Assembly (NCBI GenBank): GCA_016219275.1
Contig: JACRBM010000052.1
Location: 62,001-126,000 of the forward strand
Source of the DNA: Chloroflexota bacterium
GTDB lineage: Bacteria > Chloroflexota > Anaerolineae > UBA4142
DNA length: 64,000 nucleotides
Direction: 5' to 3'
Shown one piece after another: positions 1 through 64,000 of this stretch (within the stretch, counting starts at the first letter, position 1; each line of letters starts with the position of its first letter). The notes beneath the pieces were generated by a model. That model did not search any database. It worked only from the letters and a program-made list of their open reading frames with translations, and had not been told where the DNA came from. The translations under genes and the position numbers were made by a program.

Positions 1-59
1 TCTAAAATATTTGTGACGTTGGGGGACGAAACGAGAACTTGCTGAACGCCGCCAAACAC

Positions 60-144
60 ACGCTTGCTGATTCCGCCCGGGCGCGCAATTTTTGGCGTCG
101 TAGTTTTTCATCCGCAATGTACGTTCGGCGGAATCAGCAAGCGT
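60..144. repeat. Inverted-repeat element, 18-bp arms
   Basis: Perfect 18-bp arms at 60-77 and 127-144 face each other across a 49-bp spacer. No open reading frame lies inside. The arms resemble the ends of a small non-autonomous mobile element or a long hairpin. The rest of 1-221 holds no gene that can be supported. Confidence 0.7.
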
Positions 145-167
145 TAGCGTTCTACCAACATCTCATT

Positions 168-208
168 CTGAATACTGACTTCTGGCTTCTGGCTTCTGAA
201 TTCTGACT
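168..208. repeat. Tandem word repeat (TTCTGGC/TTCTGAA)
   Basis: A loose tandem of 7-8-bp words of the type CTGAATACTGACTTCTGG ends about 14 bp before the kinase start codon. The ACTGAATACTGA word returns at 4303-4368, so this belongs to a dispersed family. Confidence 0.6.
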
Positions 209-221
209 ACCGATTCCAACC

Positions 222-782
222 ATGTCCCGTCCTCTCCTCCTCATCGTCACCGGTCCACCGGGCGCGGGCAAGACAACGCTCGCGCGGAAAATCGCACGCG
301 AGTTTCGCTTGCCACTCATCGCCAAAGACGACATCAAAGAAACGTTGTTCGACACACTCGGCTGGAAGGATCGCGAATGGTCGAAGCAGTTGGGCGGCGC
401 AACGTACGAACTGATCTACTATTTCGTCGAGACTCTGCTGTCCGCCGGGCAATCGCTCATCGTCGAGAGCAATTTTTCGGAAGGCGCGACGCCGCGATTC
501 CGTGCGTGGCAAACCAAGTACGATTTGGCGATTTTGCGAATTCTGCTACAATGTGACCGCGCGATTCTGCTCGAACGCTTCAAATCGCGCTGGTCATCCG
601 GCGAACGGCATCCCGGACACGTGGATCACGAGTCGAGCGACGCCGAGATTGCAGCGATCCTCGAACGCAACGAACGCGCACTCGACCTCGACAGTATGTT
701 GATCGAGATTGATACGACGAATTTCGAGGCGATTGATTACGCGGGATTGTTTGATGCGGTGCGACGCGCAATGCTGAGTTAG
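222..782 (+). CDS. P-loop NTPase/kinase-like protein
   Basis: 186-aa protein of the small AAA_33/zeta-like P-loop kinase group. The Walker A motif GPPGAGKTT is near residues 11-19. A LIVESNF segment near residue 80 fits the Walker B-type strand of this fold, and a basic lid-like segment follows near residue 125. The length suits a stand-alone small-molecule kinase. The phosphate acceptor cannot be told from sequence. The gene lies directly after two repeat elements and before the broken brnT, with no clear operon partner. Confidence 0.8.
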   Translation: MSRPLLLIVTGPPGAGKTTLARKIAREFRLPLIAKDDIKETLFDTLGWKDREWSKQLGGATYELIYYFVETLLSAGQSLIVESNFSEGATPRFRAWQTKYDLAILRILLQCDRAILLERFKSRWSSGERHPGHVDHESSDAEIAAILERNERALDLDSMLIEIDTTNFEAIDYAGLFDAVRRAMLS

Positions 783-805
783 CAATCTACTGCGGACGGT
801 GCAAT

Positions 806-1087
806 ATGGAACTCACCTTTGAATGGGACGCCGCCAAAGCGCAAGAGAATCTCGCCAAACACAAAATCAGTTTTTAGGAAGCCAAGACGATTTTCAACGA
901 CCCTTTTCTGTGGATGTTCCCTGACCCGGATCATTCTGACGCGGAACAACGTTTCATCAGCATCGGTTATTCTTCACGCAGACGCGTCTTGGTTGTGAGC
1001 CACACCGAGCGGGGCAAGAATATTCGAATGAGTAGTTGCCGCAAGGCGACTGCAACTGAACGGAGAGCGTATGAAGAAGGAAATTAA
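806..1087 (+). pseudogene. brnT: BrnT-family toxin, interrupted by TAG
   Basis: The frame opens at ATG 806 with the BrnT signature FEWDAAKAQENLAKHK and continues past a stop to a typical BrnT end (RFISIGYSSRRRVLVVSHTE) at 1087. The only interruption is TAG at 875-877 (codon 24), where BrnT proteins have Glu in a SFEEA-like motif; GAG to TAG is one base change. BrnT is a ribonuclease toxin of the BrnTA toxin-antitoxin family. The 3' end overlaps the next gene by 17 bases, as in intact BrnTA operons. No full-length toxin can be made without readthrough. Confidence 0.85.
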
Positions 1088-1373
1088 AACCACTCACCCA
1101 GCCCGTGACGACATGCGTCCAGAATATGATTTCAAAAACATGCGCAGAGGCGTGCGCGGCAAGTACTACAAGGACTATCGCGCTGGGCATACCGTCAAGA
1201 TTCATCGCACCGATGGAACGACGCTCGTTCAACACTTCCAACTTGAAGAGGGCGCAGTCTTGCTGGAACCGGATGTACGCAAATACTTTCCTGATTCCCA
1301 GGCAGTGAACCAAGCTTTGCGCGGACTCATCGCGTTACTACCCAAAAAACCAAGCCCTAAAACAAAAGCATGA
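1071..1373 (+). CDS. BrnT-partner (antitoxin-like) protein
   Basis: 100-aa protein containing the segments MRPEYDFKNMRRGVRGKYY and LEPDVRKYFPDSQAVNQAL. These are typical of the small proteins encoded beside BrnT-type toxins: a charged GKY motif and a DVxxxFPDSxAVNxAL helix. The gene starts inside the 3' end of the broken brnT, so the two were translationally coupled. With the toxin inactivated this may be an orphan antitoxin. The product is intact and ends in a Lys/Pro-rich tail. The family assignment rests on motif memory only. Confidence 0.65.
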   Translation: MKKEIKTTHPARDDMRPEYDFKNMRRGVRGKYYKDYRAGHTVKIHRTDGTTLVQHFQLEEGAVLLEPDVRKYFPDSQAVNQALRGLIALLPKKPSPKTKA

Positions 1374-1407
1374 GCCGTTTGTATATTCGCTTTGGGAAAC
1401 ACGCTCG

Positions 1408-2445
1408 ATGAAACTACTCACCCTGTTTCTTTTGCTAACGATGCCCATGCGCATCTACAAAGATACGACGTTGCCGCCGAACGGCGAGTACCGCCAACCC
1501 GTCATTATCATGGCGGATAACGTCACGCTCAATTGCCAGAACTCGGCGATCATCGGCGACACGGTGGGCGTGGGTATTTTGATCCAGAATCGGCGGAACG
1601 TGACGATTCGCAATTGTCGCGTGCGCGGCTGGGATGTGGGGATGTACGTCGTGCGCGGGAACGGTTTCCGATTCGAGAACAATGATTTCAGCGGCAACTA
1701 TCTCGACGATAATTCCAACATCGAACACCTCAAACCGATTCCACACGGCGGCATGATCTTGAACGGCATCCAGAATTCACGCGTCGTCGGCAACACGGCG
1801 AACGGCAACATCGCGGGCATTCAAATCATCAACTCGCGACAAATTCTCGTGCAGAGCAACACGACGAGTCGCAATCGCGGCTGGGGGATTTTTCTCTACA
1901 GCACCACGGTGAGCCAGGTCTACTCGAACACCGTGGACTATAACAATCGCAGTTGTCCCGAATGGGGCAAGGACGCGGGATGCGGCGCGGCGGGCATCGT
2001 CCTGACGAACAAAGCGGACCGCAACAAGATCGCGTGGAACTCGCTCAACTATAATGGCGACGGCATTTATCAAGGCAATCTGCCGGAGACCGCGAGCAGT
2101 GATCTCGAAATTTTTGGCAACTATATTTCGCACAGTGTCGCGAACGGCATCGAAGCGACGTTTAGTTTTCGCAATTACATTCACCACAATCAAATGATCG
2201 AAGACAATTACGGCGGCTGGTTTGGGTACGCGCAACAATTACGCTTTGAGTACAACACCGTCAAAGACGCGAAGGTAAAAGGCGTGCAGTCGGATAACGC
2301 GCAAGGTCATCGCTATGTCGGCAACCTGTTCGACGGCAACGGCGTGTTGCTGCAACCGGTCGAAAATGGCACATGCCAGGGAAACACGTTTGAAAAGAAC
2401 GAACTTAAAGGCGGCGCGATTACCGAGACTCCGGATTGCAAATGA
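1408..2445 (+). CDS. Exported right-handed parallel beta-helix protein
   Basis: 345-aa protein with a short hydrophobic leader (MKLLTLFLLLTMPM) and about ten 22-25-residue coils rich in N-ladder motifs such as NVTIRNCRV, NSRVVGNTANGN and RFEYNTV. This is the pattern of the NosD/pectate-lyase-like beta-helix fold. Such proteins are usually secreted carbohydrate-binding or carbohydrate-cleaving factors; no catalytic signature can be assigned. Its TGA stop overlaps the ATG of the LysM gene (ATGA at 2442-2445), so the two are probably co-translated and may act together at the envelope. Confidence 0.75.
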   Translation: MKLLTLFLLLTMPMRIYKDTTLPPNGEYRQPVIIMADNVTLNCQNSAIIGDTVGVGILIQNRRNVTIRNCRVRGWDVGMYVVRGNGFRFENNDFSGNYLDDNSNIEHLKPIPHGGMILNGIQNSRVVGNTANGNIAGIQIINSRQILVQSNTTSRNRGWGIFLYSTTVSQVYSNTVDYNNRSCPEWGKDAGCGAAGIVLTNKADRNKIAWNSLNYNGDGIYQGNLPETASSDLEIFGNYISHSVANGIEATFSFRNYIHHNQMIEDNYGGWFGYAQQLRFEYNTVKDAKVKGVQSDNAQGHRYVGNLFDGNGVLLQPVENGTCQGNTFEKNELKGGAITETPDCK

Positions 2446-3197
2446 AACGTGAATTACTAGTTACGTTGATAGTCTTTGGCATCCTGGGTCTGTTATTCTG
2501 GCTGGGACGCGCGCCCACATCACCAACCCAGGCGCAGGGCGAAGAGCCGACCAAAGCGCCGTACGTTTTTCCAACGCCGATTTTCATCCCGACATTTCCG
2601 CCCGACCCTGCCGCAACGACAAGCGCACCCGCACCGACCAGCGCGCCCGCAGCGGCGAACAACCCCACACCCGCCCGCGCCGCCGACCCAGGATCGAGTG
2701 ATCGCACGTATACGATTGTGTCCGGCGACAGCCCGTGGATCATCGCGCAAAAAATGTACAACGACGGGACCAAGTACAAGATCATTCTCGATGCGAACAA
2801 CCTCACGACGAGTTCCAAGTTAAAGGTTGGGAGCACGTTGATTATTCCACCGCTTGCCGGAACACCTCGCCCGTCCGCCCCAACCGCGACCAGCGCCGCG
2901 CCAACGCTTGCGCCGATTGCGACCGCGCCGACCATTGCGCCCACGATTGCGGCAACAGGTACGCTGACCGCGACGGTCCCGATTACCACAACCGTCGCAA
3001 CAACGCGCACCGCGACAGGTTTACTTCCGCCCGGCGTCGTATCATTCGCCGCTTCGGCATTCAACGTATTGAGCGTTGTCGCGTTCATCGGCTCGCTCGC
3101 GACTGCCGTGCTGGCGCTCCTCGCGTTCGAACGCTCGCGGCGATTCGCGGTCGTCGAATCGCGCAAGGGACGCTTGACGCGACGATTGAGCCGGTAA
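2442..3197 (+). CDS. Membrane-anchored LysM-domain protein
   Basis: 251 aa from the ATG at 2442, which overlaps the previous stop. An N-terminal membrane segment (LLVTLIVFGILGLLFWLG) is followed by a Pro/Ala/Thr linker. A single LysM domain lies near residues 85-135 (YTIVSGDSPWIIAQKMYND ... KLKVGSTLIIPP). A second Thr/Ala linker leads to a C-terminal membrane helix near 205-230 and a basic cytoplasmic tail. LysM binds N-acetylglucosamine-containing glycans, so the role is probably peptidoglycan or polysaccharide attachment. The two membrane segments place the LysM loop outside the cell. Confidence 0.75.
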   Translation: MKRELLVTLIVFGILGLLFWLGRAPTSPTQAQGEEPTKAPYVFPTPIFIPTFPPDPAATTSAPAPTSAPAAANNPTPARAADPGSSDRTYTIVSGDSPWIIAQKMYNDGTKYKIILDANNLTTSSKLKVGSTLIIPPLAGTPRPSAPTATSAAPTLAPIATAPTIAPTIAATGTLTATVPITTTVATTRTATGLLPPGVVSFAASAFNVLSVVAFIGSLATAVLALLAFERSRRFAVVESRKGRLTRRLSR

Positions 3198-3203
3198 AAA
3201 GGA

Positions 3204-3227
3204 AGGGACGTTCGATTGAACGTCCCT
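3204..3227. terminator. Bidirectional intrinsic terminator
   Basis: A perfect 10-bp stem (3204-3213 and 3218-3227, loop GATT) is preceded by AAAAA and followed by ATTTTT. It therefore works for the LysM gene on the + strand and for the convergent YggU-type gene on the - strand, whose last codons it overlaps. Confidence 0.85.
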
Positions 3228-3501
3228 ACAATTTTTCTTCAACCTGCTGCACCGTCGCGCCGCGCACGCGAATCACTTTGCGCCGCGAAGTTTCTCCCAC
3301 AATGATTTCGACGTTCGAACGCGGCACACCCAGTTTTTCCGCGAGGAACGCGATGAGCGCGTCGTTCGCTTTGCCTTCGACCGGCGGCGCGTTCAAACGA
3401 ATCTTGACCGCGTCGCCTTCAATGCCCACGATTTGATTCTTGCTTGCGCGCGGGATCACCTTGACCGCGAACGTGACCGCGCCTTTCGATTCGGAAATCA
3501 T
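3226..3501 (-). CDS. DUF167/YggU-family protein
   Basis: 91-aa protein with the DUF167 signature: VKVIPRASKNQIVG near the N-terminus, IRLNAPPVEGKANDALI in the middle and GETSRRKVIRV near the end. The family is small, widespread and of unknown molecular role. The ATG at 3501 overlaps the stop of the upstream membrane-protein gene (ATGA), so the two are coupled. The longer frame extending to 3882 is the antisense shadow of the neighbour. Confidence 0.85.
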   Translation of the reverse strand: MISESKGAVTFAVKVIPRASKNQIVGIEGDAVKIRLNAPPVEGKANDALIAFLAEKLGVPRSNVEIIVGETSRRKVIRVRGATVQQVEEKL

Positions 3502-3863
3502 TTGAACAACGCGCCCGTTCCGAAACGGACGACGAGTCCTGCCGCGAGAATCATGCCCCAGCCGATTTGCCCCGTCAACAAAACGAAAATCGCGGCATAG
3601 ACCGATGCGAACGTCACATAGATCGCGTGCGTGCCGAGCAAAAATGGACGCGGCGTCGTGGATGCCGCGATTTTTTTCAAGCCAAAAACCATGATCGGAA
3701 TTTCCGCGCCGGCGAACGCGACCAGGATCAAGCCAATGACAACAATGCCAATTGGATGCGCGACGAGCGTGGGAATCTGGGCGCTCGCCGAACTCGCGAG
3801 GTAATAGATGCCCGCGCCCATCAGCAGACCAATCGCCCCGGCAATCGCCACGTCGAGTTTCAT
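3498..3863 (-). CDS. Small integral membrane protein
   Basis: 121-aa hydrophobic protein with about four membrane helices (residues 4-28, 34-62, 75-95 and 97-118). No domain is recognised. It overlaps the Nudix gene (ATGA at 3860-3863) and the YggU-type gene by 4 bases each, making a tight three-gene unit Nudix - membrane protein - DUF167. Nothing in the sequence gives its function. Confidence 0.7.
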   Translation of the reverse strand: MKLDVAIAGAIGLLMGAGIYYLASSASAQIPTLVAHPIGIVVIGLILVAFAGAEIPIMVFGLKKIAASTTPRPFLLGTHAIYVTFASVYAAIFVLLTGQIGWGMILAAGLVVRFGTGALFK

Positions 3864-4300
3864 GGTTTCGTTTCGCGCTCAAACGATTTGAGAATGACGC
3901 GGCGCGTCAGGTTGGGCACATCGTACTTGAGCAGTTCATCGCGCGTGACCCAGCGCGCATCCGTCACGTCGCTGTCCGCGTGCAACTCGCCGCGCGTGTG
4001 CTGCGCGGCGAAATCCACGACGACATAGTGATACTGCACGCGATTCTCCGCGTCGCGCGTGACAATGTCTACCACCTCGACCACTTCGCCGAGCGCAATC
4101 TCGATGCCACACTCTTCACGTACTTCGCGCGCCGCCGCCTCGCGCAACGATTCGCCCAACTCGATTGCGCCGCCGGGCAAGCCCCACATTCCCACATTCG
4201 GCGGCTTGCCGCGCTGAATCAACAGCACGCGGTCGTCGTGCCACACAATGACACCGACGCCGCAAATCGGACGGGCGGGGTATTCGCGCGAATCAGTCAT
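3860..4300 (-). CDS. Nudix hydrolase
   Basis: 146-aa single-domain protein. The Nudix box GX5EX7REUXEEXGU is complete (GGAIELGESLREAAAREV then REECGIE, residues about 47-70). The Glu cluster binds Mg2+ for hydrolysis of a nucleoside diphosphate linked to X. The substrate is not predictable: the family includes MutT-like house-cleaning and ADP-ribose hydrolases. First gene of an ATGA-linked trio; its upstream side is filled by the repeat at 4303-4368. Confidence 0.85.
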   Translation of the reverse strand: MTDSREYPARPICGVGVIVWHDDRVLLIQRGKPPNVGMWGLPGGAIELGESLREAAAREVREECGIEIALGEVVEVVDIVTRDAENRVQYHYVVVDFAAQHTRGELHADSDVTDARWVTRDELLKYDVPNLTRRVILKSFERETKP

Positions 4301-4302
4301 GA

Positions 4303-4368
4303 TCAGTATTCAGTATCCAGTGTTCAGTGTTCAGTATTCCGTACTGAATACTGAAGACTGAATACTGT
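4303..4368. repeat. Palindromic word repeat (ACTGAATACTGA family)
   Basis: The left half iterates CAGTATTCAGTATCCAGTG and the right half iterates its complement TACTGAATACTGAAGACTG, giving an imperfect hairpin. It fills the whole gap between recJ and the Nudix gene and shares words with 168-208. Confidence 0.7.
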
Positions 4369-4369
4369 T

Positions 4370-6112
4370 TCACTGCTCCCCAGGTATCTTGATGTCCTTG
4401 ACGTTCAACTGCAATTTCGTATCGCCGTTCCACACGCGCGCTTCGAGTTGGTACGCCACGTCAATCGTCTTGGGTAACGAACCAAGCCAGCTCCCCTGCC
4501 GAAACGCGATCGCATCCCACACGGCTTGCCCGTCGGTCAACATCAAACGCAAGTGCTCCGCGCCGACGAGCCGCGCATCGCGCACCATGACATTGCGGCT
4601 CACAAACACTGGTTCGCGATTACCAAAGCCGAACGGCGCAAGTTGCTCCAACACTTTTTGCAGGTTCCAATTCATCTCACCTAGCCCGGCTTCGGCATCC
4701 ACGTTCAAGGTCGGCGCGAGATCGGTCGCGCCCAGTTCACGTGCGGCGATCACTTTGAGGCGCGCTTCGAGCGCGGGCAGGTTTTCGTTCCGCACCGTGA
4801 ACCCCGCCGCCATCGCGTGACCACCGTGACGCACGAGCAAATCGCGGCATTGATCGAGCGCGGACACAATGTTGAACTCGCTGATACTGCGCGCCGAGCC
4901 GCGACTTTCCTCCGCGCCAAAATGCACCGCGACCGCCGGACGATAGTATTCGTCGGTTAACCGGCTCGCGACCAAACCGACAATGCCTTCGAGAAATTCC
5001 GGCGCGGTCACAAACAACAAGTGTTCGTGCTCCGTCGAACCCGCCACCGCGTCGCGCGCGCGTTGCGCCATTTCGTTCGTCAAGCGTTGGCGTTCGCGAT
5101 TCGTCTCTTCGAGTTTGCGCGCGAGATTGTCCGCTTCGCCGGGATACTGGGTCGTCAACACATCGTACGCCATCAACGCGTGTTCGAGTCGCCCCGCCGC
5201 GTTGAGTCGCGGACCGAGCGTAAAACCGATCGAGCCAGTATCGAGTGTTTCCGGGCGCACGCCCGCTTGACGCAGCAATGCCTGAATCCCAGGTCGTTCC
5301 GATTGGCGCAATTTTTCCAAGCCGCGTTTGACGAGCAAACGATTCTCGCCGGTCACCGGCACGAGATCGGCGACCGTGCCAAGCGCGACGAGATCGTACA
5401 AATCGCTCTCGGAAATTTCGGCAGGCGATTTGTTGATCGGCGCGCGTTCTTCGACGCGCATCAACGCTTGCGCGAGTTTGAACGCGACGCCCACGCCGGA
5501 CAATTCTTTCGACGGATACGGGCACCCAGGTTGTTTCGGATTGACGACCGCGAACGCGTCCGGCAATTCGTCGCTCGGGGCGTGATGATCGGTCACGATC
5601 ATATCGAGTCCGATCTGTTTGCCGAACGCGACTTCGGGCAGCGAACGCACGCCGCAGTCCACCGTTACGACGACGCCGACGCCTTGTTCTTTCAACTGCG
5701 CGAGCGCGTCCTTGTTCAAACCGTACCCTTCGTCAATGCGATGCGGGATGTACGGCTTGACGACCGCGCCGAGCGCCTCGAGTGTTTGCACGAGCAACGC
5801 CGTGGCGGTCACGCCATCCACATCGAAATCGCCGTAGACCGCGATCGGTTCGTGCGCGCGCATCGCGCGGCGCAAACGTTCGACCGTTTCGTTCATTCCG
5901 CGCAGCGTGAACGGATTGCCGACGAGCGAATCGGGAGCGAGGAACACGTCTACCTGTTCGGGGGTGGTGATGTTACGATTATGCAGAACTTGGACGAGCA
6001 GAGGATTGAGTTGCGGAAAGCGCGCGAGTGTCAGCGATGACACGCGCGGCGCAATTAGCCAACGTTTTGGTTTGGGCGGCACATCGTCTCCGTTGTGGTT
6101 GATTGAAAGCAT
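4370..6112 (-). CDS. recJ: Single-stranded-DNA-specific exonuclease RecJ
   Basis: 580 aa from the ATG at 6112; the frame is open further upstream but runs through the hairpin at 6185-6217. RecJ degrades single-stranded DNA 5' to 3' in recombinational and mismatch repair. The DHH-family motifs are present: YGDFDVDGVTATALL, VTVDCGVRS, VTDHHAPSD and the DHHA1 segment GGHAMAAGF. The C-terminal OB-like domain ends in KLQLNVKDIKI. The length matches the family (about 560-600 aa). Only one start fits the conserved LTLARFPQLNPLL beginning. Confidence 0.95.
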   Translation of the reverse strand: MLSINHNGDDVPPKPKRWLIAPRVSSLTLARFPQLNPLLVQVLHNRNITTPEQVDVFLAPDSLVGNPFTLRGMNETVERLRRAMRAHEPIAVYGDFDVDGVTATALLVQTLEALGAVVKPYIPHRIDEGYGLNKDALAQLKEQGVGVVVTVDCGVRSLPEVAFGKQIGLDMIVTDHHAPSDELPDAFAVVNPKQPGCPYPSKELSGVGVAFKLAQALMRVEERAPINKSPAEISESDLYDLVALGTVADLVPVTGENRLLVKRGLEKLRQSERPGIQALLRQAGVRPETLDTGSIGFTLGPRLNAAGRLEHALMAYDVLTTQYPGEADNLARKLEETNRERQRLTNEMAQRARDAVAGSTEHEHLLFVTAPEFLEGIVGLVASRLTDEYYRPAVAVHFGAEESRGSARSISEFNIVSALDQCRDLLVRHGGHAMAAGFTVRNENLPALEARLKVIAARELGATDLAPTLNVDAEAGLGEMNWNLQKVLEQLAPFGFGNREPVFVSRNVMVRDARLVGAEHLRLMLTDGQAVWDAIAFRQGSWLGSLPKTIDVAYQLEARVWNGDTKLQLNVKDIKIPGEQ

Positions 6113-6184
6113 TGCAAGGCGTCGTGCTGCCCTGCAAGTTGCAGCGGATTTTACCACGATGCGCGTCAAGACGCAAAAAAGTAA

Positions 6185-6217
6185 AGACCCTTCGGGTTTC
6201 GTAAACCCGAAGGGTCT
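6185..6217. terminator. Hairpin AGACCCTTCGGGTTT (terminator-like)
   Basis: A 15-bp perfect stem (6185-6199 and 6203-6217) with a 3-nt loop. Sense to the - strand it follows the small membrane-protein gene's upstream side, and it has an A-tract on the left (6175-6184). It can therefore terminate - strand transcripts reaching it. The same word family returns at 18906-18942. Confidence 0.6.
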
Positions 6218-6227
6218 AACGCGAGAA

Positions 6228-6431
6228 TCAAAACAATCCGCGCACCGTGAGCACCAGACCGAACAACGCGATCGGAATTCCAATCACCGCGCCGACAATC
6301 GTCAGCGATACGATCACGCCGACAATCATCAACACGATGCCGAGCACCAGCGCAAGCACGCGCCCGGTCAGTTCAAAAATAATCGTGACGAGTCGCCAAA
6401 TCGCTTTGATGGGCAAGAGCAGAATATCCAC
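6228..6431 (-). CDS. Small membrane protein, two helices
   Basis: 67 aa, almost entirely hydrophobic: two membrane helices at about 12-35 and 38-62 with Gly-rich turns (GIVLMIVGVIVSLTIVGAVI). No family can be named with certainty. It follows the PspC-type gene in the same direction, separated by a palindromic repeat, so an envelope-stress or membrane-integrity role is possible by context only. Confidence 0.6.
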   Translation of the reverse strand: MDILLLPIKAIWRLVTIIFELTGRVLALVLGIVLMIVGVIVSLTIVGAVIGIPIALFGLVLTVRGLF

Positions 6432-6432
6432 A

Positions 6433-6528
6433 TTACTCCATTTCCCAGAGTTCCCTCATTTCCCTCATTTCCGTCCTAGTTCCCGGAGGAAATGTAGGGA
6501 ACCAAGGGAACTGAGGGAAATAAGAGAA
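6433..6528. repeat. Palindromic word repeat (TTCCCTCATTTCCC family)
   Basis: The left part iterates TTCCCTCATTTCCCTCATTT and the right part iterates AGGGAACCAAGGGAACTGAG, forming a long imperfect stem of about 40 bp per arm. It occupies the entire gap between two small membrane-protein genes. Confidence 0.7.
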
Positions 6529-6529
6529 A

Positions 6530-6736
6530 TTATGCACCCGGCGTTTTGATTTCGTCTTTGTACGGCGCGATCCACCACAAGACGAGGTAGACGATGATAC
6601 CGAATCCACCCCACAACGTCGCGAGCACAAAGACGAGTCGAACCAAGGTCGGGTCAATGTCGAACAGTTCTGCCAAGCCGTCACACACACCGCCGAGCAT
6701 TTTCTCCGTACGACTGCGATACATTTTGCGAGCCAT
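6530..6736 (-). CDS. PspC-domain protein
   Basis: 68 aa from the ATG at 6736, chosen because GGAGGT lies 5 nt upstream; an earlier ATG at 6754 would swallow this ribosome site. The PspC domain is clear: YRSRTEKMLGGVCDGLAELF, then DPTLVRLVFVLATL and a membrane helix ending LVLWWIAPY. PspC-type proteins are membrane regulators linked to phage-shock or envelope stress. No other psp gene is visible in the window. Confidence 0.9.
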   Translation of the reverse strand: MARKMYRSRTEKMLGGVCDGLAELFDIDPTLVRLVFVLATLWGGFGIIVYLVLWWIAPYKDEIKTPGA

Positions 6737-6794
6737 AGTTACCTCCTCATCCAATATCTACGCAGGACGCGGTGATTGGTTACAGAGTTTGGAG

Positions 6795-6872
6795 TAGAAA
6801 AGTAAACAGGTAGACAAGTAGACACGTCTTCCTTGTCCACCTATCTACCTGTTAACTTGTTTACTTGTTTTC
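6795..6872. repeat. Palindromic word repeat (AAACAGGTAGACAAGTAGAC family)
   Basis: The left arm reads GTAAACAGGTAGACAAGTAG; the right arm reads as its complement with iterations (CTATCTACCTGTTAACTTG, then TTTACTTG). A second member with the same vocabulary is at 40505-40563 before rnc. The right arm reaches into the last codons of the sirtuin gene. Confidence 0.75.
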
Positions 6873-7604
6873 CTCTCTCAACGCGGCGAGCAACGCCGGC
6901 AACGCGTCGCCGGATTTCGCGCGCACGACCGCGTCGGCAAGCGGCGAGAGCGGCGTTTCGTCCGGGTTGATCTCGACGACGAACGCGCCGGCTTGCTTGG
7001 CAACGCGCGGGAGAGATGCCGCCGGTTCGACGAGCGCGGAGGTGCCAACCGCGAGAAACGCGTCGCACTGCATCGCCGCGCGAAACGCGCGGTCGAGCGA
7101 TTCTTGCGGCAAAGTTTCGCCGAACCACACAACATCGGGGCGCAAGTACGCGCCGCAACGCGGACACGCGAACATACCGTCGCGCGCACGCGCTTGTGCG
7201 CGATCCACGACGATATTTTCGCGCGCGCATTTATCGCGTTCGAGATTGCCGTGCAATTCGATCACCTCGCGCGAACCGGCGCGCTGATGCAAGCCGTCAA
7301 TGTTCTGCGTGATGAGCGTAAAATCCGAAAACAACGTCGCCATCTCCGCGAGCGCGATGTGTCCTGGGTTTGGTTGTTTGTCGCGGCACAACTCGCGTCG
7401 CCACTCGTACCACTCCCACACGAGTTTGGGATTCCGCGCGAACGCTTCCGCCGTGGCAAGTTGCAACGGATCGAACTTGCGCCACAAGCCGGTTTGCGCG
7501 TCGCGAAACGTTGGAATGCCACTCTCCGCCGATACGCCCGCGCCGGTGAGCACGGCGACGCGAGACGCAGACCGCAAACGCGCGATGGTGGAATGCAAGT
7601 GCAA
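6861..7604 (-). CDS. Sir2-family NAD-dependent protein deacylase
   Basis: 247 aa from a TTG at 7604, preferred because AGGAG lies 8 nt upstream; a longer frame starts at TTG 7628. Sirtuin motifs: LTGAGVSAESGIPTFRD (NAD binding), TQNIDGLHQRAG, catalytic His in ELHG and GTSALVEPAASLP. The Tyr-x-x-Arg pair in EWYEWRREL is the mark of class III sirtuins, which remove succinyl and malonyl groups. The zinc site looks odd: CPRCG is present but the first half has one Cys (DKCAREN). Confidence 0.9.
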   Translation of the reverse strand: MHLHSTIARLRSASRVAVLTGAGVSAESGIPTFRDAQTGLWRKFDPLQLATAEAFARNPKLVWEWYEWRRELCRDKQPNPGHIALAEMATLFSDFTLITQNIDGLHQRAGSREVIELHGNLERDKCARENIVVDRAQARARDGMFACPRCGAYLRPDVVWFGETLPQESLDRAFRAAMQCDAFLAVGTSALVEPAASLPRVAKQAGAFVVEINPDETPLSPLADAVVRAKSGDALPALLAALREENK

Positions 7605-7675
7605 GATACGTACTCCTAACTCGGACAAGCCGAAACTACACCGGGCAATTTTGAACGCGGCTCGCTTCGCGCGCG

Positions 7676-7737
7676 GATTTACGCGGATAAATCTTTTGTC
7701 TGCGTTTGTCTGCGTTTGTCCGCGTCCAGATTGCTTT
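7676..7737. repeat. Word repeat (TTTGTCTGCGTTTGTC)
   Basis: A short run with three iterations of GTCTGCGTTTG/GTCCGCG, preceded by ACGCGGATAAATC. It lies between the sirtuin and the glycosidase gene and shares the CGCGGAT word with the hairpin at 48333-48399. Confidence 0.55.
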
Positions 7738-7764
7738 TTTTCGCAACGATTCCACTGGATAGTA

Positions 7765-8859
7765 CTACTGCGGCGTCAATCCCGGCAACGGATATCCGCG
7801 CCAGTACTTGCGAAGCACGGCGGCGACCGGCTTTTCGGAATAGTCGAGCCGGAAAACGCCAAAGTGATTTTCCGGCGAATCCGTTTGAATCGGAGGATTG
7901 CCCGCCAAGCCAATCGGAAAATCTACGAGCGCCCAGAAAACCGAGCCGCACATTTTGTTCTCTTCGAGCGCGGCGAGAATTGTTTCGTAATGCGCGGCTT
8001 GATCGCGCTCGGTGAACGCGCCATCCGGTCCAGGTCCGCCAGTCGCCAAACCGAATTCTTGCAGTAGCACCGGCTTGGTCGTTTGCGTTTTGTAGAATTT
8101 GAGCAGGTCGTTCATGCGCTCGGCTTTGTCGTAAAAATGAAAACACCAAAAGTCGAGATACTTGTCGAGCGCGGGTATGTACTGCGCGCGGGCGCGATCA
8201 ATCCAACCGATCGTTTGCAAATGATGCGGGTCGAGTCGGCGAATTTCTTCGGAGACGTGTTTGAAGAACGCGATCACCGCGTCGGCGTTGAATTGACGCA
8301 ACGCGCGATCCGGCTCGTTCTGCAAATCCCAGCACAGGATACGCGGGTCGTTGATAAAGGGCGGCAGTAATTCTTCGAGGTACGCGTCGGCGATCCAGTG
8401 ATTCTGCGGCAGATAGAACGACCAGTCCATGCTGTCGAACAGTGTGAAAATCACTTTGAGATTCAATCGCCCGGCGATATCGAGAAACTCGCGCACGTTC
8501 GCCATGTACCGCGCTATCGGCGCAAAATAGTCGTCGCGGCGCTGTTGCGCTTTGGTGTTGTCGAGCGACGCGTTGAAATCAATGAACATCCGCACGACGT
8601 TCGCACCCAGGTTCGCGCCGAGGATGAGTTCGCGTTCGGTGACGCGCGGCTCCCACTCGCCGACGTTGAACGTGCGCCAGGGATGTACGCGCGGATAATA
8701 GTTGAAGCCGCGAATCGGAAACCGCACGCCGCGATCATAGAATTGATCGCCGCGCACTGTGACGAGTGACGACGACTCTTGCGCGGTGATTGGCATCGTC
8801 GGCGTGAGCGCGCCGCCTACAAGTGCGGCGGCAAGTTTGAGAAAATCTCGACGGGTCAA
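7765..8859 (-). CDS. Exported glycoside hydrolase, GH5-like TIM barrel
   Basis: 364 aa with a twin-arginine-type leader (MTRRDFLKLAAALVGGALTP). The barrel opens with IRGFNYYPRVHPW. The acid/base Glu lies in CWDLQNEPDRA near residue 170 and the nucleophile Glu in VLLQEFGLATGG near residue 250, the spacing of clan GH-A (GH5-type) retaining enzymes. The likely substrate is a beta-mannan or beta-glucan; specificity cannot be read. Tat export suggests that it folds before secretion. No other sugar-utilisation gene is adjacent. Confidence 0.8.
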   Translation of the reverse strand: MTRRDFLKLAAALVGGALTPTMPITAQESSSLVTVRGDQFYDRGVRFPIRGFNYYPRVHPWRTFNVGEWEPRVTERELILGANLGANVVRMFIDFNASLDNTKAQQRRDDYFAPIARYMANVREFLDIAGRLNLKVIFTLFDSMDWSFYLPQNHWIADAYLEELLPPFINDPRILCWDLQNEPDRALRQFNADAVIAFFKHVSEEIRRLDPHHLQTIGWIDRARAQYIPALDKYLDFWCFHFYDKAERMNDLLKFYKTQTTKPVLLQEFGLATGGPGPDGAFTERDQAAHYETILAALEENKMCGSVFWALVDFPIGLAGNPPIQTDSPENHFGVFRLDYSEKPVAAVLRKYWRGYPLPGLTPQ

Positions 8860-8865
8860 AAAGAA

Positions 8866-8907
8866 CCCCCCACGCTAACCCTCCCCCGCTTGGCAGGAGA
8901 GGGAGCA
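8866..8907. repeat. Short repeat (CTAACCCTCCCCCG family)
   Basis: CACGCTAACCCTCCCCCGC followed by GGCAGGAGAGGGAG. The CCCTAACCCTCCCCCG word returns at the carB end (37347-37464), so this is a two-copy family. Confidence 0.6.
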
Positions 8908-8908
8908 T

Positions 8909-10150
8909 TCAATCATCTGGCACGAGCGATTTGATGACGTTCAAATCCATCACCGGCATCCAACCGTACAGGTACGCTTTGGCGTACTCGCGAAAACCAT
9001 AGCGGCTGACGACGCGGCGAGACATTGGCTCGGCGTGAATCGCGGCGATGTGATACCCGCGCGCGTGCGCGTCCTCCAAGCGTCGCCGCAGCAACGTCGA
9101 ATAGATTCGGCGGCTGCGAAATTCCGGCAACGTGGACGCACCACCCAGGTAGGCGATGCCCCCGCGCAGAACAATGCGCGCGTCGGCGACCGCCGCGCCA
9201 CCCAGCCGCGCCAAGTAGTGAATTTCTTCTTCGCGAAACTTGGGATTCTTGAGCCGCTCATACATGCCTGGGCGCCGTTCGTCCACCTGCGCGGGCGTCC
9301 AATTGAAACACGTCGCGATGATCCGCAATTTCTCTTCGATCACTCGGTCGTCCGAACCATCCACGAGATCAATCGTCACTTCGGGGTTGACTGGAATATC
9401 GAGCCGATCCAATCTCACGCGCGCCATGATCGCTTGATCGCCCGCGAGCGCGAAACCATGCCGCTCCAAGCGTTCGCGCAAATCGAGCGGCGTGTCGAAC
9501 GGATTGACGAACCAACAAAATCCAATGTGGCGCGCGCGATGATACGCGATCACCTCTTCGATTTTCGCGTCCGCTTCCGCCGCGCTCCAGCGCACATTCG
9601 CGATGCCATTACTGCCGGGATGCGCGTCGCCCGAACCCCAACGCGAAGCCGAGAGACTTTGCGTGCCGCTCACGATTGGGGGCATCCATTCGTACACATC
9701 CCACGCGTACTGCATCGAATCGAACAGGCGATTGATCTCGTCATCAGTCAGCGTCGCCGGCGCAATCCAATGCTTGTCGCGGCGGGCGCTCGGAATCGGC
9801 GCAGGCGCATAGAGATCAATCATCTCGATGCGATCCTCGCGCAGCGTCAAGAACGCCGCGCGATTGTGCTCGACGTAGCGTTCGTGCTCGGTTGCTTGAA
9901 TGCGAAATTGCATCGCGACGCAATCGCCTTCGCTCACCGCTGAAAGCATTTGGACACGCGCATCGCGCCACATCGCCGATTCGTCGAGCAACCGGCGCAC
10001 GACGCGTTCGCGCGGGCGATGCGCCTCGCTGCTTGGTACACCGCTGAGGCGCAGACCGGCATCGGGCGCGAGAATCGCGTCGAACCGCGCCGCATCGTTG
10101 GCGACGAGCGCGTCGAGAAATTGTTGGGCGATGGATTTGAAATCACTCAT
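8909..10150 (-). CDS. SnoaL-like domain fused to GNAT acetyltransferase
   Basis: 413 aa from the ATG at 10150 (GGAGG 7 nt upstream). Residues about 1-130 look like a SnoaL/NTF2-like cone: FLDALVANDAARFDAILAPD at the start and an EHERYVEHNRAAFLTLRED strand later. The C-terminal half is a GNAT N-acetyltransferase with GGIAYLGGASTLPEFRSRRI as the acetyl-CoA loop and VSRYGFREYAKAYLYGW at the end. The middle (about 140-270) may be a degenerate second GNAT half. The fusion suggests small-molecule binding plus acetylation, but the substrate is unknown. Confidence 0.75.
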   Translation of the reverse strand: MSDFKSIAQQFLDALVANDAARFDAILAPDAGLRLSGVPSSEAHRPRERVVRRLLDESAMWRDARVQMLSAVSEGDCVAMQFRIQATEHERYVEHNRAAFLTLREDRIEMIDLYAPAPIPSARRDKHWIAPATLTDDEINRLFDSMQYAWDVYEWMPPIVSGTQSLSASRWGSGDAHPGSNGIANVRWSAAEADAKIEEVIAYHRARHIGFCWFVNPFDTPLDLRERLERHGFALAGDQAIMARVRLDRLDIPVNPEVTIDLVDGSDDRVIEEKLRIIATCFNWTPAQVDERRPGMYERLKNPKFREEEIHYLARLGGAAVADARIVLRGGIAYLGGASTLPEFRSRRIYSTLLRRRLEDAHARGYHIAAIHAEPMSRRVVSRYGFREYAKAYLYGWMPVMDLNVIKSLVPDD

Positions 10151-10207
10151 TGGTTGATCCTCCTGCAACTCGCGCCGAGTATATCACGCGTCGCGTGGAA
10201 AAACAAA

Positions 10208-10233
10208 GACGCTCGCCTTTTCAGACGAGCGTC
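10208..10233 (-). terminator. Intrinsic terminator after the FN3-like gene
   Basis: Stem GACGCTCG / CGAGCGTC (10208-10215 and 10226-10233). On the - strand it is followed by a T-rich run (complement of AAAAACAAA at 10198-10206), 25 nt after the stop of the FN3-like gene. Confidence 0.8.
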
Positions 10234-10257
10234 CAAGCCAAGTCATCCGCGCGCGGT

Positions 10258-10761
10258 TCAGCGCGACCGCAAAGCCAGGTTCAGTCCGCCGAGAACGATG
10301 GCAAGCGCGCCAACTCCCCAGCACACGCCGATCCACATGTCGGAACCGAATTGCGTTTCGAGACCGGTCACACCCACGGGCGGATGGCGCACGCCCTTGC
10401 CGCTGATCTCGACATCCTCCAACTGATAGTAGTACGTTTGACCCGATTGTACGTCGTTATCGAAATATTTGTACGTGCCGCCAATTTTCGCGTCGTTGAC
10501 GGCGGGAATGAGTTGGGCGTTGATGCGCGCGTACGGTCCATCCGCGCGCGCGCTCCGATAGATGTTGTAACCGGCAGTATGGACTTCGCTCGTAGTTCGC
10601 CACGTAAGTTCTCCATGACTGGTTACGCCTTGACGCACGACGCGCGCGTTGAACGCGACAAGTGTGACCGCCGCTTGCGCCGATGTACTCACCGCGCTCA
10701 GAGACATTATCACGCCACCCAGGATCGCGAACAAAATAATCAGCAATGCTCGGCTTGCCAT
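10258..10761 (-). CDS. Exported FN3-like domain protein with C-terminal membrane helix
   Basis: 167 aa from the ATG at 10761, which has GGAAGGAGAGGAAT just upstream. An N-terminal signal or anchor (ALLIILFAILGGVIMSLSAV) is followed by an FN3-like beta-sandwich (HGELTWRTTSEVHTAGYNIY ... YKYFDNDVQSGQTYYYQLED). A C-terminal membrane helix follows (IGVCWGVGALAIVLGGLNLA) with a short basic end. This kind of WRT(T/A)SE..N.GY.IYRS domain is common in extracellular proteins as an adhesion or spacer module. Its partner is unknown. Confidence 0.7.
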   Translation of the reverse strand: MASRALLIILFAILGGVIMSLSAVSTSAQAAVTLVAFNARVVRQGVTSHGELTWRTTSEVHTAGYNIYRSARADGPYARINAQLIPAVNDAKIGGTYKYFDNDVQSGQTYYYQLEDVEISGKGVRHPPVGVTGLETQFGSDMWIGVCWGVGALAIVLGGLNLALRSR

Positions 10762-11090
10762 ATTCCTCTCCTTCCAATAAAGACAAAGACGTTGCCAAGG
10801 CAACGTCTCTGCATTGAGAACGTTCGTGATGAGTTGTGCTGCGCCAGTTCGCTTGATCGCGCGCTGTCCGCAACTCATGCGGCGACACACCCAATATTTT
10901 TCTAACTTGATTATCCGCGCTTGATCTTGCAAAGCCGTAACAATCCAAGTAACAAAATCGTAACAAAAAAGCCCCGCGTGGTCGCTGGCGGCGGAAACCT
11001 CGCGGGGCTGATCGGTCTAGGCGACATGCTAAAAATTCGTCAGAGAATAACTTTTCAGATCATGGATTGGAACGCTTCGGCGCGCGTTCG
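10762..11090. other. Gene-free stretch with two hairpins
   Basis: This 329-bp gap holds a palindrome at 10787-10808 (AGACGTTGCC, 2-nt loop, GGCAACGTCT) just upstream of the FN3-like ribosome site, and the terminator at 10970-11009. Between them (10809-10965) no coding frame or clear promoter is seen, only loose ATGAGTTG/CAACTCAT complementarity. Confidence 0.6.
10970..11009 (-). terminator. Intrinsic terminator of the two-component operon
   Basis: Stem AGCCCCGCG / CGCGGGGCT (10970-10978 and 11001-11009) with a 22-nt loop. On the - strand it is followed by TTTTTTGTTA (complement of 10960-10969). It lies about 80 nt after the response-regulator stop. Confidence 0.85.
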
Positions 11091-11792
11091 CTACATATCC
11101 GTTTCCTTGCTTTGAAACTTGTACCCCACGCCGTGAACCGTCACGATATAACGCGGGTTCGACGGGTCATGTTCAATTTTGCGACGCAGGCGCGAGATGG
11201 CGACCTTGACGACCTCGTCGTTCTCGTCCGCTTCATAACCCCACACCGCCGCGATAATATCCGACGCGCTGAGAACCACTTCGCGATTCCGCATCAAGTA
11301 GTGCAGCAAATCGAACTCGGTGCGCGTCAGTTGCGTTGCCGCACCAGCCACGCTCACCTCGCGCGCGTTGGGGTCGAGTTTGATGTCGCCCAACGCGAGC
11401 GGCAACGCCATTTTGGGCTGGCTGGTGCTGTCGCTCGTACTGCGCCGCAACAACGACTGTGCCCGCGCGCGCAACTCGCGCGGACGAAACGGCTTGACGA
11501 GGTAATCGTCCGCGCCGAGTTCGAGCGCGCTAACGACGTGATCTTCATCACCCAACCCGGTGAGCACGATGATCGGCACATCGCCGTCGCGCCGTGCGTC
11601 TTTCAGCACTTCCATGCCATTGCGTTTCGGCATCATCAAATCGAGTACGACGAGATCCGGCGCTTCGGCTTTAAGCGCGCGCAGAGCCATCTCGCCGTCG
11701 AACGCGGTGACGACGGAATAACCCGCGCGTTGAAACGTGTAGCGCAACAAATCCACCAAGTCGCGATCATCGTCCGCCAACAATACTTTCAT
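11091..11792 (-). CDS. OmpR/PhoB-family response regulator
   Basis: 233 aa. Receiver domain, residues 1-118: acidic pocket LLADDDRD, phospho-acceptor Asp in VVLDLMMP near residue 50, Thr in IIVLTG and Lys in DDYLVKPF. The winged-helix DNA-binding domain covers about 135-230, with LTRTEFDLLHYLMRNREVVL and the recognition-helix segment VVKVAISRLRRKIEHDP. It starts 4 nt after the stop of the histidine kinase gene, so the pair is one operon. Target promoters are not visible; the C25 peptidase gene just upstream is one candidate. Confidence 0.95.
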   Translation of the reverse strand: MKVLLADDDRDLVDLLRYTFQRAGYSVVTAFDGEMALRALKAEAPDLVVLDLMMPKRNGMEVLKDARRDGDVPIIVLTGLGDEDHVVSALELGADDYLVKPFRPRELRARAQSLLRRSTSDSTSQPKMALPLALGDIKLDPNAREVSVAGAATQLTRTEFDLLHYLMRNREVVLSASDIIAAVWGYEADENDEVVKVAISRLRRKIEHDPSNPRYIVTVHGVGYKFQSKETDM

Positions 11793-11796
11793 CGCG

Positions 11797-14010
11797 TTAC
11801 GCCTTTTTGCTTTCGGGCGACTCGACGCGCGGGAGACTGAACCAGAACGTCGTGCCTTCGCCCACGCGACTCTCCACGCCGATTTGACCGCCGTGCAACT
11901 GCACGATTTCGCGCGCGAGCGCCAAGCCCAAGCCGATGCCAATGCCTTCTTCCTCGGCGCGTCTGCCGCGATAAAATCGTTGAAAGAGCCGCGACTGTTC
12001 TTCGGGTTGAATGCCCGGTCCGCGATCCGTCACGCGAAGCGTGACGAAACTCTCGGCGTTTTCCGCCGTGAAGGTGATCGGTTCGCCTTCGGGACCGTAC
12101 TTGCTCGCGTTCGTCAGCAAGTTGATGAGCACCTGCGTGATGCGCGCCCGATCCGCCAAAACGATACACCCCGCCAAACTCTCCAACCGCACCTGCGCCG
12201 ACTGCGCGCGACCTTGCAAGAGCGGCGTCATTTGATCGAGCGCGTCTTCGATCAGACTGCTCAAGCGTACCGGCATGGTCCGCACGCGAAAGCGCCCGGC
12301 TTGGATGTTCCCCACGTCAATCAAATTCTCGACCAAGCCCTGGAATTTGACGACCGCGCGTTGCATCGCGCGCAACATCACACCCAGGTCTTGCTTGCTC
12401 ATCGTCGCGTAATCTTCGGCAAGCAATTCGATGGAGGCGCGGAGCGAGGCAAGCGGTCCGCGAAATTCGTGCGCCGCGTTCATGATGAATTCATCTTTCG
12501 CGCGCACGAGTTGTTCTTGCGTCGTCGCGTCGTACAGAATATGCACAAAGCCCGCCGCCGCGCCGTCCAACTGAACCTGGGTCGAAATGACGTCGAGCTT
12601 GAGTTGCGGTCGCGCGCACAAGGGAAACCGTCCGCGCACGACTAACTCGTGTTCGTTGGTCATGTCCACTTCGCCTAACGCCCACGTCGTTGCGGACGCG
12701 CCATTGGCTTGTCCGTCCGCGCAAAACACGTGGTGCCACCGTTGTCCGATCAAACTCGCGCGACTCTGCTGGAGCAACGCTTCCGCCGCCGAGTTGACCG
12801 CGGCGATGACCAAGTTGTGATCGCTGATGATCGCCGCCGCGCCCATGCTTTGAATCACCGCGGCATAACGATTGTGCTCTAACGTGGCAGTTTGCAACGC
12901 GTGGCGCAACTGGTCGCGCGTGCGATCTAATTCGCGCGCCAGGTCGCCCAGTTCATCGTTCCGCGCCAAACGGATGGGATTCGACAGATCGCCGTGCGCC
13001 ATTGCGCGCGCCGCGCCGCTCAACTGGCGCAGCGGTCGGGTCAAGTGGCGACTGAATAGGTACGCGCCTACACCTAACCCAATCGCAATCACAATAATGC
13101 TAATGCCAAACGTTCTGAAGAGATTCGCGCGCAAAGTATCTATCGCGCTCGCTGAAACGCCGATCCCGTACATTCCCCCGTTCGTCGCCGCAAATTGCAT
13201 CGGTTTGAACTTGAACAAATAATTGCCAATGTCCGTTTCCACGGTTACGAAACCGCTGGCGCGTCCCTCACGCTGCGCTTTGAGAATCGCCGCGGGCGCG
13301 GTCTTGCCGCCCCAGACAAGCCCCTGCACATCCGTCAGCGTGATAATGTACAAGTTGTCGTGGTAAACAATCGCGATTTCTTGATCCAGCTTGCGGAAGC
13401 GGTACTGGAGAAAACTACGGTCGAGGTAGAAACCCAAATACAGTGTACCACTGGGCAACGATTTTCCGTTCGCATAAATTGGCAGAATCACGCGTCCCTG
13501 CAAACGCCCGGCATTATCCTGCGCCAAACCCGCCACGCGTTTGCCCTCGCGCGCGTCCGCCATGCCCGGCAAATCAAGACCGGTGGTGTGCGTCAACGCC
13601 GCGTACTCGCCGAGACGCACCAAGGACCTGCTCTCGGTGTCACAAACCAAAAGGGAATCTACAATGTTCACTCCAGTCCACGGTTCGAGATATTTGGCGA
13701 GCGTCGCGCTATCGCGCGCGTGGACAAGCTCGTTGAACGTCTTTTGCTCCACGAGCCAATCACCGAGCGTCGTCAATTCGCGCGTCGCGCGCACCAGGTC
13801 GGTTTGAAAACCATCTAGCCCGTCTTCGATCTCGATCTCGGCTTGGGCGCGCGCTTGTTGCCCGGTTTCCAGCCACGCCGCGCTTTCGGCGATTAGCAAC
13901 GCGAGCGCCAGCGCCAAGACACCCAGATAGATTTGCGCCGCAATCCCCACGCGTGGGAGACGGAATCGGTGGGGCGACGGGGATGAATCATCATTGCGAT
14001 GTTCGACCAT
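11797..14010 (-). CDS. Membrane sensor histidine kinase (extracellular sensor-HAMP-PAS-HisKA-HATPase)
   Basis: 737 aa from the ATG at 14010; an upstream ATG at 14070 lacks any ribosome site. Membrane helix 1 at about 20-42, a large extracytoplasmic sensor (about 45-285), membrane helix 2 near 290-310, HAMP (RHLTRPLRQLSGAARAMAHG), a PAS-like segment, HisKA with the phospho-His in HEFRGPLASLRAS, and HATPase_c with VLINLLTNASKYG, DRGPGIQPEEQ and GIGLGLALAREIV. The sensor contains two Cache-like halves, hinting at a soluble extracellular ligand. Partner of the response regulator 4 nt downstream. Confidence 0.93.
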   Translation of the reverse strand: MVEHRNDDSSPSPHRFRLPRVGIAAQIYLGVLALALALLIAESAAWLETGQQARAQAEIEIEDGLDGFQTDLVRATRELTTLGDWLVEQKTFNELVHARDSATLAKYLEPWTGVNIVDSLLVCDTESRSLVRLGEYAALTHTTGLDLPGMADAREGKRVAGLAQDNAGRLQGRVILPIYANGKSLPSGTLYLGFYLDRSFLQYRFRKLDQEIAIVYHDNLYIITLTDVQGLVWGGKTAPAAILKAQREGRASGFVTVETDIGNYLFKFKPMQFAATNGGMYGIGVSASAIDTLRANLFRTFGISIIVIAIGLGVGAYLFSRHLTRPLRQLSGAARAMAHGDLSNPIRLARNDELGDLARELDRTRDQLRHALQTATLEHNRYAAVIQSMGAAAIISDHNLVIAAVNSAAEALLQQSRASLIGQRWHHVFCADGQANGASATTWALGEVDMTNEHELVVRGRFPLCARPQLKLDVISTQVQLDGAAAGFVHILYDATTQEQLVRAKDEFIMNAAHEFRGPLASLRASIELLAEDYATMSKQDLGVMLRAMQRAVVKFQGLVENLIDVGNIQAGRFRVRTMPVRLSSLIEDALDQMTPLLQGRAQSAQVRLESLAGCIVLADRARITQVLINLLTNASKYGPEGEPITFTAENAESFVTLRVTDRGPGIQPEEQSRLFQRFYRGRRAEEEGIGIGLGLALAREIVQLHGGQIGVESRVGEGTTFWFSLPRVESPESKKA

Positions 14011-14162
14011 GGTTCCACTCACAGACGCACAGGTCTGATCGAAAAAAGTTGTCCCAGAACACGATTGCATTTTCGACGGGATTCGTCAAAATGTCAATGG
14101 GAGAAAACCCTCGACATTGGGCGTTCTCCCAAACGCGGCAGGTGATTTGATTGCGGCAAGAT

Positions 14163-17100
14163 TTATTTGATGACGAACGGCAACGAGACGCTGAAGGGAG
14201 CCAATTTGATACCGCCACCGCCGCTGGGGGTCTTTATCGGCGTAGCAGTCGGTGTGCGCGTGTTCGTCGCGGTCGCGGTTGCGGTCGCGGTTGCAGTTGG
14301 CATCGCGGTTGGCGTGCGCGTGTTCGTCGCGGTTGCAGTTGGCATTGCGGTTGGCGTGCGTGTGTTCGTCGCGGTTGCAGTTGGCGTGCGCGTGCTCGTC
14401 GCCGTTGGCATCGCGGTCGGCGTGCGTGTGTTCGTCGCAGTCGCAGTTGCAGTTGCGGTCGGTGTGTTCGTCGCGGTTGCAGTTGCAGTTGCGGTCGGTG
14501 TGTTCGTTGCAGTCGCGGTTGCAGTTACGTTCGCGGTTGGCGTGTTCGTCGCAATTGCGGTCGGTGTCGGCGTGGGCGCGCTTGCGCCGGGCGTGACGAT
14601 GCGCGTGGCTGGATCGCCAAAGAGCATGAAAACATCAATTGAATCGCGATACGCGCCGCCGGCGTTCTGCCACAAATTCGTTTTGCCGTAAATCGCGGCT
14701 TGCCCGATCTGCGTGAGTCCTTGTTGACTGATCGCTTCGAAGAAACCGCGATCCAGAAAATCCTGACCCGCCGCCAAACCCAGTCCGGCGGAGGACCAAC
14801 TGGCGAGCATTCCTTTTCCGGCAACGCGCACACTCGACTCGCCCAAACTGGAAAAGCCGGGCATGTGAAAGTAGCCGACATAGCACGAGAGCGACAACAT
14901 CACCGGAAATTTGTCCGTGTTGGTTAGCGCGTTCAAATCGCTCACCTGGAAAATGTACTCGGTTGCCCACGAACCCATAAAGCCATGCCCGACATAGTTG
15001 ACGACGACATCGCCGCCGCTAATGTCCGCGATCAAGGCGTCGCGCGCCGCCGCGCCGGTCGTGTACGGCGATTGATTGTAGTAGATGCGACTCGCGGTGT
15101 ACGGCGCGGGCAAGTACCACGCATCGGTCGCGATCAAATCGGAATACAACCAAAAATTGCCCGCGCTGTCCGGGTTGTCGGTCACGAATGTGACCTTGTT
15201 CCGCCAATCGCCGGCGGGCGGGTTTTGTTCGTTGCTCAGAATTTTCGCAACCATCGCGTCCACATCCGCCGCGCTGTTCGCCGGCAATCGTCCGATTGCC
15301 ATGTTCGGCAAATTGTTGTCGGGATTGAACGTCACGTAACGATTGTCGCTCGCCGTTTCGCCGATCCACAAATCCACAAATTTCATGTACGGCGGAATCC
15401 AGTTTGGCTCGTTCGTACCGAGATTGTTTTTGAAATCGTAATGTCCATCGCCGACCAACAACACGAATGCCGGCGCGGGCGCTTGCCAATTCGCGTACGT
15501 GTAGGCGAGAAAATCATAGATCGCTTGCGCGTCCAGCAAGCCATCGCTAAATTCATCGTAGATGTCTTGAACATCTACGACGCGCACGCGCATCGCTTGC
15601 GTCGCGCGAAATGCCGCGAGCGGTTGAATGTTCGCGCTGAACGCGCTAGGCGTGATCGCGATGTAATCCGCGCCGTTGCCTGGGTCGCGCAAGTTGGACG
15701 GCGTGTCGAGTGTGAGCCAGACCGGCGTTTGGCGTTGTGCGTTCGTCAGCGCGAGGTACTCGCGCGGCGAAGTGACTGAATCGGCGAACGTCGCGGTGTA
15801 CGGCGCGCCCACCGAGCTAATGCTTGCGCCCGTGATGCGCGCGACATTCGCGGGGTCGCTAATGTCGAACACCGCGATATTCGCGTTGCTGAATCCGCCG
15901 GCGGCGTACTGCCAGGTTCCATTCGTCGCGATGCGAAAACGCAACGTGTCGGTGACCGCCGTGAATGCGCTGGCGTAACTCAAATCGAAATTGTTGATGA
16001 ACACATTACTGCCCGAACCGATCTCGTTGACGCGCAACGTGTTCGTGCCGGCGACTAACAACGTGTGCGCGACGGACAACGTGACTGTGCGTTCGGTGAT
16101 GCCCCACCAGGTCGCATCGTCGAGCAGGGTACCGTTCAACGAAATCTGCGTTCGATGCGCGATATTGTTCGCGCCAGTCAGCCGCACTTGCAACGTATCG
16201 GAGTACGTGCCGCTCGCCAAATTCGCCAGGTCGAATGGATAGTCGGCGTACGTTGTGCCGTTCGGCACATAATTCCAAAACCAATGATCCGCGCCGTCCA
16301 CCATCGGAATGCCGGAACGAAAGAGTTTGTCTTGTTCGAGATGCGTCGTCGCGGTGAAGGACGCCGCAGGCGTTCCCGCGCCGCTGTTGTTGCGCGTTGT
16401 CATACGTTTGCCCGCGCCGTCGCCAAACGTGAGCCAATAGATGTTCGTATTCGTGTAACGCGTCTGCGCCGCTTGTCCGAAAAATTCGACAACGCCGTCG
16501 CCCGCGCCGCTGCACTGCCCGCTCATCGCGATCGCGAGTTCGCCATCATTCTTGAAAATCTTGAGCGTGTTCAAGTCGAGTGTCGCCGTATTGATCCCCG
16601 CGCTCTGCAATTGCGCGCAGGTGATTTGATAAATGCCGTCGCGATTGACCGCGATCTTGTACCACGCCCCGCCGGACTGCGTTACGCGCGGCGATGCCGG
16701 CGCGCGCGCGGCGCGGGGGGCGCGCCAACTTTGCGCGCTCGCATAGTTGACGAGCGTTTTCTGGAAAATCGAATCGAACGCGCCTTCGCTCACCGCGCTT
16801 GCCGGCGCGCGGTACGCGCCGCCTGGATACGTGAACGTGATCTCGACGCGCACGCGGCGATGGAACGCGAGTTGGCGCGTCGCGGGATTGTATTGGAACG
16901 GGCGAATCTCGATGGAGGCGAATGCTTGGCTGCGCCACACACCAGTCGAACCGATGCGCGCGACATTTGCCGGATAGAATTGATTCGCCGCGTAGGTCGC
17001 GGCATCGGCGATGTACGCGCTACCTGTGCGAACCGGCAACGGCTGGCTCGGCGCGTATTGAATTTGGTCGGTCGGGACGGGCAAGACCGGATTCACGAGC

Positions 17101-17456
17101 GTTACGTTTTGCGCGTCGTCGGCAGTGATTTTAAGCGACGGCTGCGCGCCGGGGGGAATGCCGATGAGCGCGCCTTTGGTCGGCAATTGCGGCTTGCCGC
17201 TTTCGAGCATGAAATCCAAATCGGGAACGGAGAGAAACGTGTAGTTCGTGCTACCAACCTGACGTGTACTCGTGTCATACCCACTCACCGTCAGTTCGAG
17301 CACGACACGGCTCGTATCGGATTGCAGAACGCGCAACTGGGCTGGGGTCGCCGCGCGTGCGGTCGCAGGAGAGAAGGTGAGCCACGCGCCAAAAATCAGC
17401 GCCACAAACATCCCGCGTTTGAATATCCCACGGGCGCGGCTAGAAAAAATCGCCAT
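14163..17456 (-). CDS. Secreted C25 (gingipain-type) cysteine peptidase
   Basis: 1097 aa with a basic signal peptide (hydrophobic [13 protein letters not shown]). The N-terminal third resembles a propeptide ([20 protein letters not shown]). The peptidase C25 domain covers about 590-960: [25 protein letters not shown], catalytic His in VVNYVGHG (about residue 823) and Cys in MLSLSCYVG (about 857). A Thr/Pro/Asn/Ala low-complexity stalk (about 960-1075) leads to a short hydrophobic end. Preceded by a c-di-GMP riboswitch and terminator, so expression should track c-di-GMP. Confidence 0.88.
14245..14577. repeat. Coding tandem repeat (TNTPTATA-type stalk)
   Basis: Degenerate tandem of GCGGTCGCGGTTGCAGTTGG-like units inside the C25 peptidase gene. 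On the coding (-) strand it gives iterated [11 protein letters not shown] and [12 protein letters not shown] units. It is expected to form an extended, probably glycosylated stalk and to vary in copy number. Confidence 0.85.
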
Positions 17457-17483
17457 TAGATTATCCCTCGCATGTAAAATTAA

Positions 17484-17600
17484 AGTAACCGTTCAGTCAA
17501 CCTTGCGAAGGTTCAGAAATAATCTTGCGACTAAATGTGCGTTGGCATCCCCGGTATCATCGAATTCCCAGGTGCTACACAACCTTCGCAAGATTCTGAA
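17484..17600. repeat. Inverted repeats in the C25 leader (AACCTTGCGAAGGTTC)
   Basis: CAACCTTGCGAAGGTTCAGA (near 17498) and AACCTTCGCAAGATTCTGAA (17581-17600) are near-complements. The first is also a palindrome by itself, so two exclusive foldings are possible between terminator and start codon. The word recurs at 60785-60850. Confidence 0.7.
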
Positions 17601-17607
17601 CCCTTAC

Positions 17608-17640
17608 AAATAAAAATCCGCTCCGAACAACCGAAGCGGA
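17608..17640 (-). terminator. Intrinsic terminator in the leader of the C25 peptidase gene
   Basis: Read on the - strand: TCCGCTTCGG, short loop, CGGAGCGGA, then TTTTTATTT. It lies 72 nt after the riboswitch aptamer and about 150 nt before the start codon, where a ligand-controlled transcription terminator would be expected. Confidence 0.75.
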
Positions 17641-17711
17641 CATCAAACGAACAAGAACAAGTCAATGGCAAATGGTCTACAACGACAACCAATATTGAGA
17701 TGGGCGTTCTC

Positions 17712-17797
17712 TTCGGCAGCTCGGCGACCATCGTCTTGCGACCTTAGGTCCGTAGCTTTGCGTCACCGGCTTTCGCCGGGTTTGCCTTTGTCGGAGG
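17712..17797 (-). ncRNA. Cyclic-di-GMP-I (GEMM) riboswitch aptamer
   Basis: The - strand has the GEMM-I core in order: GACAAAGGCAAACC, a GAAA tetraloop hairpin (CCGGCGAAAGCCGG), GACGCAAAGC, a variable helix, and GCCGAGCTGCCGA whose TGCC closes P1 with GGCA. The position equivalent to Vc2 G20 is G (complement of 17786), which predicts c-di-GMP rather than cGAMP selectivity. It sits between a promoter (17820-17848) and the terminator at 17608-17640, in the leader of the C25 peptidase gene. Recognised from conserved blocks, not by a covariance search. Confidence 0.85.
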
Positions 17798-17819
17798 GAT
17801 CTTTTTAATGTTCGGCTAT

Positions 17820-17848
17820 ATTCTAATGGGCTTGCGCGGTCTGAGCAA
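17820..17848 (-). promoter_or_regulatory. Sigma-70-type promoter for the riboswitch/C25 transcript
   Basis: TTGCTC (17843-17848), 17-nt spacer, TAGAAT (17820-17825) on the - strand. The predicted start at about 17813 lies just ahead of the aptamer, which supports the riboswitch call. Confidence 0.65.
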
Positions 17849-17908
17849 TGGGATTACGCTCCCCCGTTACTCTGGTCACCCATACGCGTCGCACACGTGC
17901 GGTTACAA

Positions 17909-17941
17909 AAACCCGCAAGGTCTGGTAGACCCTGCGGGTTT
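17909..17941 (-). terminator. Intrinsic terminator
   Basis: Stem AACCCGCAAGGTCT / AGACCCTGCGGGTTT with a 3-nt loop; on the - strand it is followed by TTTTTG. It closes transcription coming from the MNT/HEPN remnant before the riboswitch promoter begins. Confidence 0.75.
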
Positions 17942-18038
17942 GCTTCTCTAGCGTCGCACGTGATCCAGGATTTCAGCAAACCACGCGGCGAGATCGAACG
18001 TTGGCGCAGACGGCGACAAGACTCAAAACATCTGCCTT

Positions 18039-18347
18039 TCAGTCATGTTTGGTAGACTCGCTACCGCCAGATTCCTCCGGCGTGGATGGAATTACGCCTT
18101 GAATCAACTTTTCGCAAGCCACCAAAACTTGGCGGGCTTTGCCTAACGCCGACTCGGCATCGTCTCCATCATACAACTCACTTGGTCAATACCTTCGCCA
18201 AACGCGGATTCTGTTTGGCAATTTTGGAAAATTGCCCCACGATTTTGCATTCAAGTGATAATGGCGGAGCTCCAAGTGGCGTTCGGCATCTTCCAGGCGC
18301 AGTCTGGCATCCTGTAACTGATGATAGGCAAGATTCGGCAGGTTCAT
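18039..18347 (-). pseudogene. HEPN-domain protein remnant (MNT partner)
   Basis: Starts at ATG 18347, overlapping the original stop of the MNT gene (ATGA). The first about 35 residues (LAYHQLQDARLRLEDAERHL) look like helix 1 of a HEPN toxin. That frame stops after about 53 codons. Other frames downstream give FSKIAKQNPRLAKVLTK and then YDGDDAESALGKARQVLVAC up to a stop at 18039, as expected for the HEPN C-terminus. The middle of the domain seems deleted and frameshifted, so no functional HEPN RNase is made. Confidence 0.6.
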
Positions 18348-18852
18348 ATTTCGACCTTTTCACCCAAGGCGGCATCGGGCTTGAGCAACCAAAACCAATG
18401 TCCATCGTCGAGATACACTTTTTGCGAGCCAAGTTCGCGCAAACGCGCGCGTAAACGATTGGCACATTTTGAAAAAATTGGTCGCGATCATACAGCAGAA
18501 CCGCGTCGGTCGTTAGATCGAGATAATAGAGGCTGGTGCGTTGCGCCTCTGCGCGCGTCTTGCGGATGAGACTGAAACCGTGCCAATGCGCGTCGCCAAA
18601 ATTGCCCGGCACACTCTCGGCGACCTCTTCTTCGAGAGCGCGCGTTAACACGTAACGCTCACCGCGTCGCGGCGGCAATGTTTCAAAGACCACAAGCAGG
18701 TCAATGTCCGAGGTGGATTTGAAATCGCCGCGTGCGACCGAGCCATACAACACAATTGAGACGAGATCTTTTCCAAATGTCGCGCGCGCGCGTTGAGCAA
18801 ACCGCTCTACAAGTGTCTGTACCATTTCTCGATCATTCATCTGTTTCACCAT
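18344..18852 (-). pseudogene. MNT-type nucleotidyltransferase antitoxin, frameshifted
   Basis: The first about 134 codons encode a minimal nucleotidyltransferase: LYGSVARGDFKSTSDIDLLV carries the GS and DxD motifs that bind nucleotide and metal. In a GCGCGCGC run near 18452-18460 the frame shifts. The natural end, LRELGSQKVYLDDGHWFWLL and then KPDAALGEKVEI, is in another frame and stops at 18344, exactly overlapping the HEPN start. A 2-bp CG insertion (or 1-bp loss) explains it. MNT proteins AMPylate and neutralise HEPN toxins. The shifted frame runs on to 18178. Confidence 0.75.
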
Positions 18853-18905
18853 GCAATTTTTACATCAAGTCGCACAGGCACGCAAAGTATATCTGGACAA
18901 AGCGC

Positions 18906-18942
18906 AAAAACCCGAAGGGTCTTAAAGACTCTTCGGGTTTTT
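18906..18942 (-). terminator. Intrinsic terminator (AAACCCGAAGGGTCT family)
   Basis: 17-bp near-perfect stem (18906-18922 and 18926-18942) with A- and T-tracts on both sides, just after the nuclease gene on the - strand. The stem shares its core with the hairpin at 6185-6217. Confidence 0.8.
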
Positions 18943-18950
18943 GCGTAGCA

Positions 18951-19496
18951 TCATAGCAACTTGCCTTGCTTACTTTTTTTCTTTTCCGTTTTCGCTTGCT
19001 TGAAACTGACCGCGCCGCGCGATAAATCCGGATAGCGCGGCGATTCACTTCCGTTGAGCAATCCTTCAATCGTGAGGATTTGTATTTTGGGGAACGCGCC
19101 GCTGTGCGGTGATTCGTAAAAGCCCGCGCTCGCGGCTTCGGTCTGCATCGGCTTGGTGGGCGCGGACAATGTGACGAAAAATCCGATTTGCGCTTTTTCG
19201 CGCTCGACGGAATTTTTGAGATCCGCGATCATCGTGCGCGTGACGTTCTCGCCGCCCTTGACCGAAACGATGATCTTGCGCGCAGCGGCGGCATCTTTGC
19301 TGTCTTGAAAATAAAGAATGCCGTCAATCCCAGAGTCCGCACCTTTTTTGCCGCCGCGATACGGTTGCGCGCCAACGCGCGCACATGCCCAGAATTGGAA
19401 TTGGTACTTGTCGCGTTCCGCGAGTTCGCGCGCGCCGTCCAAATCTTTTGGCGTACCTTCGACCGCAAACGCGAGATCGGGAAATGCTTTTCTCAT
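18951..19496 (-). CDS. PD-(D/E)XK nuclease-like protein (normally fused to the methyltransferase)
   Basis: 181 aa. GADSGIDGILYF followed by ARKIIVSVKGG gives the D...VxVK core of an Mrr-like nuclease fold. It corresponds to the C-terminal half of a protein type in which a beta-class methyltransferase ends with such a domain (FPDLAFAVEGTPKDLDGARE is the usual linker). Here it is a separate frame whose ATG overlaps the methyltransferase stop (ATGA at 19493-19496). A -1 event probably split one gene in two, leaving stop-start coupling. Role: restriction partner or accessory DNA-binding module. Confidence 0.75.
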   Translation of the reverse strand: MRKAFPDLAFAVEGTPKDLDGARELAERDKYQFQFWACARVGAQPYRGGKKGADSGIDGILYFQDSKDAAAARKIIVSVKGGENVTRTMIADLKNSVEREKAQIGFFVTLSAPTKPMQTEAASAGFYESPHSGAFPKIQILTIEGLLNGSESPRYPDLSRGAVSFKQAKTEKKKSKQGKLL

Positions 19497-20605
19497 GCGC
19501 TTTTGATGAGGTCTATCGCGAGCGGCGTGATGTCAATGCCGATCCATCGCCGACCCAGGTTTTGCGCGGCGTGAATCGTCGTGCCGCAACCGCAAAACGG
19601 ATCGAGCACCAGGTCGCCGGGATTGGACGACGCGGCGATGATGCGCTCGTACAGCGCGAGCGGTTTTTGCGTGGGATAACCCATTCGCTCGTCAGAAACG
19701 TCGTGCAACGGTTGAATGTCATTCCAAACGTTCGTGACGATTGAACCTTCTTGCTCGTTCAAATATCGTTTGAGACGCGGACGTTTTGAAAAATCAAAAG
19801 AACCATCAGATTTGCGAGGATACCAAACGCGCCCTTCGTCGTGGAGTTTCTGCATCGTTTCGCGTTGATATCTCCAACCTTTTGCCGGGTATGGGAAACC
19901 CATCCATTCATACATCATATTCGGGCGTGGATTTGGACTAGCCATGTCCGCAAGTTGATACGAGCCGCGCCCATCGTTATCATCAAAGCGATAAAATTTT
20001 TCAAGGTATTCTGGATCATGCTCGCCGTACTGTGGAATAAATTTTGTGCCTCTGGACCTGGCATAGAACAAAATTGTATCAGCAACATCCGGGAATTTTG
20101 TCTTGGCGTCGCTATGCGCTGATTGTCGTTTCCAAGTAATCTCATTCCGAAAATTGTCCGCGCCAAAAATCGCGTCAAGAACAATTTTCAAATAATGGCT
20201 CGCGGTCGGGTCGCAGTGCAAGTACAGCGAACCAGTCGGTTTCAGAACGCGGTGCAGTTCGAGCAAACGATTCGCCATCATCACGAGGTACGCCATCATA
20301 TCGCTCTCTTTGAGAAAGCGGCGCAACGATTCAATCATCGCGGCGACATCCGTGTTCGATTGATGCAGTAACTCGGCAAACTCGCGCTCGGCTTTCTCGC
20401 CCCAGTGCCACGAATCCTCGAACGCGGTAATCTGCGCGTCGGACTCATGACCCTTCGGCGTTTTGAACAGCAAATTGTAATCGCGTTTCGAGTTGAACGG
20501 CGGATCGAGACACACCAGGTCAATCGTCGCGTCGCCGATGTGCGCGCGCAAAATGTCGAGGTTGTCGCCAAAGTAGAGCGTGTTCGGTTGCGTGGTTTGC
20601 GTCAT
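19493..20605 (-). CDS. Site-specific DNA methyltransferase (beta-class N4/N6)
   Basis: 370 aa. The catalytic motif IV DPPFNSKRDYN lies near residue 34, before the AdoMet motif DPFCGCGTT near 343, the order of beta-class amino-methyltransferases. FGDNLDIL at the start and GSLYLHCDPTASHYLK in the middle fit the same family. It methylates adenine N6 or cytosine N4 within a recognition site that cannot be deduced. It ends prematurely in IDLIKSA at the point where related proteins continue into a nuclease-like domain, here the next gene. Confidence 0.9.
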   Translation of the reverse strand: MTQTTQPNTLYFGDNLDILRAHIGDATIDLVCLDPPFNSKRDYNLLFKTPKGHESDAQITAFEDSWHWGEKAEREFAELLHQSNTDVAAMIESLRRFLKESDMMAYLVMMANRLLELHRVLKPTGSLYLHCDPTASHYLKIVLDAIFGADNFRNEITWKRQSAHSDAKTKFPDVADTILFYARSRGTKFIPQYGEHDPEYLEKFYRFDDNDGRGSYQLADMASPNPRPNMMYEWMGFPYPAKGWRYQRETMQKLHDEGRVWYPRKSDGSFDFSKRPRLKRYLNEQEGSIVTNVWNDIQPLHDVSDERMGYPTQKPLALYERIIAASSNPGDLVLDPFCGCGTTIHAAQNLGRRWIGIDITPLAIDLIKSA

Positions 20606-20628
20606 TGCGTTTGCTCCATAATCGGGTG

Positions 20629-20729
20629 GTAGGGGCGAGGCATTCGCCTATGCCGTTTCTTTTGCCAGGTGACTGGTCAATCACGCGCTCAGTTTAACCT
20701 GGATATCCTGGCAAATGCCTCGCCCCTAC
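20629..20729. repeat. MITE-like element with 16-bp terminal inverted repeats
   Basis: Perfect arms GTAGGGGCGAGGCATT (20629-20644) and its complement (20714-20729). A second nested pair, TTTGCCAGG / CCTGGCAAA, lies inside. There is no open frame in the 69-bp core. It lies directly before the methyltransferase start, so it may also carry its promoter. The related word TTGCCCCTAC appears inside the PEP-domain gene near 31395. Confidence 0.75.
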
Positions 20730-20740
20730 GGACATTACCG

Positions 20741-20817
20741 CGATTCTAGCACAGCGCGGCAAGTGCGTCAAACAAAAAGACCTGGAAGGTTTCGCGCGAG
20801 CGCCTTCCAGGTCTGGG
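20741..20817 (-). repeat. Terminator-bearing repeat, copy 1 of 3
   Basis: Begins CGATTCTAGCACAGCGC, continues GTGCGTCAAACAAAAAG and ends in the hairpin AGACCTGGAAGG / CCTTCCAGGTCT. On the - strand the hairpin follows the stop of the DUF5647-like gene and is followed by a T-tract, so it is also a terminator. Copies 2 and 3 are at 21454-21534 and 22076-22147. Confidence 0.85.
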
Positions 20818-21111
20818 TTACGCGGCATATTCTGGCAAACGTGTCATCACACGCGGATTGCGCAAGCGCGATTTGATCGGTGCGAGCCGTCCCACTTGAA
20901 CGTAAATGACCGACCGCGCCGGCTTGTCATCGTGTTTGAGATATTTTTTGACGCGGCGGAGGTTCTCGCGGTTGAACTCGGGATCGTTTTTATCCAATAG
21001 CACGACGAGCGCATCGTGCGGAATTTGCTTGGCGAACCCAGGGCGCTCGACCACATAACGCGTAAACTCGGTGAACAATTCATCGTATTTCTCGGCAAAG
21101 CGGGTATTCAT
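20818..21111 (-). CDS. Small hypothetical protein, DUF5647-like
   Basis: 97 aa from the ATG at 21111, which overlaps the stop of the upstream gene (ATGA). Residues RFAEKYDELFTEFTRYVVER and IPHDALVVLLDKNDPEFNRE match the pattern of the DUF5647 family as remembered. No catalytic motif is seen. Translationally coupled to the next gene, so the two probably act as a pair, perhaps a mobile toxin-antitoxin-like unit. The repeat-borne hairpin overlaps its end. Confidence 0.6.
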   Translation of the reverse strand: MNTRFAEKYDELFTEFTRYVVERPGFAKQIPHDALVVLLDKNDPEFNRENLRRVKKYLKHDDKPARSVIYVQVGRLAPIKSRLRNPRVMTRLPEYAA

Positions 21112-21434
21112 TTTCGCATCCTCATTTCCTTTTCGTACTGCGCGCGGTATTTTTTCCAATTCTTGCGAATATCATCTTGCCCAAACGTGAGGACTTCGGC
21201 GTTGGTATAGTACGGAAATTCCTCTTTTGCCGTCGTACCGTCAGGATGAAGCAAATCTTTATGCGGTCTGTTGTGCGCGGTATCATACCGTACGATCTCG
21301 CGCCACTGCTCGTCAATCTCTGCCTCGTATTGAATCGTGAATGCCGTGATCACGTCTTTTTCTAAAACGTGATAATGCCTGTACCGATCCGTTGGACTGC
21401 CTTGCAAAGGCACAGTGAATTGTGTTATCGGCAT
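21108..21434 (-). CDS. Small hypothetical protein, partner of the DUF5647-like gene
   Basis: 108 aa, rich in charged and aromatic residues (DRYRHYHVLEKDVITAFTIQ, EIVRYDTAHNRPHKDLLHPD). The YDTAHNRPHKDLLHPDG segment looks conserved and may hold active residues (D, H, H, H, D). The domain cannot be named with confidence. It is first in a two-gene unit with the DUF5647-like gene (4-bp overlap) and is bounded upstream by repeat copy 2. Confidence 0.6.
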   Translation of the reverse strand: MPITQFTVPLQGSPTDRYRHYHVLEKDVITAFTIQYEAEIDEQWREIVRYDTAHNRPHKDLLHPDGTTAKEEFPYYTNAEVLTFGQDDIRKNWKKYRAQYEKEMRMRK

Positions 21435-21453
21435 CCGCGTTTTCCTTCAATCA

Positions 21454-21534
21454 AGATTCTATCACAGCGCTGGATTCACGTCAAACAAAAAGACCTGGAA
21501 GGTTTCGCGCGAGCGCCTGCCAGGTCTGGGTTAC
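21454..21534 (-). repeat. Terminator-bearing repeat, copy 2 of 3
   Basis: AGATTCTATCACAGCGC, then CGTCAAACAAAAAGACCTGG and a degenerate hairpin. Nearly identical in its second half to copy 1, including the TTTCGCGCGAGCGCC loop. It sits after the DUF2442 gene on the - strand. Confidence 0.85.
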
Positions 21535-21807
21535 TTATTCTGCCAACGGTCGCCGATCCAACAAATGGCATACCTCGATGCCATCGTCCAGCTCATCCCA
21601 GTAAATTACATCGCCCCAGGAATCAATGCGCCAGCGTTTCCGTTGTTGCGGTGTTGCCTGTGCGAGCCATCGCAACCATTTCGTTTTGAGTGACACGCCC
21701 ACTTGACGCCCGTCGCTCAACGCGACGTACAGCATATCGTTCGCGAAACGCACTGCCGTGGCTTGGACGTTATCTACCGTTGATTTATGCTTTACCGAAA
21801 TGCTCAC
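21535..21807 (-). CDS. DUF2442 protein
   Basis: 90 aa. FANDMLYVALSDGRQVGVSL, KWLRWLAQATPQQRKRWRID and IYWDELDDGIEV are the DUF2442 blocks. It follows the DUF4160 gene with a 4-bp overlap, the usual order for this pair, which is widely suspected to be a toxin-antitoxin-like unit although no activity is assigned. A second DUF4160-DUF2442 pair lies at 46884-47433. Confidence 0.8.
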   Translation of the reverse strand: MSISVKHKSTVDNVQATAVRFANDMLYVALSDGRQVGVSLKTKWLRWLAQATPQQRKRWRIDSWGDVIYWDELDDGIEVCHLLDRRPLAE

Positions 21808-22037
21808 TCCACACCTCCAATAATAGCAACCGACTCACGAATCAAGCGAAGAATTTCGGTGAGTTCGGATTGATTATAGCCGCGACTCCACTCGACCTCC
21901 AGTTTGACCAGCCATACTTTGGCGCGTTTGTCTCCGCGATAAACGTGAACGTGGGGCGGTTCCATCACGTCACTGGAAAAAAATCGAAACGCGTATTTCC
22001 CTGCGCCTCTACCTTTGAGTGGAATGGTCGGCGACAT
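21804..22037 (-). CDS. DUF4160 protein
   Basis: 77 aa. FRFFSSDVMEPPHVHVYRGD with the PPHVHV core is the DUF4160 signature, followed by AKVWLVKLEVEWSRGYNQSE. A small basic protein, coupled to DUF2442 by ATGA (21804-21807). Function unknown; the genomic habit of the pair is that of a mobile two-gene module. Confidence 0.85.
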   Translation of the reverse strand: MSPTIPLKGRGAGKYAFRFFSSDVMEPPHVHVYRGDKRAKVWLVKLEVEWSRGYNQSELTEILRLIRESVAIIGGVE

Positions 22038-22075
22038 GAATTACCCCGGTGACATAGGAATTTGTTCTTTCGTCA

Positions 22076-22147
22076 GGATTCTACCACAGCGCGCCGAGTG
22101 CGTCAATCAAAAAGACCTGGAAGGTTTCCAAAACCTTCCAGGTCTGC
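22076..22147 (-). repeat. Terminator-bearing repeat, copy 3 of 3
   Basis: GGATTCTACCACAGCGC, then TGCGTCAATCAAAAAG, then the hairpin AGACCTGGAAGGTTT / AAACCTTCCAGGTCT (22113-22127 and 22131-22145). It lies after the small DUF2281-type gene and before the DUF4160 gene on the - strand. Confidence 0.85.
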
Positions 22148-22155
22148 TCCTTCAT

Positions 22156-22383
22156 TCATAACAAACTTGCCCATGCTGTATCCTCTTCGGGACGATCCCA
22201 GTCTCGACGCAGAATCGCTTCCGATGCAAACGCAGTCTGATAACTTTCGGAAAGTGGTTCGCGCAATGCCGTGAACTTGGCGCGATCCCTCAAGTAGGAA
22301 ACGAAATCATACACAACCGCCAGTTTGTCTGCCGGTAACTCACGCAGTCGTTCTTCAATTTCAAGAATCGTCACAGGTTGCAT
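22156..22383 (-). CDS. Small DUF2281-type (antitoxin-like) protein
   Basis: 75 aa. The N-terminal half LEIEERLRELPADKLAVVYD and FVSYLRDR has the LPxxK...V.DFVxYL pattern of DUF2281-like antitoxin-type proteins. The C-terminal half (ILRRDWDRPEEDTAWASLL) resembles the toxin-binding tail of such proteins. No toxin gene (PIN or RelE) follows, so it may be an orphan. It is separated from mfd by 24 bp. Confidence 0.65.
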   Translation of the reverse strand: MQPVTILEIEERLRELPADKLAVVYDFVSYLRDRAKFTALREPLSESYQTAFASEAILRRDWDRPEEDTAWASLL

Positions 22384-22407
22384 AACCGTTCCTCCTCACT
22401 TGCAAGT

Positions 22408-25400
22408 CTACCCCGCTTTGCCCGCGCTGTCAACGACCTCGCCCAACACGCGCACGACATCGAGCAATTGCTGTCGCCAGCGCAGGTTGCTTTCCGGTCC
22501 GGGCAACCACGCGCGGTCACGCGCAACCTTGACGCGATCCTTGAACCGCGCGGTAAGCCGGTCGGCGCGCGCGCCATCTTCGCGACCAAAGCGAATCAAG
22601 ATACGCCCATCATCAATCGCGATGGCGGCAAGCCGCGCGTGCCACGCCGCGACTTTGAGCCGCAGCAAGTACAGCAAGTTTTCCACTTGCTCTGGCGGCG
22701 CGCCGAACCGATCCGCCAACTCGCGTGTGATCTCGTCCACCTGCGCGTCCGCGCGAATGTCCGCGAGCCGCCGATACAATTTCAAACGCAAGCCCGCTTC
22801 CGGCACGTACTCCTCCGGAATGTGCGCCTGCACCGGCAAATCAATCGTCGGCGCAAGACCCAGGTCGGCATCTGCGCTTTCTACTTTTGACTTTACACTT
22901 TTCGCTTTTAACTTGGAGGATTCGATCGCGCTCGCCAGCAAACGACAGTACAAATCGAAACCGACCGCGGCAATGTGCCCCGATTGCTGCGCGCCCAGAA
23001 TTTCGCCCGCACCGCGAATCTCCAGATCGCGCATCGCGATTTGAAAGCCCGCGCCCAGTTCGCTCGCCTCCGCGATGGTTTGCAAGCGCGCGTGCGCGTC
23101 GGCGCTGAGTGGATGCAGTTTGTCGTGCAAAAAGTACGCGTACGCGCGCGCCGCGCTCCGCCCAACGCGCCCGCGCAATTGATACAACTGCGCGAGACCG
23201 AACTTGTCCGCGTGATTCACGATCAGCGTGTTTGCGTTCGGAATGTCAATCCCGCTTTCGATGATCGTCGTGCAGACGAGCACATCGTAATGCCCCGCCG
23301 CGAATTCCGCCATCATCTGTTCGAGTTGCTCGTCGTTCATTTGCCCGTGTCCGATGCCGACCACTGCTTCGGGCACGAGTTTGCGAATCTGCTCGGCGAA
23401 GATGTGAATGCCGCGCACGCGATTGTGAACGAAAAACACCTGCCCGCCGCGATCCAACTCGCGCAGGATCGCTTCGCGCACCAGGCGCTCATCGTACTCG
23501 GCGACGTACGTGCGAATTGGCAAACGATCTTCGGGCGGAGTTTCAATCGTGCTCATATCGCGCGCGCCGCTCAACGACAAATAGAGCGTGCGTGGAATCG
23601 GCGTCGCAGTGAGCGTGAGCACATCCACTTCTTGACGCAACTGCTTCAAGCGTTCCTTGTGCACGACGCCGAAGCGTTGCTCTTCGTCAATGATGAGTAG
23701 ACCCAGGTCTTTGAAAATCACATCGCTCGAAAGTAACCGATGCGTGCCAATCACAATGTCTACCGCGCCGGTCGCAAGTTTGTCCACGATGTCGGTTTGC
23801 TCTTTATCGGAACGAAAGCGCGAGAGCATTTCGACCTGGAGCGGAAACGCGGCGAGTCGCTCGGTGAACGTGTTGAAATGTTGTTGCGCGAGCACGGTCG
23901 TCGGCACGAGCACGGCGACCTGCTTGCCGCTCGTCGCGGCTTTGAACGCGGCACGCAACGCGACCTCGGTCTTGCCGTACCCCACATCGCCGACGATCAA
24001 GCGATCCATCGGACGCGCGCGTTCCATATCCGCTTTCACCTCATCAATCGCGTGCAGCTGATCCTCGGTCTCGACGTACGGAAACGCCGCTTCGAGATCA
24101 TGTTGCCATTGATCGTCCGGCGGAAACGCATGTCCACTTACAACCTCGCGCGCGGCGTACAGTTCGAGCAACTCGTCCGCGATGTCCGCAATCGCTTTGC
24201 GCGTGCGTTCCTTGACCTGCGACCATTCCGCTGTGCCGAGACGATTCAACGTTGGCGCGTGTCCGCCCGGCGCAACGTAGCGACTGAGCCGATCAATTTG
24301 ATGCACCGGCACGAACAGTTGATCGCCGCGCGCGTATTCGAGCGACAAGTACTCGCGCTCGGGTCCATTCAACGCGATGCGCGAGAGTCCGCGAAACACG
24401 CCGACGCCGTGATCAATGTGAACGATGTAATCGCCAATCGCGAGATCGGCAAAGAACGCTTCGGGCGAGGCGGTGCGCGCCTTGGCGACGCGATGCGGCT
24501 TGGGGCGCGACCAGCCGAAGAGTTCAGCATCAGTCAGCAATTGGAGGTTGGAGGTTGGAGGTTGGAGGTTGAAAGTTCGAGAGTCTCCAACCTCCAATTT
24601 CCATCCCTCTGCCAACGCGCCGTGCACGAGCGCGATATTTCCTGGGTCGGGTACGTGCGCCAAGGTGTCGGTCGGCTTGATGAAAATATCGCGTTCGCGT
24701 AAAAGATTGGAGAGCCGGTCGGCTTGGCGCGTGACGACAATCGTCCGCGCGCCTTCGCGTTGCGCGTTCAACAATTCTTCGAGAACTTTTTTGAGTTGCC
24801 CGCCGTAGCGCGGACCAGGCGTGAACGGCAGTTGAAGCGAATCGCCGGGCGACGCGTAATCGAACAGCAAGCGTTTGCGCGCGAGCAAATGTTCGCGCAA
24901 CGCGTGCCACGTCCAGTACGGCGCACTGACACCAGACGGCAATTCGCGGCGCGCTTGTAGATCGGCGCGCACTTCTTCCGATTGAAATTCGAGCGCCCCC
25001 GCGGCGGCTTCCACTTCGTTCCAATCTTCGACGACGAGCAATCCCGTGTTCGGCAAATGATCCACCAACGACGCGGGTTGCGAATAGAGGTACGGCAAAT
25101 AAAATTCGATGCCGTTGAAACGCCGACCATCTTCGAGCGCGGCGAAATCCTGGCGAAACGCGGACGCGGCAATTGGATGGCACGCGTCCAAATCCCAGGC
25201 GCTCAACTGCGCGATGAGATCGCGTCCGCGCGCGGGCAATGCTTCGCTTGCCGGGACGAGCGTGATCGCGTCTACGGCTTGCGCCGAACGTTGCGTCGCT
25301 GGGTCGAACGCGCGCAGCGATTCGATTTCGTCGCCGATCAACTCCATGCGAATCGGATGTCCGCACATCGGCGTCCACACATCGAGGATGCCGCCGCGCC

Positions 25401-25932
25401 GGCTGAACGCGCCCGGCATTTCGACGACGGCGGCGTACTCGTAACCGAGCGTGACGAGCGCGGTCATCAACTCGGTGAGATTCACGCTTTCATCGCGATG
25501 CAACACGCGTGCGCCCGCGCGAAAATCGCCGGGCGGGATCGTGCGTTGCAAAACCGCGCGCGTCGAAGTGACGATGATCGGCGCGGACGCTTGCGCGTTC
25601 GCGAGCGCGGACAACGCGCCTAGTCGCGCGGTAATCGTTTCCGCGCCCCAGGGCATCCGCTCGTAGAACAACGGCTCGGGTTCGGAAAAGAGAAACGCGT
25701 TGTCGCTCGTCAACCACACGCCGAGTTCATCCGCGAGTTGCTTGGCGCGATCCGCGCGCGCGGTCAGCACGACGATGGGCACGCGCAACGTGCGCGACAA
25801 TGCCGCGAGCATCGGCGCGCGCGCGGATTCGATCACGTCCGCGCTGACCGTGTTCTGGTCGCGCAACGCATCCGTGAGTCGCGTGAATGCGGTGAGTGAT
25901 TCGATCGGAGAAAGAAGAGCAGATAGATTCAT
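22408..25932 (-). CDS. mfd: Transcription-repair coupling factor Mfd
   Basis: 1174 aa. Mfd removes stalled RNA polymerase and recruits UvrA. Visible: UvrB-like N-terminal module (about 1-310), RNA-polymerase-interacting domain starting at [16 protein letters not shown], and RecG-like translocase with Walker [20 protein letters not shown] box and [14 protein letters not shown]. The end is a TRCF domain ([20 protein letters not shown]). Two repeat-derived insertions lie in variable loops: [12 protein letters not shown] (24538-24603) and [14 protein letters not shown] (22874-22916). It is otherwise complete. Confidence 0.96.
22874..22916. repeat. Word repeat inside mfd
   Basis: Iterates CTTTCTACTTTTGACTTTAC and ACACTTTTCGCTTTTAACTT. 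In frame on the mfd strand it encodes [16 protein letters not shown], just before the conserved DLPVQAHIP segment, where homologues have a variable acidic linker. Confidence 0.7.
24538..24603. repeat. Palindromic word repeat inside mfd (TTGGAGG family)
   Basis: Five iterations of TTGGAGG then AGTCTCCAACCTCCAATTTC as the returning arm. In frame it encodes [20 protein letters not shown] between ALAEGW and LLTDAELFG. The CTCCAACCTCCA word also lies in carA (33477-33522). Confidence 0.8.
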
Positions 25933-26000
25933 AATTCGTAATTCGTAATTCGTAATTCAAAATTCAGACGCGTTCGAATTCCGAATTTAGAATTTCAATT
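25929..26000. repeat. Word repeat (ATTCGTAATTCGTAATTC)
   Basis: Four iterations of AATTCGT followed by an inverted counterpart (CGAATTCCGAATTTAGAATT). It fills the gap between pth and mfd and touches the first codon of mfd and the last codons of pth. Confidence 0.75.
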
Positions 26001-26603
26001 GAACTTGTTCATCGCCGCGTTCAGCCCTTCGCGCAGCCATGCGTCAATCGCATCCGCGGCGCGCGCGAATGTTTCGTCCATCAGCGCGCGTTCGTCGCCC
26101 TCGAAATCGCCGAGGACGTGATCCACATCCGCGTTCGGGTCGGGACGACCGATGCCGACGCGCAAGCGCGGAAAATCGGACGTGCCGATGCGCGCGATGA
26201 TGGATTCCATCCCGTGATGTCCGCCCGCGCCGCCTTTTGGTCGCATCCGCATTTTGCCGAGCGGCAGATCGAGATCGTCGTAGATGACGAGCAAATCGTG
26301 CGACGCGATTTTGTAGAACGCGAACAATTTGCCGATCGCGTCGCCGGCCAAGTTCATAAACGTTTGCGGTTTCGCCAGCATCACGCGCCCACCGCCGACC
26401 GACCCTTCCGCGATTTCCGCGTTGAAGCGTTTACGCGCGAACGACAAGTCATGCGCGCGCGCGAATCGCTCGACAATCATAAAGCCGACATTGTGACGAC
26501 TGCGCGCGTAGCGCGCGCCGGGATTGCCCAGCCCGGCGATGAGCTTGATTTGCGTCGGCGCATCTGCCGCGCCGTGACGAAGTAACCAGCGTAAAGAAGG
26601 CAT
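25995..26603 (-). CDS. pth: Peptidyl-tRNA hydrolase
   Basis: 202 aa. Recycles peptidyl-tRNA by cleaving the ester bond. Family motifs: IAGLGNPGARYARSRHNVGF with the catalytic His in RHNVGF, LAKPQTFMNLAGDAI, VIYDDLDLPLGKMRMRPKG and GGHHGMESII. About 18 residues precede the usual start (PTQIKLIAGLGNPG), so an internal start is possible, but no better ribosome site is seen. Same strand as mfd, 62 bp away; pth-mfd adjacency is common in bacteria. Confidence 0.95.
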   Translation of the reverse strand: MPSLRWLLRHGAADAPTQIKLIAGLGNPGARYARSRHNVGFMIVERFARAHDLSFARKRFNAEIAEGSVGGGRVMLAKPQTFMNLAGDAIGKLFAFYKIASHDLLVIYDDLDLPLGKMRMRPKGGAGGHHGMESIIARIGTSDFPRLRVGIGRPDPNADVDHVLGDFEGDERALMDETFARAADAIDAWLREGLNAAMNKFN

Positions 26604-26648
26604 CGGGGATTTTTGATTTCTGATTTTCGATTTACAATTCGCTAATCG

Positions 26649-27506
26649 CTATTCGCTATTCGCCTCACGCGTGCGCGCGACAATAACCAGGAATTCTTTT
26701 TGCGCGATCTCCACATCGCCAAAGCGCGGATAAAATTCAACGTTCGAAAAACCGGCTTCGGTCAGCAACGCGCGATATTGTTCTTCTGTGTACGCTTGTG
26801 TGCTCGCGGTACAGCGCGTCACCGCGCCGCTCTCGGCGTCCACGATAAAATATCGCTTGGTTGCGACGGCTTGCGCGTCGTCCCAGAAACTTTCAAACAG
26901 CCCAAGGTGCGGACGATCCGAGAACAAGCCGCGCTCGGACGAGTACCAGCCCGACAGTCGCGAGCCGATGTTGCGAACGCCCTCGAACGTGGAGACTTCG
27001 AGCAAGAGCCGACCATCCTCCGCCATCGCGTTGCGCGCCTTGCGAAGAATTCGTCGCGCGTCGTCCGGGCGAAAGGCGTTCAACTCGCCAAAGACGAACA
27101 TCACCAGACCGTACCTCGCGCCGAAATCCAACGCGCGCAAATCTGCTTCGATGTAACGACACGCCAATCGCTCCGCCGCCGCTTGCTCGCGCGCGTACGC
27201 GATGGACGCGGGCGAAAAATCAATTCCGACACATTCGTGTCCGCGCCGCGCCAAACGACTCGCGTACAAGCCCGGTCCGCAGCCCAAATCGAGAATGCGT
27301 GTCGGCTGATTCTCCAGGAGGTCGTGATGAATCCACGCGACGTGTTGCTCGATCACCGGCGTTCGGCGACTTGCTGCGTCGTGCTGTTGCGAAAGATGCT
27401 CGTTCAACATGCGCGCGCTAAACGCGGGTTCGTGCCACGGTATTTTTTCGCCTTCCACCCACGGCATTGGCGTCGGCTGGCGACGTACCACATCAAGCAA
27501 ATTCAT
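26649..27506 (-). CDS. Class I SAM-dependent methyltransferase
   Basis: 285 aa from the ATG at 27506, with AAGGAA upstream. The AdoMet motif I is ILDLGCGPGLYASRLARRG (about residue 76), followed by CVGIDFSPASIAYAREQAAA and the post-I acidic ADLRALDFG. The C-terminus has FYPRFGDVEIAQKEFLVIVA. The substrate is unknown: no family-specific motif is recognised and no pathway neighbour is present. The preceding open frame to 27623 lacks a start signal and overlaps the divergent promoter at 27606-27633. Confidence 0.85.
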   Translation of the reverse strand: MNLLDVVRRQPTPMPWVEGEKIPWHEPAFSARMLNEHLSQQHDAASRRTPVIEQHVAWIHHDLLENQPTRILDLGCGPGLYASRLARRGHECVGIDFSPASIAYAREQAAAERLACRYIEADLRALDFGARYGLVMFVFGELNAFRPDDARRILRKARNAMAEDGRLLLEVSTFEGVRNIGSRLSGWYSSERGLFSDRPHLGLFESFWDDAQAVATKRYFIVDAESGAVTRCTASTQAYTEEQYRALLTEAGFSNVEFYPRFGDVEIAQKEFLVIVARTREANSE

Positions 27507-27605
27507 CGTAATGGGTTCCTTGTCCGGCAAATAGCCACAATAGTAGCAATTTACGAGTTTACCATCATTCGGCAAATCGCGCAAACGGACCCCGTAAAAA
27601 TCGAA

Positions 27606-27633
27606 TTGACAAGCATTCGTCAAATGTTATAAT
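27606..27633 (+). promoter_or_regulatory. Consensus promoter for the M42 peptidase cluster
   Basis: TTGACA (27606-27611), 16-nt spacer, TATAAT (27628-27633): both boxes match consensus. It lies 45 bp before the GTG start of the first M42 gene and reads into all three. Confidence 0.85.
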
Positions 27634-27677
27634 GCGCCCGTTCGTTCACTGCGCCAATCCAAGGAGACAGTTTTCGC

Positions 27678-28823
27678 GTGGCAATTCAAGATTTTTTGCA
27701 ACAACTTTCCGAAGCGACCGGCGTCTCGGGCTATGAGCATACGATCCGCGACCGCGTGATCGCCGAGTTTCGCCCGTACGCCGATGAAATCACCGTGACG
27801 CCGATGGGGAGCGTGATCGCTCTCCAGCGCGGCACGCGCGATGCGAAAGACAAAACACCTGCGTCCAAAGTCCTCATCGAAGGGCACATGGACGAAATCG
27901 GTTTGATGGTGACGGACATGGATCACGGCTTGCTGCGCTTTACCCAAGTCGGCGGATTCGACGTGCGCGTACTCCTCGCGCAACAAGTCGTCGTGCATGG
28001 CAAAGCGGATTTGCCCGGCATCATCGGCTCGCGTCCGCCGCACGTCCTCACCGCCGAAGAACGCGACAAGGTCATCCCGATGTCCGAATTGTTCGTGGAT
28101 GTGGGCTTGCCCGAAGACCGCGTGCGCGAATTGGTCGCGGTCGGCGATACGATCACGATTGCGCGCAAGATCGTGGCGCTGAAAAATAACCTCATCGCCG
28201 GCAAAGCGTTCGACGACCGCGCCGCGGTCGCCGTCGTCGCGCAAGCGTTGAAAAATCTCGCGGCGATCAAACACACCTGGGACGTGTACGCGATTGCGAA
28301 CGTGCAGGAAGAAACCGGCGCGGGCTATCTTGGCGCGCTGACGACGACGTACAAGATCAATCCTGATGTCGCGCTCGCGATTGACGTGGGGCACGCCGAT
28401 CAACCCGGCGCAACCGAAGTCAACGCGGTGCCGCTCGGCGAAGGCATGGGCATCGCGCTCGGTCCGAACGTCCATCCGTTGGTCCACCAGCAACTCACCG
28501 AGACCGCGAAAGCAAACAACATCGGCTACAAAATAACCGCGTACCCGGGCGCGACCGGGACGAACGCGTGGGCGATGCAAGTCGTCCGCGAAGGCATCCC
28601 GACCGGCTTGATTGACATTCCATTGCGTTACATGCACACGTCCGTCGAAACGCTGAGTCTCACCGACCTGGATCAGGTCGCGCGCCTGGTCGCATTCTTT
28701 TGCGCGTCGCTCGACGACGCATTCTTGCGCAAGTTGCGCGGCGAGACGAATCACATCGCCGAAAAACCGGCGGTGAAACGCGTTGCACCACGACGAAGGA
28801 CGAAAGACAAAAAACGAAAGTAG
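27678..28823 (+). CDS. M42-family aminopeptidase, copy 1
   Basis: 381 aa, GTG start with AAGGAG 12 nt upstream. M42 di-metal aminopeptidases form large tetrahedral (TET) or related shells that trim peptides. Metal and catalytic motifs: IEGHMDEIGLM, FDDRAAVAVV, VQEETGAGYLGA with the catalytic Glu, AIDVGHADQPG, and RYMHTSVETLSL. The C-terminal tail (RRRTKDKKRK) is encoded by one arm of the palindrome at 28793-28855 and is absent from the other two copies. First gene of a three-paralogue cluster under a consensus promoter. Confidence 0.93.
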   Translation: MAIQDFLQQLSEATGVSGYEHTIRDRVIAEFRPYADEITVTPMGSVIALQRGTRDAKDKTPASKVLIEGHMDEIGLMVTDMDHGLLRFTQVGGFDVRVLLAQQVVVHGKADLPGIIGSRPPHVLTAEERDKVIPMSELFVDVGLPEDRVRELVAVGDTITIARKIVALKNNLIAGKAFDDRAAVAVVAQALKNLAAIKHTWDVYAIANVQEETGAGYLGALTTTYKINPDVALAIDVGHADQPGATEVNAVPLGEGMGIALGPNVHPLVHQQLTETAKANNIGYKITAYPGATGTNAWAMQVVREGIPTGLIDIPLRYMHTSVETLSLTDLDQVARLVAFFCASLDDAFLRKLRGETNHIAEKPAVKRVAPRRRTKDKKRK

Positions 28824-28855
28824 CAACGTTCGTCTGTTGTCTTTCGTCCTTCGTC
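28793..28855. repeat. Palindrome ACGAAGGACGAAAGACA
   Basis: 17-bp perfect arms at 28793-28809 and 28839-28855. The left arm lies inside the end of the first M42 gene and encodes its basic tail; the right arm lies in the gap. Confidence 0.85.
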
Positions 28856-28880
28856 CTCGATCACTCTTCTGAGGAATCCA

Positions 28881-29903
28881 ATGCTACTCGAAAAACTTGC
28901 CAACGCGCGCGGCGTATCGGGCGACGAATCCGAAGTGCGCGAGTTGCTTATCGAAGCGGTCAAGGGGCTTGTCAGCGAATATCGCACTGACACGTTGGGC
29001 AATCTCATCACGCTGAAAAAAGCCAAAGGCGCGCGCCGCGCCAATCTCAAAGTGATGCTCGCCGCGCACATGGACGAAGTCGGCTTGCTCATCGTCCATC
29101 ACGACGCGAACGGTCACTTGCGTTTTCGCAAAGTCGGCGGCATTGACGACCGCGTGTTGTTGAGCAAGGTCGTGTTGATCGGCAAAGACAAAATTCCCGG
29201 CGTCATCGGCGTCAAACCGATTCACCTGCTCAAAGCGAAAGAACGCGAGCAAGTGATAGATACGGACTCGCTGACGATTGACATCGGCGCAAAATCGCGC
29301 GAGGAAGCTCTGGGCGCGGTCAAGCTGGGCGATTACGCGACCTTCGCGACCGAGTTTGGCAAGCTGGGCGATGGACTCGTCAAAGGTAAATCACTCGACG
29401 ACCGCACGGGATGCGCGGCGCTCGTCGAAATCCTGAAACGCGATTATCCGTTCGACGTGTACGGCGTGTTCACCGTGCAGGAAGAAGTCGGCGCGCGCGG
29501 CGCGCGGGTCGCCGCGTACGCCATCGAACCGGATTTTGCGTTCGCGCTCGAAAGCACCGTGTGCGACGATTCGCCGAAAAAGAAAGATGTGTCGCCAACG
29601 ACGCGCATCGGCGCGGGTCCCGCGATCACGATTGCGGACAACTCGGCGATGTCGGATCGGCGCTTGGTCAATCTCCTGGTCGCGACCGCGCAAGAAAATC
29701 GGATTCCATTTCAATTCAAACAACCGATGGTCGGCGGCACCGACGCGGGGCGCATTCACCTTGCGAAAGAAGGCGTACCTTCCGTCGCCGTCGCCGTGCC
29801 GACACGATACATTCACTCGCCGGTCAGTCTACTCAGTCTGCGCGATTTCGATCACACGATTGCGCTGATGACTAAAGCGCTGCCGCGTCTTGTAAAAATC
29901 TAG
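28881..29903 (+). CDS. M42-family aminopeptidase, copy 2
   Basis: 340 aa, GAGGAA 6 nt before the ATG. Motifs: LAAHMDEVGLLIVH, LDDRTGCAALVE, VQEEVGARGARVAAY, ALESTVCDD and RYIHSPVSLLSLRD. It lacks both the N-terminal extension of copy 3 and the basic tail of copy 1. It resembles copy 3 more than copy 1 around the catalytic Glu (QEEVG). Fifty-seven bp separate it from copy 1 and 14 bp from copy 3, so all three are probably co-transcribed. Different paralogues may trim different N-terminal residues or form mixed shells. Confidence 0.93.
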   Translation: MLLEKLANARGVSGDESEVRELLIEAVKGLVSEYRTDTLGNLITLKKAKGARRANLKVMLAAHMDEVGLLIVHHDANGHLRFRKVGGIDDRVLLSKVVLIGKDKIPGVIGVKPIHLLKAKEREQVIDTDSLTIDIGAKSREEALGAVKLGDYATFATEFGKLGDGLVKGKSLDDRTGCAALVEILKRDYPFDVYGVFTVQEEVGARGARVAAYAIEPDFAFALESTVCDDSPKKKDVSPTTRIGAGPAITIADNSAMSDRRLVNLLVATAQENRIPFQFKQPMVGGTDAGRIHLAKEGVPSVAVAVPTRYIHSPVSLLSLRDFDHTIALMTKALPRLVKI

Positions 29904-29917
29904 ACGAAGGGTGTCAC

Positions 29918-30991
29918 ATGGTAACTGCAATCAAAACCAACCACTTTCCGAATTTCGATAATGGCAACGAGGCGAAATCGCTGCCGCCGCTCAAATCGCT
30001 CGTCAAGCGATTGACCGAAACCTGGGGACCATCAGGGCACGAACATGCCATGCGCGATTTGATTCGCGAAGAAATCAAAGGGCTTGTGGACGAGATGCGC
30101 GTGGACGCACTCGGTAATTTGATCGCGCACAAAAAAGGCGCTGGTGCGGGTCCGCGCAAAAAAGTGATGCTCGCCGCGCACATGGACGAAATCGGCGTGA
30201 TGGTAACGCACGTGGACGAAAAAGGATTCTTGCGCTTTGCGTCCATCGGCGGCGTGTTCCCAAACACGCTCGTCGGTCATCGGTGCCGATTTGAGAACGG
30301 CGTCGTCGGCGTATTCGCGCAAGAGAAAAAAGACGGCTCGCGCACCGAAGTGAAAATGGACAAGTTGTTCATTGACGTCGGCGTGAGCGATGCGAAAAGC
30401 GCGCCGGTCGGTGTGGGCGATGCCGCCGGATTTTGGCGCGAGTTCGCCGATCTCGGCAATCGGCTGGTCGCGAAAACGATGGACGACCGCGTCGGATGCG
30501 CCGTGCTCATCGAAACTTTGCGCCAGTTGAAAAAATCGCCGCACGAAGTGTACGCGGTGTTCACCGTGCAGGAAGAAGTCGGCGTGCGCGGCGCGATGAC
30601 CTCGGCGTTCGGCGTCCAACCGGACATTGCGATCGCGCTCGACGTGACCGACACCGGCGACACGCCGGAATCGAACACGATGGCAATCGCGCTCGGCAAG
30701 GGTCCAGCGATCAAGGTGAAAGATTCGGGCATGCTCGCGCACGTCGGCGTCAAGAACGCGCTCATCGAGACTGCGCGCGAAAATAAAATCCCGTACCAAC
30801 TCGAAGTGCTGGTCGGCGGCTCGACCGACGCGATGGCGATGCAGATTTCGCGCGAGGGTGTGCCGGCAGGCGTCATCTCGGTTCCGACGCGTTACGTTCA
30901 CACGCCGTCCGAAATGGTGGATTACGAGGACGTGCAAAATGCCATCAAGTTGCTGGCGGCATTCTTGAGCAAGCCAGTCAAGTTGGATTAG
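29918..30991 (+). CDS. M42-family aminopeptidase, copy 3
   Basis: 357 aa. Motifs: LAAHMDEIGVMVTH, MDDRVGCAVLIE, VQEEVGVRGAMTSAF, ALDVTDTGDTP and RYVHTPSEMVDYED. About 25 additional residues precede the first conserved helix (LPPLKSLVKRLTETWGPSG). Last gene of the M42 cluster, followed by a palindromic repeat and then by the convergent PEP-domain gene. Specificity is not predictable from sequence alone. Confidence 0.93.
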   Translation: MVTAIKTNHFPNFDNGNEAKSLPPLKSLVKRLTETWGPSGHEHAMRDLIREEIKGLVDEMRVDALGNLIAHKKGAGAGPRKKVMLAAHMDEIGVMVTHVDEKGFLRFASIGGVFPNTLVGHRCRFENGVVGVFAQEKKDGSRTEVKMDKLFIDVGVSDAKSAPVGVGDAAGFWREFADLGNRLVAKTMDDRVGCAVLIETLRQLKKSPHEVYAVFTVQEEVGVRGAMTSAFGVQPDIAIALDVTDTGDTPESNTMAIALGKGPAIKVKDSGMLAHVGVKNALIETARENKIPYQLEVLVGGSTDAMAMQISREGVPAGVISVPTRYVHTPSEMVDYEDVQNAIKLLAAFLSKPVKLD

Positions 30992-30993
30992 AG

Positions 30994-31069
30994 CAATAGT
31001 TCGATAGTTCGATAATGCGATAGTTGGCATCGAGCGCAACTATCGCACGATCGAACTATTGAACTACTT
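30994..31069. repeat. Palindromic word repeat (CGATAGTTCGATAATGCG family), copy 1
   Basis: Left arm AATAGTTCGATAGTTCGATA, right arm CTATCGCACGATCGAACTAT, reading as an imperfect hairpin between two convergent genes. Same vocabulary as the element at 41307-41414. Confidence 0.8.
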
Positions 31070-32606
31070 TAACTGCCCCACTGCTTCCATCCACTTGAAT
31101 CGTTTCCCCCTCGCGAATTTCGTCCACGATTCCCGGAATCCCCGCGACGCCCGGCACGCGATACTCGCGCGCGACGACTGCGCTGTGCGACAACACGCCG
31201 CCGCGTTCGACGACGAGTCCGGCGATACGCGCAAACACCGGCGTCCAACCTGGGTCGGTTGCCGGCGCAACGAGAATCTCGCCGCGTTGCACGCGCGCCA
31301 ATTCGTTCGCGGATCGCACCACACGCGCGACACCACGCGCAATGCCCGGACTAATCGCGCGCCCGCGCCATTGATGCGGCTGGGCAACCACAAGGGTTGC
31401 CCCTACGCGTTCTAACGGTACATCGCCGCGCAGAAACGCGGGATACGATGCGGTTGGCGATTCCTCGAATTCGCGTTGATATGCGCGCCATTCGGCTTGA
31501 CGCATTGCGATCATGCGCGCTAAATCTGTCTTGGGTAACTCATCGTCAAAATACTTGAGGAGTTCGTCGTGCGTCGCGAAAAAAATCGTGCCGCGTTCGG
31601 CGATCACTCCATGCGCGACGAGACGATCCGCCAGCAACAGGTACAACTGCCGCGCCGCCGCAAGCGACTTTTGCCAGTAGTAACGTTGGTCTTCGCGGAG
31701 CGCGACGTACCGACGCGCGAGTGGGAGAATCGCCTTCACGCCGAACGACCGCAGACCACCGATGGCTGACCGCGATTTATCTTGAGTGTCAGTGGTCGGT
31801 AGTCGGTCGTCGGCGGTCGTCATCAGCCGCTCCACCTGCGCCGGGTCTTCCGCGAATGTCGGCGCGGCGATGTCGAGCGAGAACGAGCGATGCCCGTGCT
31901 TGGCGAGAAATTGGGCGCGCGATAATTGACGCAAGTCGGCGTCTACTTCGAGCGTCTTGTTCGGCACGTCGGCAAGCGCGCGCGCGGCATACTCCGCGTC
32001 CTCACCGGCAATTCGCTTGAGCAAACCGAACGTCAAATCGGCGTGCGTCAAACTCCAGCGATGGATGCGGAGCACCCCGCGATGCGCGCGTTCGGTATCA
32101 CGTAGCGCGTCGAAAATCGCGTGCGGGTCGGCATCACGCAACGCCGGCAGACGCGCGCGCAAATCGGCGACGCGCGCATCGTGCTCGCGCGTATACCGCG
32201 CCCAGACGCGATAATTGTGCAACGTCGAAAAGTTTTGCCAATCGCGTGCGAACGCGCGCACAATCGAGACCAGAAATCGCGGAGAATAAATCGACGAGGG
32301 ATAGGGCGCGGTTTTGCGCGCGCTCACATCACCGTCCGGAAAATAACGGTACGCGTCTTCGGGCAGAAGAAAATCGGGAAAGCATTTGTAGAAAATCTGA
32401 AAGGCGCGCACATTCGCGTACGGATGCCCACGCCACAAACGCGTCAGCGGAATCGTTTCGGCGTGCGGATAACCCAGCCATCGCAACGGCTCGCGCAACG
32501 CCAGTTCTTCGACGAAGGGTCCGATGTGCGACCAACCCAACGGCGAAATCGGCGCGGGCAAACGTTCGTTGATAAAACCGCTCGTCCACAGAATTTCATT
32601 TTCCAT
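31056..32606 (-). CDS. PEP-utilising mobile-domain protein
   Basis: 516 aa from the ATG at 32606. The C-terminal about 90 residues form the PEP/pyruvate-enzyme swivelling domain, with the phospho-His motif region GGVLSHSAVVAREYRVPGV. The rest has no ATP-grasp or PEP-binding barrel; ILWTSGFINERLPAPISPLG at the start is shared with stand-alone members of this family. Its partner kinase is unknown. TATAAT ends 7 nt before the ATG and there is no ribosome site, so the mRNA is probably leaderless. Two repeats are inserted in frame (31382-31402 and 31749-31822). Confidence 0.8.
   Translation of the reverse strand: MENEILWTSGFINERLPAPISPLGWSHIGPFVEELALREPLRWLGYPHAETIPLTRLWRGHPYANVRAFQIFYKCFPDFLLPEDAYRYFPDGDVSARKTAPYPSSIYSPRFLVSIVRAFARDWQNFSTLHNYRVWARYTREHDARVADLRARLPALRDADPHAIFDALRDTERAHRGVLRIHRWSLTHADLTFGLLKRIAGEDAEYAARALADVPNKTLEVDADLRQLSRAQFLAKHGHRSFSLDIAAPTFAEDPAQVERLMTTADDRLPTTDTQDKSRSAIGGLRSFGVKAILPLARRYVALREDQRYYWQKSLAAARQLYLLLADRLVAHGVIAERGTIFFATHDELLKYFDDELPKTDLARMIAMRQAEWRAYQREFEESPTASYPAFLRGDVPLERVGATLVVAQPHQWRGRAISPGIARGVARVVRSANELARVQRGEILVAPATDPGWTPVFARIAGLVVERGGVLSHSAVVAREYRVPGVAGIPGIVDEIREGETIQVDGSSGAVKVVQ
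31382..31402. repeat. Short palindrome inside the PEP-domain gene
   Basis: GGGCAACC, loop, GGTTGCCC followed by CTACGCG. In frame it encodes GATLVVAQP just before the swivelling domain. It resembles the GTAGGGGC ends of the element at 20629-20729. Confidence 0.6.
31749..31822. repeat. Word repeat inside the PEP-domain gene
   Basis: ACCGCAGACCACCGATGGCT, then TCAGTGGTCGGTAGTCGGTC and CGTCGGCGGTCGTC. In frame it encodes TTADDRLPTTDTQDKSRSAI between two conserved helical parts of the protein. Confidence 0.65.
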
Positions 32607-32613
32607 CGGTTGA

Positions 32614-32641
32614 ATTATACGCGGCAAGCGATGTTTGACAA
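32614..32641 (-). promoter_or_regulatory. Promoter of the PEP-domain gene (leaderless)
   Basis: TTGTCA (32636-32641), 16-nt spacer, TATAAT (32614-32619) on the - strand. Seven nt separate TATAAT from the ATG, so transcription should begin at or next to the start codon. The -35 box overlaps that of the opposite promoter (TTGACA at 32635-32640). Confidence 0.75.
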
Positions 32642-32662
32642 ACACGTTGAATAATCTATAAT
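32635..32662 (+). promoter_or_regulatory. Consensus promoter for tRNA-Val
   Basis: TTGACA (32635-32640), 16-nt spacer, TATAAT (32657-32662): perfect boxes. It lies about 90 bp before tRNA-Val, with a palindromic repeat transcribed in between. Confidence 0.85.
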
Positions 32663-32669
32663 GGCGTGG

Positions 32670-32752
32670 AAGTTGGATGTTGGAAATTGGAAATTGGAAA
32701 TTAGAACGTGGCGAACGTAAGCTCTACACTCCAATCTCTAACTTCCAACACT
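32670..32752. repeat. Palindromic word repeat (TTGGAAATTGGAAA family), copy 1
   Basis: Left arm AAGTTGGATGTTGGAAATTG with two more iterations, right arm CACTCCAATCTCTAACTTCC. It lies between the tRNA-Val promoter and the tRNA, so it would be in the pre-tRNA leader. A related copy is at 42333-42370 before smc. Confidence 0.8.
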
Positions 32753-32753
32753 T

Positions 32754-32826
32754 GGGCGAATAGCTCAGTTGGTAGAGCGCTTGCTTTACACGCAAGATGT
32801 CACGGGTCCGAGTCCTGTTTCGCCCA
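32754..32826 (+). tRNA. tRNA-Val (anticodon UAC)
   Basis: 73 nt with a full cloverleaf: acceptor GGGCGAA/TTCGCCC, D-arm GCTC/GAGC, anticodon stem CTTGC/GCAAG with loop TTTACAC (anticodon TAC), T-arm ACGGG/CCTGT with loop TCCGAGT, discriminator A. CCA is not encoded; CCT follows. An intrinsic terminator begins 14 nt later. Confidence 0.96.
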
Positions 32827-32839
32827 CCTGGTTCAAAGG

Positions 32840-32869
32840 ACGAGCGAGTTGGCGCACTCGCTCGTTTTT
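32840..32869 (+). terminator. Intrinsic terminator after tRNA-Val
   Basis: Perfect 10-bp stem ACGAGCGAGT / ACTCGCTCGT with a 6-nt loop, followed by TTTTTATTT. Confidence 0.92.
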
Positions 32870-32881
32870 ATTTGGCGAAAC

Positions 32882-32910
32882 TTGACGTTGCCGCGAATGT
32901 AGACTACTAT
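32882..32910 (+). promoter_or_regulatory. Promoter of carA
   Basis: TTGACG (32882-32887), 17-nt spacer, TACTAT (32905-32910), 31 bp before the carA ATG, which has GGAGAAA as ribosome site. Confidence 0.7.
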
Positions 32911-32941
32911 CGCCGCAATTCGTCGAACGGAGAAATCGCTT

Positions 32942-34099
32942 ATGCAGACACCGGCGCTCTTGGCGCTTGAAGATGGAACGCTGTGGCGCGGCATTGCCTT
33001 CGGCGCGCGCGGCGAGCGGACCGGCGAAGTCGTCTTCAACACTTCGCTCACCGGTTACCAAGAAGTTCTCACCGACCCGTCGTATTATCAACAAATCGTC
33101 GTGATGACCGCGTCGCACATCGGCAACACCGGCGTCAACGACGATGACGACGAATCGGCGCGCACCTGGCTTGCTGGGTTTGCGATTCGGGAAGCGAGTT
33201 TGCGCGTGAGCAATTGGCGCGCCAACGCGTCGCTCGACGAATACTTGTGTGTGCGCGCGGTCGTGAGCATTTCCGAGATTGACACGCGCGCGCTCGTGCG
33301 CCATCTGCGATCCCAGGGTGCGATGCGCGGCGCGCTATCGAGCGTCAACACCGATCCCGCGCGCTTGATCGAAATGGCGCGCACCTCGCCCTCGATGAAC
33401 GGCGCCGACCTGGTTCGCTACGTGACGTGCGCCGAAACATACCTTTGGGATCAATCCACGCACGCGCTATGGTATCCACTTTCCAACTTCCACGCGGAGC
33501 GTCCAACCTCCAACCTCCACGTCGTCGTTTTCGATTACGGCATCAAACGCAACACGTTGCGCTCGCTCACCACGCGCGGCTGTCGCGTGACCGTCGTCCC
33601 GGCGAATTTCTCGGCGCGCGAAACATTGGAGTTAAAACCGGACGGCGTTTTGCTCGCGAACGGTCCGGGCGATCCTGCCGCCGTCACGTATGCGATTGAA
33701 ACGACGCGCGATTTGCTGGGTCGCGTGCCAATCATGGGCATCTGCCTGGGACATCAAATCCTGGGTCTCGCGCTCGGCGGCGATACGTACAAACTCAAGT
33801 TCGGTCATCGCGGCGGCAATCAGCCGGTCAAGAATTTGCTCACGGGGCAGGTCGAAATCACATCGCACAATCACGGCTTTGCGGTGCGTGCCGATAGTTT
33901 GCCCGGCGATGTCGAGGTGACGCACATCAATCTCAACGATCAATGCGTCGAAGGTTTGCGCTCGCGCCAGCAACGCGCGTTCAGCGTTCAGTTTCATCCC
34001 GAAGCCGCGCCCGGACCGCACGATGCGATGAACTTGTTTGATGAATTTATTGAATCTATGGAGGAAAGTCGCCAGTCGTCAGTCGCCAGTCGTCAGTAA
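32942..34099 (+). CDS. carA: Carbamoyl-phosphate synthase small subunit
   Basis: 385 aa. Supplies ammonia from glutamine to CarB for pyrimidine and arginine synthesis. The N-terminal CPSase domain opens with [17 protein letters not shown]. The GATase triad is complete: Cys in [12 protein letters not shown], His and Glu in [13 protein letters not shown]. Two repeat-derived stretches stand out: the inter-domain linker [17 protein letters not shown] (33477-33522) and the C-terminal tail [11 protein letters not shown] (34068 on). Directly followed by carB on the same strand. Confidence 0.96.
33477..33522. repeat. Word repeat inside carA (TCCAACCTCCAACCTCCA)
   Basis: CACTTTCCAACTTCCACGCG then TCCAACCTCCAACCTCCACG. 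In frame it forms the linker between the CarA small-subunit domain and the GATase domain, a variable region in the family. Same words as 24538-24603 in mfd. Confidence 0.75.
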
Positions 34100-34143
34100 T
34101 TTTTTACTGTCTACTGTGGACGGTCTACTCTGGACTGTTGACT
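34068..34143. repeat. Word repeat at the carA/carB junction
   Basis: GTCGCCAGTCGTCAGTCGCC iterates to the carA stop; after it TACTGTCTACTGTGGACGGT and TCTACTCTGGACTGTTGAC iterate up to the carB ATG. The first part encodes the carA tail; the second replaces the ribosome site region of carB. Confidence 0.75.
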
Positions 34144-37100
34144 ATGCCAAAACACACTGACATCCATTCCATTCTCATTCTTGGCGCGGGTCCCATCGTC
34201 ATTGGGCAAGCGTGCGAGTTCGATTACTCCGGGACGCAGGCATGTCGCGTGTTGCGCCGCGAGGGCTATCGCATCATCCTCGTCAACTCGAATCCCGCGA
34301 CGATCATGACCGATCCGGAATTTGCCGACGCGACCTACGTCGAGCCGCTCGTCCCGGAAGTGATCGAAAAAATTATCGCGCTCGAAAAACCGGACGCGAT
34401 CCTGCCGACCGTCGGCGGGCAGACCGCGTTGAATCTCGCGGTCGCGTTGGCGGAGCAAGGAATTTTGGAACGCTACGGTGTGCGACTGCTCGGCGCGTCG
34501 CGCGAGACGATTGACCTCGCCGAAGATCGTCAGAAATTCAAAGCCGCGATGCGCGCGGTTGGGCTGGATGTGCCGTCGAGCGACGTGGTTATTTCGGTGG
34601 ACGGTGCGCTCGCGCTCGCCGACAAAATCGGCTACCCGGTTTTGGTGCGTCCCTCGTTCACTCTCGGCGGATCGGGTGCGGGCATCGCGCGCGATGCGAA
34701 CGATCTGCGCGAGGTCGCCGCTCGCGGTCTGCGCGCGAGTCCGGTGACCCAGGTTTTGATCGAAGAATCCGTCCTGGGTTGGAAAGAATTCGAACTCGAA
34801 GTGATGCGCGACCGCGCGGACAATTTCGTCGTCGTCTGTTCGATTGAGAATCTCGACCCGATGGGCGTGCACACGGGCGACAGCATCACCGTTGCGCCGG
34901 CGCAGACACTAACCGACCGGGAGTATCAACGTTTGCGCGACATGGCGCGGCTCGTGATGCGCGCGGTCGGCGTCGAGACCGGCGGCAGTAACGTGCAATT
35001 TGCGATTCATCCGCAGACGGGTCGCGTTGTCGTCATCGAAATGAATCCGCGCGTCAGTCGCTCGTCCGCGCTCGCATCAAAGGCGACCGGGTTTCCAATC
35101 GCGAAAATCGCGGCATTGCTCGCGGTCGGTTACACGCTCGACGAAATTCGCAACGACATTACGCGCGTCACGCCCGCGAGTTTCGAGCCGTCGCTCGATT
35201 ACGTCGTCGTGAAAATTCCGCGCTGGGCATTCGAAAAATTCCCAGGGTCGGATACGACGCTCGGTCCGCAAATGAAATCGGTCGGCGAGGTGATGGCGCT
35301 CGGCGCAACCTTCCGCGAGGCGTTTCAAAAAGCATTGTGCAGTTTGGAGATTGGCGTTTACGGATTGAGTAAGGGAGCAAGCGACCATTCTCCCTCACTC
35401 TCCCGCTCCCTTGCTCCCTTGCCCGATCGCGTCTTTGCTATTGCGAATGCATTGCGAAATAACGCGACCATCGAAGCCATCGCGTCTACCACCGGCTTTG
35501 ATCCCTGGTTCGTCGCGCAACTCGCCGCGCTCATCGAAACCGAAAACGCGCTGTGCGAGTACTCCATCGAATCATTACCGGCCGATTTGTTGCGCCGCGC
35601 GAAACGCGAAGGATTCAGCGACCGCGCGCTTGCCGATTTGCTCAACGCGAGCGAGAACGACGTGTACGCGAAACGCGAATCCTGGGACATACATCCGGTC
35701 TATCAGCGCGTGGACACGTGCGCGGCGGAATTCGAAGCGTTCACGCCGTACCTGTACAGCACGTACTGCGGCACGCAAGACGAAGCCGCGCCGACGACGC
35801 GCCGCAAAGTGTTGATCCTGGGCGGCGGACCGAATCGCATCGGGCAGGGCATCGAGTTCGATTATTGTTGCGTGCACGCGTGCCTTGCGCTGCGCGAGAT
35901 GAATATCGAAACGATCATGCTCAACTGCAATCCCGAAACGGTTAGCACCGATTACGACACCGCCGACCGCTTGTACTTTGAGCCGCTCACGTTCGAGCAT
36001 GTGATGCAAGTAATTCGCGTCGAAAAACCGGACGGCGTGCTCGTGCAATTCGGCGGACAGACGCCGCTCGGTCTCGCGCAAAAACTCGCGCGCGCCGGCG
36101 TGCCGATATGGGGCACGTCGCCGGACGCGATTGATCGCGCGGAAGACCGCGAACGGTTTGGCGCGTTGTTGCGCGAGCTGGATATTCCGCAACCGGAAAA
36201 CGGCATCGCGCATTCGCTTGCTCAAGCGCGCGCGGTTGCCGCGCGCATCGGCTATCCACTCCTCGTGCGCCCGTCGTACGTCCTGGGTGGTCGCGCGATG
36301 GCAATCGTGTACGACGAATCGGAACTCACGCACGCGGAGCGCATTGCCGAAGCAATCGCCGCCGCGCCCGATCATCCGATCCTGATTGATCGCTACATCG
36401 AAGACGCGTTCGAGTTGGACGTGGACGCGGTGTGCGATGGAACCCAGGTCGTCATCGGCGGCATCATGCAACACATCGAAGAAGCCGGCGTGCATTCCGG
36501 CGACAGCGCGTGTGTTCTGCCGCCGTTCAAAATTTCCCAGTATCATCTCGACATCACGCGCGATTACGTCACGCGCATCGCGCGCGCGCTCGGCGTGCGC
36601 GGCTTGATGAACGCGCAATTTGCGATCAAGGACGACATCGCGTACGTCCTCGAAGTGAATCCGCGTTCAAGCCGCACCGTGCCGTTCGTCAGCAAAGCGG
36701 CGGGCGTGCCGCTCGCGCGCATCGCCGCGCAAATCGCGTCCGGCAAAACACTCGCCGAGATCGGCTTTCACGACGAGCCGCGCGTGGATGGATTCTTCGT
36801 CAAAGAAGTCGTCTTGCCGTTCGACAAACTCGAAGGCGCACCGATTCGGCTCGGTCCCGAAATGCGGAGCACCGGCGAAGTGATGGGACACGCGTCGAGT
36901 TTCGGTCACGCGTTTGCGAAAGCGGAATCGGCGGCAGGCGCGCGTTTGCCGGCGGACGGTACCGTGTTCATCAGCGTCAACAATTTCGACAAGGGCGCGA
37001 TCGTGAAACTCGCGCGCGATTTCGAACGGCTGGGTTTTCGTTTATTGAGTACGCAAGGTACCGCGCAGTGGTTGCAGCAAGTCGGTTTGCGCGTGGATGA

Positions 37101-37362
37101 GATCAACAAAGTGTCGCAAGGTTCGCCGCACATCGTCGAGGCGATGGCGCGCGGCGAAATTCAACTCGTCGTGAACACACCGCTCGGTCGGCAAGCGCAC
37201 AGCGACGGCGAAGAAATTCGCCGCGCGGCGGTGCGCTATAAAATTCCATTGCTCACAACGCTCTCGGCAACCGCCGCCGCCATCGGCGCGATTCGCGCGG
37301 TGCATACTAAAGACTGGCAAGTCAAAAGTTTGCAAGCGCATCACGCGAAACCCTCACCCTAA
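34144..37362 (+). CDS. carB: Carbamoyl-phosphate synthase large subunit
   Basis: 1072 aa from the ATG at 34144; a TTG at 34138 adds two residues. Two homologous ATP-grasp halves start at [20 protein letters not shown] and [36 protein letters not shown] and [16 protein letters not shown] mark each active site, and an MGS-like allosteric domain ends the protein. The oligomerisation linker between halves contains [20 protein letters not shown] encoded by a palindrome (35371-35420). No clear ribosome site precedes the ATG, so translation may be coupled to carA. Confidence 0.97.
35365..35424. repeat. Palindrome inside carB (AAGGGAGCAAG)
   Basis: Arms AAGGGAGCAAG (35371-35381) and CTTGCTCCCTT (35410-35420), with CCCTCACTCTCCCGCTCCCT words between. 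In frame within the linker joining the two CarB halves. Confidence 0.8.
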
Positions 37363-37464
37363 CCCTCCCCCGTTTGCCAAAACCGGGCAAACAGGGGAGG
37401 GGACAAAACTTCCTCCCCTGTTCGGCGCACTTTGCCGAACGGGGGAGGGTTGGGGTGGGGGTTT
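37347..37464. repeat. Double palindromic repeat (CCTAACCCTCCCCCG family)
   Basis: CCCTAACCCTCCCCCGTTTG ... CAAACAGGGGAGGGG followed by CCTCCCCTGTTCGGC ... GCCGAACGGGGGAGGG: two hairpins in one element, with G-runs that could also form quadruplexes. Its first bases encode the end of CarB (KPSP). Confidence 0.75.
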
Positions 37465-37480
37465 GAAAACTTGCGCGTAT

Positions 37481-37509
37481 TTGAAAACATTCGACGAGTC
37501 GGGTATAAT
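37481..37509 (+). promoter_or_regulatory. Promoter of moaC-selD
   Basis: TTGAAA (37481-37486), 17-nt spacer, TATAAT (37504-37509), 25 bp before the moaC ATG; GGAG at 37520 is the likely ribosome site. Confidence 0.8.
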
Positions 37510-37533
37510 GGCGCGCACTGGAGTCTGCAAAGA

Positions 37534-38022
37534 ATGACGCTCTCTCATCTCGACGAACAAGGTCGCGCGCAAATGGTGGACGTGAGCGCGAAGACGGATA
37601 CGGAACGCACCGCGATTGCCAAAGGTGAAATCACGATGCGCGCCGAAACGCTCGCGTTGATTCGCGCCGGCAAAATCGAAAAGGGCGAAGTATTTTCCGT
37701 CGCGCGCGTCGCGGGCATTCTCGCGGCGAAACGCACGCACGAACTCATCCCGATGTGCCATCCCTTGCTCCTCACCGATGTCGCGGTTGATTTCGAAATT
37801 CTCGCCGAAGGCAACGCGAACGAACGCGCGCGCGTCGGCATCATCGGCACGGCGAAGAACGTCGGCAAGACCGGCGTCGAGATGGAGGCGCTCGTCGCAG
37901 TGACGACCGCCGCGCTGACGATTTACGACATGGCAAAAGCCGTTGACCGCGCGATGCGAATCGAAGACGTGCGCTTGGTGTTAAAACGCGGGGGCAAGTC
38001 CGGCGAGATTCGATTAGAATGA
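37534..38022 (+). CDS. moaC: Cyclic pyranopterin monophosphate synthase MoaC
   Basis: 162 aa. Second step of molybdenum-cofactor synthesis: converts the MoaA product to cPMP. Family motifs: [54 protein letters not shown] and YDMAKAVDR. The ATG at 37534 fits the conserved start; the open frame upstream is the repeat and promoter. The stop overlaps the selD start (ATGA at 38019-38022). Coupling with selD points to a molybdenum- and selenium-dependent enzyme such as formate dehydrogenase elsewhere in the genome. Confidence 0.95.
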
Positions 38023-39083
38023 CCGAAGCAAAAAAAATTCGTCTCACATCCTACGCTATGTGCGCGGGCTGAGCGTCCAAACTCGGCGCGTCCGAACTGG
38101 CGCAAGTTGTGCGTCCACTCAGTACTATTTTCAAACCGGCAGATTTTCCGAATCTCCTCGTCGGGCTGGGTCAGCCGGACGATGCCGCCGTGTACCGCAT
38201 CAACGACACGACCGCGATTATTCAAACGATGGATTTCTTTCCGCCGGTCGTGGACGATGCGTACGCGTTCGGTGCGATTGCCGCGGCGAACGCGATGAGC
38301 GACGTGTACGCGATGGGCGGCGAGGTCTTGCTCGCGCTCAACATCGCGGCGTGGCGCGAAGAATTGCCGCTTGAGTTGTTCAGCGAGATTTTGCGCGGCG
38401 CGGCGGACAAGGTCGCGGAAGCCGGCGCAGTGATCGCCGGCGGTCACACGATCACCGACGACGAACCAAAATTCGGTCTATCCGTCACCGGCACGGTGCA
38501 TCCCAATCACATCACGCGTAAAGGCGGCGCGCGCGTCGGCGATATGCTCGTCCTGACCAAACCACTCGGCAGTGGTTTGATCACGACCGCCGGCAAAAAC
38601 GGCGTCGCGTCCGACGCGCATTTACAAAACGCGATTGCGTGGATGACGCAGTTGAATCGCGGCGCGGCGCAAGCGATGCGCGACGCGGGCGCGGAGTGCG
38701 CGACCGACATCACTGGCTATGGCTTGCTTGGACACGCGTATGAAATCGCGGATGCATCGTCCGTCGCGCTGCGTTTTCACGCAGACACGTTGCCGGTGCT
38801 CGACGGCGCACTTGAGTACGCGCGGCAAAAACAAATTCCCGGCGGCGCGGGACGCAATCGTTTGTATCTCGACGACAAGGTGCATTTCGCGCGCGAATTC
38901 GCAGAGGATTTGACGGAAATTTTCTTCGACCCGCAAACGTCCGGCGGACTATTGATCGCGGTGTCGCCAACTCAACTCGACACGTTGATTCGCTCGCTCG
39001 ACGCGCGGCGCGTCGCGCACTGGGTCGTCGGCGAAAGCATCGCGCACGAACCCAACGATAACCGAAGAATTGTGGTAGACTGA
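38019..39083 (+). CDS. selD: Selenide, water dikinase (selenocysteine-containing)
   Basis: 354 aa including selenocysteine at codon 18 (TGA 38070-38072). From ATG 38019, the frame reads [13 protein letters not shown][19 protein letters not shown], which aligns with the SelD start. The TGA is at the catalytic Cys17 position of E. coli SelD and the following Lys is kept. ATP-binding blocks follow: [56 protein letters not shown] and DPQTSGGLL. SelD makes selenophosphate. A caller ignoring recoding would start at GTG 38109 and lose the active site. Confidence 0.93.
38073..38103 (+). promoter_or_regulatory. Putative bacterial SECIS hairpin in selD
   Basis: Immediately after the TGA, GCGTCC (38073-38078) can pair with GGCGC (38099-38103) with one bulge, and CGG (38084-38086) with CCG (38092-38094), closing a CGCGT apical loop that contains the GU expected by SelB. 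The apical loop is about 15-19 nt from the TGA. Hand-folded only. Confidence 0.6.
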
Positions 39084-39099
39084 TTTTCTAATGCGATGC

Positions 39100-39175
39100 A
39101 CTGTCATTTCGAGCGAAGCGAGAAATCTCGGCTCGCGAGAAAGATTTCTCCTCGCTTCGCTCGTCGAAATGACAG
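39100..39175. repeat. Long palindrome (TGTCATTTCGAGCGAAGCG)
   Basis: The left arm starts TGTCATTTCGAGCGAAGCG and AGAAATCT; the right arm is its near-exact complement ending GTCGAAATGACA. It fills most of the gap between selD and fabF. Confidence 0.88.
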
Positions 39176-39240
39176 GATTGCATGTAGTGTTTTTTTCGCT
39201 TTCTTTTTTCATCTCTCATCTCTTCACAAGGAGTCGTCCA

Positions 39241-40500
39241 ATGTCGGACAACGCTCGGCGCGTAGTCGTAACTGGAATGGGGGTCGTGACCCCGCTCGGC
39301 AATTCGGTCGAAACGATGTGGTCGAATTTACTTGCCGGCAATTCGGTGATTCGCCGCATCCAAAATTTCGATCCGACCGGGTTTGCCGTGCAAATTGCGG
39401 CAGAGATTGTTGGTTTCAACATCGAAGAGTACGCAGAGTACATTGATCGCAAAGAAGCGCGGCGGATGGATCCCTTTCTCTTGTTTGCCGTCGCCGGGAC
39501 CGCGCAAGCGATCAAGCAAGCCCGGCTGACAATTGACGAATCGAACACGCACGACATCGGCGTGTTGATTGGTTCGGGCATCGGGGGCATCGCCATCATC
39601 GAGCAAGGCGTCACGACGCTCGTCGAAAAAGGTCCGATGCGCGTCAGCCCATTCACCGGACCGTACATGATTCCGAACATGGCGGGCGGTCAGGTCGCGA
39701 TTGCCTTTGGCGCGCGCGGTCCGAATTTCTCGGTCGCGTCCGCGTGCGCGACCGGCGGCAACGCGGTGGGCGAGGCATTCGAAATCATTCGCCGCGGCGA
39801 TGCGGACGCGATGATCACCGGCGGCGTCGAATCGGAATTGACGCGCTTTGGCTTGGCGGCGTTTCATCGCACCGGCGCCATGTCCACGCGCAACGACGAT
39901 CCCACTCGCGCTTCGCGTCCGTTCGACGCGCAACGCGATGGCTTTGTGTTCGGCTCCGGCGGCGGCGTGATGATCCTGGAAGAACTCGCGTTCGCCAAAA
40001 AGCGCGGCGCGAAAATTCTCGCCGAGATGGTCGGCTATGGGACGACCGACGACGCGTTCCATATCAGCGCGCCAGCGGCGGATGGCAGCGGCGCGGTGCG
40101 CGCGATCCGGCGCGCCTTGAAAAAAGCCGGCTTGGAACCGGACCAAGTGGATTACATCAACGCGCACGGCACTTCGACCCAGCTCAATGACGCGGCGGAA
40201 ACTGCCGCGATCAAAACCGTGTTCGGCGAACGCGCGTACAAAATCCCGGTCAGTTCGTCGAAATCTATGCTGGGTCACTTGCTCGGCGCGGCGGGCGCGG
40301 TCGAAGCGATTGCGGTCGTCAAGACCATCGAGACCGGCTGGATTCATCCGACGATCAATTATGAATTCCCGGATCCGAAATGCGATCTCGACTATGTGCC
40401 CAACCAGGCGCGCCAAGCGAACGTGAACGTCGTGATGTCGAACTCGTTCGGCTTTGGCGGACACAACGCGGTTGTGCTTTTCAAGAAATACGAAGGATAA
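39241..40500 (+). CDS. fabF: 3-oxoacyl-[acyl-carrier-protein] synthase II
   Basis: 419 aa from ATG 39241, which has AAGGAG 7 nt upstream; the longer frame from 39091 is the palindrome. Elongating beta-ketoacyl-ACP synthase of fatty-acid synthesis. The Cys-His-His triad: Cys in FSVASACATGGNAVG, His in YINAHGTSTQLND, His in SSKSMLGHLLGAAGAVEA. It begins VVVTGMGVVTPLG as usual and ends SNSFGFGGHNAVVLF. It stands upstream of rnc; fab-rnc adjacency is a common bacterial arrangement, here without acpP between them. Confidence 0.95.
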   Translation: MSDNARRVVVTGMGVVTPLGNSVETMWSNLLAGNSVIRRIQNFDPTGFAVQIAAEIVGFNIEEYAEYIDRKEARRMDPFLLFAVAGTAQAIKQARLTIDESNTHDIGVLIGSGIGGIAIIEQGVTTLVEKGPMRVSPFTGPYMIPNMAGGQVAIAFGARGPNFSVASACATGGNAVGEAFEIIRRGDADAMITGGVESELTRFGLAAFHRTGAMSTRNDDPTRASRPFDAQRDGFVFGSGGGVMILEELAFAKKRGAKILAEMVGYGTTDDAFHISAPAADGSGAVRAIRRALKKAGLEPDQVDYINAHGTSTQLNDAAETAAIKTVFGERAYKIPVSSSKSMLGHLLGAAGAVEAIAVVKTIETGWIHPTINYEFPDPKCDLDYVPNQARQANVNVVMSNSFGFGGHNAVVLFKKYEG

Positions 40501-40504
40501 GTAG

Positions 40505-40563
40505 AAATGGAAACAGGTAAACAAGTAGACAAGACCTGTTTACCTGTTTACCTGTTTACCTGC
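40505..40563. repeat. Palindromic word repeat (AAACAGGTAAACAAGTAGAC family), copy 2
   Basis: GAAACAGGTAAACAAGTAGA then three iterations of CCTGTTTA. Same words as 6795-6872. It extends to within 8 bp of the rnc start and leaves no recognisable ribosome site. Confidence 0.8.
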
Positions 40564-40568
40564 GAAAC

Positions 40569-41309
40569 ATGAACCCGACTGACCTTGAATCAATCCTCAA
40601 CATCGCGTTTCGCGACAAGTCGCTCCTGACGCGCGCCCTCACGCATCGGTCGTACCTCAACGAGAATCCGGACTTGCCGTACCTCGACAACGAGCGACTC
40701 GAATTTCTCGGCGATGCGATCTTGGATTTCGTCGCCGCCGAATTCTTGTACCAACGTTTTCCGGAAATGAGCGAAGGCGAGTTGACGTCGTTGCGCGCCG
40801 CGCTCGTCAAAGGCGATACGCTCGCGCGTTACGCGGTCGAAGCGAACCTGCCGCCGCATCTGTTGATGTCGCGCGGCGAAGACGCGGCGCATGGACGCGA
40901 GCGCGCGCCGCTGCTTGCCGGCGCATTCGAGGCGCTGATCGGCGCGTTGTACCTCGACCAGGGCTTGGACGCGGCGCGCGCGTTCGCGATGCGCTTTCTG
41001 CCCATCGAAGCCGAACGCACGCACGATCAACGGCTCGACCGCGACGCGAAAAGCATGTTGCAAGAGTTGAGTCAGGGCAAACTCCAAGTGACGCCCCTGT
41101 ATCGTCTCGTCGAAACGCGCGGACCCGACCACGCGAAAGAGTTCACCATCGCGGTCATCATCAAGGAGCGCGAGTACGGACGCGGCGGCGGACGCAGCAA
41201 ACAAATCGCGGAACAAGAAGCCGCGCGCGTCGCGCTCGAAACGTTGCAGGAAGAAATTTCGCGCACCGATCACGCGGCATTGATTGCGCTGAAGGGCGAA
41301 GTGGAATAG
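40569..41309 (+). CDS. rnc: Ribonuclease III
   Basis: 246 aa. Cleaves double-stranded RNA in rRNA maturation and decay. The RNase III signature NERLEFLGDAILDFVAAEFLY (in two parts) and the second metal Glu region AGAFEALIGALYLDQGLDAA are present. A dsRNA-binding domain covers about 160-235 (MLQELSQGKLQVTPLYRLVE ... GRSKQIAEQEAARVALETL). The length is usual. The palindrome directly upstream could itself be a target for RNase III autoregulation, a known habit of rnc operons; that is inference. Confidence 0.95.
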   Translation: MNPTDLESILNIAFRDKSLLTRALTHRSYLNENPDLPYLDNERLEFLGDAILDFVAAEFLYQRFPEMSEGELTSLRAALVKGDTLARYAVEANLPPHLLMSRGEDAAHGRERAPLLAGAFEALIGALYLDQGLDAARAFAMRFLPIEAERTHDQRLDRDAKSMLQELSQGKLQVTPLYRLVETRGPDHAKEFTIAVIIKEREYGRGGGRSKQIAEQEAARVALETLQEEISRTDHAALIALKGEVE

Positions 41310-41414
41310 TTGGATCGTTCAATGGTGCGATAGTTCAATTGTGCGTTAGTCCGATGGTCGAGCTTGAGACCTAAAACTATCGCACTAACCCCACTATCGC
41401 ACTATCGCACTAAC
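41307..41414. repeat. Palindromic word repeat (CGATAGTT / AACTATCG family), copy 2
   Basis: The left part has TGGTGCGATAGTTCAATTGT; the right part iterates AACTATCGCACTAACCCCAC and TATCGCACTATCGCACTAAC. It shares words with 30994-31069. Confidence 0.8.
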
Positions 41415-41419
41415 AAACC

Positions 41420-42250
41420 ATGAACCTTTTTGTAACTGGCGGCAGTGGTTATCTAGGCGCAAGCATCTTGCGACGCGCACCAAAAGAATGGCATCTCGCG
41501 GCGACGTACGTCTCGCACCCGATCGAGCAAGGCAACGTCGCCGCGTTTTATTTGGATGTGCGCGACGCGGATGCGGTGAATCGCGTCATCGCCGAAACGC
41601 ATCCCGATGTGGTGATTCACACTGCCGCGCGGATGACCGGCGACGCGATGTTCGCGGTGAACACCGAAGGGGCACGCCACCTCGCGCGCGCGACGCATAA
41701 AATCGGCGCGCGCTTGATTCACCTGTCGTCCGATGTGATTTTCGACGGCGAGCAAGCGCCGTACAACGAATCCGCCGAACCGCAGCCACTCATTCCATAC
41801 GCGATCTCCAAAGCGCAAGCCGAACAAATCGTGCGCGCCGAATTTCCGGACGCAATCATCGTCCGCACATCGTTGATCTACGGATTCGATCCCATGGATC
41901 CGCGCACACGTCAAGTGTTGAACGGCGACATGCCGCGCTTGTTCACCGACGAGTATCGTTGTCCGATTTTTGTGGACGACCTCGCGGACGCGCTCGTCGA
42001 ACTCGCACAGAAAGAAACCCGGTTTCTGGGAAAACTAAACCTCGCCGGCGCGCAAAAGTTGAGTCGGTACGATTTCGGCATCGCGCTCGCGCGCGCGTAT
42101 CGCGTCGAACCGAAATTCGCGCCGGCGCTCTCCGCGTCGCATCCCATACCGCGCCCGCGCGATTGCGCGCTCGATATTTCGCTCGCGCAACGAATCTTGA
42201 ATATCCGCTTGCGCGGTGTAGATGAGGTCCTCACCCAAACAAACAAATGA
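41420..42250 (+). CDS. RmlD-like NAD(P)-dependent sugar reductase (SDR)
   Basis: 276 aa. Extended short-chain dehydrogenase fold: nucleotide loop FVTGGSGYLGASIL, DVVIHTAARMTGD, IHLSSDVIFDGEQAPYNE and the catalytic Tyr-x3-Lys in PYAISKAQAEQIV. The SSDxxFDG pattern is that of RmlD (dTDP-4-dehydrorhamnose reductase) and related nucleotide-sugar enzymes. No other rhamnose gene is nearby, so the substrate is uncertain. It lies between rnc and smc, separated from each by repeats. Confidence 0.8.
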   Translation: MNLFVTGGSGYLGASILRRAPKEWHLAATYVSHPIEQGNVAAFYLDVRDADAVNRVIAETHPDVVIHTAARMTGDAMFAVNTEGARHLARATHKIGARLIHLSSDVIFDGEQAPYNESAEPQPLIPYAISKAQAEQIVRAEFPDAIIVRTSLIYGFDPMDPRTRQVLNGDMPRLFTDEYRCPIFVDDLADALVELAQKETRFLGKLNLAGAQKLSRYDFGIALARAYRVEPKFAPALSASHPIPRPRDCALDISLAQRILNIRLRGVDEVLTQTNK

Positions 42251-42254
42251 ACAA

Positions 42255-42312
42255 TCCGTTTCTCCGTTTCTCCGTTTTTAATTCGTTTCCCTGTTTTTGA
42301 TTCGTTGCCTCT
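42255..42312. repeat. Word repeat (CCGTTTCTCCGTTTTT)
   Basis: TCCGTTTCTCCGTTTCTCCG, then GTTTTTAATTCGTTTCCCTG and GTTTTTGATTCGTTGCC. It holds the -35 region of the smc promoter. Confidence 0.6.
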
Positions 42313-42325
42313 CTTGTTGTATACT
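42297..42325 (+). promoter_or_regulatory. Promoter of smc
   Basis: TTGATT (42297-42302), 17-nt spacer, TATACT (42320-42325). It lies 53 bp before the smc ATG; the repeat at 42333-42370 would form the 5' leader. Confidence 0.6.
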
Positions 42326-42332
42326 GCTCCAA

Positions 42333-42370
42333 ATTCCAACATCCAATTTCCAACTTGCAATTTCTAATCT
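42333..42370. repeat. Word repeat (CCAATTTCCAACTTGC family), copy 2
   Basis: ATTCCAACATCCAATTTCCA then ACTTGCAATTTCTAATCTC: the reverse complement of the left arm of 32670-32752. Confidence 0.75.
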
Positions 42371-42378
42371 CAAAACAC

Positions 42379-45003
42379 ATGTTTCTAAAACACCTTGACC
42401 TGCACGGTTTCAAAACCTTTGCCAATCGCACCGATTTCGAATTCGACCTGGGCGTGACCGCGATTGTCGGTCCGAACGGTTCGGGCAAATCGAACGTTGC
42501 CGACGCGGTCCGCTGGGTAATGGGCGAACAATCGTTCAGCGAACTGCGCGTCAAGAAAACCGAAGATTTGATTTTCACTGGCAGCGCTTCGCGCGCGCGC
42601 CTCGGCATGGCAGAGGTCTCGCTCACATTCGAGAATCCGGATCCGTGGAAAGAAGAACTCGCCGCGACGGGCGAAAACAAACCGGGACGTCTCGATGCCG
42701 TGCTCGAATTGATGCGGTCGAATCCATCCGAAGTGACGATTGCTCGACGCGCGTTTCGCGATGGGCAGAACGAATATTTTCTGAACGGCACGCGCGTGCG
42801 CCTGCGCGATATCCTCGAATTGCTTTCGCGCTGGGGACTCGCGCGCAACACGTACGCGGTTATCGGGCAAGGTCTCGTTGACCAGGCACTGTCGTTGCGT
42901 CCCGAAGAACGCCGCGCGTTGTTCGAAGAAGCCGCCGGCATCGGACTGTATCAGAGCAAGCGCAACAACGCGCTCGACAAACTCGCCGAGACGCAACAGA
43001 ACCTCGTGCGCGTCAACGACATCGTCAACGAAATCGCGCCGCGGCTGCCGTCGCTTGCGCGGCAAGCCGAACGCGCGCGTAACTACGACGGCGTCGTGCA
43101 ATCGCTCGACGACCGACTACGCACGTGGTACGCGTTCCAGTGGTCGCGCGCCCAAGGCGTCATTCAAGAGATGGCAACGCGCGAAAAGAACGCCCGCGAC
43201 ATTTTGCACGCGCGCCGCGGCGAAGTACAAGCGAACACTGCGCGCCTCGCGCAACTGCGGCGTCAGAGCCAGGAATTGCGCGCGCAACTCGCCGAAGGTC
43301 GCCGCCAACGCGCCGCGCTCGAAAACGCGCACGGCACGCGCCAACGGGAACTCGCCGTGCTCGATGAACGCTTGCGCTTGCTGACCCAGCAACGCGATGA
43401 AGCCACGAGCGAACTTGCCGCGCTGAACGAATCGCGTCAGACCCAGGTTGCTAAAATCGAGTACGCGTCTGCCGCGCGGCATACGAAAGAACAGGAACGC
43501 AACGCGCTCGCTGAACAATTGGCGAATGGCGAAAAGGAATTGCGCGAGTTGGAACACCGCGCCGCGCACGCGGAAACATTGCTTGAAGAGAACGAGCCGC
43601 AGATTCGCGAACTGGCGCGCAAACTCGCGACGCTGCGCGATAACCTGGGTGTGTTCGAGGAAGGTTTACGCACCGCCGCGTCGTTGAGCGCGCAAGCGGA
43701 CATGCTCACCTCGTTCGAAATCAAACGCGCCCAAGCCGCCAGCGCGGTCGAAGCGGCGCGCGCGCGCCTGGCGGAATGGCGCGCCGCGCTCGCGATTGCC
43801 GAACGCGATGTCGCGGGGGCGCGCGCGGCGGAAAATTCGGCGCGCGAATCGGTGCGCCAACTCGACGCGCAAATCCACAGCAAAAAGCAACGCGCGGATA
43901 CGCGCACACGCGAAGTGGATTCGCTCACGCTGCAACGCGATCAAGCCCACGCGCGCGTGGAGGACTCGACGCGCCAACTCGCCGAGATTGATGCGCGCGT
44001 CGCGCCGGCAGACACCGGGCTTGCCCAAACGGAAAAAGCGCAGGCGGAACTCGAAGAGCAGGAAACGCTGTTGCGGGCGCGGCTCGCCGAATTTGAGGAG
44101 GCGCACAATCGCGCGGTGCTCGAAATGGAACGCGCGCGCGTGGACGTGGCGCGGCTCGAAACCGAAATCGAGGACGACCTGGCTTCGGGGCGCATCGTCA
44201 CCGAAATCAAGGTCGGCGACGAGAACGGCGACGCGCCGCGCGAAAGCGTCATCGCGCTCAACACCGATTTGCCGCAACAACTTGCGTTACGCCTCGGCGA
44301 TGAAACTGTCACGTTGCCCGTTGTCACTCATGTGCCCGAAGGTCTCGAAAAAGAAATTCGCAAGTTGCGGAATCAAATCAAGTACATGGGCACAGTGAAT
44401 CCGAACGCGCCGCAAGAGTACGACGAATTAAAAGCGCGGCACGCCTTTCTCACCGAGCAAGCCGCGGACGCGGCGCACGCGATTGAAAGTTTGAACAAGG
44501 CGATTGCGGAACTGGATGAAATCATGCGCCGCAAATTTGAAGAGACGTTCAAAGCGGTCAACGTCGAGTTCACCAAATTCTTCACGCTCTTGTTCAACGG
44601 CGGCGCCGCGCGTCTGGAACTGACTGACCCGGAAAATATCGCGCAGACCGGCATTGACGTGATTGCGAAACCGCCGGGCAAACGCGCCGCGCACCTTGCG
44701 ATGCTCTCCGGTGGCGAACGCGCACTGACGGCGACGGCGTTGTTGTTCGCGATTCTCAAAGTGTCGCCGACGCCGTTCTGCGTGCTCGACGAAGTGGATG
44801 CCGCGCTCGACGAAGCGAACGTGGGACGGTTCCGCGACGCACTCCGCACGCTCGCCTCCGAGACCCAGTTCATCGTCGTCACGCACAACCGGACGACGAT
44901 GGAGAGCGCGGACGCGGTGTACGGCATCACGATGAGCGACGACGGTGTGTCGCAAGCGATTTCGTTAAGGTTGGATACGGAGAAAGCGGAAGCGGGGAAG
45001 TAG
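42379..45003 (+). CDS. smc: SMC-type chromosome segregation ATPase lacking a hinge
   Basis: 874 aa from the ATG at 42379; bacterial SMC proteins usually have about 1150-1200. The N-terminal head has the start FLKHLDLHGFKTFANRTDFE and Walker A VGPNGSGKSNVADAVRWVMG. The C-terminal head has signature LSGGERALTATALL and Walker B FCVLDEVDAALDEANVGRF. Between them (about residues 170-700) only coiled coil is seen (EKELRELEHRAAHAETLLEE and similar), with no globular Gly-rich hinge and no CxxC zinc hook. The frame is continuous. Confidence 0.9.
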   Translation: MFLKHLDLHGFKTFANRTDFEFDLGVTAIVGPNGSGKSNVADAVRWVMGEQSFSELRVKKTEDLIFTGSASRARLGMAEVSLTFENPDPWKEELAATGENKPGRLDAVLELMRSNPSEVTIARRAFRDGQNEYFLNGTRVRLRDILELLSRWGLARNTYAVIGQGLVDQALSLRPEERRALFEEAAGIGLYQSKRNNALDKLAETQQNLVRVNDIVNEIAPRLPSLARQAERARNYDGVVQSLDDRLRTWYAFQWSRAQGVIQEMATREKNARDILHARRGEVQANTARLAQLRRQSQELRAQLAEGRRQRAALENAHGTRQRELAVLDERLRLLTQQRDEATSELAALNESRQTQVAKIEYASAARHTKEQERNALAEQLANGEKELRELEHRAAHAETLLEENEPQIRELARKLATLRDNLGVFEEGLRTAASLSAQADMLTSFEIKRAQAASAVEAARARLAEWRAALAIAERDVAGARAAENSARESVRQLDAQIHSKKQRADTRTREVDSLTLQRDQAHARVEDSTRQLAEIDARVAPADTGLAQTEKAQAELEEQETLLRARLAEFEEAHNRAVLEMERARVDVARLETEIEDDLASGRIVTEIKVGDENGDAPRESVIALNTDLPQQLALRLGDETVTLPVVTHVPEGLEKEIRKLRNQIKYMGTVNPNAPQEYDELKARHAFLTEQAADAAHAIESLNKAIAELDEIMRRKFEETFKAVNVEFTKFFTLLFNGGAARLELTDPENIAQTGIDVIAKPPGKRAAHLAMLSGGERALTATALLFAILKVSPTPFCVLDEVDAALDEANVGRFRDALRTLASETQFIVVTHNRTTMESADAVYGITMSDDGVSQAISLRLDTEKAEAGK

Positions 45004-45086
45004 CCAGTAAGCGGAAAGCAGAAAGTTGTATGCCAAGGTCGGATGGCATTAACAGAGAGAATCTTCGAAAGCAAAAGGAGCATCAA

Positions 45087-45947
45087 ATGCCTGGCCCACA
45101 ATTTGCTAAATATTTTCCCCACGTGATCGAAGCATTGAAAGAACTGGGTAATTCAGGTACTCCCTCCGAAGTGCGCGAAATTATCGCACGAAAACAAAAA
45201 CTGTCGGATGAACAGCTTGAGGAACAAACGCAAAGCGGGACACCACGTTTTGAGAACAAGGTCAACTGGGCAAAGTTTTACCTCTCGAAAGGTGGTTATA
45301 TTGATTCATCCAAACGCGGCGTTTGGACTTTAACCGAAAAGGGAATTGCCGCTGAAATAAAAGAAAATGAAATTCAAAAACTCTTCAGAGAAATCCACAA
45401 ACAATTCGAAGGCGAGCCGGATAAATCAGATGAAGACCTTGACCAACAATCCGCTCCATCAGATTCGGTGCCAACCCAACCCATTGATTATCGCTCTGAG
45501 TTAATTGAAATCATTCGGACTCTACCTCCGGCAGGATTTGAACGACTCTGCCAAAGACTATTGCGCGAAGCCGGATTCCAGCAAGTCGAAGTCACTGGTC
45601 GCTCAGGAGATGGCGGCATTGACGGCAAGGGCATTCTGCAAATCAATCCTCTCCTGAGTATCCAAACTGTTTTCCAAAGTAAGCGTTACGCGGCAAATAA
45701 CCTAGTTACTGTTTCCCAAATTCGCGATCTCCGCGGCGCGATGGCAGGTAGAACAGACAAGGGAATTTTTATTACGACCAGTGGATTCACCGCGGATGCA
45801 CGCAAAGAAGCATTACGCGAAGGAGTCCCACCAATCGAGCTGGTAGACGCAGAAAAACTCGTTGCGATGTTTGAGAAATTGGAACTCGGTCTTGTACCCA
45901 AGCAGATATTCGAGGTGGATAGACGATTTTTTGAGGAATTTGCTTAG
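45087..45947 (+). CDS. mrr: Mrr-type restriction endonuclease
   Basis: 286 aa from the ATG at 45087 (AAAGGAG 7 nt upstream). The N-terminal winged-helix Mrr_N domain (FPHVIEALKELGNSGTPSEV ... YLSKGGYIDSSKRGVWTLT) is followed by a charged linker and the Mrr_cat nuclease: FERLCQRLLREAGFQQVEVT, GDGGIDGKG and QSKRYA, giving D...QxK. Mrr cuts DNA carrying methylated bases. Base use differs from its neighbours (AT-richer, few CGCG words), which suggests recent acquisition between smc and the lipoprotein gene. Confidence 0.93.
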   Translation: MPGPQFAKYFPHVIEALKELGNSGTPSEVREIIARKQKLSDEQLEEQTQSGTPRFENKVNWAKFYLSKGGYIDSSKRGVWTLTEKGIAAEIKENEIQKLFREIHKQFEGEPDKSDEDLDQQSAPSDSVPTQPIDYRSELIEIIRTLPPAGFERLCQRLLREAGFQQVEVTGRSGDGGIDGKGILQINPLLSIQTVFQSKRYAANNLVTVSQIRDLRGAMAGRTDKGIFITTSGFTADARKEALREGVPPIELVDAEKLVAMFEKLELGLVPKQIFEVDRRFFEEFA

Positions 45948-46062
45948 AGTGGAGTAGCTACAATAACACAATTCAAATCAAAAATCACACGCGAATAATG
46001 GTAACCTAATCTACCCTTCCACGTAGATATCATTGCAACCCAGCGGAAGAGGAGAATTAGAA

Positions 46063-46800
46063 ATGCGAACCTTTACACTTGCAATCATCGCCGTCTTGAC
46101 GATGGCACTTGCGGCTTGCAGCACCGTCGGCGATTACCTCGCGCGACCGCAAGTCGTCGGGTCGGGCAAATTGCTGACCAAGAATTTCCAGTTCAACGAT
46201 TTCACCGAGGTACAAGTCGGCAACGCGTTTCAGGTTGAAATTACACGCGCCGACACCTTTAGCGTTTCGGTCACGACCGACGACAACCTGTTCGATCATC
46301 TGCGCGTCGAAAAGCAAGGCAACGCTCTACGCATCTTTTTCGCGCCCGATATCACCGTTCGCCAAATGTCGCGTGAATCGCAAGCAAAAATTACTCTGCC
46401 CGCGCTCGAACGATTGAACCTGAGCGGTGCGACAACTGGCGCGATCAGCGGATTCAAATCGGCGCAGAGTTTCGATGCGAACATCAGCGGCGCGAGCAAA
46501 TTGTCCGGCGACATCGAAGTCGGCAATGCGCGCATCGAGGCATCTGGCGCAAGTAGCGTCACGTTGAGCGGGTCGGCAAAAAATACGACGTTGATTGCAT
46601 CCGGCGCAAGTCAATTGAATCTTGCCAATTTCGCGATTGAAAGTGCGAGCGTTGAATTGAGCGGCGGCTCGAATGGAACGATTAACGCGCAAAGCAAATT
46701 GGATTATTATGCGAGCGGCGCGTCGCACCTGACGTACTCGGGCAAACCGAGCATCGGCAAAAGCCAAACGACCGGCGCATCATCCGCGACGCGGAAATAA
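46063..46800 (+). CDS. GIN-domain (DUF2807) lipoprotein
   Basis: 245 aa. Signal peptide with lipobox LAACSTVG (Cys about 20), GAGGAG 9 nt before the ATG. The body is the putative auto-transporter adhesin head GIN (DUF2807) beta-solenoid: FTEVQVGNAFQVEITRADTF, then repeats such as LNLSGATTGAISGF, ISGASKLSGDIEVG and ASGASSVTLSGSAK. These GAS(S/Q/K) turns are typical. It should be a surface lipoprotein. Its molecular role is unknown; related domains are common in Bacteroidota and Chloroflexota. Confidence 0.9.
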   Translation: MRTFTLAIIAVLTMALAACSTVGDYLARPQVVGSGKLLTKNFQFNDFTEVQVGNAFQVEITRADTFSVSVTTDDNLFDHLRVEKQGNALRIFFAPDITVRQMSRESQAKITLPALERLNLSGATTGAISGFKSAQSFDANISGASKLSGDIEVGNARIEASGASSVTLSGSAKNTTLIASGASQLNLANFAIESASVELSGGSNGTINAQSKLDYYASGASHLTYSGKPSIGKSQTTGASSATRK

Positions 46801-46834
46801 CACGCGGGAGACTGTCTCATTTGTTCGGTCGCGC

Positions 46835-46863
46835 TTTACACATCATCGGATTTGCTCTAAAAT
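46835..46863 (+). promoter_or_regulatory. Promoter of the DUF4160-DUF2442-aldolase unit
   Basis: TTTACA (46835-46840), 17-nt spacer, TAAAAT (46858-46863), 20 bp before the DUF4160 ATG. Confidence 0.65.
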
Positions 46864-46883
46864 AAAAACAAACAGGAATCTGT

Positions 46884-47120
46884 ATGCCCACCGCTCTGCT
46901 ACTTGGACCGTACCGTTTCTTTTTTTACGCCAACGACCGTCGCGAACCGCCCCATATTCACGTCGAACGCGAACGCAAGAAAGCCAAGTTCTGGCTTGAT
47001 CCAGTGCGACTCCAAGACAGTGGCGGTTTTAGCCGGACTGAAATCAATCGCATCGAAGAATTGGTAGCGGAAAATCGCGATCTGTTTTTGAGGAAATGGG
47101 ATGAATGCTTTAACGATTGA
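46884..47120 (+). CDS. DUF4160 protein, second copy
   Basis: 78 aa. YRFFFYANDRREPPHIHVER with the PPHIHV core is the DUF4160 signature, followed by KKAKFWLDPVRLQDSGGFSR. It overlaps the next (DUF2442) gene by 20 bases. It belongs to the same family as 21804-22037 but is clearly diverged, so it is not a recent duplicate within this genome. Unlike that one, it is followed by a metabolic gene. Confidence 0.88.
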   Translation: MPTALLLGPYRFFFYANDRREPPHIHVERERKKAKFWLDPVRLQDSGGFSRTEINRIEELVAENRDLFLRKWDECFND

Positions 47121-47433
47121 ACTACGCGCATGCCGCGCGCTTCAAGTCAATATTACAGACGACTCTTTAATCGTTGACCTTGACGATGGACGCACAATTT
47201 CGGTTCCACTCGCATGGTATCCGCGTCTCTCGCACGGGACTAGTTCCGAACGAAAAAACTGGCGCTTGATTGGCAACGGTGAAGGCATCCATTGGCCCGA
47301 TCTGGACGAAGATATTAGCGTTGAAGGACTGGTCGCCGGATTTCCTTCAGCGGAAAGTCAACGTTCCCTCAAGCGCTGGCTTGACGAACGCGCCGCACGT
47401 AAAACAAATCCCACTCAACTGGAGCAGGAATGA
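47101..47433 (+). CDS. DUF2442 protein, second copy
   Basis: 110 aa. DSLIVDLDDGRTISVPLAWY, KNWRLIGNGEGIHWPDLDED and the short ISVEGLVAG are the DUF2442 blocks. A C-terminal Arg/Lys-rich tail (SQRSLKRWLDERAARKTNPT) is longer than in the copy at 21535. It overlaps DUF4160 by 20 bases and the aldolase by 4 (ATGA at 47430-47433), so the suspected toxin-antitoxin-like pair is coupled to the aldolase. Confidence 0.85.
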   Translation: MNALTIELRACRALQVNITDDSLIVDLDDGRTISVPLAWYPRLSHGTSSERKNWRLIGNGEGIHWPDLDEDISVEGLVAGFPSAESQRSLKRWLDERAARKTNPTQLEQE

Positions 47434-48326
47434 CTCTCAAAATTCAAGGCGTCTTTCCACCCATCCCCACCCCGTTCGATGTGGACGGAAACATTCTGCA
47501 CGACAAATTGAAATCGAACATCACGCTGTGGAGCAAGACCGGCTTGCACGGTTTTGTCGTCCTGGGTTCGAACGGCGAGTTTCCGTTTCTGAGTGAAGCG
47601 GAGAAAATCGCGGTGTTTGAAACCGCGCGCGCGGCGATTCCGCGCGAGCAACTCTTTCTCGCCGGCGCAGGCGCGGAATCTTCGCGCACCGCGCTGATGC
47701 TGGCGAAACGCGCGGCAGAATGCGGCGCGGATGCCGCGCTCATCGTCACGCCGAATTACTACAAGGCGCAGATGAATTCGGCGACGCTCATCAACCACTA
47801 TCGCGTCATCGCCGACGCGGCGCCGGTTCCGATCGTCGTGTACAACATGCCGGCGGCGACCGGGATTGACATTGACGCGAACACGGTGATCGAACTCGCC
47901 AAGCATCCGAACATCGTCGGCATCAAGGATTCCGGCGGCAACGTAACGAAATTCGGCGAAATGATTCGCGCAGTGCGCCCCGATTTCGCGGTGATTGCCG
48001 GGTCGGGCAGTTACTTTTATCCGTCGCTCGTCATCGGCGCGAAGGCGACCGTCGCCGCGCTCGCCAACGTCGCGCCGCGCGAGACGGTTGCGCTGTACGA
48101 CGCGTTCCGCGCCGGTCGTCACGACGAGGCGCGCGAAATGCAACTGCGTTTGATTCCGCTGAACGCGGCGGTGACCACGCGCTGGAATATTCCCGGATTG
48201 AAAGCGGCAATCGAAGAATTGAACGCGGGGTATTACGGCGGACCGCCGCGCCTGCCTCTGCGTCCGCTCGACGACGAGAACCGGCGTTTGTTGCGGCAGG
48301 TAATGAAAGACGCGGGGGTGATTTGA
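47430..48326 (+). CDS. DapA-family aldolase (dihydrodipicolinate synthase-like)
   Basis: 298-aa class I (Schiff-base) TIM-barrel lyase. Motifs: FPPIPTPFDVDGNI, GFVVLGSNGEFPFLSEAEK, catalytic Tyr in PIVVYNMPAATGI, Schiff-base Lys in IVGIKDSGGNV and GSGSYFYPSLVIGA. The LGSNGEF variant (rather than GTTGE) and the N-terminal QGVFPPIPTPF are closer to 4-hydroxy-2-oxoglutarate aldolases and other non-DapA members. True DapA is therefore unlikely. Translationally coupled to the DUF2442 gene. Pathway unknown. Confidence 0.85.
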   Translation: MTLKIQGVFPPIPTPFDVDGNILHDKLKSNITLWSKTGLHGFVVLGSNGEFPFLSEAEKIAVFETARAAIPREQLFLAGAGAESSRTALMLAKRAAECGADAALIVTPNYYKAQMNSATLINHYRVIADAAPVPIVVYNMPAATGIDIDANTVIELAKHPNIVGIKDSGGNVTKFGEMIRAVRPDFAVIAGSGSYFYPSLVIGAKATVAALANVAPRETVALYDAFRAGRHDEAREMQLRLIPLNAAVTTRWNIPGLKAAIEELNAGYYGGPPRLPLRPLDDENRRLLRQVMKDAGVI

Positions 48327-48332
48327 ATTTTA

Positions 48333-48399
48333 TGGGACGCGGATGAACACGGACGAGCGCGGACGGGAAAAAATAGAATCCGCGTTCATCCGCGTCCCA
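48333..48399. repeat. Palindrome TGGGACGCGGATGAAC
   Basis: Perfect 16-bp arms at 48333-48348 and 48384-48399 with GGACGAGCGCGGACGG words between, lying between the convergent aldolase and glycosyltransferase genes. It may also serve as a terminator, although it has no long T-tract. Confidence 0.85.
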
Positions 48400-48401
48400 A
48401 T

Positions 48402-49661
48402 TCACACCCACGCGCGGATGTGGGCGACCGCGCGGGCAACTCCATCCTCTTGTTCAATCGCGTGCGCGATCTCTCGCGCGCGCGATTTCATTTCCGCATC
48501 GCGCGTCACGCGCGTTAACGCGTCCGCGAGCGCGTCCGCGGTAAGCGCGTCGTACGCGATTGAGCGCGCGCCGACACCCAGGTCGGCGATGCGCTGTGCC
48601 CAGAAAAATTGATCCACCGCGAGGGGAATCACGATCGCGGGCAAACCCGCGCGCAATCCTGCCGCCGTCGTCCCCGCCCCGCCATGATGCGCGAGCGCGG
48701 ACATGCGCGGAAACAACCACGCGTGCGGCGCATCGCCAAGCAGGAAAATCGTCTTGGGTAACTCGTCGCCGAGGAATTCGCGCGGGAATGCGACGACCGC
48801 GCGCACCTTGGCTTGCTCAACTGCGCGCAACATCGCCGCGACCGTTGCGCGCATGCGGCGCACGGTCAAACTGCCAAAGCCGAGATACACCGGCGGATCG
48901 CCCGCAGCGAGAAAACGCGCGAGGTCGCGCGGCGGCGACCACTCGCGCGCGCGCGGGAGAAACCAATAACCGGTGACAACCTGGGACGCCGACCAATCGG
49001 GAGGACGCGGCACGACGTGATCGCTGAACGCGTACAAGGTTGGTGCATCGTCGCGCGCGAACGGCGCGGACCACGCCGCGGGTTTCAATTGCAACGTATC
49101 GCGTCGCCAGCGATTCACGACGCCGCGCCACGATTGCCAAATCGTCTGATGCACGAGCGCGTACGTCGCGCGATTGTACGCCGCGCCGAGCGAGAAGGTG
49201 AACGGCAAAAGCGGGCAAGGGAACGCGCGCGTGCGCGTGAACGGTTGCAGATAACCGCGCACGCACGGCACGCGCAACGCCTCGGCGATGTGAACACCCC
49301 ACAGCGTCGCCAAGCCGATGACGAGCGCGTCGCTGCCCTGGCACGCGCGCCAACCGCTGACGAGCAACCGCTCGAAAAGTGGTTGGGCATCACGCCAGAA
49401 CTGCATCGTCGCGCGCAGACTGCGCGCGAGATTGCCGTCGAGCCGCAACGCCGATTCGCCGCCGGGTCGCGCGAACAAGTCGCTGGGATTGTCGTCGAGG
49501 CGCGCGAACGTCAAACCGGTTGGCGCGACGAGCGGCGCGAAATTCGCGTGGGTCGCGATGCGAATATCGAACCCCGCCTCGCGCAAGCCGAGACCGAGCG
49601 CGAGGTACGGTTGGACATCGCCGCGTGTACCGCTCGCAAGGAGCGTAATCGTGCGCGTCAT
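48402..49661 (-). CDS. GT1-family (UGT-like) glycosyltransferase
   Basis: 419 aa, GT-B fold. The start TITLLASGTRGDVQPYLALG is the UGT/sterol-glucosyltransferase type. The C-terminal donor site has PVYLGFGSLTV and FPRMSALAHHGGAGTTAAGL with HHGGAGT, which binds the nucleotide-sugar phosphates. Such enzymes glycosylate lipids, sterols, carotenoids or antibiotics. It follows the methyltransferase gene in the same direction, about 115 bp apart across a palindrome. A lipid- or terpenoid-modifying pair is possible. Confidence 0.9.
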   Translation of the reverse strand: MTRTITLLASGTRGDVQPYLALGLGLREAGFDIRIATHANFAPLVAPTGLTFARLDDNPSDLFARPGGESALRLDGNLARSLRATMQFWRDAQPLFERLLVSGWRACQGSDALVIGLATLWGVHIAEALRVPCVRGYLQPFTRTRAFPCPLLPFTFSLGAAYNRATYALVHQTIWQSWRGVVNRWRRDTLQLKPAAWSAPFARDDAPTLYAFSDHVVPRPPDWSASQVVTGYWFLPRAREWSPPRDLARFLAAGDPPVYLGFGSLTVRRMRATVAAMLRAVEQAKVRAVVAFPREFLGDELPKTIFLLGDAPHAWLFPRMSALAHHGGAGTTAAGLRAGLPAIVIPLAVDQFFWAQRIADLGVGARSIAYDALTADALADALTRVTRDAEMKSRAREIAHAIEQEDGVARAVAHIRAWV

Positions 49662-49683
49662 TTCAATCTCGCGCGAGGAAAGA

Positions 49684-49756
49684 TTTACCGCAGAGGGCGC
49701 AAAGAACGCAGAGAATTCTTTTTTTCCTCTGCGCTCTCCGCGTGCTCTGCGGTAAA
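49684..49756. repeat. Palindrome TTTACCGCAGAG
   Basis: Arms TTTACCGCAGAG (49684-49695) and CTCTGCGGTAAA (49745-49756) with AGAACGCAGAGAATTC and CCTCTGCGCTCTCCGCG words inside. Located between the glycosyltransferase and methyltransferase genes. Confidence 0.85.
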
Positions 49757-49776
49757 ATTAAAGCGGGTGGATCGCA

Positions 49777-50670
49777 TTATGATTTTTCAAACACGAGGAA
49801 ACGGTACTCGATCAAGTTCTGCTTCAAGCATTGTTGCAACGCCAGACTGCCCAGCATACTCGGCACAATCGCGTGCCAGGCGGGGACACGTTCGCCCATC
49901 GCGCGGAGCGCGGCGGCGAACCAATTCGGCAACGCGCGCAATTTGAGATACGGCGTCAGGTCGTCGTTGCGGACACAATTCAAATCGTGCTCGCTTGCCA
50001 GCGCCTGGGCGGCGACATACGTTCGCAAATTCGGCACATGCCAACCTTTTTGGTACGCCGCGAGCCAGCGTTGTGCGGCTGACCCTGCCTCACGCGCAAG
50101 CGGCGAAAGAAAATCATCGCACAAGATCAACTTGCCGCCGGAGGCGAGCACGCGCGCGGCTTGCGCGAGAAACATCTCCGGTAAAGTCGCATGGCAAAAC
50201 GCTTCAATCGAATACGCGATGCCTAATCCATCCGCGAGCGGGGGCGCGAGAAAATCGCCTTCGACAAACCAACACGCGCGAGTCAAGTCCAATCGTCGCG
50301 CGTGTAGTTGTGCCAGTTCGGCTTGCACGCGACTAATCGTCACGCCAACCGCGCGCACGGGAATCGCGAGGCGCGGCAAGAGGTAGAACAAACTACCGCC
50401 GATGCCGCAACCCAGGTCGGCGATGCGCACGCGCGCGAATTCGTGTTGTTCGATCCACGCGTTGATTTCGCGCAGGACGAGTTCGTTCGTAAAGTCCAGT
50501 GCGCGTGTCAACGAGTCCACGCCGTCACCCCACACCGCGCGATGAATCGTTTGCGTCTCGGCGCGCGCGAACCGCAAAAAGAGCGGCGTGTTCTGTTCAT
50601 AATAGCGCCGAATCGCGTCGCGGTCGCGCGCGGCAAGGTCATGCGCCGGAGGCGAGGGTGGGGATTTCAT
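49777..50670 (-). CDS. SAM methyltransferase, small-molecule/terpenoid type
   Basis: 297 aa. Motif I RIADLGCGIGGSLFYLLPRL near residue 85, motif II YSIEAFCHATLPEMFLAQAA, motif III GGKLILCDDFLSPLA. The IEAFxH motif and DDFLS pattern are those of the sterol/tocopherol C-methyltransferase and cyclopropane-synthase-like branch. The substrate is probably an isoprenoid or quinone-like lipid; that is inference supported only by the GT1 neighbour. The start at 50670 is 30 bp before a palindrome. Confidence 0.85.
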   Translation of the reverse strand: MKSPPSPPAHDLAARDRDAIRRYYEQNTPLFLRFARAETQTIHRAVWGDGVDSLTRALDFTNELVLREINAWIEQHEFARVRIADLGCGIGGSLFYLLPRLAIPVRAVGVTISRVQAELAQLHARRLDLTRACWFVEGDFLAPPLADGLGIAYSIEAFCHATLPEMFLAQAARVLASGGKLILCDDFLSPLAREAGSAAQRWLAAYQKGWHVPNLRTYVAAQALASEHDLNCVRNDDLTPYLKLRALPNWFAAALRAMGERVPAWHAIVPSMLGSLALQQCLKQNLIEYRFLVFEKS

Positions 50671-50745
50671 TTGCCCACATTATAGCAGACGCGCCGCGTT
50701 TTGAAAACCATCGCGCATCATCCTCGTGGTTTTCGAAAAGGTGAT

Positions 50746-50830
50746 CTGTCATTGCGAGGCGCGGTTTTCGCGCCGAAGCAATCCCCAAGTGGCTCGGCGA
50801 TTGCTTCGCACAAACCGCTCGCAATGACAG
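50746..50830. repeat. Palindrome CTGTCATTGCGAG family, copy 1
   Basis: 13-bp perfect outer arms (50746-50758 and 50818-50830) and an inner pair CGAAGCAATCCCC / GCGATTGCTTCG. The same element with the same inner words is at 60906-60982. Just before it, 50698-50741 holds another hairpin (TTTTGAAAACCA / TGGTTTTCGAAAA). Confidence 0.9.
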
Positions 50831-50866
50831 TATAGAGTTTTGGATAATCACCAGCGCAACATCGCG

Positions 50867-50895
50867 TTGACATGGCGCGACGATGCCACTATAAT
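50867..50895 (+). promoter_or_regulatory. Consensus promoter, leaderless start
   Basis: TTGACA (50867-50872), 17-nt spacer, TATAAT (50890-50895): perfect boxes and ideal spacing. The ATG follows after only 7 nt, so the mRNA should begin at the start codon. Confidence 0.85.
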
Positions 50896-50902
50896 CGCGG
50901 CG

Positions 50903-51274
50903 ATGAAAAGTCAACACGAATTCGAAGCCGTGGTCGCGCAAACTCTGGATGATCTGCCGCGCGATCTGGCGCGCCACATCGCGAACGTCGCCATCGTCGT
51001 CGAAGAAATCCCGGACGACGATACGCTCGACGCGGCAGATGTGGATGACCCGCTGACCTTGCTCGGTTTCTATCACGGCATTCCGCTCACCGAACGCACG
51101 CACGATTACGGCTTGGTCCCGCCGGACAAGATCAGCATCTATCGTCAACCGATTCTCGCGAGTTGCCTGGATGATAACGCGGTGCGCGCGTGCATTCGCC
51201 GCACCGTGCTCCACGAACTCGCGCACTATTTTGGCATTGACGACGACCGTCTGGAAGAACTGGGAGCGTACTGA
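50903..51274 (+). CDS. Zincin-like metallopeptidase family protein
   Basis: 123 aa from the ATG at 50903. The HExxH motif is in RRTVLHELAHYFGIDDDRLE (His-Glu-Leu-Ala-His near residue 108), with a following acidic LEELGAY end. FEAVVAQTLDDLPRDLARHI and LLGFYHGIPLTERTHDYGLV are the conserved blocks of the small minimal-zincin (DUF1025-like) family. Its substrate is unknown. There is no ribosome site; a perfect promoter ends 7 nt upstream. The M20 peptidase follows 33 bp later and may share the transcript. Confidence 0.88.
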   Translation: MKSQHEFEAVVAQTLDDLPRDLARHIANVAIVVEEIPDDDTLDAADVDDPLTLLGFYHGIPLTERTHDYGLVPPDKISIYRQPILASCLDDNAVRACIRRTVLHELAHYFGIDDDRLEELGAY

Positions 51275-51307
51275 TACGAATTGCGAAGTGCGTAATTTGG
51301 GAGGATT

Positions 51308-52666
51308 ATGGACAAGTTTCAGACTTACATCAACGACAACCGCGAACGTTTCGTCGTAGAGCTGCAAGACTTGTGTCGCCAGCCGAGCGTCGCCGCGCAA
51401 AACTGGGGCATGCGCGAAACGGCGGACAAAGTGCTCGCGCGTTTGCAAAAGCTGGGCGCGAATGCGCGTCTCATCCCCATCGAAGGCGGCGCGCCGGTCG
51501 TGTACGGCGAAATCGGCAGCGGCGCACGCACGCTGATGATTTACAATCATTACGACGTGCAGCCACCCGAACCGCTCGAACTGTGGGAGAGCGGACCCTG
51601 GGATGCGGCAATTCGCGACGGCAAGTTGTTCGCGCGCGGCGTCTCGGATAACAAGGGCAACTTGATGTGCCGCATCCAAGCCGTCGAAGCGTACCTCGCC
51701 GCGTTTGGCGCGCTGCCGCTCAAGATCAAATTCGTGTACGAGGGCGAGGAAGAAATCGGTAGTATTCATTTGCCGCAATTCGCGCGCGCACATCGCGATT
51801 TGCTGCAAGACGCGGATGGTTGCTTGTGGGAAGCCGGTTACAAAGACGTGAACGACCGTCCGTTACTTTCGTGCGGGGTCAAAGGCATCATCTACGTCGA
51901 ATTGCACGCGCGCGGCGCGAAACGCGATCTGCATTCCGCCTCCGCCGCCATCGTGCCAAATCCGGCGTGGCGCTTGACCTGGGCGCTCGCCACGCTCAAA
52001 GACGCGGATGACAATATCTTGATTGACGATTATCAAACGCACGTGCGTCCGCCGACCGACGCGGAGATGGACGCGCTCAAGGCAATTCCGTACGACGAGG
52101 ACAAGGTCAAAGCCGACCTGGGAATTCCGGCGTTCATCAACGGTCTCACCGGCATCGCACTGCTCAAAAAATATCTGTACGAGCCGACCTGCACGATTTG
52201 CGGATTATATTCCGGCTACATTGGCGAGGGATCGAAAACAGTTTTGCCGAATCACGCGTTCGCCAAGATTGATTTTCGTCTCGTGCCGAATCTCACGCCC
52301 GATCTCGTTCTCGATCTGCTCAAAAAACATTTGGCGCGCCGCGGCTTTGACGACATCGAGGTGATCTTGACCGAAACCGGCGAGGAGGTCGCGCGTTCGC
52401 CGCTCGATTCGGCGCTCGTGCGCGCGGCAGTCGCCGCGGCAAAAGCCGTCTACCCCACCGCCCCGATCCTCTATCCGACGATGGCGGGGAGCGGTCCAAT
52501 GTATCCGTTGTGTCAAGCGTTGGGGATTCCGGCGGTCAGCGCGGGGTGCGGCTGGCACGATTCGCGCAATCACGCGCCGAACGAAAATATTCGGCTGGCG
52601 GATTATTTCGAGCACATGGCGTTCATGCGCGAATTGATCGCTCGGTTCAGTCGCGCGACCACATGA
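51308..52666 (+). CDS. M20-family metallopeptidase (dipeptidase-type)
   Basis: 452 aa. Di-zinc M20 enzyme: His and Asp in MIYNHYDVQPPEPLELWESG, bridging Asp in GVSDNKGNL, catalytic Glu in VYEGEEEIGSIHL, metal His in DSRNHAPNEN, and dimer-domain RDLHSASAAIVPNPAW. It resembles cytosolic non-specific dipeptidases and related CPG2-like enzymes. GGAGG lies 7 nt before the ATG. Its 3' end overlaps the convergent GGDEF gene by 20 bp, with no room for a terminator. Confidence 0.93.
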   Translation: MDKFQTYINDNRERFVVELQDLCRQPSVAAQNWGMRETADKVLARLQKLGANARLIPIEGGAPVVYGEIGSGARTLMIYNHYDVQPPEPLELWESGPWDAAIRDGKLFARGVSDNKGNLMCRIQAVEAYLAAFGALPLKIKFVYEGEEEIGSIHLPQFARAHRDLLQDADGCLWEAGYKDVNDRPLLSCGVKGIIYVELHARGAKRDLHSASAAIVPNPAWRLTWALATLKDADDNILIDDYQTHVRPPTDAEMDALKAIPYDEDKVKADLGIPAFINGLTGIALLKKYLYEPTCTICGLYSGYIGEGSKTVLPNHAFAKIDFRLVPNLTPDLVLDLLKKHLARRGFDDIEVILTETGEEVARSPLDSALVRAAVAAAKAVYPTAPILYPTMAGSGPMYPLCQALGIPAVSAGCGWHDSRNHAPNENIRLADYFEHMAFMRELIARFSRATT

Positions 52667-55160
52667 CAACTTGATCGCGTCCGCGCGCTTTGGCGCGATA
52701 CAACGCGCGATCCGCGCGGTCAATCAATTCGTCCACGGTATGCGCGGTTTCCGGGACGGTTGCAATGCCCTGGCTCACAGTGGGCGGCGGGATGCGTTCA
52801 CCGTCGTCATTCGCAATTTCGGTTTGAGCCAGGGTCGCGCGAATCCGTTCGGCGACCCGGGCGGCGTGGGTGCTGTTCGCGCCGGGCAACGCGATGCCGA
52901 ATTCTTCGCCACCCCAGCGACCGACGAAATCGTTCTGCTTGATGTGCGCCCGAATCGCTTGCACCGTGACGGTGAGCACGTGATCGCCTGCTACGTGCCC
53001 ATACGTATCGTTGTATTGTTTATAGTTATCCAGGTCGAGCATGATCAAGGCGAGTGGAGCGTATCTTTCGCCGACTCGGCGCAACTCCTCGATGAACGCG
53101 CCATGATTCAGCGCGCCGGTCAAACTATCGTGCCGCGCCTGCTCGCGTAATTCCTCGCGCAAGCGCGTATTTGCGATGGCGACGGCGGCGTGATTGGCGA
53201 ACGCCATAACCAGGTCACTGTGCTCACGCGCAAACGCACGCGCGGTTGCGCTGAACATACCAATCTGCCCGATCACCTCCCCGCGCGCGATGAGCGGCGC
53301 GCCCATCCATGCCTGCTCCAACTCCAAGCCAGCCACATTCACCCACCGTGCATCTAACGCCAATTCGCCAATGATGATTGGCGTCTGCTCGCGCACCATC
53401 TGTTGAAAAATCGCGTTGTCGGAGATATCGAGCGCAGATTTATGCAACGCCGCCCGAGCCGATCCGCGCGCTGCGACTGCGCGCAAAATGGGACCGTCCA
53501 ACAACAAGACTGCCGCGCTATCGTACGGCACGACTTGCGCCAAGCGCACCAACACCGTTTCTAACAGCGGCGTCAATTCGATCACCGAACTGAGCGTGTG
53601 ATCAATCTCACGCAACGTCGCGAGTTGTTTGAACTGTAACTCGACCGATTCAAAGAGGCGCGCATTTTTGATCGCGACCGCGAGCGTATTGCCCACCGCC
53701 CCGAGCCAACGCAATTCCGATTCGCCAAAACGATTGGGCTGGTCGCCCGCCAAACTCAGGACGCCGACTGCTTGCTGGTCAATTGCCAAGGGCACGACGG
53801 CAATCACGCGATACCCCGCTTGCAACATCATGTCGCGCGTGCGCGCGTTCGATTCTTCCAGGTTGACCGCGTGGGGTTGTAGATCGCGCAACGCGTCACC
53901 GCTCAATCCGTCGCCCATCCGGAGATTGAGCATGTGCGCGTGAATGGTGGTCGTCGAGCCGCGTTCCGCACGGAGCACCAGTCGTTCCTGCGTCGGATTG
54001 ACCAACGAGAGCCACGCCCCGCGGATCTGCAACGCCTGGGTCAGTTCGTCGAGCGCGGCATTCAAGATGCTATCCAAATCGAGCGAATGCGTCACGGCGA
54101 AGGCAATCCGATTGAGCGCGGCAAGTTCCGTGGTGCGTTCCGCCACGCGTTGTTCGAGCGTGGCAAACCAGCGCGCGTGATCAATCGCGACGGCAACGCT
54201 CGCGCCAATTGCGCGCAGCAATTCGACGTCGTCGTCGGAGAACCGATGAGTTTGCTGGGTACTCAAATTCAATACGCCCATCACGCAATCGCGCGCGATG
54301 AGCGGCACGGAAATCTGCGTATGGATCGGCACGACTCCGAGCAGCTCGGCGCGGACCCGCGCGTCCGCCGGCACATTCGTTACGATGAGGACGCGGCGTT
54401 GCGCGGCGGCGTCGCCCGTGATCCCTTCGCCGAACGCGTACGGACGAACATGCGCGACCAGATCTGCGAACAGACCACGCACCACGGTCAGAGTTAATCG
54501 CGTCTGCGCTTCGTCCGCAAGAAAAATCGCGCCCTCGCTCACTCCCAGGATCTGCAACGCTTGATCGAGCGCGAGGTTCAACACGCGCTCAAGGTCGAGC
54601 GATTGATTGACCACCCGCGCGACCACACGTTCGGCTTCCAACTCGCGATGCCGGCGCATCAGGGCGTGCGTGCGTTGATGCGCCTTGTCCGCCACCATGC
54701 CGATCAACAACGCGACAAAGCCAAACACTCCGCCCAATATCAACGCATCTGCCAGCCAATCCGTTTGACCGCGCGCCAGCACGACGATCCCATTGCCCAC
54801 AGTGGAAAGCACCGCCGTCCATAACGCGACGCGGAGACTGGTGCGAATTGCCACCGCGGCAATCGAGAGAAAATAAAACGCTACGATCATGGGCATGACG
54901 TGACCGAGCAATAAACCGGCAGTCGTCACGATGAGCGTGTTGGCAAGCGGCGCGATCACGGTGTCGGTACTGGTATTTCCCAAGTCGCGTCTCGTCATGC
55001 TCGCCGTGTAGAACGCGCCCACGATGGCAAGCGCCAACACCGCCACACGCGTATCATCGCCAATCGGCAGGGTCGTCGTCAGCAACCATCCAATCGGGAT
55101 CAACACAAAAATCCCGATGAGGAAAATACGATCGGGAATAAGTTTACGCGAGTCGTTCAT
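52647..55160 (-). CDS. Diguanylate cyclase with membrane, GAF and GGDEF domains
   Basis: 837 aa. Five to six membrane helices (about 10-155), then three GAF-like domains (about 185-345, 350-500, 515-665) and a GGDEF domain (about 675-837). Signature: RWGGEEFGIALPG, with LIMLDLDNYKQYNDTYGHVAGD upstream. The inhibitory I-site RxxD reads KQND just before the signature, so product inhibition may be weak. It makes c-di-GMP from two GTP. Its ATG overlaps the HD-GYP stop (ATGA at 55157-55160), so synthase and hydrolase are made together. Confidence 0.93.
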   Translation of the reverse strand: MNDSRKLIPDRIFLIGIFVLIPIGWLLTTTLPIGDDTRVAVLALAIVGAFYTASMTRRDLGNTSTDTVIAPLANTLIVTTAGLLLGHVMPMIVAFYFLSIAAVAIRTSLRVALWTAVLSTVGNGIVVLARGQTDWLADALILGGVFGFVALLIGMVADKAHQRTHALMRRHRELEAERVVARVVNQSLDLERVLNLALDQALQILGVSEGAIFLADEAQTRLTLTVVRGLFADLVAHVRPYAFGEGITGDAAAQRRVLIVTNVPADARVRAELLGVVPIHTQISVPLIARDCVMGVLNLSTQQTHRFSDDDVELLRAIGASVAVAIDHARWFATLEQRVAERTTELAALNRIAFAVTHSLDLDSILNAALDELTQALQIRGAWLSLVNPTQERLVLRAERGSTTTIHAHMLNLRMGDGLSGDALRDLQPHAVNLEESNARTRDMMLQAGYRVIAVVPLAIDQQAVGVLSLAGDQPNRFGESELRWLGAVGNTLAVAIKNARLFESVELQFKQLATLREIDHTLSSVIELTPLLETVLVRLAQVVPYDSAAVLLLDGPILRAVAARGSARAALHKSALDISDNAIFQQMVREQTPIIIGELALDARWVNVAGLELEQAWMGAPLIARGEVIGQIGMFSATARAFAREHSDLVMAFANHAAVAIANTRLREELREQARHDSLTGALNHGAFIEELRRVGERYAPLALIMLDLDNYKQYNDTYGHVAGDHVLTVTVQAIRAHIKQNDFVGRWGGEEFGIALPGANSTHAARVAERIRATLAQTEIANDDGERIPPPTVSQGIATVPETAHTVDELIDRADRALYRAKARGRDQVVMWSRD

Positions 55161-58100
55161 GTTGCATCCGGCGGGTGGTGCGCAAACAAACGCACAAAGA
55201 TTTCGACGATGCGCGGATCGAACTGCGTATCCGCATGGCGTTCCAATTCCGTGACGGCGAGTTGGTGCGAACGCGCGCGTTTGTAAACGCGCCGGTCGGT
55301 GATCGCGCTGTACGCGTCCACCACCGTGAGGATGCGCGCGCCGATGGGAATCGCTTCGCCCGCCAGCCCATCCGGATAACCCGCGCCGTCAAAGCGTTCG
55401 TGGTGATGGCGCACGATGCGCGCCGCGCCTGCCAGACGCGGTACGGGCGCGAGGATTTGTTCGCCGATGATCGGATGCTGCCGCATTTTCTGCCACTCGT
55501 CACCATCCAGTTCGGACGACTTTTGCAGAATCGCGTCCGGCACGCCGATCTTGCCGACATCGTGCAAGATCGCGCCAAAACGCAAGTCTTCCAACTCGCG
55601 CGGGGAGAGACCCACTTCGCGCCCAATCGTCAACGACAAGACCGCCAACCGCTGGGCGTGGTTTGCGGTGTACGTATCCTTGACGTCAATCGCCTGCCCG
55701 AGCGCGAGTACGGTTTGCACGTATGCGCCTTCGATTTGCGTGAACAACTCGGCGCGATGTAACGCACTCGCGGTTTGATCGCCGATGCTACGCGCGAGGC
55801 GCAACTTGTCGTCGTCGAACGGCTCGCGTTGCTCGCTACGCGCTTCACCCAGCATCAAACAACCAAACGCGCGCCCACCAACGCGCAGTGGCATCACACA
55901 GACCACACGCGCCCAATCGAGCAACAGCGCCTCGCGTTCCAAGTCCGTCAGCGTCGGGTCGTCCGCGTGAAGCAACAGAGGCGTGCCATCGTTCGGCACG
56001 CGGTGCAGCACGGGTAAATTCGCCAACGCGTCGCGGCGTCCCACGCGGAGATCTTGTCCGATCAGGCGCAATGGATTGGCGGAGCGAATCGTCAAGAAAC
56101 CATTTTCGTAAAACGCGATGCGCGCGAAGGTGACGCGAATCGTCTCGACCGTCCGTTGTGTGACCACGTTCATCATCGCCTCGGCGTCGTTCAACTCGGC
56201 GAGTGTGCGCGAAAGATTATAGAGCGTGCCCAGTTCCGCGCGGCGCGCTTGCTCGGCTTCAAAGAGCCGCGTGTTTTCAATCGCAATCGCAATCGCGTTC
56301 GCGATTTGTTGCAGCGTCGGTAAATGCGTCGCGTCAAAGTTTCTGATCTGCCGACTCATGATGTTCAATGCGCCAATCGCTCGGTCGCCGATCATCAGCG
56401 GCATGTTGACGCGCGAACGATAACCGGCATCGCGCAACACGCGCTCGCCGGCATAGTCGGCTTCATCGTTCAGATCGTCCGTCACATGCACGCGCCCCGC
56501 GAGCACGTCATCTGCCGCCGCCGTGGCGGAAATCGGAAAACGCGTGCCTTCGCTCAATTCCGCGTGTGGCTGATCGAGCACGAACATCGTCACGTGCGTG
56601 CGCGTGTCGTCGAGCAACGCCAGACTCACGCGGTCGCACGCGACCAGCGCGTGAACGCCTTCGACAATCGCCGGGAACGCGGCGCGTACATCCATCGCGC
56701 GGTTGAGCGCGCGCGTAATATCATTGATGATCGTTTGCTCGCGCGCGCGGCGTTGCACTTCTTCGAACAACTGCGCGTGATCGAGCGCGACGCCGGCGTG
56801 ATCGGCGAGCGCGCGCAAGAAATCCAAGTCGGCTTGGTGGAACGCGCCCACCTGCGGACTTTGCAAGTCAATCGTGCCGATCACATTGCCGCCGCGAATC
56901 ATCGGCACGATCAACTCCGCACGCGTCGTCGAAACAAACTCGACATAGTCCGCCGTAGCGCACACGTCGTCCACGCACACCACTTGGCGCGTGCGATACG
57001 CCCGCCCATTGAGTCCCGCGTCCAATGCCAGGCGGTTCGCGTGCGTGTGTTGCGCCAGTTCGGCGTCAAACCCGCGCAACGCGCGGTACGAAAAGTGATT
57101 CGCCGCGCGGTTGACGATGCAGAGACAACCGTGCGTCGCGCCGGTCGCGCGCATCGCCACATCAATCACCGCGTCGAGAATCGCATCGGTCTCCAGCGTG
57201 CTATTGAGCGTCCGTCCAACGTGATACAGCGTAGCCATTTGATCGGCGCGGTGTGTGATCTCGTCGAACAAGCGCGCGTTCTCGATCATGGCGGCGGCTT
57301 GATTCGCGAACAAGGTCAGCAGTCGCGCGTCGTCGTGCGTAAAACGACGCTGCGCCACATCGTCCAGCAGATCGAGCGCGCCGATGACCTTGCCCTGCCA
57401 AATCATCGGCACACAGACGACCGCCGTATACGGTTGGTCCTTTTCGTACGTTGCCGCGCGTCCCGACCACACGCGGTAATCGTCAATCACGAGCGGTTCG
57501 CCGGTCATGACGACCGTGCCTGCCGCGCCTTCACCGTACCGCAACACCACGCCGGTATAATCGCGCGGCGTGTGGTAGCTGACCAGGCAATGCACCGCGC
57601 GGCGTTCCGCGTCGCAAAGATACAACTCGCCGCCGCCGTGCGCGTTCAACAGACCGACGGCGCGCTCGATGATCATATTCAGTAACACCGGCAACTCGCG
57701 CGGCGTTGCTAGATCGCGCGTCGTTTCGTACAGCGCGGCGAATTCGCGCGCGCGTTGTTCGACTTGTTCGAACAGCCGCCCGTTTTCGAGCGCGACCGCG
57801 GCTTGCCCGGCAAGCGTAACGAAGAAATCAATTTCCTCTGCCGAGAACTCGCGCCAGGTTCGCATGCCCATATCGAGCACGCCGATCACGCGATTTTCGA
57901 CGCGCATCGGCACACCCAGGTACGATACGATACCTTCGTTGACGGATGCGTCATCGCTCAACCAGCGTGGATCGGCGCTCACATCCAGCAACGCCAGGGG
58001 TTGCGCGTGCTGCACGATCCAGCCCGCCGCGCCTTCGCCCACCTGGAACGTGATCGCGCGCCACGACTCAGTGCGCGCGCCGCGCTGGGCAATCGTCTTG

Positions 58101-60688
58101 AGTTGCTGGGTCGGCGCGTCAATCAAGAGTACGGAGCACAGGTCCGCGCGCATCTGCCGCATCGTGTGTTCCAACAAAACTTGCAGGCGATCCGTTTGAC
58201 TGAGCATCGTCGTAATCGCCAGGTCAATTTCGTGCAAGGCGCTGACGTGCGCCAAACGTTCGTGCGCCTGTTCGACCGATTTGGCTTTGGCAACCGCGAG
58301 CGAGAGTTGCGCGGCGGCTTGTTCCGCGCGCGCAATTTCGTCGGAAGTAAATTGACGCGGCGTATCGTAGAACAACATCAACGCGCCCAGTTTCTCGTCG
58401 CCGGCGATGAGCGGCAAACCCAGAATCGAGCGCATACCAAACAGCGCGAGCAGACGCGGGCTGAGGTACGGCGTATCAGACACGTCTTCGATCACAAGCG
58501 CGTGACCAACGCTCAACGCGGATGAAGTGATCGTAACTTCGCCGGGAATCGCGTCCAGCGTCGCGAAGGAATCGCGCCAACGACCGTACGCGGCGACTGG
58601 GATCGCGCGCTGGGTTGCGGCGTCCCACCGCGTAACGTGGCAATGGTCCGCGTGGAACAGCTCACCCACCCGGTCGGCAAGCATTTGCATCAACTCGCGC
58701 ATCGTGGGCGCGCGCATCGCGGCGCGCCCGATCTCGTTGAGCAAAACGAGATCGCGGGCGCGGCGGTGCGTTTCGTCATAGAGCCGCGCGTTCGCGATCG
58801 CAATCGCGGCTTGGTAACCGATCCCGTTCAGCAACGTCAGGTGGGCGTCGCTGTACGCGTTCACCTGATAACTCTGCGCGGACATCACGCCGATGACCGA
58901 CTCGCCCACAGCAAGCGGCACAAACAACATCGAGGCGGATTTGTGCGCCGCGTCGCCGCCGTGTTGTTGCGCGTCGCACATCGCCAGCTCTTCCGCCGAG
59001 CGATTGATCCGGAAACCTTGGCGGGTCAGGATCACCTGCCACATCGTCGTACTTGGCGCGCGACTATCGTTCGCCGGAAGACGCTGACCTCCGTCGTACA
59101 TGAGGGGCCACGACACGGTGTCGCTATCTGAATCGTACAAACAAATAAAAAAGACATCCAGCGGCAACACGCGACATGTTTGCCGGTAGATGGTTTCGAG
59201 CACCTGTTCCAGATTCGACAGCGTAGACACCGCGCGACCGATTTCGTCGAGCGTCGAAAGTTGTGCGGCGCGCGCGCGCGTTTCTTCGAGCAAGCGCGCC
59301 TTGTCAATCGCGAGCGAGAGTTGCGCGGCGGCTTGTTCGGCGCGCGCGATCTCCGCGGGCGAAAAACGGCGCGGTGCGTCGAACATCACGATCACCGCGC
59401 CCAGTTTGGCGTCGCCGGCGATCAAGGGCAAACCCAACGCCGAACGCGTGGCGAACTGGGACACGATGCGCGCGCTGATGTACGGCGTATTTGCCGTATC
59501 TTCAATCGCCAGCACGTGACCGGCGCGCAAAACTGAGGCGGTCAAGGTCGTCTCGCCGGGGATCGGCTCGAGCGCGGCGAAGCGGTCGCGCCACTGACCG
59601 TACGCGGCGGCGGGGATGGTGCGTTGCGTCGCTTCATCCCACAACGTGATGTGACAACTATCGGCGCGGAACATTTCGCCCATGCGATTCGCGAGCGTAT
59701 GCAGCAATTCCGGCATCGTCGCCGCGCCAATCGCGGCGCGCGTGACATCATTGAGCAACGCCAGGTGGCGCGTCCGCTCGTTGAGCACACCGTCTATTTG
59801 CTCACGCGCGATCGCCGCGCCGAGTGTGCTCGCCGCCATGCCCAGCGCCTCGATTTCGGTCGTCGTCCAGTCGCGCTCGGACACGCATTCGTCGAAACCG
59901 AGAAAGCCCCACCATTCGTCGTTCACGAAAATTGGCATGCATACGAGCGCGCGCACGCCTTGCAGTTCGAGAAAGGCGCACTCGTTCGCCGGCAGGGCGC
60001 GCACGTTGCCCACGACCGGTTGGTTTTGTTGCAAGAGCGTGAGCCAGCGCGCCGCGCCGATCGCATGATAAGCGTACTCGGCAGAGATTTTTTGCGGCGC
60101 GATACCTGGGGCAACCCATTCGGCAAGCGCGCGGCACCTGAGCGCGCCCTGCGCGTCCGTAAGATTTTCACGGAGATAGACGCGACTGACGCCGGTCGCC
60201 TCACCCAGACGCGCGAGCGCGGGACGAATTTCCTGCCGCCAATCCAGGTTCTTGAGAAATTGCTCGGCGGAAAAACGGATGGCATGGAGAATCGCTTCGC
60301 GCCGTTGCGCGGCGGCGCGCGCGTGAGAGGATGCGGTCGCCGCGCGCGCAGTCCATTGCATCCCGGCGACCACCGCCACACCCAGACCAACTAACTCAAA
60401 CATGGAAGGAACGATCACGCGCCACGCGTTCGGCGCGCGCGCCAACGTGTCCAAGACATGGAGCCAACGTCCCAGCGCGAAGATGGACGAGCCGGCGAGG
60501 AGAAGGTCAAGACCCCGGCGCGCAAAAACAAAACAAGCCACCCAGGTCGCGAGAAAAAAGGTGACCTGAGCGAGCAATGTACTCAAATCGAATGGCGCAC
60601 CAATTGGAAACGCGGCAAACCAAACAAGTGTTATGACGGCGATGGTTGTTGGGAACAGCCAGACACGCCAAGAACCTAGTCGGGACAT
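55157..60688 (-). CDS. Multi-GAF HD-GYP phosphodiesterase (1843 aa)
   Basis: An N-terminal membrane block (about 10-120) is followed by about nine tandem GAF domains (about 140-1690) and a C-terminal HD-GYP domain. HD-GYP motifs: HAQRLAVLSL, LHDVGKIGVPDAIL (HD, about residue 1708), RHHHERFDGAGYPDGLAGEA (GYP, about 1767) and VDAYSAIT. Hydrolyses c-di-GMP. GAF2 (about 305-475) and GAF4 (about 640-810) are near-repeats, so the array grew by duplication. Coupled by ATGA to the GGDEF gene downstream. Ligands unknown. Confidence 0.93.
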   Translation of the reverse strand: MSRLGSWRVWLFPTTIAVITLVWFAAFPIGAPFDLSTLLAQVTFFLATWVACFVFARRGLDLLLAGSSIFALGRWLHVLDTLARAPNAWRVIVPSMFELVGLGVAVVAGMQWTARAATASSHARAAAQRREAILHAIRFSAEQFLKNLDWRQEIRPALARLGEATGVSRVYLRENLTDAQGALRCRALAEWVAPGIAPQKISAEYAYHAIGAARWLTLLQQNQPVVGNVRALPANECAFLELQGVRALVCMPIFVNDEWWGFLGFDECVSERDWTTTEIEALGMAASTLGAAIAREQIDGVLNERTRHLALLNDVTRAAIGAATMPELLHTLANRMGEMFRADSCHITLWDEATQRTIPAAAYGQWRDRFAALEPIPGETTLTASVLRAGHVLAIEDTANTPYISARIVSQFATRSALGLPLIAGDAKLGAVIVMFDAPRRFSPAEIARAEQAAAQLSLAIDKARLLEETRARAAQLSTLDEIGRAVSTLSNLEQVLETIYRQTCRVLPLDVFFICLYDSDSDTVSWPLMYDGGQRLPANDSRAPSTTMWQVILTRQGFRINRSAEELAMCDAQQHGGDAAHKSASMLFVPLAVGESVIGVMSAQSYQVNAYSDAHLTLLNGIGYQAAIAIANARLYDETHRRARDLVLLNEIGRAAMRAPTMRELMQMLADRVGELFHADHCHVTRWDAATQRAIPVAAYGRWRDSFATLDAIPGEVTITSSALSVGHALVIEDVSDTPYLSPRLLALFGMRSILGLPLIAGDEKLGALMLFYDTPRQFTSDEIARAEQAAAQLSLAVAKAKSVEQAHERLAHVSALHEIDLAITTMLSQTDRLQVLLEHTMRQMRADLCSVLLIDAPTQQLKTIAQRGARTESWRAITFQVGEGAAGWIVQHAQPLALLDVSADPRWLSDDASVNEGIVSYLGVPMRVENRVIGVLDMGMRTWREFSAEEIDFFVTLAGQAAVALENGRLFEQVEQRAREFAALYETTRDLATPRELPVLLNMIIERAVGLLNAHGGGELYLCDAERRAVHCLVSYHTPRDYTGVVLRYGEGAAGTVVMTGEPLVIDDYRVWSGRAATYEKDQPYTAVVCVPMIWQGKVIGALDLLDDVAQRRFTHDDARLLTLFANQAAAMIENARLFDEITHRADQMATLYHVGRTLNSTLETDAILDAVIDVAMRATGATHGCLCIVNRAANHFSYRALRGFDAELAQHTHANRLALDAGLNGRAYRTRQVVCVDDVCATADYVEFVSTTRAELIVPMIRGGNVIGTIDLQSPQVGAFHQADLDFLRALADHAGVALDHAQLFEEVQRRAREQTIINDITRALNRAMDVRAAFPAIVEGVHALVACDRVSLALLDDTRTHVTMFVLDQPHAELSEGTRFPISATAAADDVLAGRVHVTDDLNDEADYAGERVLRDAGYRSRVNMPLMIGDRAIGALNIMSRQIRNFDATHLPTLQQIANAIAIAIENTRLFEAEQARRAELGTLYNLSRTLAELNDAEAMMNVVTQRTVETIRVTFARIAFYENGFLTIRSANPLRLIGQDLRVGRRDALANLPVLHRVPNDGTPLLLHADDPTLTDLEREALLLDWARVVCVMPLRVGGRAFGCLMLGEARSEQREPFDDDKLRLARSIGDQTASALHRAELFTQIEGAYVQTVLALGQAIDVKDTYTANHAQRLAVLSLTIGREVGLSPRELEDLRFGAILHDVGKIGVPDAILQKSSELDGDEWQKMRQHPIIGEQILAPVPRLAGAARIVRHHHERFDGAGYPDGLAGEAIPIGARILTVVDAYSAITDRRVYKRARSHQLAVTELERHADTQFDPRIVEIFVRLFAHHPPDAT

Positions 60689-60784
60689 AATGAGTTTTCA
60701 ACCTATCGGGAATTATTCTAACACAACTCCCTGTGAACGTCCATGCGACCGTAGGACCGGTGTGTGCGTTAAAATTTTGGAATA

Positions 60785-60850
60785 CTCAACCTTGCGAAGG
60801 TTTTGACGACAAATCATATATGATTGCCGTTCAACCTTCGCAAGGTTTTT
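60785..60850. repeat. Inverted repeat AACCTTGCGAAGGTT
   Basis: CAACCTTGCGAAGGTTTTG and TTCAACCTTCGCAAGGTTTT face each other around a TCATATATGATT palindrome. The same AACCTTGCGAAGGTTC word occurs twice in the C25 leader (17497-17600). Confidence 0.8.
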
Positions 60851-60905
60851 TCACCACCCAAAAACTTGGCGCACACCTGTAGGACCGAATCAGGGTAAGT
60901 CCGAG

Positions 60906-60982
60906 TGTCACTGCGAGCGGAGCGAAGCAGTCCCCAAGCGGCTTGCGATTGCTTCGCAACCGTTTCGCGGCTCGCAATGACA
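60906..60982. repeat. Palindrome TGTCACTGCGAGC family, copy 2
   Basis: Outer arms TGTCACTGCGAGC (60906-60918) and GCTCGCAATGACA (60970-60982), inner AGCGAAGCAGTCCCCAAGCG and GCGATTGCTTCGCAACCG. Clear relative of 50746-50830. Confidence 0.88.
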
Positions 60983-61046
60983 GACGGGCGCGACTCGACG
61001 CGGTATGGGGCGCGACCCGGCGTGCTCACGCGATTGCAAATTCCGT

Positions 61047-61075
61047 TTGCGTGATTCTTCGTTTGGTGCTAAACT
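61047..61075 (+). promoter_or_regulatory. Promoter of the penicillin-binding protein gene
   Basis: TTGCGT (61047-61052), 17-nt spacer, TAAACT (61070-61075), with AAGGAG at 61093-61098 and the start at 61107. Confidence 0.65.
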
Positions 61076-61106
61076 AGCCGCGCACCGCTGATAAGGAGAA
61101 GTGATT

Positions 61107-64000
61107 TTGTCCGCACGTTCGATCTATCTGCGACGCCGACGCGCGCGCCACGACGCGCACCGCGCCGGTCCCCTCGTCACTCGGCTCACGTTGGGCACCC
61201 TCGCGGCGATCCTTGGCTTGATGCTCACGACAGTGGGCGTCGGCGCAGCATCGGCAGTCGCCATCTACAATTATTACGCTAAAGACCTGCCCGCCCCGGG
61301 CGAAATCGCCAAACAGACTTCGCAAAATTTCAAGACCACGCGAATTTACGACCGCACGGGCACGGTTTTGTTGTACGAAATTCTCGACCCGCTCGGCGGC
61401 GACCGCACCGTCGTGCCGCTCGACCGGATGCCGTTGAATCTCAAAAACGCGACCGTCGCGATTGAAGACAAGAATTTCTGGACCAATCCTGGGTTCGATT
61501 GGTACAGCATGGGGCGCGCGGCGTGGATGACCCTGCGCCGCGAGCAGGTCCAAGGCGCGAGCACGATCACGCAACAACTCGTCAAGAATGTGTTGATTCC
61601 GCCGAGCGAACGCTATGTGCGCGATCCGTACAGTTTTGCGACGTACAGCCGCAAGTTCAAAGAGATCATTCTCTCGATTGAGATTTCCAAACGCTACAGC
61701 AAAAACGACATCCTCGCGTGGTATCTCAACGACAACTATTACGGCAACGTCGCGTATGGCGTCGAAGCGGCGGCGCAAGCGTACTTTGGCAAACACGTAC
61801 AGGACTTGGATCTAGCCGAGTGTGCAACGCTCGCGCCGATTCCACAAAACTTTGTGCTCAATCCGATTGACGCGCCCGAGGAAGCGATCAAACGCCGCAA
61901 CCTCGTGCTCGACCAGATGTATCTGCAAGGATACATCACGCTCGAAGAAGCGATCGCGGCAAAGAGCACTAAACTCCGCGTCGCACCCAAACGGTTCGAC
62001 ATTCGCGCGCCGCACTTTGTCTTTTTCGTGCGCCGCTTGATCGAAGACAAGTACGGCACCGAGGCATTGTATCGCGGCGGCTTGAGCATCATCACTTCGC
62101 TCGATTACAACGTTCAGCAAATCGCGGAGCAAGCCGCGCGCGAGCAAGTCTCCAAACTGCAAGCGGACAAGCGCAATGTCAATGACGCGTCCATCGTCGT
62201 GATTCGTCCCGCTACCGGCGAAATCGTCGCGATGGTCGGCTCGGTGGATTATTTCAATCGCGACATTGACGGACAGGTGAACGTCGCGATTTCGCCGCGC
62301 CAACCTGGGTCTACGTTCAAAGTGTTCAACTATCTCACCGCGTTCGCGCAGGGCTACACGGCAGCGTCGGTGCTGATGGACGTGCGCACCGTGTTCGACG
62401 ATCCGCCGAATCCGCCCTACGTGCCGGAGAATTACGACCGCAAGTATCATGGTCCAGTACGTTTGCGGACTGCGCTCGCCTCGTCGTTCAACATTCCGGC
62501 AGTCAAGTTGATTCAACTCGACGGACCCAAGAATGTCGTGAACACCGCGCACCGCATGGGCATCAACACGCTCAATCGCGAAAAATACGGTCTCGCGCTC
62601 ACGCTCGGCGGCGGCGAGACGACCTTGCTCGATATGACGTACGCGAATTCCGTACTCGCGAACCAAGGCATGATCGCCGGTATACCCGTCGAGGCGCAAA
62701 ATGTCAAACCCGGTTTTCGCGTGCTCGATCCCGTATCAATCCTCAAAGTGACGGACACGAGCAACAAAACCTTGTACGAATTCAAGGAACCGCAAAAACA
62801 ACAGATCGTCACACCGCAACTCGCGTTCTTGATGAGCGATATCTTGTCCGACAACACCGCGCGCACACCCGGCTTTGGCTCGAACAGCATTCTCAAAACC
62901 TCGCGCCCGGCGGCGGTGAAAACCGGCACGACATCGGATTGGCGCGACAATTGGACGGTGGGGTATACCCCCGACTATGCGGTGGGCGTGTGGGTCGGCA
63001 ACGCGGACAACGCCGAGATGGAACACATTAGCGGCGTGACCGGCGCCGCGCCGATTTGGCGCGATGTGATAGACAAGATTCACGCGACCCTGCCGGTGCG
63101 TCCGTTCGTCGAACCGCCGGGAATGGTGCGCGTCGAAGTGTGCGCGACGAGCGGTCTGTTGCCGACGCCGTACTGCCCGGAGCGCGTCAAGGAATTATTT
63201 ATCGCCGGCACCGAACCGAAAACATTCGACAACATTTGGCAAGTGTTTCGCGTTCATAAACCAACCGGCAAACTTGCGACCGTCTACGATCCGCCGAACG
63301 AAGTCGAAGAAAAAGTATTTCCGATCTATCCGCCCGAAGCCGCCGACTGGGTGCGCGAGAACAAGATTCCGCAACCACCAAGCGAGTACAGTACATCGAA
63401 TCGCACGCCGGGACAAGGCGGCGATGTCGCGATCATTGCGCCCGCGTCGTACTCGGGCGTCAAAGGCGTGGTGCCGATTGTCGGCAATGTGCGCGTGGAC
63501 AATCTCGACGTGTATCGTCTCGCGTTCGGCAAGGGACTCGACCCGACGCAGTGGACGCAAATCGGCGGCGATCATCGCAACCGCGTGGACAATGGCTCGC
63601 TCGAACAGTGGGACGTGACCGCGCTCGATGGGCTGTACACCTTGCAATTGACCGCGGTGGACAAATCGGGCAAGCCGACCCAGGCGACGATCCAGGTCGT
63701 CGTGGACAACAAACCGCCGACGATCAAAATCATCAATCCCAAGAACACGGATATATACACGCCAGAAAAAGACGAATGGGTTTCGATTGGCGTGGACGCG
63801 GTGGATAATGCTTCGATGGGGCGCGTCGAATTTTATCTCGACGAGATGTTGATCGGGTCGAGCACCGTCGCACCGTTCAACAAAAAGTGGACGATTAAAA
63901 TGTCGGACACGTTGACGCGAACGCTCGGCGCGTCCGTCGCCGTCTCGCCGACCAAACCGATTACCATCACGCGCACGTATCAAAACAGCGAAGGCATTTC
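61107..64000 (+). CDS. Class A penicillin-binding protein (partial, runs off the window)
   Basis: At least 964 aa from a TTG at 61107 (AAGGAG 8 nt upstream; a GTG at 61101 is too close to it). Basic N-terminus, membrane helix (about 30-52). GT51 transglycosylase: VAIEDKNFWTNPGFDWYSMG with catalytic Glu, and QGASTITQQLVKNVL. Transpeptidase: Ser-x-x-Lys in QPGSTFKVFNY, SxN in SSFNIPAVK, KTGT in AVKTGTTSDWRDNW. After about residue 710 come Ig-like segments (VVDNKPPTIKIINPKNTD). Polymerises and cross-links peptidoglycan. The C-terminus lies outside the window. Confidence 0.94.
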   Translation, partial: MSARSIYLRRRRARHDAHRAGPLVTRLTLGTLAAILGLMLTTVGVGAASAVAIYNYYAKDLPAPGEIAKQTSQNFKTTRIYDRTGTVLLYEILDPLGGDRTVVPLDRMPLNLKNATVAIEDKNFWTNPGFDWYSMGRAAWMTLRREQVQGASTITQQLVKNVLIPPSERYVRDPYSFATYSRKFKEIILSIEISKRYSKNDILAWYLNDNYYGNVAYGVEAAAQAYFGKHVQDLDLAECATLAPIPQNFVLNPIDAPEEAIKRRNLVLDQMYLQGYITLEEAIAAKSTKLRVAPKRFDIRAPHFVFFVRRLIEDKYGTEALYRGGLSIITSLDYNVQQIAEQAAREQVSKLQADKRNVNDASIVVIRPATGEIVAMVGSVDYFNRDIDGQVNVAISPRQPGSTFKVFNYLTAFAQGYTAASVLMDVRTVFDDPPNPPYVPENYDRKYHGPVRLRTALASSFNIPAVKLIQLDGPKNVVNTAHRMGINTLNREKYGLALTLGGGETTLLDMTYANSVLANQGMIAGIPVEAQNVKPGFRVLDPVSILKVTDTSNKTLYEFKEPQKQQIVTPQLAFLMSDILSDNTARTPGFGSNSILKTSRPAAVKTGTTSDWRDNWTVGYTPDYAVGVWVGNADNAEMEHISGVTGAAPIWRDVIDKIHATLPVRPFVEPPGMVRVEVCATSGLLPTPYCPERVKELFIAGTEPKTFDNIWQVFRVHKPTGKLATVYDPPNEVEEKVFPIYPPEAADWVRENKIPQPPSEYSTSNRTPGQGGDVAIIAPASYSGVKGVVPIVGNVRVDNLDVYRLAFGKGLDPTQWTQIGGDHRNRVDNGSLEQWDVTALDGLYTLQLTAVDKSGKPTQATIQVVVDNKPPTIKIINPKNTDIYTPEKDEWVSIGVDAVDNASMGRVEFYLDEMLIGSSTVAPFNKKWTIKMSDTLTRTLGASVAVSPTKPITITRTYQNSEGI

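Follow-up and report, generated by a model that had tools for sequence, protein, structure and literature searches.

Within the window, the 64,000-nucleotide stretch of DNA from a Chloroflexota bacterium that was analysed here, three gaps between genes carry copies of one repeat unit. This unit is best explained as a compact minus-strand transcription boundary, in which a predicted terminator is fused to a predicted sigma-70-type promoter and which has been locally triplicated between operons; we give this reading a probability of roughly 0.85. It is based on sequence, position, three-way homology, a genome-wide promoter motif and equivalent junctions in relatives, and from these features we infer that both the terminator and the promoter would work in the cell. 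The hairpin would end the upstream operon and, a few nucleotides further on, the promoter would start the next one.

The three copies reported in the preliminary description are real. Self-comparison of the window places them, as 80-nt direct repeats in a single orientation, at 20742-20821, 21455-21534 and 22077-22156. In an ungapped comparison over 80 nt, copy 2 is 90% identical and copy 3 64% identical to copy 1; in whole-genome BLAST, copy 3 reaches 84% across a match to query positions 1-74. Its divergence from copies 1 and 2 lies chiefly in a shorter hairpin loop. The BLAST E-values for the three copies are 1e-35, 8e-25 and 5e-16, while the next match (8e-7) covers the hairpin half alone. 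Similarity among the three copies is far beyond chance. Nowhere else in the 6.16-Mb genome does the full unit occur, and the expectation that it would regularly follow small accessory genes elsewhere was not borne out. An Rfam scan of the window from 18 to 26 kb gave no match, and the exact composite core was not found in viral contigs.

All genes in this region lie on the minus strand, and the unit is therefore to be read on that strand. In this direction, a stop codon is followed after 3-10 nt by a hairpin of the form AGACCTGG(A/C)AGG...CCTTCCAGGTCT, by TTTTTG, by TTGACG, by 17 nt ending in TGTGN and finally by TAGAATC. The hairpin of copy 1 (20778-20814) begins 3 nt past the DUF5647 stop codon, that of copy 2 (21491-21527), with one stem mismatch, lies after the DUF2442 gene, and that of copy 3 (22113-22145), with a 15-bp stem and a 3-nt loop, begins 10 nt past a stop codon. 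In all copies, a GC-rich stem of 12-15 bp past a stop codon runs directly into a T run, as is characteristic of intrinsic terminators. These features support the earlier proposal that each hairpin is the predicted intrinsic terminator of the gene just upstream. The gene labels that came with this proposal fared unevenly: DUF5647 (PF18882) and DUF2442 (PF10387) were confirmed by domain, while the DUF2281 label is unproven for a 75-aa protein that matches no Pfam family, even at E<=5.

The second half of the unit is a promoter half, which the preliminary description overlooked. A promoter scan recovers TTGACG-17-TAGAAT with an upstream TG in all three copies, each with 10 of 12 consensus matches: at 20743-20771 in copy 1 (extended -10 TGTGC), at 21456-21484 in copy 2 (TGTGA) and at 22078-22106 in copy 3 (extended -10 TGTGG). 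The conserved box GATTCTA-N-CACAGCGC, which had been taken as part of a cassette, turns out to be the reverse complement of the extended -10 promoter element GCGCTGTGNTAGAATC. The -10 elements lie 137 nt before the methyltransferase ATG (copy 1), 21 nt before the DUF7718 ATG (copy 2) and 40 nt before the DUF4160 start (copy 3). With -35 and -10 hexamers, a spacing within 16-18 nt and a position upstream of a gene start, each promoter half has the properties of a sigma-70-type promoter and would serve the next operon. Motif and hairpin statistics were obtained from a 796-kb sample of the genome. In this sample TTGAC-N16-18-TANNAT has 52 matches, whereas two altered control motifs have 3 and 5. 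A same-strand ORF start lies within the 150 nt downstream of 33 of the 52 matches (controls, 0 and 1). The extended form TTGAC-N-GTGNTANAAT is found 38 times genome-wide and the reversed pattern not once. As predicted from these counts, the motif is the general promoter of this organism, and since it is used genome-wide, its presence inside the unit needs no cassette explanation.

The units lie in an accessory island that adjoins mfd and contains a restriction-modification system, a DUF4160-DUF2442 pair and a DUF7718-DUF5647 pair; its genes have a GC content of 0.47-0.55, compared with 0.61 for mfd. The boundaries would split this island into four minus-strand transcription units. The first is the gene for the 75-aa protein (22156-22383), upstream of copy 3. 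In the second, the genes of a DUF4160 protein (21804-22037; PF13711, 2.7e-10) and a DUF2442 protein (21535-21807; PF10387, 3.8e-13) are adjacent and overlap by 4 nt; by domain, the two are homologues of the DhiT-type toxin and the DhiA-type antitoxin (PMC8198452), and the operon is predicted to encode a DhiTA-type toxin-antitoxin pair. In a relative, toxicity is neutralised by the partner (PMC8198452), and a similar DUF4160/DUF2442 pair has been linked to plasmid persistence in Thermus (PMC12724237). The third operon, with overlapping genes for DUF7718 (21108-21434; PF24839, 2.6e-29) and DUF5647 (20818-21117; PF18882, 1e-18), is a candidate two-gene module; a literature search on DUF7718 found no paper, and a search for this domain on plasmids gave no hit. 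The fourth, presumably driven by the promoter of copy 1, consists of an N4/N6 DNA methyltransferase gene (19493-20605) overlapped by that of an Mrr_cat-type restriction endonuclease (18951-19496; PF04471, 9.7e-8). Past the latter lies a minus-strand terminator of another stem family, AACCCGAAGGGT (18903-18945), which is the family found in the related genome G001.

Two other repeats are present in the region. A 101-bp inverted-repeat element with 20-bp ends GTAGGGGCGAGGCATTYGCC (20629-20729) is situated between the promoter of copy 1 and the methyltransferase gene, and GTAGGGGCG occurs 27 times in 796 kb. Furthermore, a nucleotidyltransferase ORF at 18178-18852 contains in its 3' part a dispersed repeat of about 67 bp (18187-18253). 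This repeat has 98.5% identical copies elsewhere on the present contig and, on contig C4, beside a tyrosine recombinase; weaker copies are found in other places.

Small accessory genes that are each followed by a conserved hairpin-bearing element, in a lower-GC island beside mfd that is missing there in relatives, call to mind integron-like cassettes, in which the unit would be the recombination site after each cassette gene and an integrase would move gene-plus-site modules. This was the reading of the preliminary description, and we consider it extremely improbable. Outside the hairpin, the conserved box is a promoter that is used throughout the genome; integron cassettes are mostly promoterless. 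The sequence GTTRRRY, the attC-type core, has five matches in 20601-22200, none of which is inside any of the three units. No protein of the genome passes the integron-integrase cut-off of 265; the best pieces, both in one tyrosine recombinase ORF, score 104 and 101 bits. As the genome is a draft, this absence is not absolute. The full unit follows no other gene, and the orthologous DUF7718-DUF5647 genes of G001 are accompanied by a different hairpin. Copies in unrelated gaps without cassette-like boundaries, the pattern that the preliminary description itself had set against a cassette, do exist, namely for the hairpin half. Judged by its sequence, the unit punctuates genes in the ordinary way and is not a cassette recombination site.

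The hairpin half is a member of a palindrome superfamily with the stem AGACC-N5-GGTTT/GGTCT, whose stems (AGACCTGGAAGG, AGACCCGAAGGG, AGACCTGTCAGG and AGAAACCAGG) are dispersed over the genome. The 12-mer AGACCTGGAAGG alone has 37 occurrences in varied settings, usually without a T tail. When merged, perfect-arm hairpins number 135 in 796 kb, compared with 4 in mononucleotide-shuffled sequence, and the largest cluster has 43 members. The unit has long, symmetrical hairpins, and a T tail is lacking in most other palindromes of the family, so the stem may in part be REP-like and not selected as a terminator. With a simple gene caller, 10 of 23 palindromes fall inside ORFs, a count that spurious ORFs make unreliable. 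In 796 kb, perfect palindromes of the types AGACC-N5-GGTTT/GGTCT and AGAAACCAGGTTTC number at least 23-43, and many of them have no T tail; examples are G000:C52:24934-24967, G000:C52:36440-36536 and C40:12293-12328. A literature search on such palindromes in Anaerolineae found no paper matching all terms.

On account of this superfamily, it could be imagined that the unit is a small non-autonomous REP- or MITE-like element with an outward promoter that was inserted three times, and by domain the genome does contain one Y1_Tnp transposase, on contig C40. Against this, the composite of hairpin and promoter does not occur outside three neighbouring gaps, and its flanks have neither terminal inverted repeats nor a target duplication beyond the hairpin. 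REPs mobilised by RAYTs bear a GTAG tag (PMC3733652), and the hairpins of all three copies lack an adjacent tag of this kind. Insertion of a mobile element is, on balance, improbable.

Both halves of the unit are motifs that recur often in this genome and its relatives, and three independent terminator-promoter gaps could in principle have come to look alike through consensus parts and an abundant palindrome. Such convergence is disfavoured because positions without a function are shared as well, and it seems highly improbable to us. Within their 90% identity over 80 nt, copies 1 and 2 have a 13-nt non-palindromic loop and GGGTTAC in common, and of the 14 free spacer positions copies 1 and 3 share 12, the top value among 276 promoter pairs. 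In the same comparison, the promoter of G001 (TTGACGCACGCGGTTCGCTATGCTAAAAT) agrees with copy 3 at 11 of 14 positions (second of the 276 pairs) and with copy 1 at 9 of 14 (among the top five), a likeness that points to a shared ancestry of the promoter half.

DUF7718 and DUF5647 genes are neighbours in many genomes of the class. In G001, the methyltransferase-endonuclease operon is followed by a terminator with the AACCCGAAGGGT stem, the promoter, DUF7718-DUF5647 and a further terminator, and the locus is the same in L166 (JACRPR010000047.1), a Chloroflexi MAG. The predicted junction architecture is thus kept in G001, with a different stem and a reversed operon order. In 12 relatives mfd could be located, and none of them has island genes in the 1.5 kb beside it; the island at this position therefore looks lineage-specific. 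In G001 and G010, terminator-promoter junctions follow mfd itself; after mfd in G010 (C100:3754-3790; L235, also L218), the two parts are fused very tightly, with the T run of the terminator passing into the -35 box (GGTCTTTTTTGAC). Among 20 genomes of the order, 9 contain the pattern GGTCTTTT..TTGAC..TANAAT, with 15 matches against none for the reversed pattern, and most of these matches have a visible hairpin before the T run. The equivalent junctions in related genomes have stems other than that of the present unit. Adjacency of terminator and promoter was also considered as an unusual feature of this genome and rejected as such, since 8 of 52 promoters have a terminator beside them, as do 35 of 318 intergenic midpoints, which leaves no clear excess over intergenic DNA of this genome. 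The architecture in itself is therefore ordinary, and only the local triplication is unusual.

The transcription boundaries would stem from one origin, by local duplication of an intergenic segment during assembly of the island beside mfd; copying may have taken place through recombination between short intergenic repeats or through gene conversion. The genes separated by the unit were searched for homology and none convincing was found (best E 0.07 over 23 aa). Since they are not detectably homologous, duplication of whole modules fails to explain the copies, and duplication of an intergenic piece or recombination between such pieces is more likely. Homologous recombination between copies could also have made the unit a plug-in site, at which operons are added, swapped or lost, each of them insulated and equipped with a promoter. 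The operon order of G001, where restriction-modification comes before and not after DUF7718-DUF5647, would fit this idea, which we regard as improbable. If true, defence and toxin-antitoxin islands would grow module by module.

The boundary reading corrects a tempting cassette reading, and it indicates that one stop/start signal, present in several copies, can punctuate an accessory island of a Chloroflexota-type genome. Furthermore, for a group that has received little study, the analysis provides TTGAC-N17-TAnAAT, in some cases with TGTGN, as a working consensus of the promoter, together with a superfamily of repeated hairpins.

Several known systems share part of these properties. As in integron cassettes with attC, a small gene is followed by a conserved hairpin; unlike these, the unit has its own predicted promoter and T-tailed terminator and contains no core site, in a genome with no integrase above the cut-off. 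REP and other repeated stem-loop families (PMC3733652, PMC2267715, PMC12306157) are likewise made up of dispersed 12-15 bp palindromes in many copies. Here, in contrast, the stem consensus is AGACC-N5-GGTTT, no GTAG or CGTC tag was noticed, and some members are T-tailed and would terminate. The type II toxin-antitoxin system dhiTA (PMC8198452) has the same DUF4160/DUF2442 pair, with the toxin gene first and overlapping frames, but the predicted pair is here just one of several operons between which copies of the unit lie. Similar in layout are the ordinary gaps between co-directional operons, in which an intrinsic terminator with its hairpin and T run is followed by a sigma-70 promoter with -35 and -10 elements at 17-nt spacing. 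The present gaps differ from these in that no more than a few nucleotides separate the T run from TTGAC, and in that three homologous copies within 1.4 kb separate unrelated operons.
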